Of a DNA stretch of 40,716 nucleotides, positions 1 through 40,716 are shown one piece after another. Made by a program: the position numbers and the translations under genes. How positions within the stretch are numbered: the first letter of the stretch is position 1; each line of letters opens with the position of its first letter. The notes under the pieces are model-generated. The model had not been told where the DNA came from and did no database searches. It saw only the letters and a list, made by a program, of their open reading frames with translations. The DNA lies in NCBI RefSeq assembly GCF_001270265.1, contig NZ_LGAP01000046.1, positions 1 through 40,716 of the forward strand, in the 5' to 3' direction. The stretch is from Ensifer adhaerens (GTDB lineage: Bacteria > Pseudomonadota > Alphaproteobacteria > Rhizobiales > Rhizobiaceae).

Positions 1-55
1 GCGATATCCGCTCCCACTGCTCGTCCCGAAGGATCAGACGATCCAAAACACCCAT
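1..55 (-). CDS. IS5-family transposase, N-terminal fragment cut by window edge
   Basis: The minus strand from 55 reads MGVLDRLILRDEQWERIS and then leaves the window. This resembles the opening of IS5-family (IS427-like) transposases common in rhizobia, where an 'LILRDEQWERI' start precedes the DDE catalytic domain. A good Shine-Dalgarno (GGAGG) lies just upstream of the ATG. Only 18 codons are visible, so neither catalytic residues nor integrity can be judged. The element end should lie within about 50 bases upstream of the start codon, but I cannot place the terminal repeat. Confidence 0.6.
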   Translation of the reverse strand, partial: MGVLDRLILRDEQWERIS

Positions 56-163
56 GACTGCCTCCAAAAGACAGTCTTGAATCTGATTTGCTCACCCTTG
101 GAAAGCCCAAGAGTCCACACGACCTAGCCGGGAATTGCAGCCTTCAGGTACCGACGTGTGGTC

Positions 164-193
164 GGAGACCGGTCGCCGTGGCGGCCGGTCTCC
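164..193. terminator. Strong stem-loop just downstream of the Cys-rich gene
   Basis: Arms ggagaccgg (164-172) and ccggtctcc (185-193) pair perfectly, and the inner bases can pair further. It begins 4 bases after the stop codon of the minus-strand gene ending at 197. There is no clear U-tract, so it may be a terminator of the type without U-tract or an mRNA 3' stabiliser. Confidence 0.5.
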
Positions 194-196
194 TGT

Positions 197-358
197 TTAC
201 TTTCCGGCTGAAGCGGCAGCCGTCCTTGCGGCTTCCGCTTCGCCGATGGCAGCGGCGCATTCCTCGCAGCAGACTTCCACCGTCTTGCCGCCCAACTTGA
301 CCTTGATGCTGTTCTGATCGAGCTCACAGTCGCAGGCCGCACAGGTTTTCTGGCTCAT
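197..358 (-). CDS. Small Cys-rich putative metal-binding protein (53 aa)
   Basis: The protein begins MSQKTCAACDCELD and contains a CAACDC cluster, then a CCEEC cluster about 24 residues later, then an Ala-rich tail. Two closely spaced Cys groups separated by a short beta-rich stretch suggest a zinc-ribbon or TRASH-like metal-binding knuckle. I do not recognise a named family. The ATG at 358 is preceded by a purine-rich AGAGGAGACGAGGACG stretch, which supports this start over longer upstream readings. The gene ends at a strong hairpin. A 24-base motif at 421-444 upstream recurs at 10567-10590 upstream of another small gene, suggesting shared control. Likely cytosolic, with no signal peptide. 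Confidence 0.7.
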   Translation of the reverse strand: MSQKTCAACDCELDQNSIKVKLGGKTVEVCCEECAAAIGEAEAARTAAASAGK

Positions 359-420
359 CGTCCTCGTCTCCTCTTTGCCGTGGTTTCGACCATCAGAGAA
401 GACCATCTGCACGCCGGCGT

Positions 421-444
421 CGCTGTCAGATTCTTTAGCGATCG
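421..444 (-). promoter_or_regulatory. Shared upstream motif, copy 1
   Basis: This 24-base segment matches 10567-10590 with a single mismatch (position 433 c, against a in the other copy). It lies 63-86 bases upstream of the ATG of the Cys-rich gene (358, minus). The core on the minus strand is CGATCGCTAAA-n-AATCTGACAGC. Equal placement upstream of two unrelated genes makes it a candidate promoter or operator. No standard -35/-10 pair was evident to me. Confidence 0.5.
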
Positions 445-476
445 ACGCGAGCAACGGAGGGTGGCGAGCCGATACC

Positions 477-1535
477 TCAGTATCGGTAGGCGCACACCGT
501 GCGGCCATGGGCAACGGCGAGAAATTCACCGGACCGCGCAGTGCCACCGGACTGGTGATGGCCGGTGCGCAAATCCAGCGCGCCGGTCCTGTGGCCCTGC
601 CGCGCATCGAACATCTCCAGCCGTCCGTTCTCCGTCAGAATGGAAATCGAGGTGCCGAGTTCGACCGGCCCGCCGACAGCCGGGTTGGAAAGGGGGCTTG
701 CCCAGCGCTCCATCAGCTTCGTATTGCTGCGAAAGAAACGCTTTTGGCGCCGCAGCTCCAGATGCCGGAGCGTCGTCGCATCGTCGGCAACGGCCATGCT
801 GTTTTCCGGGAGTGCCAACAGATGCATGGCGGCTGTTCCCTCGGGCAAGGCGAGGCGTGCGCGCTCCTTGCCGCTCGCCAGATCGTAGCCCATCACCGCG
901 CCGCGGGCGCCGACGATGACCGTGTCGTCGATAATGGCGGGCACGAACATGTATTCGGTATGGGTCGCCGACCAACGCACAGAGCCGTCCCGTGCCGAAA
1001 GGGCAAACACGCGAACGGTGCTTTCGCCGAAGTTCGCGCCGCTGACGACGGTCGCGTGCACGACCACGTCTTGCGTTGCCGCCAGCGTGTAGCTGTGGCC
1101 GCCATTGTCGAACGTCCACAGAACGGCCCCGGTGCGGGCATTCAGGCACCAGGTTCGCCGGGCTCTGCCATGGATTTCCGCCAGAACAAGGCGGTCGCTG
1201 CCTGCCAGCGTGGGCGGGCCGATATTGCTGTCGATTGCATCGCACCGCCAGATCTGGTCGCCGTTCGGATCATAGGCGGCCACCGCTCCATCGAAGCTGC
1301 TCAGGAAGACGGTGCCGTCCGCACCGATTGTCGGGCGATTGGCGACATGATCGACGGTCGCATGCCAGAGCTCTTCGCCCGTGGCCAAGGCCAGCGCCAT
1401 CAACCTGCTTTCGGAGAAGTCGCGCTTGTCATAATGGAACAGTTGGTAGACGACACCGTCGGCAAGCACCGGCCCCCTCGATTTGACGTTGCGCTCGTTG
1501 GCGAGCCTGACCGACCACACTGCTGTTAAACTCAT
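477..1535 (-). CDS. Cytosolic PQQ-like beta-propeller protein (352 aa)
   Basis: Recurrent blades with 'GxxLW/VRW' endings (GEELWHATV, GDQIWRCDA, GAVLWTFD, GSVRWSAT) mark a quinoprotein-type beta-propeller related to the BamB/PQQ-repeat superfamily. Unlike BamB it has no signal peptide or lipobox: the N-terminus MSLTAVWSVRLANERNVK goes straight into the first blade, so it is probably cytosolic. No PQQ-dehydrogenase catalytic residues or haem motif are evident, so a binding or scaffold role is more likely than redox catalysis. The start is supported by AAGGCGG upstream. The gene precedes the Cys-rich gene on the same strand with 118 bases between. Specific function unknown. Confidence 0.8.
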   Translation of the reverse strand: MSLTAVWSVRLANERNVKSRGPVLADGVVYQLFHYDKRDFSESRLMALALATGEELWHATVDHVANRPTIGADGTVFLSSFDGAVAAYDPNGDQIWRCDAIDSNIGPPTLAGSDRLVLAEIHGRARRTWCLNARTGAVLWTFDNGGHSYTLAATQDVVVHATVVSGANFGESTVRVFALSARDGSVRWSATHTEYMFVPAIIDDTVIVGARGAVMGYDLASGKERARLALPEGTAAMHLLALPENSMAVADDATTLRHLELRRQKRFFRSNTKLMERWASPLSNPAVGGPVELGTSISILTENGRLEMFDARQGHRTGALDLRTGHHQSGGTARSGEFLAVAHGRTVCAYRY

Positions 1536-1913
1536 CGTCCGCCTTGATCCTTGCCGCTGACCCCCGTGGCGGCAGATGCTTATTCAGTCATTCACCGAGG
1601 GGGAAGGGGGCTCGCAAACACCGCGATGATCTCCCATGCTCCAGCACGACGCCGAACAAAAATAGACCCATAAAAGTTGATTGATTTTCGGCTGCAAGAT
1701 CGCCAAAGTGGTGGGGTAGAGCACAGCTCGTCCGCTTCAAGTCAAAAATGAGCTAAGCCGCGAACGAGGCAGTATTTCGGTGCTCCGACACTATACCGAT
1801 AGACATTTGCAAGACGAAAACAAAAACAAAAAATGGGCCCCAGCATGTACAGCTAGGGCCATTTTTTTATGGGGCGCACCGGCACGAGCCGATGACGCCG
1901 CCAAAGGCGATCA
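1536..1913. other. Intergenic region, 378 bases
   Basis: It lies between the end of the siderophore operon (1914) and the start of the beta-propeller gene (1535), both on the minus strand. It contains the terminator-like hairpin at 1833-1868 and presumably the beta-propeller promoter. I see no convincing small gene. Confidence 0.6.
1833..1868. terminator. Bidirectional rho-independent terminator after the siderophore operon
   Basis: An imperfect stem pairs atgg/ccc/agc on the left with gct/ggg/ccat on the right around an atgtaca loop. It is followed by seven T on the plus strand and preceded by an A-run (AAAAACAAAAAA), so a U-tract forms in either direction. It lies 46 bases past the asbF stop codon and should end the minus-strand siderophore transcript. 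Confidence 0.75.
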
Positions 1914-2759
1914 CTAAAAGTTGACTGTTCTGCGAACGGGCTCACGCCCCTCGATCACGCGGCGAAGCTGCCTGCGATCGCGGCGCAGGATATCGAGGCA
2001 ATCATTGCCGAACCATTCCAGCGATGCATCGGGCTGGCCGTCGCCCGCGATCTCCAGGAGAAAACCGACATAATCGACCGTGCCTTCGAACAACGGCGTC
2101 ATGCCGTCGCGGCGGCCGGCTGCGGCATAGACGTTTGCCGGCTCGAAAACCGAGAGGTCCGACCGGTCGTGAATGTTCTTCAGGTGGTAGTGGCGGATGT
2201 GCGGCTTCATCTGGCGATGCACGACGATGGGGTCGTCGCCGCCCTCCCAGACGTGGAGCGTATCGAAGTTGATCGCAAAGGCGGGATGAGCGACTTCCTC
2301 GATGAGACGCAATGTCGAGGATGCGGTATCGGCCAGCGTCTTCGGATGTGTCTCCGCCAGCAGTTGAATGCCATAGCCAGCGGTGATTGCGCATATCTCC
2401 TTCAGCCGCTCCACGATCCGTTGCCGCTCTTCATCGGAGACGGAGAGGCTGCCGCAATTGCCGGCGAAGGTGCGGATCTTGCGGGTTCGCCAACGGCGGG
2501 CGAGCCTGCAGAGTTCGACGGTCTTGTGCCTGAGCGTCTCCGGATCGCCGTCGAGCGGCAAGTAGTCGCTGATCATCGGCACCTTCAGCCCAAAGGTGTC
2601 GAGCCAATCGGCATTGCGGTCGGGCTGTTGCGCCAGGTTGCGCGCATGCGCGCCCCAAAGCTCGATGCCCTGGAAATCGTTCGACTGAGCCCAGGCGGCG
2701 ATTTCGCCGAGCGAAATCAGATGATGGCGGAACGTGATCGTGCACAGCGATATGTTCAT
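1914..2759 (-). CDS. asbF: AsbF-like 3-dehydroshikimate dehydratase (281 aa)
   Basis: A sugar-phosphate isomerase/epimerase-type TIM barrel that tracks Bacillus AsbF motif by motif: MNISLCTITFRHHLIS, FQGIELWGAHARNL, MISDYL, KIRTFAGNCGS, LLAETHPKTLADT, INFDTLHVWE, HYHLKNI, VFEPANVYAAAGRRDGM, ASLEWFG. The conserved Glu, Asp and His residues of the metal site (ETHP, NFDTLH, HYHLKN, SLEWFG) are present. In petrobactin synthesis this enzyme converts 3-dehydroshikimate to 3,4-dihydroxybenzoate, the catechol donor. The start overlaps the stop of the upstream asbDE gene as ATGA (2756-2759), indicating translational coupling. It is the last gene of the operon. Identification rests on recalled motifs, not on an alignment I could run. 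Confidence 0.92.
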   Translation of the reverse strand: MNISLCTITFRHHLISLGEIAAWAQSNDFQGIELWGAHARNLAQQPDRNADWLDTFGLKVPMISDYLPLDGDPETLRHKTVELCRLARRWRTRKIRTFAGNCGSLSVSDEERQRIVERLKEICAITAGYGIQLLAETHPKTLADTASSTLRLIEEVAHPAFAINFDTLHVWEGGDDPIVVHRQMKPHIRHYHLKNIHDRSDLSVFEPANVYAAAGRRDGMTPLFEGTVDYVGFLLEIAGDGQPDASLEWFGNDCLDILRRDRRQLRRVIEGREPVRRTVNF

Positions 2760-4081
2760 CGCGCAACCCTTTTCAGCATGGGCCTCTTCAGCATGGAAAT
2801 GTCAGCGGCAATGTTCTGCTCGCACCAGAGATCGAAGATCTCCGCCAGCTTGCCTTTCAGCTTCCGCTCGATGCGGTCGGCTTCCGCCAGCCGCTCGAAA
2901 ACCGGGGCTGCCAATGCGCGGTCGCCGGTCTGGCTCAGCTTCATGCAGTCGTAGTGCAGCGTTTTCAACGCCTGGACGAGCGCCTCGATCTCTTCGCACC
3001 AGCCTTCGAACTCGGCCGCCGGCAGTTTCAACGCCCGCCAGAAGAAGGCAAAGCCGTGCTCGTAGGCATATTTGCGGATGGTGATGACGGGCAGCTCGCG
3101 CACAGCCTCCGCCAGGTCCGAGAGGTCGATGCCGCCGGGTCCCTCGAGATGAGCCATGACGATCGCGCGCATGGCGTCGGCCAGCGGATTGTTGTCCCTG
3201 ATGAAGCAAGCTTCGAAATAGGCCCTGAGGTCTTCGGCGGCGGGGGCCCGCGCCTCGGCATTGTCGAAGACATAACCGCCACCGACGGTCGGTTGCATGA
3301 TCGCATGGATCACCTTTTCCCGGGCGATCTCGCCCTCCCAACGGTAATCGGGATCGTGCACGAACCACGTGTCGGGATCGGCGGTTTCCTGCAGCATGAG
3401 GTAATGCGGGAAGGGGTTCTGGTTGAACTTGTTCTCGCGCTCCGGCAGGTGGAACATGTCGAGCATGACCATGACGGAACCGGTTTCGGAGCGCCGGCTG
3501 ACGAGATCGAGCAGTACAGCGAGGTTGTCGCTCTTGCTGATCTCAGGGTCATACCATTCGCGCACGGTGACGCGGTATAGCCGCTCAAACCAGCTTCGGA
3601 AGAATTCCTGGCTGATCTCGGGTGCGTGATAAAGAAGCTGGAAGCGGTCGCTGAGGGCAAATTTCGCATCCCAGACCCCGAAGTAGAACGGTCGGTGATC
3701 GAGGCCCTGGCGCTTTAGCCCGTCGCAGACGCAACTGACGAAGCAATGCACCTTGATGTCGTAATAGGCCTCGCCATGCACGCCTTCGTCGGTCGTGCCG
3801 CCGGTCAGCGGAAACGACGGGACCACCGTTGCAGCAACCTTCGGTTCATAGAGCGCGGCGAGGTCGGCGACGGTCTGGACATCCTGCCGGGCGATCGCTT
3901 CTTCAGGAACGCTCAGCCCATACTCCAGCTCCAGATTGAGAAAGATCTGCAGGATCAGGACGGAATCCAGATAGAGGTCCTCGTTGAGGCGAGCTTGCGG
4001 ACCGAAGCCGTCGAGATGCGGATGCATCATATGCTCGCTGAGGACCTTGTGGATTGCTTCCAGGGTTTCGTTGCTGGTCAT
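2756..4081 (-). CDS. AsbD-AsbE fusion: carrier protein plus 3,4-DHB transferase (441 aa)
   Basis: Residues 1-80 form an acyl/aryl carrier domain with a phosphopantetheine site LNEDLYLDSVLI (Ser40). Residues from about 95 to the end (from 'GEAYYDIKVHCFVSCVCDGL') correspond to the AsbE condensing enzyme, which in Bacillus passes 3,4-dihydroxybenzoate from holo-AsbD to a spermidine amine. In Bacillus these are two proteins; here they share one reading frame with a short linker (YEPKVAATVVPSFPLTGGTTDE). The frame stays open further upstream to 4237, but the ATG at 4081 overlaps the ligase stop (ATGA, 4078-4081) and starts the carrier fold, so that start is chosen. The fusion fixes carrier and transferase at 1:1 and should channel the aryl group. 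Confidence 0.88.
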   Translation of the reverse strand: MTSNETLEAIHKVLSEHMMHPHLDGFGPQARLNEDLYLDSVLILQIFLNLELEYGLSVPEEAIARQDVQTVADLAALYEPKVAATVVPSFPLTGGTTDEGVHGEAYYDIKVHCFVSCVCDGLKRQGLDHRPFYFGVWDAKFALSDRFQLLYHAPEISQEFFRSWFERLYRVTVREWYDPEISKSDNLAVLLDLVSRRSETGSVMVMLDMFHLPERENKFNQNPFPHYLMLQETADPDTWFVHDPDYRWEGEIAREKVIHAIMQPTVGGGYVFDNAEARAPAAEDLRAYFEACFIRDNNPLADAMRAIVMAHLEGPGGIDLSDLAEAVRELPVITIRKYAYEHGFAFFWRALKLPAAEFEGWCEEIEALVQALKTLHYDCMKLSQTGDRALAAPVFERLAEADRIERKLKGKLAEIFDLWCEQNIAADISMLKRPMLKRVAR

Positions 4082-5358
4082 GACGCCGCTCCAGCGATCG
4101 GTTTGCTGAATTCGCCGGCGGTGTGCCGGGCGGCAACCTCGCGGCGGCTGATCTTGCCGTTCGCCTGGCGCGGGATGGCATCGACCTGGCGGATATCCAT
4201 CGGCAGCTGATGGCTGGCGAGGTGCTGACTGCACCATTGGCGGATCGCTTGCGGTGCAATGGCTTCGTCGGCGCTGAACAGCAGCGCCACGCGTTCGCCG
4301 GCAAAGCGGTCGCCGATGCGGAAGGCAACGGCATCGCTGACGCCGGCCATCGCCATCACCGCATCCTCGACATCCCGGGGATAGACGTTGAGACCGGAGA
4401 CATTGATCATGTCGTCCAGCCGCGACACGAAGACCAGCATGCCGTCATCGCGGCGGTAGCCGAGATCGCGGGTGTGGATGGCGATGCCATCGGCCTTCGC
4501 CACGACGATCTCGCCCGTATCCTCGGCACTGCTTCCGGTTTGCGGGAGAAGATGCGGCAGCACGAACCCCACGTCTCCGGCGGCAGTGACATCCGGATTG
4601 ATCGCGATGCATCCGGCTTCGGAGCAGCCATATTGCTGGAACATGTGCCGGCTCTTGGCCCTGATCTGGGCAAACCAGGGATCCGGCAGCAACGTGCCCG
4701 ACGTCATCGTCGCATGGATCTGCTCGCCCTCGGGCAGGAGCCGGGCAAGCGTGTGCAGGATCGCCGGCGAGGAATAGAGCAGCGGCCGCTCGACCTCGCG
4801 CAGAACCTTCATGAGATATTTCGGATTGGCCGTGTTGACGACCACCGGCGTCTGATCGCGTTTGAGCGCCACCAGGATGCCGCAGATCAGGCCATAGGAA
4901 TGGGTGGTCGGGCAGGCGACGACCGGGGTCATCTCAGCCGGTTCGCGGAAGGTGGTGATATAGCTTTCGATCTCGGCGTCGATATCCTGCCAGCTTCGCA
5001 CCACGCATTTCGGCGCTCCTGTCGTGCCCGAACTCATCTGCAGGAGCGTGCCGACGGGTGAGGCGTTCGCCGGTCGTTCCAGCACTTCGGCCGTCAGGCT
5101 GTTGTAGAACAGCCGGTCGCAGCCGGCGCCGATCGCAAGCTTGCGCGCGGCGGCATAGGGCGTGCCGGGGTGGATTGGCAATACGCTGGCGCCGGCCTTG
5201 CGGATGGCGAAGAACAGCGCCAGCCAGTCGGCGGTGTCGGCACAGCAGACCGCATAGCGTCCGTTGTCGCGGTCTTTCAGGCCGATCTGCCCGGCCAGGC
5301 GTGCGGATGTTTCGTCGAAATAGGCGCGATCATAGAGCCTGTCGTCGATACGGATCAT
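4078..5358 (-). CDS. asbC: AsbC-like 3,4-dihydroxybenzoate-AMP ligase (426 aa)
   Basis: An adenylate-forming ANL-superfamily enzyme. The ATP-binding loop is LQMSSGTTGAPK (about residues 106-117), followed by YGCSEAG and the hinge region LGYRRDDGMLVFVSRLDDMINVSGLNVYP. The C-terminal catalytic lysine lies in QANGKISRREV. It should activate 3,4-dihydroxybenzoate with ATP and load it on the carrier domain of the next gene. At 426 residues it is short for the superfamily, as AsbC is. It overlaps the upstream NIS synthetase by ATGA (5355-5358) and the downstream asbDE by ATGA. Confidence 0.9.
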   Translation of the reverse strand: MIRIDDRLYDRAYFDETSARLAGQIGLKDRDNGRYAVCCADTADWLALFFAIRKAGASVLPIHPGTPYAAARKLAIGAGCDRLFYNSLTAEVLERPANASPVGTLLQMSSGTTGAPKCVVRSWQDIDAEIESYITTFREPAEMTPVVACPTTHSYGLICGILVALKRDQTPVVVNTANPKYLMKVLREVERPLLYSSPAILHTLARLLPEGEQIHATMTSGTLLPDPWFAQIRAKSRHMFQQYGCSEAGCIAINPDVTAAGDVGFVLPHLLPQTGSSAEDTGEIVVAKADGIAIHTRDLGYRRDDGMLVFVSRLDDMINVSGLNVYPRDVEDAVMAMAGVSDAVAFRIGDRFAGERVALLFSADEAIAPQAIRQWCSQHLASHQLPMDIRQVDAIPRQANGKISRREVAARHTAGEFSKPIAGAAS

Positions 5359-7094
5359 GGCTTTCTCCTTCGTTGAAGCTTGTCCGCGGCGAGCGCATTG
5401 GGCACCGCGTGGTGGTACTCCGGCTTGCGCGCGAAGAGCTTCCTCGTCATCAGGGATTCGGTGAGAATTTCCGGCCTGTCGTGGCCGAGCTGAGCCTGCC
5501 TGCCAATCATGCCGTGCTTGTGCGGATAGGATGACAGCAGGCTCTCGACCCGCTGCCAGAACAGCGGCTCATCGAGGGCGTAGCAATGGGCGAGAAGATG
5601 GCTGATCTCGCTCAGATTGTAGACGAACAGGGTGTCCATCACCAGTTCGCGCAGCGAGTCCAGATTGTCCGTCCAGTAGAACTGGTCCGGCTCGGCATCC
5701 TGGTAGAGCGGATCCAGGGATAGAAAATCGGGTGTCTTTTCCGGTTCGCGCAGGAAGCCAGGCGAGAATTCGATGCTCTCGTGAAAATCCCGCAGGATCA
5801 GCCGTACCGGCCATCCGTCGCGGTGCACGAGCAGCATGTTCTGGCCATGCGCCTCGACGGCTATGCCGTGATAGACGAGCAGATGCCAGACGGGTAGGAC
5901 GGCGACCTCGATCAGCCGGTTGATCCAGGGCATCAGCCCGAAGCGCTTGATCCAGTCGTCGGCAAAGGGCCGTCCGTCCGTCTCCATCATCATGAGCGCG
6001 GTAAAGGGAACGACCGCTTCTCCGGCTTCGAGCGTTGCCCGCGCGCTCTGACGCCAGATCGCCCCGACCTGCCCTGCCAGCGGCTCCTCGGCATCGGCGA
6101 TAATCCCGGCATATTCCTGCAGAATGGTCAGGGGATATTGTTCGCGGAACAGTGGGTCCGAAGCGACGATCTCGCCGATCCAGCGCGAGATGACCGGAGC
6201 GGTGCAGACCGAATGTGGCTCCAGGGTGCGCCGAGAGGACGTGTTGACGATGTTGAGCGGCAGCTTGACGCTGGCGGCGAGCGGCCGATCCCGGTCGAGC
6301 AAAGAGCGCACCGACTGTGTGGCGGTGTAGTGGTCGCCGGCAGGGCCGAGGCAATGGGCTTGCCCGGCTGAGATCCAGCGGACAAGGAGCGTCTCGCTCA
6401 GATTGCGCCACTGCCACGGATGCAGGGGCACGAGCCCGAAATCGTCGGCGGAGAGACCAAGCTGCTGCTGCATGCCTTGAAGATGCGCCCAGGTCTCCTC
6501 GCCAAGTTCAGCTTTCCAGAACGCCTCTTCGTTGTCGGGCAACGCCTGGCGCAGATGCTTGCGGGCAACGAGCAGCCAGACGAGCTGAAACGACTGGCCG
6601 GCCTCCGGGCCGAAGAAAGCATGGTCGGCATGGGAGAAGCCGGTGCGGGCCTTGTAGCAGGGGTGGTAGGGATGCCCCTCGTCAATGGCACCTTCGAGCT
6701 CGGCAAAGGACATTTCCCGCCGGGGACGGGCGATAAGATGGCGGTCGTTCCACTCGGAAAAGGCAATCGTCTGCTTCATCTCATTCAGCAGCTTTCCCCG
6801 GGTGATGCCGGTGCCGGGAAGGGCCGAAACCACAAGCGAGAGCGAAGCTTCGCCCCAGCAGCCGTCGCTCGTGCGCATCTGCACCGATCCCGGCAACGGG
6901 CGGATTCGCCCGAATGCGCCGAGGATGGCGTCGCACTGAAACTCGCGGCCGCCGAGCGTCCAACAAAAATGCGTCGCGCCATCGCCGCCCTCGCTCCGAT
7001 GCGCCGCGATGACGCCTTCGAACAGAAGGGCGGCGACAAGCTGGCGAAGCACCCGGTCGTCGGCGCGCCCCTTGATTTCAAGAGGCAATGGCAT
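5355..7094 (-). CDS. asbB: AsbB-like NIS siderophore synthetase (579 aa)
   Basis: An IucA/IucC-family ATP-dependent synthetase that joins a citrate carboxylate to an amine. Family motifs are present: GFSHADHAFFGPE, LVPLHPWQWRNL, KLPLNIVNTSSRRTL (ATP/citrate site) and VEAHGQNMLLVHRDGWPVRLILRDFHES. By position in the operon it is AsbB, which in Bacillus adds the second spermidine arm to the citryl intermediate. It starts 17 bases inside the end of the upstream asbA gene (overlap 7078-7094), again suggesting coupled translation. Substrate specificity (spermidine or another polyamine) cannot be read from the sequence. Confidence 0.9.
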   Translation of the reverse strand: MPLPLEIKGRADDRVLRQLVAALLFEGVIAAHRSEGGDGATHFCWTLGGREFQCDAILGAFGRIRPLPGSVQMRTSDGCWGEASLSLVVSALPGTGITRGKLLNEMKQTIAFSEWNDRHLIARPRREMSFAELEGAIDEGHPYHPCYKARTGFSHADHAFFGPEAGQSFQLVWLLVARKHLRQALPDNEEAFWKAELGEETWAHLQGMQQQLGLSADDFGLVPLHPWQWRNLSETLLVRWISAGQAHCLGPAGDHYTATQSVRSLLDRDRPLAASVKLPLNIVNTSSRRTLEPHSVCTAPVISRWIGEIVASDPLFREQYPLTILQEYAGIIADAEEPLAGQVGAIWRQSARATLEAGEAVVPFTALMMMETDGRPFADDWIKRFGLMPWINRLIEVAVLPVWHLLVYHGIAVEAHGQNMLLVHRDGWPVRLILRDFHESIEFSPGFLREPEKTPDFLSLDPLYQDAEPDQFYWTDNLDSLRELVMDTLFVYNLSEISHLLAHCYALDEPLFWQRVESLLSSYPHKHGMIGRQAQLGHDRPEILTESLMTRKLFARKPEYHHAVPNALAADKLQRRRKP

Positions 7095-8862
7095 GGCTTG
7101 TCCTCGAGACAGTCAGCGCTGCCGGTGCCCTTAAAGGGTTTGGCACGGGTCGATAAAGGATCGGCGCGTGGTCGGATTGCAGTTCGTCGACATTGAACAG
7201 CCGGGTGGTCAGGTTGGCTTTGGAGGCGATCGTCGGCAGGTCCAGGACGTGCCGGGCGAAGTCGCGTCCAGCGCCAGTCATCCCGAATGCGCATTGCTCC
7301 AGGTGGTTCCGGAGCACCCGCAGAAGGCTGCCTTCATCGCACAATCCGTCGTGGCCCATGCGGCTGATGACGGAGAAGACCTGGTTGACGATGAGGTAGT
7401 AAGCGAAGCGGTCGCGGATTTCACTTTCGGGGAAATAGAGCGACGGGATCGTCTCGGTTTCCGGAACGTGGCTCGCCAGAAGGCTGCGATAGCGTTCGGA
7501 GAGGTAGAATCCCTGATTGTCGCGGTAGTAACTGACCGATGGGTAGCCGGCGCCGATGTCGAGCAGGCTGTTTTGTTGGTGCGCTTCGAGTGCGATGCCG
7601 TAGTCGTCGTAGAGCCGGATCAGCGGTTCGACTGCGCATTCGAGATACCGTTGGAACCAGGCGATGCAGACGTCGGCGAGAGGCTGTCGATTCCTGGTGG
7701 CGAGTGTGCGCAGGAGTTTTTCAAGCCTCGATGGTGCCTGCGGAAGAGGGTCTGCCGTCAGCGCCGCCAAGGTTATGACGCCCTGTCCCTTGCCATGGGC
7801 GAAAGGGTTTTCGCGCAGGATGACTTCAAAGCCGCTCTCGCTGTGGCCCGGCCGATCGAGCGCGATATAGGCCGGGTCTTGGATGATCCTAAAATTTGCC
7901 GAGCGCTTGGCAAAACCGATCCGGTCGATCAGCTTGGCCATCGCGACGCCCGCCTCCAGCTCCTGCCTTCGGTTCAGCCGGACGGAATTGGTAATGCGCA
8001 CCGGCAACGAAAACTTGAGCATCCAGTCTTCCGCAGCGCCATAGACCGTGCGGACGGACGACGTTGCGCTGAAGAGTGAACCGGCCGGACCCAGGTGACG
8101 CAGGATGCCCGCCCGTTGCATCGCCTGAATGCCGGGGTCGAGCAGCAAGGCTTCCGCCTGCAGCGGGTGCATCGGTAGCAGGCATTCGTCGCCGGCAAGA
8201 CCCAAGCCTTCCGCTTCGAGCCCTAAAAGCGAGCGGACGATCTCGGGCGCCGGTGTCGGGCGGGAGGACGCGTGACTGACGTGGTCCATCTTCGCTGCGA
8301 AATAATGCAGCTTGAACTGGCCGCGCAGTTCGGGCGCATAGCTCTCCTGTTGCCAATAGGTCATGCCCTGCCGGCTCTTCGGCGTCGGGTGCAGCCAGTG
8401 CCCGAAGACAAGCGACTGCTCGGCCTCGAGAAACTCGCCTGCTCCCTCCGGATCCGGCAGCGCCTTGTCGATATAGAGGGCGGTCTGCTGATAGCTTTCG
8501 AGCACCCGGATCAGTAGCTCCAGTTCGAAGCCACGCAGCGCCTCCGTCTGGCCGGCATCGTCCTGGCGATAGGCGGCCTGGACCAGCATATGCAGCGCCG
8601 ACATCAGCTCGATCGGCCGCCAGGATGGATCGGAGACATTGCGCCCCCATGCCCTGCCGAAATGAAGCGGACCGCAAACGGACGATGAGGTGACCTCGAC
8701 GCGCAGGATCATTTGCTGGCGGGGAAGCGACCATTCGATGCTGTCGCAGGATCCGCCGGCGGTCCGGTGCATGACCGGGACGCCGGGATTGACCTCCCTG
8801 AGATAGCAGTTGGCGAAGCTTTGAAATGTCGCAGTTTCTGCGATTTGCCTAGACGATTTCAT
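7078..8862 (-). CDS. asbA: AsbA-like NIS siderophore synthetase (594 aa)
   Basis: The first gene of the operon. It shares AsbA hallmarks: MKSSRQIAETATFQSFANCYLRE at the start, FGHWLHPTPKSRQGM, LLPMHPLQAEALL, KFSLPVRITNSVRLNRRQELE, SGFEVILRENPF, ALEAHQQNSLL, YYRDNQGFYLSE and KANLTTRLFNVDEL. In Bacillus, AsbA condenses citrate with spermidine. The frame extends 10 codons upstream to 8892, but the ATG at 8862 has GAGGA about 8 bases upstream and matches the Bacillus N-terminus, so it is preferred. No exporter, TonB receptor or ABC uptake genes are next to the operon. Confidence 0.9.
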   Translation of the reverse strand: MKSSRQIAETATFQSFANCYLREVNPGVPVMHRTAGGSCDSIEWSLPRQQMILRVEVTSSSVCGPLHFGRAWGRNVSDPSWRPIELMSALHMLVQAAYRQDDAGQTEALRGFELELLIRVLESYQQTALYIDKALPDPEGAGEFLEAEQSLVFGHWLHPTPKSRQGMTYWQQESYAPELRGQFKLHYFAAKMDHVSHASSRPTPAPEIVRSLLGLEAEGLGLAGDECLLPMHPLQAEALLLDPGIQAMQRAGILRHLGPAGSLFSATSSVRTVYGAAEDWMLKFSLPVRITNSVRLNRRQELEAGVAMAKLIDRIGFAKRSANFRIIQDPAYIALDRPGHSESGFEVILRENPFAHGKGQGVITLAALTADPLPQAPSRLEKLLRTLATRNRQPLADVCIAWFQRYLECAVEPLIRLYDDYGIALEAHQQNSLLDIGAGYPSVSYYRDNQGFYLSERYRSLLASHVPETETIPSLYFPESEIRDRFAYYLIVNQVFSVISRMGHDGLCDEGSLLRVLRNHLEQCAFGMTGAGRDFARHVLDLPTIASKANLTTRLFNVDELQSDHAPILYRPVPNPLRAPAALTVSRTSHAIAS

Positions 8863-9414
8863 GTCTGTCGATCCTCGGCACGCGACATGCAAAGTCGCGC
8901 AATCGCGTCGCGTGGGAGGCGCAACGCATCGAATTTTCTTAGTGAACGGGCTTAGGTCGGCGCGACATGTGTCACGCTCTGTCTGTCAGCCGCCAGTGGA
9001 GGCGGATGGGATTGGCGCAGGATCTGGTCGGCTGGCAGCCTGCGGGCAGAGGCGATGTGTTTCGGCGCACTAACCTGCGAGGCTATGAACGCAAATGCGC
9101 GGGTTGCCACAATTCTAGAGGGAAACGGACCAATGTGGCCACGTTCCCCTGCAAACGGCAGACGTCCGTTACGGCATTCCGGTGAGCTCATCTTCCACCC
9201 GTCTCGGCTTTCGGCGCGGTGCTTCAACATGCGCTTTCAAACAAAGACGACCGGCTCCGGATTTTTTTTCACGGATCGCGGAATTTTTTATGATTATTAT
9301 TGTCCAGTTAAATTCCTGTCGCGTCGTCCCCCAAGTATACGGGTGCCGGACCGCACGTGGCGGCCGCCGGGGCGGGTGTAGCGATGATGCCTTCGGGCAG
9401 GTCGTTTTGCCGTG
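8863..9414. other. Intergenic region upstream of the siderophore operon, 552 bases
   Basis: This should carry the asb promoter and regulator sites. A small hairpin (cgcgac 8881-8886 with gtcgcg 8894-8899) falls in the expected 5' leader of asbA. An A/T-rich patch at 9258-9315 lies near the araC stop codon. I looked for TGA-N9-TCA (RirA-type iron box) and Fur/Irr-like palindromes and found none I would defend. No gene is apparent. Confidence 0.5.
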
Positions 9415-10245
9415 CTAGCGAAGATGGAGGGCGCGCTGGAATTCGGCGGGCGTGCGCCCATAGGCCTGTTTGAAGGACGCACTGAAATGGCTGTGGCTGG
9501 AAAAGCCGAGATCGAGGCCGAGTGCCGTCAGGTCATGGCAGGAGCCGAGCAGATCTAGCGCACGCGCAAGCCGCAGCCGCAACTGATAGCGGTAGAGTGG
9601 CATGGCTTCGACCTGTTGGAAAACCTGAGTGAGATAGACGGGCGACACGCCGACTTCCGTTGCCACCTCGGCCAAGGTCCAACGGCGGGCAAGATCGGTC
9701 GAAAGAACCAGCTTCGCCCGATCGACGAGCTTCTCGCGCCCATAGGTCGAGGCAGCACTGTGCGATGTCCTCTCACCGAGCGAACGCCGGATCAGTGTCA
9801 GCGTCAGGGTCTCGGCTTCGAGCGTTTCGGCAATCCCGCGATGAAGGCTATAACGCAACAGGGCGACAAGCGCCTGCGCCCGTGGATCGATGCGCCGGCG
9901 CGGTCTCTTGAACGAAACGAGCGTGCCGACGCGCAGTTGCTCCTTCGGCGCAAGTTCGCAGAGGATGGCTTCGTCCACCTGCACGTCAAGGCAGGCATCG
10001 CCGCCTTCGATCGGGTGGCTGACGCGATAGTCTTCGCTGCGATTGAAGAAGATCACCTGATTGGATTCAGCCACGGTGTCGGCCTTGCCCACATGCCGCA
10101 TGAAGACGCCGCGATAGGGATAGACGAGGCTTGTGCGGTGGCTGCATTCCTCGCCGCTTTTGCCACGGCACGCGCCGTCGCAGACCACCTCCCGAAGCGA
10201 GGCGGTGGAGGTGTCGAGAAGCGTCTGGCACGAAAATTGGGACAT
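9415..10245 (-). CDS. AraC-family regulator, probable siderophore-operon activator (276 aa)
   Basis: The C-terminal ~100 residues are a classic AraC double helix-turn-helix (RRWTLAEVATEVGVSPVYLTQVFQ, then LGLDLGFSSHSHFSASFKQAYGRTPAEFQ). The N-terminus is a cupin-like sensor containing three cysteines in REVVCDGACRGKSGEECS. The ATG at 10245 (MSQFSCQTLL) is taken rather than the upstream codon at 10305. It is the nearest regulator to the asb operon, in the same orientation and about 550 bases upstream. AraC regulators next to siderophore genes (RhrA in Sinorhizobium, PchR, YbtA) typically activate them under iron starvation, sometimes with the siderophore as ligand. That role here is inferred from context only. 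Confidence 0.85.
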   Translation of the reverse strand: MSQFSCQTLLDTSTASLREVVCDGACRGKSGEECSHRTSLVYPYRGVFMRHVGKADTVAESNQVIFFNRSEDYRVSHPIEGGDACLDVQVDEAILCELAPKEQLRVGTLVSFKRPRRRIDPRAQALVALLRYSLHRGIAETLEAETLTLTLIRRSLGERTSHSAASTYGREKLVDRAKLVLSTDLARRWTLAEVATEVGVSPVYLTQVFQQVEAMPLYRYQLRLRLARALDLLGSCHDLTALGLDLGFSSHSHFSASFKQAYGRTPAEFQRALHLR

Positions 10246-10252
10246 CGCGGCC

Positions 10253-10507
10253 CTATTCGTCGCGTTTGTAGAAATCGTTATAGGCGGCCCCACGCGGCAG
10301 GCCAATATCCTTCAGTTGATGATCCGAAAGCGCAAGCAGGTCCAGACGCCCGCGCCGCGTGACCATCCAGCGGGAAAGCCGCGCAAACAGCCGCCAGGGA
10401 AAACCGCGTGTTTCGTGTGCGGCCGAAGCCGCAAATCTCTCCCGCGGGGCGATCAGCCGTGGGGAGACATAGATCAGGTTGCCATGGGATGAAGCTGTGT
10501 CCGACAT
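10253..10507 (-). CDS. DUF1127 (YjiS-like) small protein (84 aa)
   Basis: The C-terminal half has the DUF1127 pattern: RLSRWMVTRRGRLDLLALSDHQLKDIGLPRG. Longer Arg-rich members of this family in alphaproteobacteria have been linked to RNA turnover and phosphate or stress physiology; the function of this one is unknown. The ATG at 10507 has AAGGGAGA about 7 bases upstream, which itself follows an alternative ATG at 10525. It ends 7 bases before the araC start, so the two genes are probably co-transcribed. The motif at 10567-10590 lies upstream. Confidence 0.85.
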   Translation of the reverse strand: MSDTASSHGNLIYVSPRLIAPRERFAASAAHETRGFPWRLFARLSRWMVTRRGRLDLLALSDHQLKDIGLPRGAAYNDFYKRDE

Positions 10508-10566
10508 CGGATCATCTCCCTTCATTCGTTTCCGATGGGAGCAGAATGACCTGTCGTCGCCGCAGC

Positions 10567-10590
10567 CGCTGTCAGATTATTTAGCGATCG
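10567..10590 (-). promoter_or_regulatory. Shared upstream motif, copy 2
   Basis: A 24-base segment identical to 421-444 except one base. It lies 60-83 bases upstream of the DUF1127 ATG at 10507, almost the same distance as copy 1 from its gene. Beyond the motif the flanks match poorly, so a conserved site is more likely than a duplicated region. Confidence 0.5.
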
Positions 10591-10783
10591 GTGAGGGGTC
10601 GCCGGCGATCATGAACGCAAGCAACGCCGCCTTCTTGGTCTGGCTTAAGGCAGGGGACGTTGTTTGAGGGGGGCGTGGGCGGAGAACAGGCCTCGCCGAG
10701 TACCAAGGTCGCCGTAAAAGTACGACTTTAGTCGCTTTGCAGGTCATTGACGCGGCACTATTCTTACACTGGGAGGATCGCTC

Positions 10784-11029
10784 ATGACCAAAATAGCCGT
10801 ACCGCTGGTCAGTCACGGACATCCAGATCGGGAGCCGGATTGTCAATGCGCGGTTGAAGGTGCCTTCCTGGAACTGGTCGAACGCGCGGAGGCCGCGGGC
10901 TGGACATCGGACGAAGTGGCGGACTGTCTTGTCAGCCTGTCGCACAGGCATCGCACGATACTCAGCGAGGACATCCACCTGCTCGAAGAGATCACATCTT
11001 CGCTGCTGCTTTCGCGAAAGCTCCACTAG
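10784..11029 (+). CDS. Conserved small cytosolic protein of unknown function (81 aa)
   Basis: The ATG is preceded by GGGAGGA with good spacing, the best evidence that this is real. The predicted protein is mostly helical and acidic (VEGAFLELVERAEAAGWTSDEVADCLVSLSHRHRTILSEDIHLLEEI), with no signal peptide or membrane segment and a Cys pair (CQC) near residue 22. I do not recognise a named family. It is monocistronic and convergent with the gene at 11154. Confidence 0.65.
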   Translation: MTKIAVPLVSHGHPDREPDCQCAVEGAFLELVERAEAAGWTSDEVADCLVSLSHRHRTILSEDIHLLEEITSSLLLSRKLH

Positions 11030-11127
11030 GGCCTGCCGTCGATGTGAACCGATTTGCGTTTAGCACGCGTGCCCGGGGAAAGCACCTCGGTGCTGGACGA
11101 ATCTGTGCTTGCACTGGGCAGGCCTTC
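11028..11127. repeat. Nested inverted repeats between convergent genes
   Basis: Outer arms ggcctgcc (from about 11031) and ggcaggcc (about 11118) enclose a gcacgcgtgc palindrome and an agcacc-tc-ggtgct hairpin. The region separates the convergent genes at 10784 and 11154, so it may act as a two-way terminator; no U-tract is present. Confidence 0.3.
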
Positions 11128-11153
11128 ACCTTCCTTTCGTCCAGGATCCGGTT

Positions 11154-11597
11154 TCAGGCCGGTATGAACTTTCCGTCGTAACGCACGCGAAAATTCCGGC
11201 GTTGGGCATCCTCCTGGAAGCAGAGGAATACGAGCTCGAGATCGTTCGTGCTGCTGCGCCGCCCGAGCAGGCTGAGCGTGATCACGATCACGCCGCCATA
11301 GGTGCGCGTCAGGTCGATTGCGGCTCTTCGAATTTCATTGGTGCCGGCGTCGTCTCTGTCTTCGCGCCGTTCGTAAACCTGCCAGAAACGCGCTGTCTCC
11401 CAGGCCGAACGCAGCGCCTCTGTAATCTGATCCTTGAACTCGTCTGTCGACCTGCCCTTGCTCCACGAAACGGTCTGCTCGGTGTGATCGCCAAAGATGT
11501 CGAGATAACCGTCATAGTCGTCCGGATCGGAAAAACACCGCTCGATCATCCCGAATGCCACGTCCTCGGAAATCGCTGCCTTAAAAAATATCGTCAT
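11154..11597 (-). CDS. Hypothetical protein (147 aa)
   Basis: The predicted product is soluble and acidic at the N-terminus (MTIFFKAAISEDVAFGMIERCFSDPDDYDGYLDIFGDH), with a helical middle and a beta-rich C-terminal half (YGGVIVITLSLLGRR, LELVFLCFQEDAQRRNFRVRYDGKF). I do not recognise a family; an SnoaL-like or immunity-type fold would fit the size but is a guess. Normal codon usage and a clean frame suggest a real gene. No strong ribosome binding site is seen. Confidence 0.6.
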   Translation of the reverse strand: MTIFFKAAISEDVAFGMIERCFSDPDDYDGYLDIFGDHTEQTVSWSKGRSTDEFKDQITEALRSAWETARFWQVYERREDRDDAGTNEIRRAAIDLTRTYGGVIVITLSLLGRRSSTNDLELVFLCFQEDAQRRNFRVRYDGKFIPA

Positions 11598-12016
11598 CGA
11601 ATCGCCAACCCTGCCTTGAGCGCCTATGTTGTCAAAGCGTCGGCGGCGTATCTAGTCCCCGAACGTCCGATCGATGCGGAACGAACGTTTATCATTTCGC
11701 CGCAGTGACTTGAGGCTGGACGGCGCGATACCGATGGCGTCGCGGGGCGCCACGGCTCCGCATATGAGTATTGCCTTATATTTGCGGAATGTGCTATCGT
11801 TGATTTCATTCTTGATTGATGCAACCCGAATTTGCTTTTCGCCTTGCGACACGCAATCTCAAAGATCGCGTCGCAAGAGACATTTGTTTCGACACTCATA
11901 TTTGCAGCAATAGAGATTTATTCAGTCCGGCGCAGCACGGGGATGCAAGACAGGATCCGGAGATCACTCCGCTCTGAAACTCCGGCGCAGATACAGGCGG
12001 GAGGAGGTGTGCTCAA
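11598..12016. other. Intergenic region, 419 bases
   Basis: It lies between divergently transcribed genes and is more A/T-rich in the middle (11760-11900). It contains an inverted repeat with 8-base arms, cttgcgac (11843-11850) and gtcgcaag (11870-11877). No convincing gene was found. Confidence 0.5.
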
Positions 12017-12931
12017 TTGCTCGGCACGGCATTTCCACGCGAAGTGTTTTGGCGTTCGGTGGTCTTTGTCTGTCTGTTGGTTGGGTCCATGTTATCGGCC
12101 GCGACGGTTCGCGCATCGCAGACGGACGGCGCCGACATGCGGTTCTTCGTCGTTCGCAGCGGCCAGCCGGGCTGCGAGCCGACCTGTCCCGAGTGGATAT
12201 CTGCAGAGGGCACGATCGTTGACGAAAGTCCGGCGCGCTTCAAGAGGTTGCTTAAGTCCATCGGCAACCGACGCCTGCCGATCGTGGTGACGTCGCCGGG
12301 CGGAGACGTCGATGCTGCGATGGCGATCGGGCGCATGATCAGAGCGCGAAAGCTTGAAGTTGCGGTCGGCAAGACCCGCTTCATCGGTTGTCAACCCGAG
12401 CAGCAGGATTGCAGTGACAACGACGGCAAAGGCGCCCGCCACATCGGCATCGCCTATTCCGGCGAAGCCTATTGCAACTCGGCTTGTCCGTTGCTGCTTG
12501 CCGGCGGCACCCGGCGCGTGGTCGGCGAGTGGGCATTTCTGGGCGTGCACCAGATCACCACAACTTACGTTCAGACGGAGACGCAATATCGGACGAAATA
12601 TCGTGTCGTGAACGGCAAGAAGAAGATGACCAGCAAGAAAGTCGTCAGCCGCAGGAATGTCGGCGGCTACAAGACCTATGAGATGAGCAGGGAGACCGAG
12701 CGCAAGCTGGCGGCCTATCTCGCGGAAATGGGCGTCGGTCGGTCCGTCATCGATCTGATGAAGATCACGCCCGCTGCCGACATTCGCAAGATCGAGCCCG
12801 TCGCGATGTTGGAAATGAAGCTGACGACCAAGCTGGGTGGGGTCGAACTGCTGACCTCGGTCGAGGCTTGCAGAACGGTGCCGGCAGCCGCCAACTGTCG
12901 CGTGTTCGTGATGTCGGACTTGGAGCGTTAG
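12017..12931 (+). CDS. Exported ClpP-fold protein, COG3904-like, active-site Ser present (304 aa)
   Basis: A hydrophobic segment (VVFVCLLVGSMLSAATVRAS, about residues 15-34) is a signal peptide or anchor. Then come the oxyanion-type motif VTSPGGDVDAAMAIGRMI and the nucleophile motif YCNSACPLLLAGGTRR (Ser155), followed by LGVHQ (His178), a typical serine/histidine arrangement for periplasmic ClpP/SppA-like proteins of this group. Conserved Cys pairs (CEPTC, CQPEQQDC) probably form disulfides. A Lys/Arg-rich insertion follows the His. The start is TTG with a strong GGAGGAGGT upstream; the later ATG at 12089 would cut into the signal peptide. Substrate unknown. A paralogue follows 26 bases after the stop. 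Confidence 0.75.
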   Translation: MLGTAFPREVFWRSVVFVCLLVGSMLSAATVRASQTDGADMRFFVVRSGQPGCEPTCPEWISAEGTIVDESPARFKRLLKSIGNRRLPIVVTSPGGDVDAAMAIGRMIRARKLEVAVGKTRFIGCQPEQQDCSDNDGKGARHIGIAYSGEAYCNSACPLLLAGGTRRVVGEWAFLGVHQITTTYVQTETQYRTKYRVVNGKKKMTSKKVVSRRNVGGYKTYEMSRETERKLAAYLAEMGVGRSVIDLMKITPAADIRKIEPVAMLEMKLTTKLGGVELLTSVEACRTVPAAANCRVFVMSDLER

Positions 12932-12957
12932 ATCCGCGGATCTGGATGGAGATAGGG

Positions 12958-13740
12958 ATGTTCGTATGGAGTCCCGCTGCCGACAAGACCCTGCCCCGTC
13001 TGCGAAGGGTGGCGCTGCTGACTTGCCTGGCGGCCTCAAGCATATTGATCCAACAGCCGGCAATGGCGGCAGACGAGCAGATGCGTTTCGTCGTTGTGCG
13101 CTCGAGCCAGGCCGGTTGCGAGCCGACATGCACGGAATGGATTTCCGCCGAAGGGATGATCGGCCCCAGAACGCCGACTTTGCTGAAGGCGACGTTGAGG
13201 ACGCTCGGTGACCGCAAGCTGCCGCTGGTCCTTACATCGCCTGGTGGTGACATGGCCGCTGCCATGGCGATCGGCCGCCTTATCCGCAGGAATGGGCTCG
13301 GCGTGGCCGTCGGCATGACGGTTTTTGAAGGATGTGAGCCGGATGACGAGGGATGCCGGGAAAACGATAACAGGGGCGCGGACTATGTCGGAGAGGCGGT
13401 TTCGGAAGGACGATGTGCGCATGCATGCGCTCTGGTTCTGGCCGCCGGCGTTCGACGGCTCGCGGGCGATGGAACGGCCGTCGAGGATATTCCGATCGGA
13501 GCTGCCAGCGAGGCCGGCACCAAAAAGCTGGTGGCGTACTACGGCGAAATGGGCGTGCGACATCAGGTCCTGGTCGAAGGCCTCCGTGACGAGGACGGCA
13601 ATCTCGGTCATTGGCAATTGTTCAAGGCGCTTCTGGTGACGAGCACGCTCGCAGTCGACCAACTGGTCGATGCACAAATCTGTCGGGGCACGCCCGCGCC
13701 CGACAATTGCCGGGTCTTCACCACGATGGACCTGGAGTAG
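12958..13740 (+). CDS. Exported ClpP-fold paralogue lacking the catalytic serine (260 aa)
   Basis: It has clear sequence kinship with the preceding gene: MRFVVVRSSQAGCEPTCTEWISAEGMI, LVLTSPGGDMAAAMAIGRLI, CEPDDEGC and PDNCRVFTTMDLE. The nucleophile motif reads RCAHACALVLAAGVRR: the serine at the equivalent position is His155. The LGVHQ histidine and the basic insertion that follows it are replaced by a short unrelated segment. It is therefore probably catalytically dead. A signal peptide runs to MAADEQ. The ATG at 12958 is chosen because GGAG stands 6 bases upstream. Tandem order suggests co-expression with the intact copy. Confidence 0.78.
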   Translation: MFVWSPAADKTLPRLRRVALLTCLAASSILIQQPAMAADEQMRFVVVRSSQAGCEPTCTEWISAEGMIGPRTPTLLKATLRTLGDRKLPLVLTSPGGDMAAAMAIGRLIRRNGLGVAVGMTVFEGCEPDDEGCRENDNRGADYVGEAVSEGRCAHACALVLAAGVRRLAGDGTAVEDIPIGAASEAGTKKLVAYYGEMGVRHQVLVEGLRDEDGNLGHWQLFKALLVTSTLAVDQLVDAQICRGTPAPDNCRVFTTMDLE

Positions 13741-13808
13741 CGAGCGGCTTGCGGTCTTGACGGGTGCAAACGCGATGCCGCTTTCTCAGAACGAGCGATG
13801 CGTGCCGG

Positions 13809-15008
13809 TCACTCCGCGGCAGCCGCAGGTTTCAAGGCATATCGATAGACGGCCGTCTCGAAGTCGAGGTAGGCGCCGACCGACGTCGGATCGGCGAAGG
13901 GCAGGACCTGGGTGCCCCAGAATCCCCCGACACCGTTCTTGCGGTCAATCCAGTAGTACAGGTTGGCCAGTCCTGCCCAGGCGAGCGATCCCGCGGGCCT
14001 ACCGGTCGGTGCGTCCTTGTCGTTGATCATGAAGGTCAAGGCCCAGGACTTCGGCATGCCGGGGAAGAATTCGGCGTCGTTCGACAGACTTGGGATGACA
14101 CCGGGAAGGCGCTTGATCTTCATTTCGCCTAGGCCGTTTTGCTCGGCCATTTTCACTGTGTCGGCTTTCAGCACGCGACCATTAGGGCCGTCGCCGTCGT
14201 TCAACCACATGCGGATGAACTTGGCATAATCCAAAGCGGTCGAATAAAGCCCGTGCCCACCCATATGGATCTCTGGATCCTGCGGCAGGATGAAGTCGAG
14301 CGGCGCCAAGGCGCCGGCCGAATCGCGCTGGTGCATCGTCGCCATTCTCGCACGCATGGCAGCATTCATGGTGAACGCCGTATCAGACATGTCGAGCCGG
14401 TCGAACACCCGGGATTTCATGGCCGACCCCAGACGTTCGCCGAGGATCCCCTCGACCACCTGACCGGCCCAATCGATGTTCGAGCCATATTCCCACTGAT
14501 CGCCCGGATCGAACAGAAGCGGCGTCGCGATCGCGGCGTGCGTTGCCGCCACCACACTCGGCTGGCCATGTTCTTTCGCGAGGCGATAGTAGGTTTCATT
14601 GAAGAAGTCGTAGCCGAAGCCCGCAGTGTGAAGAAGAAGCATCCGGGTCGTGATCTCGCGCTTTGGAGCACGCAGCGTCGGTCGTCCGTCGAGGTCAAAC
14701 CCTTCGATCACCTGACAGTTGCCGATCGCCGGTGCATATCGCCGTGCCGGGGTATCGAGATCCAGTTTTCCCTCTTCCACGAGCTGCAGGCATACGGTGC
14801 CGGTGACGGCCTTCGTCGTGGAAAAGATAGCAAGGACGCTGTCGGTGGTCATGTCGAGGTCGCCACCGAGCTGCCGATTGCCGGCAGCGCCCTCATAGAT
14901 ATTGCCGTGCCTGTCCGTTGCCACGGCCACCACACCGGGTAAACCGGGCACGGACGACACGGCCTTGTCCAAGACGGCATCGGCCGCCGGCTTCAATGTC
15001 GTGTTCAT
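13809..15008 (-). CDS. Class C beta-lactamase-like serine hydrolase/esterase (399 aa)
   Basis: The SxxK motif is STTK ([24 protein letters not shown]), and the second motif Y-x-N appears as [21 protein letters not shown] and [22 protein letters not shown] are typical of the EstB/penicillin-binding-protein-related esterase group (beta-lactamase family). There is no signal peptide, so it probably acts in the cytosol on esters rather than as a resistance enzyme. The start codon has AAGGAG upstream. It ends convergently with the exported paralogue pair. Exact substrate unknown. Confidence 0.88.
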
Positions 15009-15155
15009 GGAATTTCTCCTTCATGAGCAAACCTGTCCGACTGCGCAGAAACGTACGCCTATTTTAGCAGGTGCGGCTCGCCTCTCTATCTTGAGCGCCG
15101 CAAGTCCCTAGCGCAAGGAAATCGCCTCCAGATCCGGCGAGGCAGCTTCCAAACC

Positions 15156-16613
15156 TTACAGCGTGTCGTCAGGCAGTGCAGGACGTGCCGCGAGCGCGCG
15201 ACCTGCAAGGGCAACGGCGATTGCCAGGAGAATGAGACCTGCGGCGACTGCAAACGTGACGCGCATGCCCGACGCCACGGCCTCGGGCGAGGCCGTGGCG
15301 ATGTCGGACGCGGCCGATGCCAAGGCGAAGACGGCGCCCATGACAGAGGCGCCGGTGACGAGCCCCAGGTTGCGCGACAGGTTGAGCATGCCGGAAACAA
15401 CACCGCGGCGATCGGCGGCGATGCCCGCCATGACGGCGGTGTTGTTGGCCGCCTGGAAGAAGGCATAGCCGGCGGTGACGACGGCGATCGGTGCGAGGTA
15501 GCCTGGGATGGCCAGTGTTGCCGGCAGGATGGATAGCGGGGCGGCGCCGGCCGCGATTGCAGCAAGTCCGGCCATCATCACCGGTCGTGCGCCAAACCAG
15601 TCGACGAAGCGGCCCGCCGGCACGCCGCTGATCGCCGCTACCACCGGGCCGACCGACATGACCAGCCCAATGATGGCCGCATCGAGCCCTAGGGCGCGCG
15701 CGAGATAAAAGGGGCCGACAACCAAGGTCGTCATCATCACCGTGGAGACCAGCCCATTGGTGATCAGGCTCGCGCTCAAGGCCGGATCGCGAAACATTGC
15801 CAGGCGCGCCAAGGGAGATGCGACCTTTGTTTCGACGAACACAAACAGCCCGCCTCCCAGGGCCGCCGCCAGTAGAAGAACGATATTGAGCGGGCCGAAG
15901 TGGCCGCGGCCGATGGTCATGGCGAGCGCGTAGGCCGCCAGCGTCAATGCCAGCACGATAGTGCCGGGGACATCGAAGCGGGCAGGGGCTCGCGCGGTTC
16001 CCTGACTGTCGGCAGGCAAATGACGATGTGCGAGAACGTATGTCAGGATACCGAGCGGCACGTTGATGAGGAAAAGTGCGGGCCAGCCAAAACCGGCAAT
16101 CAGCGCGCCGCCGAGAGACGGCCCAAGCGCAGTGCCGATGGCGGACATCGTTCCCAGCAGTCCCATGGCGCTGCCGGTCCGTGCCGTCGGCACCGTCTCG
16201 GCGACGAAGGCCATGGTCAACGCCATCATGATTGCCGCGCCCAGGCCCTGTGCCGCGCGGGCGGCTATCAGCAGCCAGAGTGCCGGGGCAAGGCCGCTGA
16301 GGCTAGACGCCACCGTGAAGAGTGCAATCCCACCAAGAAGCAACCGTCGCCGCCCGACGATATCGCCGAGCCGGCCGACGCCGACGATCAGCGCGGTGAT
16401 GGCGAGAAGATAGGCCAGCACCACCCATTGCACGTCCTGGAATGACGCCTCGAAGGCGTGGGCCAGGGTCGGCAGGCCGACATTGGCAATGCTGGTGCCG
16501 AGCGCCGACAACAGTATGGAGAGCGACAGGCTGGCGAGCCCCAGTCGGACGGAACGCGTCCGCTCGCTACCTTCAACATTCGGCTCTGTGGGTGCTGCAA
16601 TGTCTCGCTTCAA
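15156..16613 (-). CDS. MFS drug efflux transporter, DHA2 (14-TM) type (485 aa)
   Basis: Hydrophobic throughout with about 14 predicted segments. The first loop carries the MFS signature VGRLGDIVGRRRLLLGGIALF, and motif C-like GTALGPSLGGALIAGFGWPALFLINVPLGI is present, as in EmrB/QacA-type proton antiporters. The frame begins at TTG (MKRDIAAPTEPNVEG) with GGAG 6 bases upstream. It is divergent from a LysR gene across about 140 bases, the usual arrangement for a regulator controlling its efflux pump. Substrate not predictable. Confidence 0.9.
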   Translation of the reverse strand: MKRDIAAPTEPNVEGSERTRSVRLGLASLSLSILLSALGTSIANVGLPTLAHAFEASFQDVQWVVLAYLLAITALIVGVGRLGDIVGRRRLLLGGIALFTVASSLSGLAPALWLLIAARAAQGLGAAIMMALTMAFVAETVPTARTGSAMGLLGTMSAIGTALGPSLGGALIAGFGWPALFLINVPLGILTYVLAHRHLPADSQGTARAPARFDVPGTIVLALTLAAYALAMTIGRGHFGPLNIVLLLAAALGGGLFVFVETKVASPLARLAMFRDPALSASLITNGLVSTVMMTTLVVGPFYLARALGLDAAIIGLVMSVGPVVAAISGVPAGRFVDWFGARPVMMAGLAAIAAGAAPLSILPATLAIPGYLAPIAVVTAGYAFFQAANNTAVMAGIAADRRGVVSGMLNLSRNLGLVTGASVMGAVFALASAASDIATASPEAVASGMRVTFAVAAGLILLAIAVALAGRALAARPALPDDTL

Positions 16614-16755
16614 AACAAACTCCGTCTGCTGGCAGTCTCCGAAATGGAGATGCCAGAAAGCTAGGCCTTTGGGTGGTATGGCGGAACGCGCATGATTTGC
16701 ACCTTATTCATGCATAGAACGCCACATCTCGATAAAACTGCGCTATACCAAGCAA

Positions 16756-17703
16756 ATGTCGAAACCCGATCTCAATCTGCTGGTCACCCTTGATGTCTTG
16801 CTTGCGGAAGGCAGCGTCGCGCGAGCCGCCGAACGGCTGCGGCTCAGCCCTTCGGCCATGAGCCGGGCGTTGGCGCGGCTTCGGGAGGTGACGGGTGACC
16901 CGCTTCTGGTGCGGGCCGGGCGCGGTCTTGTTCCGACGCCGCGGGCGTTGGACCTGCGCGAGCGCGTCGGCCAGCTCGTCGACGATGCCGAGGCGGTCCT
17001 GCGCCCGGCTGAGATGCTTGACCTCAGCCGGCTCACCCGCACCTTCACGCTGCGGACGAGCGAGGGGTTCGTGGAGAATTTCGGTCCCGACCTCCTTCGT
17101 CGAATTGGTGCTGAAGCTCCCGGTGTTCGTCTGCGTTTCCTGCCAAAGCCGAACAAGGAGAGCAGCGCGCTGCGCGATGGCAGCGTCGATCTGGAAACCG
17201 GCGTGATCGGGCTGGCAACCGGCCCCGAAGTGCGCACGCAGGCCTTGTTCCGGGATCGCTTCATCGGCGTCGTGCGCAAGGAGCACCCCTTGAGCCAGGG
17301 CCTAGTGACTTCAGCTGGCTATGCCGGCGGCCGGCATGTGCTCGTCTCCCGGCGGGGTCTCGACAAGGGACCGATCGACGAGGCCCTGGAAAAGCTCGGG
17401 CTGGAGCGGCAGATCGTCACTACGGTCGGGGGCTTCTCGGCGGCGCTGGCTCTCGCCCGCGGATCGGACTTGATCGCTAGCGTGCCCGAGCGGCATACCG
17501 GAAACCTGCGCGCCGGGATGCACAGTTTCCCTCTGCCTGTCTCGGTGCCTGAGGTTACGATTTCGATGCTCTGGCACCCGCGGCTCGATGCCGATCCGGC
17601 GCATCGTTGGCTGCGTGCCTGCGTTCGGGACGTCTGCCTGGCGCACCTCGCCGATCGGCACACGGGCGAGCTGCTCGAGGCAGACGCGATGCCGTTGGAG
17701 TGA
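16756..17703 (+). CDS. LysR-family regulator of the divergent efflux gene (315 aa)
   Basis: The N-terminal winged helix-turn-helix is typical: DLNLLVTLDVLLAEGSVARAAERLRLSPSAMSRALARLREVTGDPLLVRAGRGLVPT. A periplasmic-binding-like effector domain follows (residues 90-300). It is divergent from the MFS gene at 16613, whose expression it most likely controls. The intergenic region has short A/T tracts, but I could not assign a T-N11-A site with confidence. The next gene on the same strand starts about 150 bases later and is probably separate. Confidence 0.92.
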   Translation: MSKPDLNLLVTLDVLLAEGSVARAAERLRLSPSAMSRALARLREVTGDPLLVRAGRGLVPTPRALDLRERVGQLVDDAEAVLRPAEMLDLSRLTRTFTLRTSEGFVENFGPDLLRRIGAEAPGVRLRFLPKPNKESSALRDGSVDLETGVIGLATGPEVRTQALFRDRFIGVVRKEHPLSQGLVTSAGYAGGRHVLVSRRGLDKGPIDEALEKLGLERQIVTTVGGFSAALALARGSDLIASVPERHTGNLRAGMHSFPLPVSVPEVTISMLWHPRLDADPAHRWLRACVRDVCLAHLADRHTGELLEADAMPLE

Positions 17704-17856
17704 CGTAGGTTTGCGGGCGACCTATAGGCAAGCCGTGCCGGCCCAACCCGCGCACGCCTTAAATCGACCTTTGACATTGCAAAGCCAGATGACGGGACAA
17801 CATATACCGCTGCGACACCTGCCGATTGCTTCACTGATATTGCCGCTGGAGATTTC

Positions 17857-19926
17857 ATGACCAAGCCCGTTTTGCCAAATCTTTCGACGACTGCCGACGA
17901 TCCTTTCCTTTGGCTGGAGGACAGGACGTCCAAGCCCGCGCTCGACTGGGTGCATCGCCAGAACGCGCTGACGAAGGAGAGGCTGCAGGGCGATCCTTCC
18001 TATCAGACCCGGTTCGAAACGGCGCTGGAACTGATGACCGCGGAGGACAACATTGCGGTCGGCTATGAACTGCGCGGTCATGTCTACAACTTCTGGCAGG
18101 ACAAGACCAATGCGCTCGGCCTCTGGCGTCGCACTACCGTCGCCTCCTACAAGACCGACAAGCCGGACTGGCAGACGATCGTCGACTTCGACGCGCTTTC
18201 GCATGAGGAAGGCGTCAAATGGGTGTTCAGTGGCGCGCGCCGTCTCTATCCGGAGTTCGATCGTTGCCTCATGAGCCTGTCGCCCGATGGCGGCGACGCC
18301 AGCGAGATGCGCGAGTTCGTCATCGAAACAGGGACCTTTGTCGAAGACGGATTTCGGGCGCCCGTTTCGAAATCGAACTTCAGCTGGCTCGACATCGATA
18401 CGGTCATCGTTGCCGCTGCCTTCGAGGAGGAAGAACGGACGCAGTCCGGCTATCCTCGCGTCGTGAAGCTGTGGAAGCGGGGCACGAGCCTGAGCGAGGC
18501 GACACCGATCTTCGAAGCGCAGGTCGAGGATCTGGCCGCCGGCGGTTCGCTCGAGTTCGACGGCGACGCGCAATATCTGCTGCTGACGAGAACGATCGAT
18601 TTCTATTCCAGCCATCATTTCGTGAGGCTGGCTTCCGGCGAAAACCGGCGGCTGCCGCTGCCGGACGATGTCGTCGACATTGCCATTCTGAAAGGCCAGA
18701 TCGTCTTCGGCGTGCGTAGCGCCTGGTCCGCACCGGGGGGCGTGACATGCCTGCCGGACGGGCTCTACGCCTTCGATTTCAAGCGTTGGCTGGAAACGGG
18801 TGACATCGGCTCCATCGAAACCGTGCTGCCGCCCGCAGAGCGCGTTTCGATCGCGCATGTCGCCAACACGCGCGACCGTCTGTTCATCAGCCTTATGGAC
18901 AATGTCCGTGGCCGTGTGGTCTTTGCAGAGCGTGGCGAACGCGGATGGTCGCTCACTCCGGTGGCCCTGCCCGAAAACGGTAATGTCGGCATCAGCCACA
19001 TCAACCAGTTTGGCTCCAGCGTCTCGTTCTCCTTCACCGATTTCCTGACACCGAGCTCGATCATCTGGTCTGACGATGACGGCGAGACGCTGGCGACGGT
19101 CAAGGCGCAGCCCGCGCGTTTCGATGCGGCTGAACTGATATCGGAACAGTTCGAGGCACGCTCTAGGGATGGCACCCTCATCCCCTATTTTGTCGTGAGA
19201 CGTCGCGACCAACCGTCGCCGGTGCCGGCATTGCTCTATGGCTATGGCGGCTTCGAAGTCCCGCTTCTGCCTGCTTATGCCGGCGTGCGCGGCAAGCTCT
19301 GGCTCGAAAAGGGCTACGCCTATGTCCAGGCCAACATCCGCGGTGGTGGCGAGTTCGGCCCGCGGTGGCACCAGGCGGCGCTCAGGGACAAGCGGCAGAA
19401 CGCGTTCGATGACTTTGCCGCCGTTGCCGAAGACCTGGTGCGGCGCGGGATATCGACCCCCGCCATGCTCGGCATTCAAGGCGGGTCGAACGGCGGCCTG
19501 CTCACCGGTGTTTCACTAACCCAGCGGCCCGAGCTTTTCGGCGCGGTGATCATCGAAGTGCCGTTGCTTGACATGCTTCGTTATACCGAATTGCCGCCGG
19601 GCGCGTCCTGGATGGCGGAGTATGGCGATCCGTCGGAGCCCGAGGAAGCGGGCTGGCTGGCGGCCTATTCGCCCTACCAACACGTCGCTGATGACGCCGA
19701 TTATCCGCCGGTACTGTTGACGACGTCGACCGCCGACGACCGGGTCCATCCCGGCCACGCGCGCAAGATGGCCGCGCGGCTGCAGGAGGCCGGCCATTCG
19801 AATGCGCTGTTCTTCGAGGAAACGGAAGGCGGCCATGGCGGGCGCGGCGACCGCCGGATACAGGCAGCCCAGACGGCGATGAAATATGTCTTTCTGGAGC
19901 AGGCGTTGAGCGGCGGGACGAAATGA
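17857..19926 (+). CDS. Prolyl oligopeptidase-family serine peptidase, S9A (689 aa)
   Basis: Begins DDPFLWLED, the classic S9A start, followed by a seven-bladed propeller region (about residues 70-410) and an alpha/beta hydrolase domain. The catalytic triad is visible: Ser544 in QGGSNGGLL, Asp627 in STADDRVHPGH, His660 in EGGHGG. ANIRGGGEFGPRWHQAAL is also conserved. There is no signal peptide, so it is a cytosolic enzyme cleaving short peptides after proline or related residues. The length is normal for the family. The start has GGAGATTTC upstream. Confidence 0.95.
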   Translation: MTKPVLPNLSTTADDPFLWLEDRTSKPALDWVHRQNALTKERLQGDPSYQTRFETALELMTAEDNIAVGYELRGHVYNFWQDKTNALGLWRRTTVASYKTDKPDWQTIVDFDALSHEEGVKWVFSGARRLYPEFDRCLMSLSPDGGDASEMREFVIETGTFVEDGFRAPVSKSNFSWLDIDTVIVAAAFEEEERTQSGYPRVVKLWKRGTSLSEATPIFEAQVEDLAAGGSLEFDGDAQYLLLTRTIDFYSSHHFVRLASGENRRLPLPDDVVDIAILKGQIVFGVRSAWSAPGGVTCLPDGLYAFDFKRWLETGDIGSIETVLPPAERVSIAHVANTRDRLFISLMDNVRGRVVFAERGERGWSLTPVALPENGNVGISHINQFGSSVSFSFTDFLTPSSIIWSDDDGETLATVKAQPARFDAAELISEQFEARSRDGTLIPYFVVRRRDQPSPVPALLYGYGGFEVPLLPAYAGVRGKLWLEKGYAYVQANIRGGGEFGPRWHQAALRDKRQNAFDDFAAVAEDLVRRGISTPAMLGIQGGSNGGLLTGVSLTQRPELFGAVIIEVPLLDMLRYTELPPGASWMAEYGDPSEPEEAGWLAAYSPYQHVADDADYPPVLLTTSTADDRVHPGHARKMAARLQEAGHSNALFFEETEGGHGGRGDRRIQAAQTAMKYVFLEQALSGGTK

Positions 19927-19950
19927 CCGCAGTGCAGCCAATGCTGGCAC

Positions 19951-20394
19951 CTATCCGACGGCCGGGCGTCGCGACGCCCCGCTCTGTCGCAGCGCCTTGT
20001 GGCTGATGGCGACGGGATAGGCGGTCAGGAACAGAATGCCGACGAGCTTGAAGGCCTCTTCGACAAAGGTGGCCCCTCCGACATGGATCGGGGCCATGTC
20101 GGCGGCGAAGGACAGTCCCATCGACAGGACCGAGCCGGCAAGCAGCAATCGCGGCGTTGCTGCCCGAACGGCATAGGCGCAGTAGCACAGGGCGCAAAGC
20201 ACCAGCATGTGCGGCACGAGAACGACTTCCTCCGGAATGCCCGTGGTCGCCACCGCCTCATGCAGCATGAGGAAATCGTCGACGCCCATCAGGGCTGCAA
20301 AGAGCCCGCCGGCAAGCAGCGTTCGCCGCAAGCGGTCGGACTGAATTGCGTCGGGCCGCGCAATGCTGCCGCACATTTTCCCGATCAACCCCAC
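19951..20394 (-). CDS. Small integral membrane protein (147 aa)
   Basis: About four hydrophobic segments (TLLAGGLFAALMGVDDFLML, VVLVPHMLVLCALCYCAYAV, LLLAGSVLSMGLSFAADM, FVEEAFKLVGILFLTAYPVAI). Acidic and His residues inside or near the membrane (GVDDFLMLHE, FAADMAPIHV, FVEEAFK) recall ion- or haem-binding membrane proteins, but I do not recognise the family. The frame opens at GTG 20394, overlapping the end of the upstream LysR gene by 10 bases; an ATG at 20376 is the alternative start. Probably co-transcribed with that regulator. Confidence 0.7.
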   Translation of the reverse strand: MGLIGKMCGSIARPDAIQSDRLRRTLLAGGLFAALMGVDDFLMLHEAVATTGIPEEVVLVPHMLVLCALCYCAYAVRAATPRLLLAGSVLSMGLSFAADMAPIHVGGATFVEEAFKLVGILFLTAYPVAISHKALRQSGASRRPAVG

Positions 20395-21290
20395 CGTTCG
20401 CTCAAGACGTCGATCAGTGCGCGGGACGCGGCGGAAAGCCGGCGGTTGGGGGCATAGACAATCGAGATCGACCTCGTTCGCCCGGTGAGATGGGGCAGGA
20501 GTTCAACCATTCTCCCCTGCTGGACGGCGCGATCGACGACAAAATCGTAGGTCTGGCAGATGCCCGCACCGTGCTCGGCCATGGACATGACGCCGAGAAC
20601 GTCGTCGCTCACCCGCAACCCGCCGGAAGTGGGCACCCAGTCGAGATCCTGGCCATTGTCGCGGAACATCCAGGGGGCGAACCTGCCGGTACTCGGCATG
20701 ACGAAGGGCACGCAGTCGTGACGATCGAGATCGGCGATGCTCTCCGGTGCGCCGCGACGGGCGATATAGTCGGGCGAGGCGACAAGGCACATCGCCCCGT
20801 CCTCGATCTTGCGGGCAATAAGGCCACTGTCCGGCAACGGACCCATGCGGATGGCGAGATCGAAGCCTTCGGCAACCAGGTCGACGTTGCGGTTGGTGAT
20901 GTTGAGCTCGACTTCGACCTTGGGATGAAGGGCTCGGAACCGGCAGAGTTGAGGCGGCAGCCGGAAGTGCCCGTATGTCGTTGGTACGCTGAGGCGGACG
21001 CGGCCGGCGACCTGGCCGCCACCACCTTGGATCGCGCGTTCGGCGTCGTCGATGGTCGAGAAGGCGGAGCGTGCCTGATCAAGGAAATGCTGTCCGTCGT
21101 GGGTGAGCCCTATCCGCCGCGTGGTGCGGCGCAGAAGCTGGCTGCCGAGCCGCGCTTCAAGCCTCGATATGGCGCGGCTGACGACGGAGGGTGTTGTTCC
21201 AAGGGCGATGGCGCCGGCCGTCAACGATCCGTGCTCGGCTACCGCCACGAACACTTCGACATCGGCAAGATAATCGAAACGACGGGCCAT
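20385..21290 (-). CDS. LysR-family regulator (301 aa)
   Basis: Typical LysR of the CrgA/PgrR-like group: FDYLADVEVFVAVAEHGSLTAGAIALGTTPSVVSRAISRLEARLGSQLLRRTTRRIGLT, and an effector domain with VDLVAEGFDLAIRMGPLPDSGLIARKI. The frame stays open far upstream into the opposite-strand gene, but the ATG at 21290 begins the DNA-binding domain and is preceded by GGAGATAAAA. It is divergent from the two DJ-1/PfpI genes across 102 bases and probably controls them. Confidence 0.92.
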   Translation of the reverse strand: MARRFDYLADVEVFVAVAEHGSLTAGAIALGTTPSVVSRAISRLEARLGSQLLRRTTRRIGLTHDGQHFLDQARSAFSTIDDAERAIQGGGGQVAGRVRLSVPTTYGHFRLPPQLCRFRALHPKVEVELNITNRNVDLVAEGFDLAIRMGPLPDSGLIARKIEDGAMCLVASPDYIARRGAPESIADLDRHDCVPFVMPSTGRFAPWMFRDNGQDLDWVPTSGGLRVSDDVLGVMSMAEHGAGICQTYDFVVDRAVQQGRMVELLPHLTGRTRSISIVYAPNRRLSAASRALIDVLSERWG

Positions 21291-21392
21291 TTTTATCTCC
21301 TGAGAACAAATGAATTGAAGTTGAGATCGTTTATCGCCTCTGAGGGAGATAATAAAGTCCTGCCAGACCATGCGAAACCACGAGGTGATCTG

Positions 21393-22100
21393 ATGCAGGC
21401 TTCTGACCAAGGGGTGACAAAGCCCGTACTGTTTGTATTGACGAGCCACGCCACCAAGGGAAAGACGGGCGAGCCGACCGGATATTTTCTCGGCGAGGTC
21501 ACGCATCCGCTTGCCGTACTTGAGGCGGCGGGCATTGCGGTAGAGTTCGCCTCGGTGGCAGGCGGTGAACCGCCCGTCGACGGCCTCGATCTTAGGGACG
21601 AGATCAATGCACGCTATTGGGCCGATCCGCGCTTTCGCTCTGATATCGCGACGACCAGGCGCCTCGCCGATATCGTCCCATCCCGATATCGGGCGATCTT
21701 CTTTGCCGGCGGTCATGGGACGATGTGGGACTTTCCCGAAAGTCTCGATGCTCAGGCGGCCATCGGGGAGATCTATGAGGCGGGAGGCGTGGTCGGAGCG
21801 GTCTGCCACGGTCCCTCGGCGCTCGTGAACACGAAGCTCAGCGATGGCCGCTATCTCGTGGCGGGCCGGAATGTCAGCGCCTTTACCGATGATGAGGAGC
21901 GCGCCGTCGGTCTCGAAGAGGTCGTGCCGTTTCTGTTGGCAAGCACGCTTTCGGCGCGCGGTGCCCGCCACCAACCCGCTCCCGACTGGACGTCCAATGT
22001 CGTGGTCGATGGACGCCTGGTCACCGGCCAAAACCCGCAATCGGCTCATGGCGTCGGTGAAGCCATGCGCGATCTTCTGCTTGCCGGCCACACAAACTGA
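21393..22100 (+). CDS. DJ-1/PfpI-family cytosolic protein, Hsp31-like (235 aa)
   Basis: The nucleophile elbow is GAVCHGPSALV (Cys138), with an acidic partner near the EPTGYFLGEVTHP segment (conserved Glu) and FFAGGHGTMWDFPE before it. This matches the larger Hsp31/HchA-like branch, whose members act as methylglyoxal glyoxalases or holdases on damaged proteins. No signal peptide. The ATG at 21393 has GAGGTGA upstream. A second, exported DJ-1 protein follows after 29 bases. Confidence 0.88.
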   Translation: MQASDQGVTKPVLFVLTSHATKGKTGEPTGYFLGEVTHPLAVLEAAGIAVEFASVAGGEPPVDGLDLRDEINARYWADPRFRSDIATTRRLADIVPSRYRAIFFAGGHGTMWDFPESLDAQAAIGEIYEAGGVVGAVCHGPSALVNTKLSDGRYLVAGRNVSAFTDDEERAVGLEEVVPFLLASTLSARGARHQPAPDWTSNVVVDGRLVTGQNPQSAHGVGEAMRDLLLAGHTN

Positions 22101-22129
22101 CGCTGCTCCCTTCTTTGAAAGTGAAAATC

Positions 22130-22981
22130 ATGACCAATCCGATGAAATGGCTGCGTGGCTTTGCCGCCGCGCTGGCGCTCACCCTTGCCGCCGCCGATGC
22201 GAATGCCGCAAAGGTGCTCGTCGTGCTTTCCGGTTCCGATCATTTCGACCTCAGGGACGGCAAGGTGTTTCAGACCGGTTTCTATCTCAATGAGTTGATG
22301 CAGCCGGTGAAGCTCCTGCTCGATGCCGGCCACGAGATCACCTTCGCCACGCCTGGAGGGCAAGTGCCGACGGTCGACAGGACATCCGTGGACCCGGCCT
22401 ATTTCGGCGGCAGTGCCGATCAGATGAAAGTCTACCAGGACTTGCTCGATGAGCTTGCCATCACCTCGCCGGAAAAATCGTCGGTGATCGGCCTCGCCCG
22501 GGTTGCGCAGATCGGCTATGCATCCTTCGATGCCGTTTACATCCCTGGCGGCCATGCGCCGATGCAGGATCTGCTGCACGACAGGCAGCTTGGGCAGTTG
22601 CTCGCCCACTTCCACGACAACGGCAAGGTCACCGCTCTGGTTTGCCACGGCCCGATCGCGCTGCTTTCGGCACTGGCGGAGGCAAAGACGTTCACCGACC
22701 AGCTCGAAGCCTCGCAGCAGCCCGATCGGCCCGCATGGATTTATTCGGGCTACCGCATGACCGTTATCAGCAACCAGGAGGAAGAACTCGCCAAGGGCCT
22801 GCTCGATGGCGGCGCGATGAAGTTCTATCCGCAGACGGCGCTCGAGGCGGCGGGTGGAAAATATGAGAGCAATGCGGCGCCCTGGCAGGCAAATGTAGTG
22901 GTCGATCGCGAATTGATCACCGGGCAAAACCCCGCCTCTGCCTTGCAGGTTGGCGAAATTCTCGTCGAGCGGCTGAAATAG
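22130..22981 (+). CDS. Exported DJ-1/PfpI-family protein (283 aa)
   Basis: The signal peptide WLRGFAAALALTLAAADANA is followed by a DJ-1/PfpI domain: KVLVVLSGSDHFDLRDG, FYLNELMQPVKLLLDAGHEITFATPGG, YIPGGHAPMQDL, ALVCHGPIALL (Cys172). The C-terminal ANVVVDRELITGQNPASA closely matches the end of the preceding gene (SNVVVDGRLVTGQNPQSA). The two are therefore paralogues, one retained in the cytosol and one sent to the periplasm. The ATG at 22130 is taken; a TTG at 22115 is possible. A strong terminator follows at 23010. Confidence 0.87.
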   Translation: MTNPMKWLRGFAAALALTLAAADANAAKVLVVLSGSDHFDLRDGKVFQTGFYLNELMQPVKLLLDAGHEITFATPGGQVPTVDRTSVDPAYFGGSADQMKVYQDLLDELAITSPEKSSVIGLARVAQIGYASFDAVYIPGGHAPMQDLLHDRQLGQLLAHFHDNGKVTALVCHGPIALLSALAEAKTFTDQLEASQQPDRPAWIYSGYRMTVISNQEEELAKGLLDGGAMKFYPQTALEAAGGKYESNAAPWQANVVVDRELITGQNPASALQVGEILVERLK

Positions 22982-23009
22982 CGCCGATCAGCTTCACGAT
23001 CGGAAAATT

Positions 23010-23042
23010 GACCTCGCTGTCCCAGAGACGGCGAGGTCTTTT
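23010..23042 (+). terminator. Rho-independent terminator after the DJ-1 gene pair
   Basis: The stem gacctcgc (23010-23017) with gcgaggtc (23031-23038) continues inward with four more pairs, one of them G-U, to a 5-base loop. It is followed by TTTT. It lies 29 bases past the stop codon of the exported DJ-1 gene. Confidence 0.85.
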
Positions 23043-23213
23043 CCATGTCGTCGAACTATGCTTCCTTAACCCCATCCGCTCCCGCTCAAGGGCCGTTTGG
23101 CGTTCCTGTGCGATTGCAATCAAAATAATTGCAAGCCCATGTCGGCTCGCGAGGATTTCGCTCGTCTTATTGTCAGCGTTGGCGAAAACGCATGAAACCG
23201 CGAGGAAAGAGAT

Positions 23214-24077
23214 ATGTTCCGTACTGCCCTTATTGCCGCGGCCCTCGTCATTGCCGGGCCGGCCCTTGCCGACAGCCAGCCGGTTGGCGAGCGGGTCGAG
23301 GTCAATGGCATGAAGATGTACTACGAAGTGTCCGGCGAGGGCGAGCCGCTGATCGTCCTGCACGGTGCCTATATGAACATCCCGGCTATGGGCGCGATCA
23401 TTCCCAAGCTCGCCGAGACCAACAAGGTCTATGCGATCGAGTTCCAGGGGCATGGGCGCACAACCGACATCGACCGGCCGATCACCTATCCAAACCTGGC
23501 GGACGACGTGGCGGCGTTCATGGATGCCGTCGGCGTCAAGAAGGCGGATGTGTTCGGCTACTCCATGGGCGCGGCTGCCGGGCTGCAGCTCGCCATCCGT
23601 CATCCGGACAAGGTCAACAAGCTGGCGGCCGCTTCTGTCGGTTATGATGCCGACGGCTGGCAGCCGGAGTTCAAGGCATTCATCCCGCAGATGACGGTGG
23701 AGATGTTGGTGGGCATGCCGTTTGCCGATGACTACCGCAAGCTTGCCGCCAATCCGGATGGCTTCCCCGCGCTCGCCGCCAAGCTGATCGCGCTGGAAAA
23801 GGAGCCGATGGCGTGGGAAGAGGATGTGAAGGCGCTGAAGACCCCGGTGCTGATTATTGCCGGTGACGCCGATGTCGCGACACTGGAGCATACAGTGGCG
23901 ATGTTCCGGCTGCTCGGCGGCGGCGGCATGGGCGACATGGGCAAGCCGCTGCCGGCGTCGCGCCTCGCCATCCTGCCGGCAACATCGCACACAGCCGTCA
24001 TCAATCAAACGGACCTGCTGGAGGCTTTGGTCGTGCCTTTCTTCAAGGGCGAGACGCCGAAGGGCATGTTCCAATAG
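23214..24077 (+). CDS. Exported alpha/beta hydrolase (287 aa)
   Basis: The signal peptide is MFRTALIAAALVIAGPALA. An alpha/beta hydrolase core follows: YYEVSGEGEPLIVLHGAYM (oxyanion HG), EFQGHGRT, nucleophile elbow FGYSMGAAAGLQLA, then PVLIIAGDAD (acid) and ILPATSHTAVI (His). All triad positions are present. Haloperoxidase/lactonase-like esterases share this pattern; the substrate is unknown. The ATG has AGGAAAGAG upstream. It is separated from the DJ-1 genes by a terminator, so probably an independent transcript. Confidence 0.9.
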   Translation: MFRTALIAAALVIAGPALADSQPVGERVEVNGMKMYYEVSGEGEPLIVLHGAYMNIPAMGAIIPKLAETNKVYAIEFQGHGRTTDIDRPITYPNLADDVAAFMDAVGVKKADVFGYSMGAAAGLQLAIRHPDKVNKLAAASVGYDADGWQPEFKAFIPQMTVEMLVGMPFADDYRKLAANPDGFPALAAKLIALEKEPMAWEEDVKALKTPVLIIAGDADVATLEHTVAMFRLLGGGGMGDMGKPLPASRLAILPATSHTAVINQTDLLEALVVPFFKGETPKGMFQ

Positions 24078-24083
24078 CAATTG

Positions 24084-24119
24084 CCGGCGCGGCTCGCCTT
24101 CTCAAGCGAGGTGCGCCGG
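24084..24119. terminator. Stem-loop between convergent genes
   Basis: Arms ccggcgc (24084-24090) and gcgccgg (24113-24119) pair, with a further mostly paired inner stem (ggctcgc/gcgaggt). It sits between the alpha/beta hydrolase stop (24077) and the GMC oxidoreductase stop (24234). There is no U-tract. Confidence 0.4.
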
Positions 24120-24233
24120 TGACGTGCTCCGATGCGCCGGTCATCATGGGCTGTCCGCAATCTTCCAATTGCCTGAGACGCGCCGATTGATTGCGCCCCC
24201 GTCAGACGGCTGGTACCGCCGGCGTTGCCCTGA

Positions 24234-25928
24234 CTACGCCCGCCTTTGGGCGTCGGCGATGATCCAGCGTGCGGCTTTCTCCGCGATCATCATTGTCGGC
24301 GCGCTGGTGTTGCCGCTGGTAATGGTCGGCATCACGCTGGCATCGACCACGCGCAGTCCCTCTATCCCCCGAACCCGCAACCGGCTGTCGACGACGGCCA
24401 TGTCGTCGTCCTTGTCGCCCATCCTGGCGGTGCCGACGGGGTGAAAGATGGTGTTGGCGATATCGCCGGCAAGTTTCGCCAGTTCGCCGTCGCTCTGGAA
24501 CTCGACGCCAGGCTTCCATTCGACCGGATCGTATCGTGCCAGCGCCGGCTGGCTGACGATCGACCGGATCTGCCGGATGCTGTCGGCGGCGATCTTGCGG
24601 TCTTCGTCCGTGCTCAGATAGTTCGGGGCGATCGCCGGTGCGTTGCCGCGATGGCGCGACCGGATCCGCACGTTGCCGCGGCTCGTCGGGTTGAGATTGC
24701 AGACGCTGGCGGTGAAGGCCGGAAAGCTGTGCAGGGGCTCGCCGAAGGCGTCGAGGCTGAGCGGCTGCACGTGATATTCCAGGTTGGCATGGGCGCGGTC
24801 GGGATCGGAGCGGGTGAAGGCGCCAAGCTGCGACGGTGACATGCTCATCGGTCCGCTGCGCTTCAGCACATATTCGAGCCCGATCCGGGCCTTGCCGGCA
24901 AGATTGCTCGCCAGTGTGTTCAGCGTTCTGGCATTCCTCACCTTGAAGACGGCGCGGATCTGCAGGTGGTCCTGCAGGTTCTCGCCGACGCCGGCGACGT
25001 CGCGTTCGACAGCTATCCCCATGGCCTGCAACAGGGCGGTCGGTCCGATGCCCGACAGTTGCAGGATCTGCGGTGAGCCGATGGCCCCTGCCGAAAGAAT
25101 GACTTCGGACTTCGCTCGCACCGTCACCCGATCGTTGCCGCGATAGAGCGAGACGCCCGTACAGCGCTTGGCGCCATCCGCGGTGGCTTCGATCAGCAGC
25201 TTGTCGACTTCGGCCTCTGTCCAGACAACCAGATTGCGGCGATGGCGCACCGGCCGCAGAAAGGCCTTGGAGGTGTTCAATCGCCAGCCCGCCTTCTGGT
25301 TGACCTCGAAATAGCCGACCCCCTCGTTGTCACCGCTGTTGAAGTCGGCGGACCGCGGAATGCCTGCCTGGACTGCGGCCTCGGCGAAGGATTCCAGGAT
25401 GTCCCATTTCAGCCGCTGCTTTTCGATCCGCCACTCACCGCCGTGGCCATGCATGTCGGAAAAGCGGCTATTGTCGCCGGTGACCGGATCGGCGCCATCG
25501 TCGAGCCGGTAGTGATCCTCATGGGCCTTGAAATCCTGAAGCGAATTTTCCCAGGACCATTCGCGGTCGTTGGTCTGGGCCGCCCAGCTCTCGTAGTCGC
25601 GCGATTGCCCGCGCATGTAGATCATGCCGTTGATCGAGGAACAGCCGCCAAGCGTCCTGCCGCGCGGATAGCGCAGCGCTCGTCCGTTCAATCCCGCTTC
25701 CGGCTCGGTCTTGTAGAGCCAATCGGTGCGCGGGTTGCCGATGCAATAGAGATAGCCGACGGGGATATGGATCCGGGGATAGTTGTCGCGCCGGCCCGCC
25801 TCGACCAGCAGGACCCGCTTGCCGGGGTCGCGGCTGAGGCGGTTGGCGAGCAGGCAGCCGGCCGAGCCGGCACCGACGACGACATAGTCGAAGGTGGCGG
25901 CATCAGCAGTCGAGGTGTCGGTCTTCAT
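24234..25928 (-). CDS. GMC-family FAD oxidoreductase, choline dehydrogenase-like (564 aa)
   Basis: The N-terminal FAD motif is FDYVVVGAGSAGCLLANRLS. GMC signature 1 is YPRGRTLGGCSSINGMIYMRG and signature 2 lies in SAGAIGSPQILQLSGIGP. The C-terminal catalytic region has FHPVGTARMGD (His) and TSGNTSAPTMMIAEKAA (Asn). It oxidises an alcohol, as in choline or polyethylene-glycol dehydrogenases; the substrate is not predictable. The frame opens at GTG 25937; the ATG at 25928 is preferred. It is divergent from a LysR gene at 26128. Confidence 0.92.
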   Translation of the reverse strand: MKTDTSTADAATFDYVVVGAGSAGCLLANRLSRDPGKRVLLVEAGRRDNYPRIHIPVGYLYCIGNPRTDWLYKTEPEAGLNGRALRYPRGRTLGGCSSINGMIYMRGQSRDYESWAAQTNDREWSWENSLQDFKAHEDHYRLDDGADPVTGDNSRFSDMHGHGGEWRIEKQRLKWDILESFAEAAVQAGIPRSADFNSGDNEGVGYFEVNQKAGWRLNTSKAFLRPVRHRRNLVVWTEAEVDKLLIEATADGAKRCTGVSLYRGNDRVTVRAKSEVILSAGAIGSPQILQLSGIGPTALLQAMGIAVERDVAGVGENLQDHLQIRAVFKVRNARTLNTLASNLAGKARIGLEYVLKRSGPMSMSPSQLGAFTRSDPDRAHANLEYHVQPLSLDAFGEPLHSFPAFTASVCNLNPTSRGNVRIRSRHRGNAPAIAPNYLSTDEDRKIAADSIRQIRSIVSQPALARYDPVEWKPGVEFQSDGELAKLAGDIANTIFHPVGTARMGDKDDDMAVVDSRLRVRGIEGLRVVDASVMPTITSGNTSAPTMMIAEKAARWIIADAQRRA

Positions 25929-26127
25929 CCCAGGCACATTCCAAATACAGGCGAAAGGGCGATGGGCGGACCGCGGCGAAAAAGGTCGCGCGCCGGCCGA
26001 AGACCATCGTGCCGTTTATAATTTCCATCGACGATCGCGGCATTGCGATCCTCCAAAAATCAGTAAACGGCTACCGAATGGTGAAATCCAATGATAAATA
26101 CGCCTAAGAATTATAGAGGATATTTAT

Positions 26128-27063
26128 ATGGCTGATCATCTGGACCTGCGATTGCTGCGGGCCTTCGTCACCGTGGCGCGGGAAGGAAACGTCACGCGGG
26201 CGTCCGAGCTCTTGCATCTGACCCAGCCTGCCGTCAGCCTGCAGGTGAAGCGCCTGTCCCAGGAACTCGGCCTTAAACTGTTTCATCGAACCGCAAGTGG
26301 GCTCGAACTGACGCGCGACGGCGCGCTGCTGGCGGCCAAGGGCGAGCAGGTGCTGGCGTCCGTGACCGAGTTCAGGCAGACGGCGATGCACCTGACGGCG
26401 CAGCTTCGCGGCAAGCTGCGGATCGGCACGATCATCGACCCGGAGTTCACCCGGCTTGGCGCCTTTCTCCAGGCCCTGGTCGAAAGCGGGCCGGGTATTG
26501 AAACCACCCTACGCCAGGGCATGAGTGGTGAAGTCGCGATCGGTCTGAAGCGCAACGAACTCGATGTCGGGTTCTTTCTCGGCGACCTCGATGATTTCGG
26601 CACAAGCACGGATGTCCAGGTTCAGGAGTCAGAGGCGCAGTTCTTCGTCAAGCCGCTGTCGAGGCTGACCTATCGCGTCGTCGCACCGCCGGCGTTTGCC
26701 GGCATCGTCACGGGTAAGGACTGGAGCGAGCTTGCGGCACTGCCCTGGATCGGAACGCCGCCGGCGTCCGTTCATCATCGGCTGCTTGCCAGGAAGCTCG
26801 GCGATCTGAACCTCAGGCAGAACGTCGTTGCCCTCGTCGATCAGGAAACGTCGATGCTGGCCATGGTTCGCACGGGGCTCGGCCTCAGCCTCTGCCGGGA
26901 ATCGATCGCGCTCAGCGAACACCAGGCGAACGGCCTTGTCATTGCCGACCGGGTCAAACTCGAAACCACGCTCGGCTTCGTCTGTCTTCGGCCCCGACGC
27001 ACTGATCCCAACGTCGCGCTCGCCTTCGAAGTCATCGATCGGATATGGCGGATGGACCATTGA
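26128..27063 (+). CDS. LysR-family regulator, divergent from GMC oxidoreductase (311 aa)
   Basis: LDLRLLRAFVTVAREGNVTRASELLHLTQPAVSLQVKRLSQELGLKLFHRTASGLELT is the winged helix-turn-helix, followed by a normal effector domain with LAMVRTGLGLSLCRESIAL. GAGGATATTTAT stands before the ATG. The 200-base A/T-rich intergenic region shared with the oxidoreductase gene is the probable operator region. It is followed immediately by a receiver-domain remnant. Confidence 0.92.
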   Translation: MADHLDLRLLRAFVTVAREGNVTRASELLHLTQPAVSLQVKRLSQELGLKLFHRTASGLELTRDGALLAAKGEQVLASVTEFRQTAMHLTAQLRGKLRIGTIIDPEFTRLGAFLQALVESGPGIETTLRQGMSGEVAIGLKRNELDVGFFLGDLDDFGTSTDVQVQESEAQFFVKPLSRLTYRVVAPPAFAGIVTGKDWSELAALPWIGTPPASVHHRLLARKLGDLNLRQNVVALVDQETSMLAMVRTGLGLSLCRESIALSEHQANGLVIADRVKLETTLGFVCLRPRRTDPNVALAFEVIDRIWRMDH

Positions 27064-27468
27064 GGGGCGGGCAGGCGATTTCCGGCTAACCGATATCGGG
27101 CTGCCGGATAGGCAGGGCGGCGATCTGGCCGTGGCTATCCGCGAGATCAGACCCAGTGTTGGGATCGTCTTTGCGACAGGGGAGGCACCCATGCCCCGGG
27201 TGGACCCGGCTGAAAATGGCGATGGAAAGCGCCAGCGAACAGGAGGCCGGCCGTCGCTCGCTTTGACCTTACCAGCAGTGTCCATCGCATTCCATGTCTC
27301 GACAGCGGCATGCCACGAACACAATGATCCATGCGCGGCTTGCAGGGGTGGAGTGAAGTCTTAGCGCTGCTGCAAGCGGGGGCTATCGCCTATGTTCCCC
27401 TCATCGAAGCGAACGAAGCGCCAAGGACTGGCAGCTAGGCTTCGAAAGCCCACGGAAAGGGGATCATC
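27064..27468. other. Intergenic region with a gene remnant, 405 bases
   Basis: The first part (27077-27195) encodes a piece of a response-regulator receiver domain, listed separately. The remainder up to the DUF1127 gene holds no gene I can support. Confidence 0.5.
27077..27195 (+). pseudogene. Decayed response-regulator receiver-domain fragment
   Basis: The plus frame through 27077 reads DFRLTDIGLPDRQGGDLAV, then AIREIRPSVGIVFATGEAP. This is the middle of a receiver domain: the phospho-acceptor Asp in TDIGLP and the conserved Thr in VFATG, as in hybrid sensor kinases. The start of the domain and everything before it are absent (the frame reads into the LysR gene), and the conserved Lys and last helix cannot be recognised. 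It looks like the leftover of a larger gene removed by deletion. Confidence 0.5.
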
Positions 27469-27615
27469 ATGAACGTAGCACGCTCTTTCAACAACTGGCG
27501 CAAGTACCGGCAGACGGTCTCCGAACTGGGCCGCATGTCCTCGCGCGAACTGCGCGACCTCGGCATCGAGCGCGCCGACATCCCGAGCATTGCCCGGGCT
27601 GCCTTCGGCCGCTAA
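27469..27615 (+). CDS. DUF1127 short protein (48 aa)
   Basis: MNVARSFNNWRKYRQTVSELGRMSSRELRDLGIERADIPSIARAAFGR is the compact DUF1127 form found in multiple copies in rhizobia and brucellae; short Arg-rich members are thought to bind RNA. AAGGGG lies upstream of the ATG with suitable spacing, and a strong terminator follows the stop. It is shorter than the 84-residue family member at 10253. Confidence 0.92.
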   Translation: MNVARSFNNWRKYRQTVSELGRMSSRELRDLGIERADIPSIARAAFGR

Positions 27616-27645
27616 TCGCGCCTGAGACCCGTTGACGATTTCATC

Positions 27646-27682
27646 AAGCGCCCGCTCGGACCCGAGCGGGCGCTTTTGATTT
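27646..27682 (+). terminator. Rho-independent terminator of the short DUF1127 gene
   Basis: A perfect 13-base stem (27646-27658 with 27663-27675) around a gacc loop, followed by a T-rich run. It lies 30 bases after the stop codon. Confidence 0.93.
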
Positions 27683-27741
27683 GTCCGCCCATCGTGATGT
27701 GCTGTTGATGGGGAGCGACCGGATGGACGAAGCCGGCCGGA

Positions 27742-27996
27742 CTACATCGCGTCCTTGCCCTTGACCGCGTTGCCCATATGAGACTTGCATTTTTCCATGT
27801 CGTTGGCAGCCATGGCATCCTTGGCCATGCCGACTTCCTTCGTCACCTCGATCTTCTTGGCGCCATCCGAAATCGAATTCACCTCAGACTCGAGCTTCGT
27901 CAGTGATGCCTCGTCGCACACGATGTCGGACTGCGAAACCGCCGGCGTCGCCAGACCGAAAACCATCGCTGCTGCATACAAATATTTGCCATACAT
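27742..27996 (-). CDS. Small exported protein under EcfG-type promoter (84 aa)
   Basis: The signal peptide MYGKYLYAAAMVFGLATPAVS is followed by about 63 mature residues with two Cys (27 and 70) that could form a disulfide, and a Lys/Glu/Met-rich helical composition (KLESEVNSISDGAKKIEVTKEV). AAGGAGG lies 9 bases upstream of the ATG. The promoter GGAAC-N16-CGTT (28050-28074) places it in the alphaproteobacterial general stress regulon. Molecular role unknown. Confidence 0.85.
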   Translation of the reverse strand: MYGKYLYAAAMVFGLATPAVSQSDIVCDEASLTKLESEVNSISDGAKKIEVTKEVGMAKDAMAANDMEKCKSHMGNAVKGKDAM

Positions 27997-28049
27997 TGGG
28001 ATATCCTCCTTGGCCGACCGACGGATTTGTCGGTTGGGTCTCGTCAGTC

Positions 28050-28074
28050 AACGCGCGAGGTATGGCTCTGTTCC
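28050..28074 (-). promoter_or_regulatory. EcfG (RpoE2)-type general stress promoter
   Basis: On the minus strand GGAAC (28074-28070) and CGTT (28053-28050) are separated by exactly 16 bases, the consensus for EcfG-family sigma factors in alphaproteobacteria. The start codon it serves is at 27996, leaving a leader of about 45 bases. Confidence 0.8.
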
Positions 28075-28222
28075 GAACCTGAAATGTTTGACTAAAGCGT
28101 AATTAGTGGCTTCCGCTTTGGTCGGAAGCCTGCTTGCGATGGAGCGGGAAGGCGCTCGATTGCGGGATCCTTAAGTCTCTTTCCGTCGCCGGCGTAAGCC
28201 CCGATGACCTGCACCACGGGCG

Positions 28223-30163
28223 TCATTGTGCGTGTTGCGGCACCAGTCGCCGTCGTGCCTTGGTCTTGCTTGGGGTCGCAAGCGGGATCGATGGTCGTTT
28301 CGTCAGCGCTTCAATTGCCGCCATCGTCATGTCTGATGCAACGAAGTCGGCGCCTGGCATTTCCTCCGCGCTTATATCTGCTTTGCGCTGGCCCGCTTCG
28401 CGGTAGGTAGAGGTGTCCCAGATAACGATGCCCACCCTCGCATTGGCATTGACGCGCTTGAGGCGGCGCACGACGAAGCGCGCGTGCTTGATCGAATCCC
28501 GGTTGAGAAAACAAACGACGATCGCGTCGATGGCGTCGGTGTGGAGCTTGCGGATATTGGCCGGTTCGATCTCGTGAAAACTCAGTGCCGTCGCAGCGGC
28601 CCCTTCGGCGCGCAGCACCTGGGCGAGCATGGCGGCGGAGACGTCGTCGATCTCGCCCCTCCCGCCGACGCACAGGATGGTCATTCCTTCGCCATCCGGA
28701 ATGGGCTGGTTTGCCGGTTCGCCCTTCTCGTCCAGGTTCTCGACCTCACCCTGATCATCATCCTGACTTTCCTCGATCGCAATGTCTTCGAGGTTGGACA
28801 CTAGCGACATGCCACTTGCAGCCACGCGCAGCCGCTGCTCGTCGTTCATTACCCCACGGGCACGATCCTGTTCCGCCAGCGCCAGGGCGGGCATTGCGAC
28901 AGCGGCATAGTAATCGACGAGGTATTCCTCCTCGAGAATTTCCTCGGCCTGATCGGTCCCTTCGTCCGGATCGCCGGCCAGAAGCCGCTGGTAGAGACGT
29001 GCGTGCGGCGCGAGCACCGGGTCGCTGCCGAAAAGCACCTGCAGAAATTCGAATTGCGGCACATGCTTGCCGAGAACGACGAGACAGACCGTCAGCGGTG
29101 TCGACAGGATCAGGCCGACCGGCCCCCAGATCCAGGCCCAGAAAATTGCGGATACGATGATCGCGAGCGGAGACAGTCCGGTCTTGGAGCCGTAGAGCAT
29201 TGGCTCGACCACATTGTTGATCACCAGCTCCATCGCGACGAACAGGCCGGCCGTCCACAGCAGCATGGACCAGCCGCTGTCGACCGCCACCGACAGGAAG
29301 AGCGGCAGCACCATGGCAATGATCGGCCCGATATAGGGGACGAAACGCAGGACGATTGCCAGCAGCCCCCAAAGCACCGCATTGGGTATACCGATGAACC
29401 AGAGGCCGACAGCGACGGGCAGGCCATAGGCAGAGTTCACGATCAGCTGCATCAGCAGGTAGTGGCCGACACGCGTACCTGCGTCCTGCAGGCCTTCGGT
29501 GGTTCGGTGCAGATCGCCGAAACCGGCCAGCCGGATGAACCGATCTCTCAGATCCTCCCGCTCCAGCAGCATGAAGATGACAACCACCACCACAAGGCCG
29601 GCCATCGCCACCGGACCGATGAGCGGCGCGATGATATTGGTGAGGACCTGTATCGGATTGTCGCGAGAATAGATCTCGACCAGCAGCGGGTCTCTCGCAG
29701 GGCTTTCAACACCGATCGGAGTCTCCGCCGTCGGGCGGTTTATTTCGCGGTTGATGCGTTCGACGACGTTTCCAATTCGATCGATGATGCCGTTTTCGGA
29801 ACCGGCCTCCTTCAGGGTCTTCACCTTCATGACGATGTTTGATTGATAGGCCGGGAGGTTCTTCGCCAGTTCTGCGACCTGCAGCGCAACGATGAGGCTG
29901 AATATGCCGATCAAGGTAAAGGTAATCAACGCGGTGGAAATCACCGCAAATGCCCGGGGCAGGCCGATCCGGCGCAGCGCCGCGACGACAGGTGCCAGCG
30001 CGAAGGTCAGCAGCAGCGCGACGGCGATCGGAAGGAAAACGTCACGCGCGAGGTAGAGAACGGCAGCGGCGCCGACAAGGGTCAGCGACGTGGGCATGGC
30101 CGGGCGCACGCCCTGCATCGAGGGCGCGCCGAGATCCCGGATTTGATCGATTGCCTTGCCCAA
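28223..30163 (-). CDS. AI-2E-family membrane protein with extra C-terminal domain (646 aa)
   Basis: Residues 1-380 form the PerM/AI-2E transporter-like membrane domain with about eight segments. Family signatures include VVVVIFMLLEREDLRDRFIRL, VLWGLLAIVLRFVPYIGPIIAMVLP, NNVVEPMLYGSKTGLSPLAIIVSAIFWAWIWGPVGLILSTPLTVCLVVLGKH. Residues ~395-480 are an acidic linker. Residues ~490-625 form a separate alpha/beta domain (GMTILCVGGRGEIDDVSAAMLAQVL, AIDAIVVCFLNRDSIKHARFVVRRLKRVNANARVGIVIWD) that resembles a B12-binding/Rossmann fold but lacks the cobalamin DxHxxG motif. The family name is historical; many members are antiporters or of unknown function, and no autoinducer role is implied. Confidence 0.88.
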   Translation of the reverse strand: MGKAIDQIRDLGAPSMQGVRPAMPTSLTLVGAAAVLYLARDVFLPIAVALLLTFALAPVVAALRRIGLPRAFAVISTALITFTLIGIFSLIVALQVAELAKNLPAYQSNIVMKVKTLKEAGSENGIIDRIGNVVERINREINRPTAETPIGVESPARDPLLVEIYSRDNPIQVLTNIIAPLIGPVAMAGLVVVVVIFMLLEREDLRDRFIRLAGFGDLHRTTEGLQDAGTRVGHYLLMQLIVNSAYGLPVAVGLWFIGIPNAVLWGLLAIVLRFVPYIGPIIAMVLPLFLSVAVDSGWSMLLWTAGLFVAMELVINNVVEPMLYGSKTGLSPLAIIVSAIFWAWIWGPVGLILSTPLTVCLVVLGKHVPQFEFLQVLFGSDPVLAPHARLYQRLLAGDPDEGTDQAEEILEEEYLVDYYAAVAMPALALAEQDRARGVMNDEQRLRVAASGMSLVSNLEDIAIEESQDDDQGEVENLDEKGEPANQPIPDGEGMTILCVGGRGEIDDVSAAMLAQVLRAEGAAATALSFHEIEPANIRKLHTDAIDAIVVCFLNRDSIKHARFVVRRLKRVNANARVGIVIWDTSTYREAGQRKADISAEEMPGADFVASDMTMAAIEALTKRPSIPLATPSKTKARRRLVPQHAQ

Positions 30164-30237
30164 GCCTATTCCCCCATGTTTTATCGGAAACTATCACCAA
30201 CGATCGGCCCGTAAAGGCGCTCGCCTGCCCGCCGACC

Positions 30238-31458
30238 CTAGACGAAAGGAAACAGCGAACCGTCCGGGTCGGCATGGCCCAATATGTTCGACGAAATGAT
30301 CTCGGCGGCGATCTGGCTGAAAGTGATGCCGTTACCGCCATAGCCCACGGTTGCGAAGGCGTTCCGCATGCCAGGAACACGACCAATCATCGGCAGGCCC
30401 TGCGCGGTAACGCCGAAGGCGGCGGCCCAGCGGTAGTCTGGCTCGCCGATCTTTATCCCGATGACGTCGGAGAGCTTCTCGCGCAGGACGTCAGACTTGG
30501 CCTTTAGCTTCGCCGGATCCTGGAACGCGTCCTCGCTTTTCTCGTCCTCGCCGCCGACGATGATGCGGCCGTCTTTAGTCGAACGGAAGTAGAGATACGG
30601 GTCGGCGCCTTCCCAGACGAGATAGTCGTCGAGCCATTCCGGTCGCGGATGGCGAGGCTTGGTCGCCAGTGCCCAGGTCGAGACAATGGCATGGTTCTTG
30701 TTCGCGACAGCTTCCAGAAACTCGTAGCCGGTGCAGAAGACCACATGGGTCGCGATGATGATCCGGCCGTCGGACGTTGCAACCGCATTTCGGCTTTCGA
30801 CCTCCCTGATATCGGTGATGTCGACATTTTCGACGATGGGGATTTTATTGGCCTGGACATGCCGGAGAAAGCCGGCTGTCAACTGGGCCGGATTCGCCGC
30901 TGCGGAAATTTGGGTCTCGATCGCCGCCGTTCGATCGATGTCGAACCTGTCGCGCAGCTCCGCCCGAGGCAGAAGCGTTGCTGCAAGATTGGCAGCCTCA
31001 CGTGCCTCGACTTCCACCTGAAGTGCGCGCGCGCCGTAGCACGAGCCGGAGAGGTAGAGCGTTTTCTTGCGCTCGAACTGACAGGCGATCTGCAGGGCAT
31101 CGACGAGCGATGCAAGGTGTTCGACAGCCTTCGCTGAGCGCTGCCAGATACGCGCTGCCTCAACCGTTCCACGCAGACGATTCAACTGGTTCAGCGGCAC
31201 GTCGATTTCATGCTGGATCATCGCGGTGCTGGCCATGCTACTGCCGCTTATCGGCTTTCGGCGATCGACCACCAGTATGCGCAGATTGTGGCCGATCAGA
31301 GCATTGGCCATCAGCGCACCGCTGATCCCGGCGCCGACGATCAGAACGTCGATATCGTGAGCGGCGAGCCGCTTCTGCGTTCTCACCGCGTGGCGCGGCG
31401 TGTCGGCCCAGAGAGGCTCGGCCTTCCGAAGGTCCCGTTTGCGGGTCAATGTGTGCAA
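30238..31458 (-). CDS. DAO-type FAD-dependent oxidoreductase (406 aa)
   Basis: The dinucleotide-binding motif is DIDVLIVGAGISGALMANALIGHNLRILVVDRRKPISGSSMAST. The C-terminal DYRWAAAFGVTAQGLPMIGRVPGMRNAFATVGYGGNGIT is the flavin-closing motif of the D-amino-acid oxidase/glycerol-3-phosphate dehydrogenase-like family. It probably deaminates or oxidises a small amino compound. The start is TTG 31458, chosen because GGAGGG stands 5 bases upstream. A perfect 26-base palindrome (31471-31496) sits directly before that ribosome binding site. Confidence 0.88.
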   Translation of the reverse strand: MHTLTRKRDLRKAEPLWADTPRHAVRTQKRLAAHDIDVLIVGAGISGALMANALIGHNLRILVVDRRKPISGSSMASTAMIQHEIDVPLNQLNRLRGTVEAARIWQRSAKAVEHLASLVDALQIACQFERKKTLYLSGSCYGARALQVEVEAREAANLAATLLPRAELRDRFDIDRTAAIETQISAAANPAQLTAGFLRHVQANKIPIVENVDITDIREVESRNAVATSDGRIIIATHVVFCTGYEFLEAVANKNHAIVSTWALATKPRHPRPEWLDDYLVWEGADPYLYFRSTKDGRIIVGGEDEKSEDAFQDPAKLKAKSDVLREKLSDVIGIKIGEPDYRWAAAFGVTAQGLPMIGRVPGMRNAFATVGYGGNGITFSQIAAEIISSNILGHADPDGSLFPFV

Positions 31459-31470
31459 GTGTCCCTCCAG

Positions 31471-31496
31471 GTCTGCGCATTCGTGAATGCGCAGAC
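31471..31496. promoter_or_regulatory. 26-base palindrome at the FAD oxidoreductase start
   Basis: Arms gtctgcgcattc and gaatgcgcagac pair perfectly around a 2-base centre. With such a short spacer it is better explained as a protein-binding operator than as an RNA hairpin. An EcfG-like GGAAC-N16-CATT (31486-31510, minus) overlaps it, so a repressor bound here could block initiation. Confidence 0.55.
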
Positions 31497-31573
31497 GCCG
31501 ATTAAGTTCCTCGCAGCGCCCAAGAGGCGGGTCGCTGCTGAGAGGCGGTAGTGTTCACCTAGGGCCGCGAGCT

Positions 31574-32307
31574 TCAGGCGGTCGAAGCTGCAAGACGACG
31601 CAGGGCCAGGTATTCCCACAGGGCCACGATGAACAACACCGCAGTCGCCACGGCCTGTACGATGTAGTTGGGGGCAACAGGCACAATGAGGACCGCGGCG
31701 GCGAGAAGCGCGAGCCCAGCGATATGCGAGACGGGGAACTGCCGGGTTGCCACGGCCTTGATCCAGATGTTTCCACTGAGGAAGAAGGCCGGGCCGCCGA
31801 GCATGGCGACGCATGTGTCAGCGAGCTGGGTTCTTCGGCGTGCGACAGGCTGAAATCCTCCCCGACCGCCGTGAGGATGATGCCGGCGACAACAGGCAGG
31901 TGGCCGTAGGTGAAAAGGTTGAGTGCCAAGGTTTCCGGCCTCGATGTCGCCTCGGCTTTCGACGCGGCCTTCTCCTGGCCGTGGTGGAAATAGATCCACC
32001 ACATGAAGCCGGTGCTGAGGAATGCGCTGCAGAACACGACAAAGGTCATGTCATCCGCCATGTGCTCCGCCGCATTGCGGCCGGTGGTCAGGATCGTTTC
32101 GCCGAGGCAGATGATCACGAACAGCGCGCAGCGCTCCGCCATGTGGGCGCCGGACACATGGAGCGTCTCGTCATGCGATTTGCCGATGAGCGGCACGTTG
32201 TATCTGAAGGCTGGTGAGGTGTATTCGACGATGAGGGCGAGCGTCCACATAACGATGCGCCCCTCGAGTTCCATCAACCCGCCGGCAAGCAGGAGAGAAC
32301 GGAGCAT
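31574..32307 (-). pseudogene. ltrA-family membrane protein remnant: 5' deleted and frameshifted
   Basis: The frame from 32307 reads LRSLLLAGGLMELEGRIVMWTLALIVEY, HMAERCALFVIICLGETIL and WWIYFHHGQEKAA, the middle of a low-temperature-requirement A (LtrA) protein. About 140 N-terminal residues normally precede this. Near 31826-31832 the frame breaks; the neighbouring frame then gives the correct end, LADTCVAMLGGPAFFLSGNIW through LWEYLALRRLAA, up to the stop at 31574. Restoring one missing base would rejoin the parts. The 5' end stops where the neighbouring stress-gene remnant begins. Confidence 0.85.
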
Positions 32308-32703
32308 GGGCACACGCGTCCGATGACGGCGCAGATCGAGGGCGAGCAAGGCCCGATCTGGTTCTTCACCGTCAGGAGTGCCGTCGTGTCGCAGAATGCC
32401 GCCGCGAAGACGCCTGCCATGTTCGCCTTCGCATCCAAGGATCACGAACTGTTTGCAACTGTTCACGGGTTCCTTCGCGTCGATAACGACCGCGCCGTGA
32501 TCGATCGGCTGTGGAACCAGTATATCGCCGCCTGGTACGAGGGAGGCAAGGACGACCCCCAACTCGCCCTGCTGCGTTTCGAGCCGAGCGAGGGTGAAAT
32601 CTGGCTCAATGAGACCAGCCTGTTTGCCGGTCTCAAGCTACTCTTGGGCAGCGATCCAAAGAAGGAGTACAGGGAGAAAACCGCGAAGGTGGAACTCTCT
32701 TAG
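32302..32703 (+). pseudogene. General stress protein 26-like (PNP-oxidase-like) gene, 5' end missing
   Basis: The open frame reads EHGHTRPMTAQIEGEQGPIWFFT, ATVHGFLRVDNDRAVIDRLWNQYIAAWYEGGKDDPQLALLRFEPSEGEIWLN and LLGSDPKKEY, the flavin-fold stress family common in rhizobia. Full-length relatives have about 30-35 more residues before the RPMTAQ motif. The ATG at 32323 lies inside that motif and has no ribosome binding site, so it is unlikely to be a true start. The frame is intact to a TAG at 32701-32703. A hairpin terminator follows at 32721. Confidence 0.8.
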
Positions 32704-32720
32704 GCTTCACGCCCAAAACA

Positions 32721-32758
32721 AAACACCTGCGAGGGGTAATTGCTCGTCGCAGGTGTTT
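32721..32758. terminator. Bidirectional terminator hairpin
   Basis: A perfect 12-base stem (aaacacctgcga with tcgcaggtgttt) with a 14-base loop. A-rich sequence before it gives a T-rich tract on the minus strand. It serves the stress-gene remnant on plus and the exported-protein gene at 32818 on minus. Confidence 0.85.
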
Positions 32759-32817
32759 GCTTACTTTCTGGGCGTCTCGATTTCACCCGTCCGTTCGCGG
32801 GCACCCCGTGGCGAAGG

Positions 32818-33180
32818 TTACTTCGCTTCGGTCAGGGTTTCGGTGCCGCTTCCATCCTTGCCGGTAATCGTCCAGGTGCCGTCCAGCGAACCGTCGCCGT
32901 TGACCTTGTAGACGATGAGGCCGAGGGCATCGCCCAGGACGTAGGCGGCGGCGAAGGCGTTGCCATTGAGCATGCAGACGCCGGTTGATTTCACGCCGGC
33001 CGTGTCCCATTCGATGACGCAGGTGGTCTCGCTGGCAAGCGTGATTTCCGCCGTACCGGAATAGCTGGAGCCATCCAGGTTCGTGCCTTCGACGGTGTAC
33101 TTGCCGGCATTGACGGTCTGGGCGTTTCCGGCCGCGGCTGCGGCCAGAAACAGCGCTGCAGTGAGCAACAATCTTTTCAT
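32818..33180 (-). CDS. Small exported beta-rich protein (120 aa)
   Basis: The signal peptide MKRLLLTAALFLAAAAAGNA is followed by GKYTVEGTNLDGSSYSGTAEITLASETTCVIEWDTAGVKSTGVCMLNGNAFAAAYVLGDALGLIVYKVNGDGSLDGTWTI. This matches a family of small periplasmic or extracellular proteins in rhizobia, sometimes annotated 'fibronectin-binding' (LIC10280-like) by distant similarity. Two Cys may form a disulfide. Function unknown. A terminator-like hairpin stands just before its ribosome binding site. Confidence 0.88.
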   Translation of the reverse strand: MKRLLLTAALFLAAAAAGNAQTVNAGKYTVEGTNLDGSSYSGTAEITLASETTCVIEWDTAGVKSTGVCMLNGNAFAAAYVLGDALGLIVYKVNGDGSLDGTWTITGKDGSGTETLTEAK

Positions 33181-33189
33181 AAGTCCCCC

Positions 33190-33215
33190 AAAAAAGCCGC
33201 GCGCCCCTCGCGCGG
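33190..33215 (-). terminator. Terminator/attenuator-like hairpin before the 120-aa gene
   Basis: Arms ccgcgcg and cgcgcgg with a 5-base loop (33197-33215), followed on the minus strand by TTTTTT (33195-33190) and then GGGGGACTT and the ATG at 33180. It could end the upstream Gfo/Idh transcript (stop 33361), or it could control read-through into the 120-residue gene. Confidence 0.6.
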
Positions 33216-33360
33216 TTCGAAATTGTTACGCACAAACCATGACGTTTGAAACGGTGTGCAAGGTGTGGCCGCATTCATTTTTGGTGGCGTCGCCACTCGG
33301 CACGCCCGGGAGGTCGAAAATGTGCGGCGACGGCGCGGCAGCTCTTTTTGGAGGGGAGGG

Positions 33361-34368
33361 CTACGCGCTGCTTCCGGCGGATGACATTCTCGCCTGCTCG
33401 TCCCAGTCGGACAGCAGCGACATGATCTCAAGCGAATCTGCCAGCCGTGGCGCGGAGCGCGGCGCTTCCTTCAGCCCTGCCTTCAGGCATCTCTCCACCA
33501 GTCGCACCTGATGCCCGAACGCGTCGTGTTCGGAGAACACCACGATCTCCTCGGGCGGATGCCCATATTCGCAAAACTCCAAGCGATTTTCGCCCGCCAC
33601 CGGCAGCCACGGATTGGTCAGGAACCGCAAGGACCCGCGCTCCCCATGGATGGCAAATGCGAAGGACATGCCGAAGCTGTCGGTCGACTGCAGCGTGGCG
33701 AGGACGCCATTGTCGAAACGAACCGACAGGCTTGCGTCGCAGATATTGCCGTCATGCGGCGAAACGTTTCCGAAGGCGGTGGTCGCTCGTCTCGAAAAGA
33801 CATCCTGTCCGCAGGCCGTCTGGATCACGTAATGCAGCAGCGAAGCCGGATAGCAACCGAGATTGAAGATCGTGCCCTTGCCCATAGGGTTGACGAATTT
33901 CCAGATATCGGCGGCGTAGAGACCGGATACCGAACGGATCGCCCCAAGCCGGCCGGACTGGAGGATTCCGCCAGCCTTGGCCATCAACGGATGGCAGAGA
34001 TACATCAAGCCCTCGAGAAAGAAGGTGCCGTTGGCGCGCACGGCCTGCGCCAGGGTGTCTGCTTCGGCCATCGTCGTGGTCAGTGATTTCTCCGACAGAA
34101 CGGCCTTGCCCTTGTTCGCGGCACGCATCACCGCCTCGTGATGCATGTTGTTGGGCAGGCCGACATAGACGACATCGATGGCCGGATCGTCGAGCAGCGC
34201 GTCATAGCCGGAATAGTGCTTTGCGATACCGTGCCGGGCGGAAAAATCCGAAAGCCGTTGGGGATCGCGCCCGGCCACGGCCTCGACGCGCGATCCATCA
34301 CTCCCGACGATGGCTTCGGCCATGGTGTCGGAGATGAAGCTCGTTCCAAGAATTCCCCAGCGCAGCAT
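33361..34368 (-). CDS. Gfo/Idh/MocA-family NAD(P)-dependent dehydrogenase (335 aa)
   Basis: Rossmann start MLRWGILGTSFISDTMAEAI, then VAGRDPQRL, YVGLPNNMHHEAVM (residues 68-82) and the signature EKSLTTTMAEAD (Glu93-Lys94), with the catalytic domain after residue 120 (VNPMGKGTIFNLGCYPASLLHYV). This family oxidises or reduces sugars, inositols and related hydroxy-compounds. The gene begins 12 bases after the SAHH-like gene ends, so the pair is likely co-transcribed and may act on the same compound. Confidence 0.9.
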   Translation of the reverse strand: MLRWGILGTSFISDTMAEAIVGSDGSRVEAVAGRDPQRLSDFSARHGIAKHYSGYDALLDDPAIDVVYVGLPNNMHHEAVMRAANKGKAVLSEKSLTTTMAEADTLAQAVRANGTFFLEGLMYLCHPLMAKAGGILQSGRLGAIRSVSGLYAADIWKFVNPMGKGTIFNLGCYPASLLHYVIQTACGQDVFSRRATTAFGNVSPHDGNICDASLSVRFDNGVLATLQSTDSFGMSFAFAIHGERGSLRFLTNPWLPVAGENRLEFCEYGHPPEEIVVFSEHDAFGHQVRLVERCLKAGLKEAPRSAPRLADSLEIMSLLSDWDEQARMSSAGSSA

Positions 34369-34380
34369 ATGTCAGTTCCC

Positions 34381-35544
34381 TCAGCGATGCAGTTCGAGAT
34401 AGGCGGATGCCACCAGGGCGTCGATGTCCCTCGGCACCGGCACGACGCACATCGAGGCGTCAAGCGTGCGGCTCGCCACCCGCTCCAGGCAGCGGGCCTG
34501 AAGCGCAAAGCCGAGATCCATGGATTCGACCGAATTGCCAAGTGCCCTTGGCCCGGCAAGATTGGCCATGTGGCCGGCACCGAGAATATGGATGCGGCGT
34601 CCATCGGCAAGGACGAGCGTCTCGATGCCCTCGTCGACGTAGGCTTCTGCCGCCACCACCGCGTTGTCGGCACGCATGCCGGCAACGTCGATCTCGTGCG
34701 GGAAGTGCCCGCCGTTGAGAAGGACCACGCCGTCCTTGAGGGCTGCGAGATCGGAAGCCCTCAGAATATTGGCGGCGCCGGTGACCGTGACGATCACGTC
34801 CGCAAAGCCTATGGCGTCATCGCGTTTCGGCGTCGAGAAGCCGTCGAGATGGGCCTCGAGTGCCGCAACCGGATCGACGTCGACAACACTAACGGCGCTG
34901 TAGGCATTGCGGAAGTAAGCGGCGCTGCCCTTGCCGCAGGCGCCATAGCCGAAAACCGTTACGCGCTTGCCATTGGTCGAGCGATTGGTGAAGCGCATGT
35001 AGCTTTCGAACAGGCTCTGGCCGACCGCATGGCGGTTTTCTGCAAACTGCTTGATAGGGCTGTCGTTGATCACCAGCACCGGTAGGCCGATGGCACCGCG
35101 CATCGGCTCCAGCCGTGTCCGGCCGGAAGTGGTTTCCTCCGTGCCACCGAGCAGTTTCCGATAGGGCCGTTCGGCGAAACGGGCGAAAAGGTCGCCGCCA
35201 TTGTCGAGCAGCAGGTCGGGTTGATGATCGAGCAGCGCATCGATGAAGCCAGAATGCGCCTTCGCATCAGTCGTCTGTCCGCCGATCACAGCGATGCCCT
35301 GGCTTTTCAGATAGTCGACAGTCGCCGGCTGGGTGCTGTTCAGATTGCCGGTCGCCACGAGTTTTGCACCGCCTGCCTTGAGCGTCATCAGCAGCGCAAC
35401 CGTCTTCGGCTCCAGATGGATCGCCGTTCCGATCGTCAAGCCCTTGAACGGGCGGGTTGTCTGAAACTCGGCGGCGGTGGCGCGCAGAAGCGCGCAGCTT
35501 TGCCCGACCCACTCGATGCGGGATGGCTGGCTTGAGGTGCTCAT
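34381..35544 (-). CDS. Diverged S-adenosylhomocysteine hydrolase homologue (387 aa)
   Basis: The NAD-binding core is clearly SAHH-type: VFGYGACGKGSAAYFRN, NGGHFPHEIDV and the substrate-domain segment INDSPIKQFAENRHAVGQS. Against ordinary SAHH the GTAIHLEPKTVALL region replaces the CLHMT motif, Asp of the KxxxD pair is Glu, the usual active-site Cys is absent and the C-terminal Lys-Tyr NAD clamp is missing. It is also about 80 residues shorter than alphaproteobacterial AhcY. It may cleave another thioether or nucleoside-like substrate. It is followed by a Gfo/Idh/MocA gene and preceded by a LysR gene. Confidence 0.85.
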   Translation of the reverse strand: MSTSSQPSRIEWVGQSCALLRATAAEFQTTRPFKGLTIGTAIHLEPKTVALLMTLKAGGAKLVATGNLNSTQPATVDYLKSQGIAVIGGQTTDAKAHSGFIDALLDHQPDLLLDNGGDLFARFAERPYRKLLGGTEETTSGRTRLEPMRGAIGLPVLVINDSPIKQFAENRHAVGQSLFESYMRFTNRSTNGKRVTVFGYGACGKGSAAYFRNAYSAVSVVDVDPVAALEAHLDGFSTPKRDDAIGFADVIVTVTGAANILRASDLAALKDGVVLLNGGHFPHEIDVAGMRADNAVVAAEAYVDEGIETLVLADGRRIHILGAGHMANLAGPRALGNSVESMDLGFALQARCLERVASRTLDASMCVVPVPRDIDALVASAYLELHR

Positions 35545-35616
35545 GGTGATGGTCCTGGCTGTCTGTCGATGGTGCCGGCAAGGATAGTCCGGGCAGCATG
35601 CGCCGTGACAGAGACA

Positions 35617-36552
35617 TTAAACTGCGGCGGAGGGCAGTTTTCCTTCCAGGCGCCGCCCCTCTGCGAGCAGCCAGGTGCGAAGGGCTGCGATCGGCTTGCG
35701 ATCCCTGTCTGCAATGCGGCAGCAGAGCCGATAGCCGGTCGGCCGGCTGACAAAACCAAAGGGCGCTTCGAGCACACCGGCACCAAGTTCCGCTTCGATC
35801 GATGCCGCAGGAGCGATGGTGACGCCGAGCCCGCTGCAGGCAGCACTAAGCGCGAGCGTGAGGTCGTCCATCTCGATCCGCTTGCGGAAGCGGACCGGGG
35901 CATTGCCGCTTTCGCAAAACCAGTCGTCCCAGAGGTAGGGCACGTTTCGGGCGACCAGCGCGGTCATATCCGCGAGATCGGGCGTACTGCCGGGGCTCGG
36001 TTGCCCGGTCGCAAGCACCGGGCCGAACCGATCGTCCATGAAAGCGGTTGCAGCGATGTCGGGCAGCGGTCGGTATTCGCCGCCGACGATCAGGGCATCG
36101 ATCTCGGGCATATCGGTCAGCGACTGGTTGACGGCAATCGGAACGATGTCGACCTCGAGTCCTGGGACGGCGCGCTGCAACGCCGCCAAGCGCGGCATGA
36201 GCCATGCCGATGCCATCGGCATCGGCGCGCCAAGTCGCAGCCGGACCGTGCTGCCGCTCGACGATATCTCTTCCGCCGCACGGGACACGATGTCGAAGGC
36301 GACACCGACGGCATCGGCCAACCGTCGACCTGCCGGATTGAGCGCCACGCGTCCACCTTGGCGATCGAGCAGGGGAAAGCCGAAATGCTCCTCAAGACTG
36401 GCAAGCTGCTGGCGCACGGCACCGGGCACGACGCCGAGCTCGATCGCGGCCGCACGCAGGCTGCCGCACCTGGCCAGCGCGTCGAAGGCGCGCAGCGCAT
36501 TGAGCGGCGGCAACGGACGCATGGATTTCAGTTGCAGTTCGTCTGTTTGCAT
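35617..36552 (-). CDS. LysR-family regulator, GcvA-like (311 aa)
   Basis: RPLPPLNALRAFDALARCGSLRAAAIELGVVPGAVRQQLASLEEHFGFPLLDRQGGRVALN is the GcvA-type DNA-binding start. The effector domain has GLEVDIVPIAV and DDLTLALSAACSGLGVTIAPAASIEAEL. Two starts are possible; the ATG at 36552 has GGAGG 7 bases upstream, whereas the ATG at 36522, nearer the usual family start, has none, so 36552 is chosen. It runs in the same direction as the SAHH-like and dehydrogenase genes, 72 bases upstream, and probably regulates them. Confidence 0.9.
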   Translation of the reverse strand: MQTDELQLKSMRPLPPLNALRAFDALARCGSLRAAAIELGVVPGAVRQQLASLEEHFGFPLLDRQGGRVALNPAGRRLADAVGVAFDIVSRAAEEISSSGSTVRLRLGAPMPMASAWLMPRLAALQRAVPGLEVDIVPIAVNQSLTDMPEIDALIVGGEYRPLPDIAATAFMDDRFGPVLATGQPSPGSTPDLADMTALVARNVPYLWDDWFCESGNAPVRFRKRIEMDDLTLALSAACSGLGVTIAPAASIEAELGAGVLEAPFGFVSRPTGYRLCCRIADRDRKPIAALRTWLLAEGRRLEGKLPSAAV

Positions 36553-37162
36553 TATGCGCCTCCGGCGTCATCGGAGTCTGGTGCATAAACCATGAGGCCA
36601 CCGGCTGTCGAACATGGCATTGCCACTTGTGGCTTGCGTTCCTCCACACCTCCGGATGCGCCCTTGAGGATCCCCCACGCACGCTGATGGATGCAGCTTA
36701 GGAAAATTGAGTATTTCGAAGGTTTTGTGCGACAGCCTCGCTCCGAGGCAAGCCTACGCCGTCTGCTCTTCCGTGCCTGGCAGAGGAGACAAGGGAAGGA
36801 GATAATGCTGGATGCCATCGTCATGAGCGTATCGACTCTCATGTTCGCCTTTTCAAGTAGCAGGAATAGAAATTCTCACGCCCGATTTTCTCGGACGTGG
36901 TGTTTCGTATGGGGGCGTCCTGGGGAAAGCAGGAGGCACGGTCAATGAACGACGGTTGATCATGCTCTGATACGCGGGTTGGTTACCGCCGGACCTGATG
37001 CGTCGCGGAGCTTCCTCAGTCTAGTTGGCAGCGTCGGAATTAAACCGGCTGATAGTCGAAGCGAGGGTTCTCCTGCCGTGACCGTGCCCCCAGCCTTGCC
37101 CAGGTGCACATGGCTTTCTGATTGGCTCTTCTCCTCCTCGCTAATCTACACTTTGGCGGCGT
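36553..37162. other. Region between LysR gene and IS110 transposase, 610 bases
   Basis: The left part holds the LysR promoter and one weak small-gene candidate (36805-36948). The right part, from roughly 36915, probably belongs to the IS110 element: it is the non-coding flank downstream of the transposase. No confident gene. Confidence 0.45.
36805..36948 (+). CDS. Possible small membrane peptide, uncertain (47 aa)
   Basis: An ATG with a strong GGAAGGAGATA upstream opens a frame whose start, MLDAIVMSVSTLMFAFSSS, is hydrophobic enough for one membrane segment. The remainder (RNRNSHARFSRTWCFVWGRPGESRRHGQ) looks like random coding and may run into the IS110 end, so the peptide could be truncated. 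No family recognised. Confidence 0.3.
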   Translation: MLDAIVMSVSTLMFAFSSSRNRNSHARFSRTWCFVWGRPGESRRHGQ

Positions 37163-38368
37163 TCAACGCGGCGCGACCTGGCAGGCAATCGCCCAGACGA
37201 AGCCAGACAGTTCACGGGCAATCGCCGTCGTTACGGTCGTGGCCGGCTTTCCGGCCTTCGTGAGCTTTCGATAGCGACGGCACAGCCGCTCCTGCGCTTT
37301 CCATGCCGTGTCGCGGATCGTTTTTGGGAGCTGCTCCTGGCGCAGCAATTGTTCGCGGCTGATCCTTGCGGGAAACCGGTAACTCCATGCCGCTTCAATC
37401 AGCATTCGACGTGCTGTTGTGTTCCCTGCTTTGGTGATTCCACCCTGACGTCGAGTTCCGCCGCTCGAATGCTCCGATGGTACAAGCCCCAGATAGGCCA
37501 TGAGTTGACGAGGATTTGTAAAGCGACTGAGATCGCCGAGTTCGGCAATCATCGTGGCAGCCGTCACCAGAGCCATGCCGCGCAACGACTGCAGGGCGTG
37601 CACGACGGGTGCCAACGACCAGTCGGTCAACATCATCTCGATTTGTTTCGTTAACCGATCCCGCCGGTCGGTTGCAGCCTCGATCGTCGCGATATGATCT
37701 TCGAGCACAATGTGGTGGATTGGTTGCTCGAAGCGAAGGCCTGCCAGCCAACGGCGGTGCATCTGCGTCCAGGCTGGACGGCCATAATGGCAGCCATGAC
37801 GCAGTAGAAACCCGCTGAGCTGCTGGCGAGCCTGCCGCAGACTACGCACGGCAGCCAAGCGCGCCCGAACCAGATCGCGCATCGCCTCATGGGCGGGATC
37901 GGGGATCCAAACCGCGCTCAGTTCCCCAGCGCGATGAAGCCTTGCCAGATTGTTGGCATCTCGACGGTCTGTCTTGATGCGATCGCCCGGCTTTCGAGGG
38001 ATCAAAGAGGGAGCGACGACCACGCAGTCATGACCTGCGGCAGACAGCTGCCGCTGAATGCCATAGCCGCAGGGGCCTGCTTCGTAGCAAAACTTCAGCG
38101 TCCGCCCTGGCTGCAACAGCTTCGACAGCATACGCGCCAGAGCTGCAGGGGTATTTACGATTTGGCCGAATGCACGCACGTCGCCGCGCCCCCCGCCATC
38201 GGCAAGTGCCACCGCGATCGTCTCTTTGTGAACATCCAAACCGACATACGTGATACTATCGTCCATGGCCCGTCTCCTATGCATGAGGCTCTGTGCGAGG
38301 ATAACTTACGCAACCCTCGATACCTGCATATTGTGAGACGGGTCACCCGGTCCCAGGCGAACATTTAG
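36915..38368 (-). mobile_element. IS110-family insertion sequence (approximate limits)
   Basis: The transposase lies at 37163-38266. Limits are estimated: weakly matching inverted segments cgtcctggg (about 36916) and, read from the other strand, cgcctggga (about 38358) may be subterminal repeats. IS110 elements lack classic inverted repeats and carry a guide ('bridge' or 'seek') RNA in a non-coding end. Here the downstream flank, about 240 bases, is the longer one. Confidence 0.45.
37163..38266 (-). CDS. IS110-family transposase (DEDD recombinase, 367 aa)
   Basis: The N-terminal DEDD domain has ITYVGLDVHKETIAVALADG (Asp11), KFCYEAGPCGYGIQRQL (Glu62) and RIKTDRRDANNLARLH (Asp100, Asp103). The C-terminal Transposase_20 domain has LRGMALVTAATMIAELGDLSRFTNPRQLMAYLGLVPSEHSSGGTRRQGGITKAGN, including the essential serine region. 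AGGAGACGGGCC precedes the ATG at 38266, so the six extra upstream codons are not used. Full length with no frame breaks, so it may be active. Confidence 0.97.
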   Translation of the reverse strand: MDDSITYVGLDVHKETIAVALADGGGRGDVRAFGQIVNTPAALARMLSKLLQPGRTLKFCYEAGPCGYGIQRQLSAAGHDCVVVAPSLIPRKPGDRIKTDRRDANNLARLHRAGELSAVWIPDPAHEAMRDLVRARLAAVRSLRQARQQLSGFLLRHGCHYGRPAWTQMHRRWLAGLRFEQPIHHIVLEDHIATIEAATDRRDRLTKQIEMMLTDWSLAPVVHALQSLRGMALVTAATMIAELGDLSRFTNPRQLMAYLGLVPSEHSSGGTRRQGGITKAGNTTARRMLIEAAWSYRFPARISREQLLRQEQLPKTIRDTAWKAQERLCRRYRKLTKAGKPATTVTTAIARELSGFVWAIACQVAPR

Positions 38369-38407
38369 TCTAGTCATGCCGCTGAGGATGCACCTGCGAA
38401 GAACGAG

Positions 38408-39307
38408 GTGCGGTTCTCCCGCGATCAGCTCACTCTCATTCTTGCCGCCTTGCCCGACTCGGCGTTTATCCTGACGCGCAGCGGCCGCTATGCGGCCCTG
38501 TTCGGTGGTGCCGACCACCGCTACTATCATGACGGCAGCAGTCTTGTCGGACAAAGCGTTTTTGATGTTCTTGCCTATGACAAGGCCCTGTGGTTTGCCC
38601 TGGAAATCGAAAAGGCGCTTGCGTCCCAGGCGTTGCACATCGTCGAATACAGTCTTGCAGGAAGCGATGTTAAGGGCCTTGAAGCTGCCGGCCCCGATCA
38701 TCCGATCTGGTTTGAAGGGCGGGTGCAGGCGCTCGATTTCCCCGTCGACGGCGAGGACGCCGTGGTCTGGGTTGCCAGCAACATTACTGAAAAGAATGCC
38801 GTAGAGCATCAGCTGCGCCTGCAAAGCGAAACCGATCCGTTGACCGGAGTTTACAATCGCCGAAAGCTGCTCGACGTGCTTGCGGTCGAGTTCGATCTGG
38901 CCCCACGTATTCGCCGGCCGACATGCCTGCTGATGTTCGACGTCGACAATTTCAAGGCAGTCAATGACGAACTTGGGCACTCTGTTGGCGACGATCTGCT
39001 GGCGACGATTGCGGCCGTCTGCCGGCGGGCACTGCGGCCGGACGACGTCCTGGCACGGCTTGGCGGCGACGAGTTCGTTGTGCTGATGCCGGCGACGACG
39101 TGCGGCGAGGGCGAGCTGATCGCAGACGGGCTGCGTCAGCAGATCTCGTTGGAACTGCAGAACAAGCTGGAGCTTTTCTCCACGATCAGCGGTGGCCTCA
39201 CGGAAATTTCCCGGTCGGACGCGGCGATCGGCGATATTTTGCGGCGGGCCGATGAGGGCCTTTATCAATCCAAACGCAACGGCCGCAATCAGATCACGGT
39301 CGTTTGA
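38408..39307 (+). CDS. PAS-GGDEF diguanylate cyclase, start possibly altered by the IS (299 aa)
   Basis: Residues 1-130 are a PAS-like sensor (LILAALPDSAFILTRSGRYAALFGGADHRYYHDGSSLVG); residues 140-299 are a GGDEF domain. SETDPLTGVYNRRKL opens the domain, the active site is RLGGDEF (219-223) and the product-inhibition site RPDD (210-213) is intact, so it should make cyclic di-GMP with feedback control. No EAL domain, no membrane segment. The only start is GTG 38408; upstream in frame there is no ATG before a stop at 38366, right where the IS110 end lies. The insertion may have replaced the original start and promoter. Confidence 0.88.
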   Translation: MRFSRDQLTLILAALPDSAFILTRSGRYAALFGGADHRYYHDGSSLVGQSVFDVLAYDKALWFALEIEKALASQALHIVEYSLAGSDVKGLEAAGPDHPIWFEGRVQALDFPVDGEDAVVWVASNITEKNAVEHQLRLQSETDPLTGVYNRRKLLDVLAVEFDLAPRIRRPTCLLMFDVDNFKAVNDELGHSVGDDLLATIAAVCRRALRPDDVLARLGGDEFVVLMPATTCGEGELIADGLRQQISLELQNKLELFSTISGGLTEISRSDAAIGDILRRADEGLYQSKRNGRNQITVV

Positions 39308-39524
39308 CGCCATGGCGATCGGCGGCGTGCTACGTCCGTAGATCCGCCGGAAAACATCTGTTGCCATCATCACTCCCTAGCTCGTTCGCGATCTTTCGCG
39401 GCGCGCAACCTGTCCAGAGGGACTAAGGTTCCACCGTATGACGGATGCATGGCCGCGTTCATGCCCGTTTTGGTGAGTTGACCGTCGTGGAGCCTGCGCC
39501 GATCCTGTCGTGCGGAGTATGAGT

Positions 39525-39872
39525 ATGGGGGCGCGTATGTGTGAGGCGTGGCAGCGATCGTTGATCGAAGAAGACGAGCTCGTCAAAAAGGCGGCGACAA
39601 CCATACCAAGGCTCTTGGGTCATCCCGGCATTACCCTCGACCAGGTATCCCGGCTGCATGTGAACATCGACGAGTGCGTCGAGCGGATGGATGTTTTGAT
39701 CGTGGCGCTTGAGGAGAACGGTGTCGACCGATCCTGGATCCAGATGGCGACAACGATCAGAAACAGCTGGGAGGCGCTCGCGGAAGACGCGGCGAAGAAG
39801 GTTCTCCTCGTCGGTGGCGCCTCCGATACCACCGTCCGCGACGATACCATGCGGAAAGTTATGCGGAGCTAG
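39525..39872 (+). CDS. Hypothetical helical protein (115 aa)
   Basis: The likely start is ATG 39525 (MGARMCEAWQRSLIEEDE), because GGAG stands 7 bases upstream; codons at 39510 (GTG) and 39519 are alternatives. The product is soluble and mainly helical (DQVSRLHVNIDECVERMDVLIVALEENGVDRSWIQMATTIRNSWEALAEDAAKKVLLVGG). I recognise no family. Confidence 0.6.
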   Translation: MGARMCEAWQRSLIEEDELVKKAATTIPRLLGHPGITLDQVSRLHVNIDECVERMDVLIVALEENGVDRSWIQMATTIRNSWEALAEDAAKKVLLVGGASDTTVRDDTMRKVMRS

Positions 39873-40613
39873 CCGCCAATCCGTCAACTGCGGCATTGGC
39901 GCATGCATGCCGCCCATCATCCGCGAAGGTTCAGCGTTGGCCGCTGATTGGATACGCCGTCCGGAGCTGGCGCGACCTGTGGGTTCAGGCAGGGTGCCCG
40001 CGAGCAATCACCAGGTTTCGGGCACTTCCACCAATACCGACCGCCGCTGTGTATTCCCCGTCCAGGCCAATCGTCGCACGCAGCACTTCGGTCGTACCGG
40101 GATCGTGGTCCGCGGTTTGTGACCGGAAGCGCGTTCAGCACGGAGTGGCGGCCCTGCGCCCAATCAATGACCAAGCTGCCGCGGCAGCCAGATTCTGCGG
40201 CTTGAGGATTGCCACAAACGCCATCGCCGCGGGGCTTTGGTCATGCCGGTGGGCTGCCGTGGCAGCCATCTCGCGTCTCGCAAACTGGCCGGCTTCGCGT
40301 CGTTCGTGGCGCCTGGCACGCCTAATGCTTGTCGCGCAAAAGTGTGCAGCGTTTTTGCGATAACGACATGCGCAAAAACAAGAACTTAAAGTGCGGCAAG
40401 CGAATCCTAGAGATCGCGACGCGCTTTAAGAGTGGTGGCGCCCGCTATGGCGGCGATTGAGACACACTCACCTTCTTCCGCGGGAAAAGTTGGCGCCAGT
40501 CGGAATTTTAAACTTGACTATTATGCACATGTTTTCAATTTTACGCCCCGTTCGCGCAAAGCGATAACCGCGGACGAACCCGCTCCCGGCTAGCAGCCTG
40601 TCGGACTTAACAT
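39873..40613. other. Non-coding stretch, 741 bases
   Basis: No gene with a plausible start and ribosome binding site. A minus-strand open stretch of about 40 codons ending at 39985 has protein-like composition (TTEVLRATIGLDGEYTAAVG) but no start codon and could be a gene scrap. The right part contains the palindromic repeat at 40331-40431. Confidence 0.4.
40331..40431. repeat. Rhizobium-type palindromic intergenic repeat
   Basis: It contains gtttttgcg (40351-40359) paired with cgcaaaaac (40371-40379), followed by an imperfect second inverted repeat (aaagtgcg... with ...gcgacgcgcttt). I recall this kind of sequence as widely dispersed between genes in Rhizobium and relatives. Only one copy is in the window. 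Confidence 0.55.
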
Positions 40614-40716
40614 CTACAGCTTTTCGTCAGGGATGTAGGGGATAAGGCCGTTATCGAATGCGAGCTGCTGGACTTGTCTGGGAGCATTGCGGACGTCGAT
40701 GATGAACCCGTTGATT
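40614..40716 (-). CDS. C-terminal end of a DUF6398-like protein, cut by window edge
   Basis: The minus frame from the edge reads NGFIIDVRNAPRQVQQLAFD, then NGLIPYIPDEKL and a stop at 40614. 'VNGFxxDxRxxPREIQExAxxKGLIPYIP' is the ending I associate with DUF6398-type proteins of unknown function. Only 34 codons are visible. Confidence 0.5.
   Translation of the reverse strand, partial: INGFIIDVRNAPRQVQQLAFDNGLIPYIPDEKL

What the first reader, a model, noticed from the sequence alone, without database searches (positions are those of the whole stretch)
1914..8862. Complete petrobactin-like siderophore operon in a rhizobial background
Five genes in the Bacillus asbA-asbB-asbC-asbD-asbE-asbF order encode every biosynthetic activity needed to join citrate, polyamines and 3,4-dihydroxybenzoate. 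Motifs are directly visible for each. Rhizobia are better known for rhizobactin 1021, vicibactin and similar hydroxamates, so a 3,4-catecholate/citrate siderophore here would extend their repertoire. The product could be petrobactin or an analogue with another polyamine, such as homospermidine, which many rhizobia make.
Basis: partly seen in the sequence, partly recalled or inferred. Interest (0 to 1): 0.75.

Follow-up and report, generated by a model that had tools for sequence, protein, structure and literature searches.

The report
Siderophore operon parted from its receptor
This Ensifer-like bacterium carries five overlapping genes predicted to build a petrobactin-like iron-scavenging molecule, directly behind what is likely the leftover front end of a lost receptor gene, and a matching promoter pattern in front of a second receptor set suggests that this other set likely now controls and serves the pathway.

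Summary
In detail: window 1914-8862 (minus strand) is an intact five-gene asbA-asbB-asbC-asbDE-asbF operon of the petrobactin family, with asbD and asbE fused. The claim that this would be new for rhizobia does not hold: asb operons occur across Rhizobiaceae, and the Sinorhizobium fredii one was studied genetically in 2022; term searches of two S. fredii papers found no mass spectrometry, so the polyamine linker is open. What is unusual lies upstream. In 9 of 16 genomes of this genus the operon follows fecR-fprA-DUF2218. In this window and six sister genomes these genes are not beside asb, but the fprA promoter, leader and first codons remain and now front asbA. A different, divergent fecI-fecR-fprA set lies 23-33 kb away in five relatives and on what is likely the next contig here. 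A 30-base FecI-type promoter pattern occurs 38 times in the 16 genomes, always before fprA, fecR or asbA. Biosynthesis and receptor were therefore likely separated but kept under one switch. In this isolate an insertion just upstream of fecI2 may have damaged that switch. The product chemistry and the control are untested.

The parts
7078..8862 (-). asbA, NIS synthetase (594 aa)
   Evidence: IucA_IucC and FhuF domains; together with asbB, asbC and asbDE in 78 of 80 named loci
5355..7094 (-). asbB, NIS synthetase (579 aa)
   Evidence: PDB AsbB 3to3, E 2e-100
4078..5358 (-). asbC, aryl adenylation enzyme (426 aa)
   Evidence: AMP-binding domains; PRK08308 above cut-off
2756..4111 (-). asbDE, aryl carrier domain fused to DUF6005 condensing domain (451 aa)
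   Evidence: DUF6005 498.7 bits; AsbD model 73 bits, below cut-off 100
1914..2759 (-). asbF, 3-dehydroshikimate dehydratase (281 aa)
   Evidence: PDB AsbF 3dx5, E 2.7e-75, aligned over residues 1-265
1836..1860 (-). terminator-like hairpin with T tail after asbF
   Evidence: 9 pairs, 7 of them G-C; such matches are no more frequent in the region than in shuffles (5 against a mean of 6.2), but this one lies at the operon end
9242..9271 (-). FecI-type promoter pattern left over from fprA, now before asbA
   Evidence: perfect match to the 30-base pattern that marks fprA, fecR and asbA in 38 of 38 hits; block conserved in the 7 clade loci, window included
9291..9305 (-). GGA-N9-TCA, one base off the RirA operator TGA-N9-TCA
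   Evidence: GGA-N9-TCA at the same place in the 7 clade loci; NGA-N9-TCA before fprA in the relatives aligned
8952..9191 (-). remnant of the fprA start, continuing as an open frame (79 aa) to just before asbA
   Evidence: N-terminus matches FprA of S. fredii and clade I; open in 7 of 7 clade loci, window included
9415..10305 (-). AraC-type regulator upstream; role in the operon unproven
   Evidence: HTH_18; beside asb in 6 of 7 clade genomes, window included, absent there in L022/L100
40448..40593 (+). DNA that in Ensifer sp. LC163 directly precedes fecI2
   Evidence: 95.9% identical to L147 13681-13536
40590..40716 (.). end of an insertion that likely separates fecI2 from its native upstream DNA
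   Evidence: 18-base inverted match with the head of contig C54, where fecI2 starts

Best explanation
The window holds an intact five-gene asbA-asbB-asbC-asbDE-asbF operon predicted to make a petrobactin-type siderophore, placed behind the promoter and first codons of what was likely an adjacent fprA receptor gene, since deleted, and likely switched on in trans by a second fecI-fecR-fprA module that lies 23-33 kb away in five relatives. Predicted chemistry: AsbF makes 3,4-dihydroxybenzoate from 3-dehydroshikimate; AsbC activates it and loads it on the carrier domain of AsbDE; the DUF6005 domain would pass it to a polyamine; AsbA and AsbB would join the arms to citrate. Predicted control: the ferric siderophore enters by FprA2, FecR2 releases the sigma factor FecI2, and FecI2 transcribes fecR2, fprA2 and asb; RirA would block the same promoters when iron is plentiful. 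Shown here: the genes, the remnant, the second module and the shared promoter pattern. Inferred: the deletion, the control, the transport and the product. In this isolate an insertion just upstream of fecI2 may weaken the control.
For: Families and structures. In 9 of 16 genus genomes fecR, fprA and the DUF2218 gene directly precede asbA; in the other 7, this one included, they do not. The 552 bases between araC and asbA hold a block 76-78% identical to the promoter, leader and first codons of fprA in the four relatives aligned (154 bases at 77.9% against S. fredii L023), and a second block matching the DNA just before asbA in such species. The remnant matches the lost type of fprA far better than the genome's own fprA2 (121 against 34.6 bits). 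fecI2-fecR2-fprA2 lies on contig C54, whose end matches the base next to the window's last matched base in LC163; 23.0-33.2 kb separate the promoters in the five relatives with both on one contig (positions). Pattern TGARAAAAA-N12-TCGTCWTTG: 3 perfect hits in this 7.46 Mb genome, before asbA, fprA2 and fecR2; with up to one mismatch 38 hits in 16 genomes, 16 before fprA, 15 before fecR, 7 before asbA, all 7 in this clade, reversed control 0. In S. fredii FecI binds the fecR and fprA promoter regions by ChIP-qPCR, and a rirA fecI double mutant makes nearly undetectable siderophore (PMC8822346, passages). asbA shows the codon-position pattern of a selected gene in a crude ungapped count over 5 clade loci (0.12, 0.07, 0.31).
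Against: The pattern was built from two of the sites it then found, and orthologous sites in related genomes are not independent; only the fecR2 site and the lack of other sites are fresh. In this isolate an insertion lies within 10 bases of the fecI2 start and cuts it off from its native upstream DNA, so FecI2 may be silent or expressed differently here. The join of the two contigs is inferred. That FprA2 carries this siderophore is not shown: it is only 73% identical to S. fredii FprA. The trees do not prove that FprA2 came from outside: an asb-like topology is not rejected (AU p 0.088). No close relative of S. fredii FatB is in the genome; the nearest is 41% identical. In 13 named loci of other lineages, such as Neorhizobium, a promoter of this type also stands directly before asbA, and no fprA remnant was found there by BLAST.
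Confidence: 0.74

Rival explanations
1. Ordinary rhizobial petrobactin operon whose receptor simply moved: the present fecI-fecR-fprA set is the old one, relocated within the replicon.
For: Both lie within 23-33 kb on one contig in five relatives; the AU test does not reject an asb-like place for FprA2 (p 0.088).
Against: The remnant before asbA resembles fprA of other species (121 bits) much more than the genome's own fprA2 (34.6 bits); FecI2 and FecR2 are only 57-61% identical to the nearest of the three reference sets used, those of S. fredii and Pararhizobium.
Confidence: 0.2
2. The operon answers mainly to the neighbouring AraC regulator (9415-10305), as rhizobactin genes answer to RhrA (recalled), and the FecI-type site is a relic.
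For: AraC lies directly upstream in the same orientation in 6 of 7 clade genomes, window included; fecI2 has likely lost its native upstream DNA in this isolate.
Against: AraC is absent beside asb in L022/L100, where the promoter block is kept; the RhrA model scores 23.2 against a cut-off of 500; the promoter block is kept in all 7 clade loci, while the former fprA frame falls from 92% mean identity in its first 30 columns to 63-74% in the next 210.
Confidence: 0.12
3. The operon is decaying: receptor lost, switch damaged, siderophore no longer made in this isolate.
For: Insertion upstream of fecI2; in the sister E. canadensis an IS110-type transposase gene sits between asbB and asbC; fprA2 is split into two frames in G006.
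Against: All five asb frames are open in the window, and asbA shows far more change at third than at second codon positions (0.31 against 0.07, crude count over 5 loci).
Confidence: 0.2

Closest known systems
S. fredii CCBAU45436 fprA-c14010-asbABCDEF-fatBDCE (PMC8822346, passages seen)
   Same: Same asb genes in the same order; in S. fredii USDA 205 asbD and asbE are likewise one frame (L023, 82% for AsbDE), and the same FecI-type promoter pattern stands before fprA and fecR
   Different: There fecIR, fprA and c14010 (by position the DUF2218 gene) precede asb and fat follows; here they are absent beside asb and only the fprA promoter and start remain
Bacillus petrobactin asbABCDEF
   Same: Same six activities in the same order; AsbB and AsbF match the solved proteins
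   Different: asbD and asbE fused here; Gram-negative receptor and sigma-factor control
Rhodopetrobactin (Rhodopseudomonas) and methylolanthanin (Methylobacterium) clusters (PMC11317620 passages; PMC13251462 abstract and passages)
   Same: asbDE fusion; alphaproteobacterial hosts; homospermidine linkers there, and a homospermidine synthase is encoded here
   Different: No linked acetyltransferase here; the nearest GNAT is 48% identical and elsewhere in the genome; mllBC is fused in Methylobacterium, asbB and asbC are separate here
Aerobactin and rhizobactin 1021 clusters (rhizobactin from recall)
   Same: Citrate-based, NIS synthetases
   Different: Hydroxamates; aerobactin IucC scores under half the bits of AsbB (150.6 against 340.2)

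Membership tests
Petrobactin-type (asb) biosynthetic cluster | Two NIS synthetases, one of AsbB type | tested here: met
   AsbB 3to3 2e-100 against IucC 5.4e-43
Petrobactin-type (asb) biosynthetic cluster | AsbC-type adenylation enzyme | tested here: met
   AMP-binding; PRK08308 554.9 bits over cut-off 513
Petrobactin-type (asb) biosynthetic cluster | Aryl carrier AsbD | tested here: inconclusive
   AsbD model 73 bits under cut-off 100; PP-binding 17.1 under 20.8; LDS attachment motif visible in the sequence (motif recalled)
Petrobactin-type (asb) biosynthetic cluster | DUF6005 condensing enzyme AsbE | tested here: met
   498.7 bits, cut-off 25
Petrobactin-type (asb) biosynthetic cluster | AsbF dehydratase making 3,4-dihydroxybenzoate | tested here: met
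   Homology met: 3dx5, 2.7e-75 over 265 residues; activity not tested
Petrobactin itself | Two spermidines and two 3,4-dihydroxybenzoates on citrate | not testable with these tools
   Linker cannot be read from sequence; both homospermidine synthase and carboxyspermidine dehydrogenase relatives are encoded
Rhizobial fprA-asb gene cluster | fprA and DUF2218 gene directly upstream of asbA | tested here: not met
   Only the fprA start and promoter remain; nearest FprA on contig C54, nearest DUF2218 relative 42% identical on C22
Rhizobial fprA-asb gene cluster | FecI-type promoter upstream of the operon | tested here: met
   Perfect match at 9242-9271; function not tested

The most novel reading that the evidence does not exclude
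A receptor exchange: this Ensifer clade threw out the receptor that came with its petrobactin-type pathway, took a divergent fecI-fecR-fprA set, and held the two parts together through a shared sigma-factor promoter, perhaps because its siderophore (with a homospermidine linker) or the threats that use the old receptor had changed. The old receptor's start may persist as a translated leader of the biosynthetic operon.
Probability: 0.3. Interest if true: 0.65.

Novelty: new variant of a known kind. Interest (0 to 1): 0.45.

Why it matters
Siderophore genes and their receptor are usually read as one lock and key in one cluster, and cluster-based annotation assumes it. Here a clade of seven genomes offers a natural case in which the key was kept and the lock was likely exchanged, with a promoter pattern as the link that is left. 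It gives a clean way to test how producer and receptor change together, and which receptor a cluster search would miss. It also shows that the 'petrobactin' of rhizobia rests on gene similarity, mutants and a general colour assay in the S. fredii papers that I searched, so the molecule itself is worth determining.

Tried and rejected
New siderophore type for rhizobia: rejected by literature. Methylolanthanin-like or acetylated product: no linked acetyltransferase. Another NIS pathway in the genome: the AsbB search finds only asbA and asbB at E up to 0.001. FprA2 shown to be foreign by tree: not shown, AU p 0.088. Remnant frame as a functional protein: open in 7 of 7 clade loci with indels of 60, 24, 12 and 9 bases, but second codon positions vary almost as much as third (0.27 and 0.29), so not claimed. 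RND pump near fprA2 as exporter: an AcrB-type pump with a ChrB-like gene lies there; no evidence for siderophore export. Paper searches bearing on this split arrangement listed no paper that describes it, judged from listings and, for PMC10538136, from one passage; most papers of subscription journals are not held. Dropped rows: ten genus loci that duplicate named records (L099-L101, L103-L106, L108, L110, L113) were left out of the asb tree, leaving 84 loci with four genes, window included, of which 35 were used. Receptor trees used 34 and 33 rows (Oceanimonas L087 dropped in the second; G006, whose fprA2 is split, in neither). My first look for mass spectrometry in PMC8822346 used whole-word matching, which cannot match the cut term; it was repeated and again found none.

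Full report
What is there. Window 1914-8862 on the minus strand encodes five overlapping genes in the order asbA, asbB, asbC, asbDE, asbF. Domain and structure matches agree with the petrobactin assignment; asbA is the least direct, its best solved relative being IucA (5.4e-44). asbD and asbE form one frame; the carrier part scores below the curated cut-offs but keeps the LDS motif. The DE fusion is not peculiar to this genome: it is reported for rhodopetrobactin, roseobactin and methylolanthanin (PMC11317620, passages), and the S. fredii protein is fused as well (L023).

How common it is. The asbE family PF19468 is in 16 of 16 genomes of the genus searched and in 0 of 45 other genomes sampled from the family and order. 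A scan of named genomes found 150 loci that encode an AsbDE relative, of which 80 were kept: Ensifer, Rhizobium, Neorhizobium, Shinella, Aminobacter, Mesorhizobium, Methylobacterium, Azospirillum and others. The asb operon is therefore patchy but not new for rhizobia. PMC8822346 (passages) described it in S. fredii, with RirA repression and FecI activation; siderophore was measured there by the CAS assay, and term searches for mass spectrometry, HPLC and LC-MS in that paper and in PMC12815270 found nothing. In the main text of the InverSIL paper (PMC13251462, abstract and passages) no word begins with rhizob or Ensifer.

What is different here. In the gene-order table 63 of 80 named loci have an fprA-type receptor gene in the stretch held. 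These 7 form one clade in the asb tree (7 rows, SH-aLRT 100). Between the upstream neighbour and asbA their DNA still holds the fprA promoter, leader and first codons, and near asbA the DNA that follows the DUF2218 gene elsewhere. Since other lineages (S. fredii, Pararhizobium, Shinella, Aminobacter) have the genes in place, loss in this clade is the simplest reading.

The second receptor module. A search with S. fredii FprA finds in this genome one close relative, on contig C54, 74% identical (two other matches are partial and at most 35%), with its own fecR2 and fecI2. The 7 clade genomes all have it away from asb; in G006 it is split into two frames. The end of C54 and the window's right end match adjacent bases of LC163, so C54 likely follows the window. 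FprA2 forms a clade of its own (100/100; 6 rows, G006 left out), but an asb-like topology is not rejected (p 0.088). The remnant before asbA is nevertheless closer to fprA of S. fredii than to fprA2, so the lost gene and the present one are likely different lineages.

The shared promoter. The pattern TGARAAAAA-N12-TCGTCWTTG was read from the remnant and from fprA2. In this genome it has 3 perfect hits, before asbA, fprA2 and fecR2, and 2 more elsewhere with two mismatches; the reversed control has none. In 16 genomes with up to one mismatch there are 38 hits: 16 before fprA, 15 before fecR, 7 before asbA, none elsewhere, control 0. In G003 the fecR2 site was not found at that stringency. In the 80 named loci there are 46 hits in 33 loci, 18 before asbA, 15 before fprA, 13 before fecR, reversed control 0; 47 loci have none. 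Of the 18, 5 are this clade and 13 are loci of other lineages in which asbA comes first. S. fredii FecI binds the fecR and fprA promoter regions in ChIP-qPCR. A RirA-like GGA-N9-TCA ends 19 bases upstream of the pattern in the window; fprA2 has TGA-N9-TCA. The reading of the pattern as a FecI-type promoter is my inference.

A complication in this isolate. Within ten bases of the fecI2 start, C54 departs from the sequence shared by the five relatives compared, and both contig ends carry an 18-base inverted match. An insertion element has likely entered there, cutting fecI2 from its native upstream DNA. Whether fecI2 is silent, or driven from the element, is unknown.

Chemistry. AsbF aligns with the solved 3-dehydroshikimate dehydratase over 265 residues. 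The genome encodes a homospermidine synthase (4plp, 1.9e-240) and a relative of carboxyspermidine dehydrogenase (8deb, 6.7e-98). The linker could be either polyamine. AsbB is 54% identical to that of Rhodopseudomonas infernalis (L085). I lean slightly to homospermidine, untested.

Verdict. The separate point, a biosynthetic operon left behind the promoter of its lost receptor and likely run by another receptor module in trans, is a new variant of a known kind.

Noticed in passing
window 40590-40716 and contig C54 13310-13433 of the same genome: An insertion with 18-base inverted ends likely separates the sigma-factor gene fecI2 from its native upstream DNA, within 10 bases of the start codon; the five relatives compared lack it.
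   Followed up: partly
window 8952-9191: The fprA remnant continues as an open frame of 79-99 aa in 7 of 7 clade loci (window included) with indels only in multiples of three, yet codon positions show little protein constraint.
   Followed up: partly
L102 12793-13950: In E. canadensis an IS110-type transposase gene sits between asbB and asbC.
   Followed up: partly
L030, L035-L037, L039, L041, L045, L051, L068-L070, L071, L073, L074, L076, L080, L082, L083, L085, L086, L091, L095: 22 of 80 named asb loci show no match to the window's AsbF over half its length (L071 ends just after asbDE); the source of their aryl acid is unclear.
   Followed up: no
G000 contig C22 86030-87301: A DUF2218 gene (42%) lies next to a FatB-like binding protein gene (41%). 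A FatB-like gene of about 40-42% is in 16 of 16 genus genomes and a DUF2218 relative lies beside it in 10 of 16.
   Followed up: no
window 37163-38284: IS110-type transposase gene in a stretch of about 1.5 kb that is missing in the otherwise matching DNA of relatives.
   Followed up: partly
window 12017-12931 and 12868-13740: Two consecutive, similar-looking proteins without any Pfam match at E up to 0.001.
   Followed up: no
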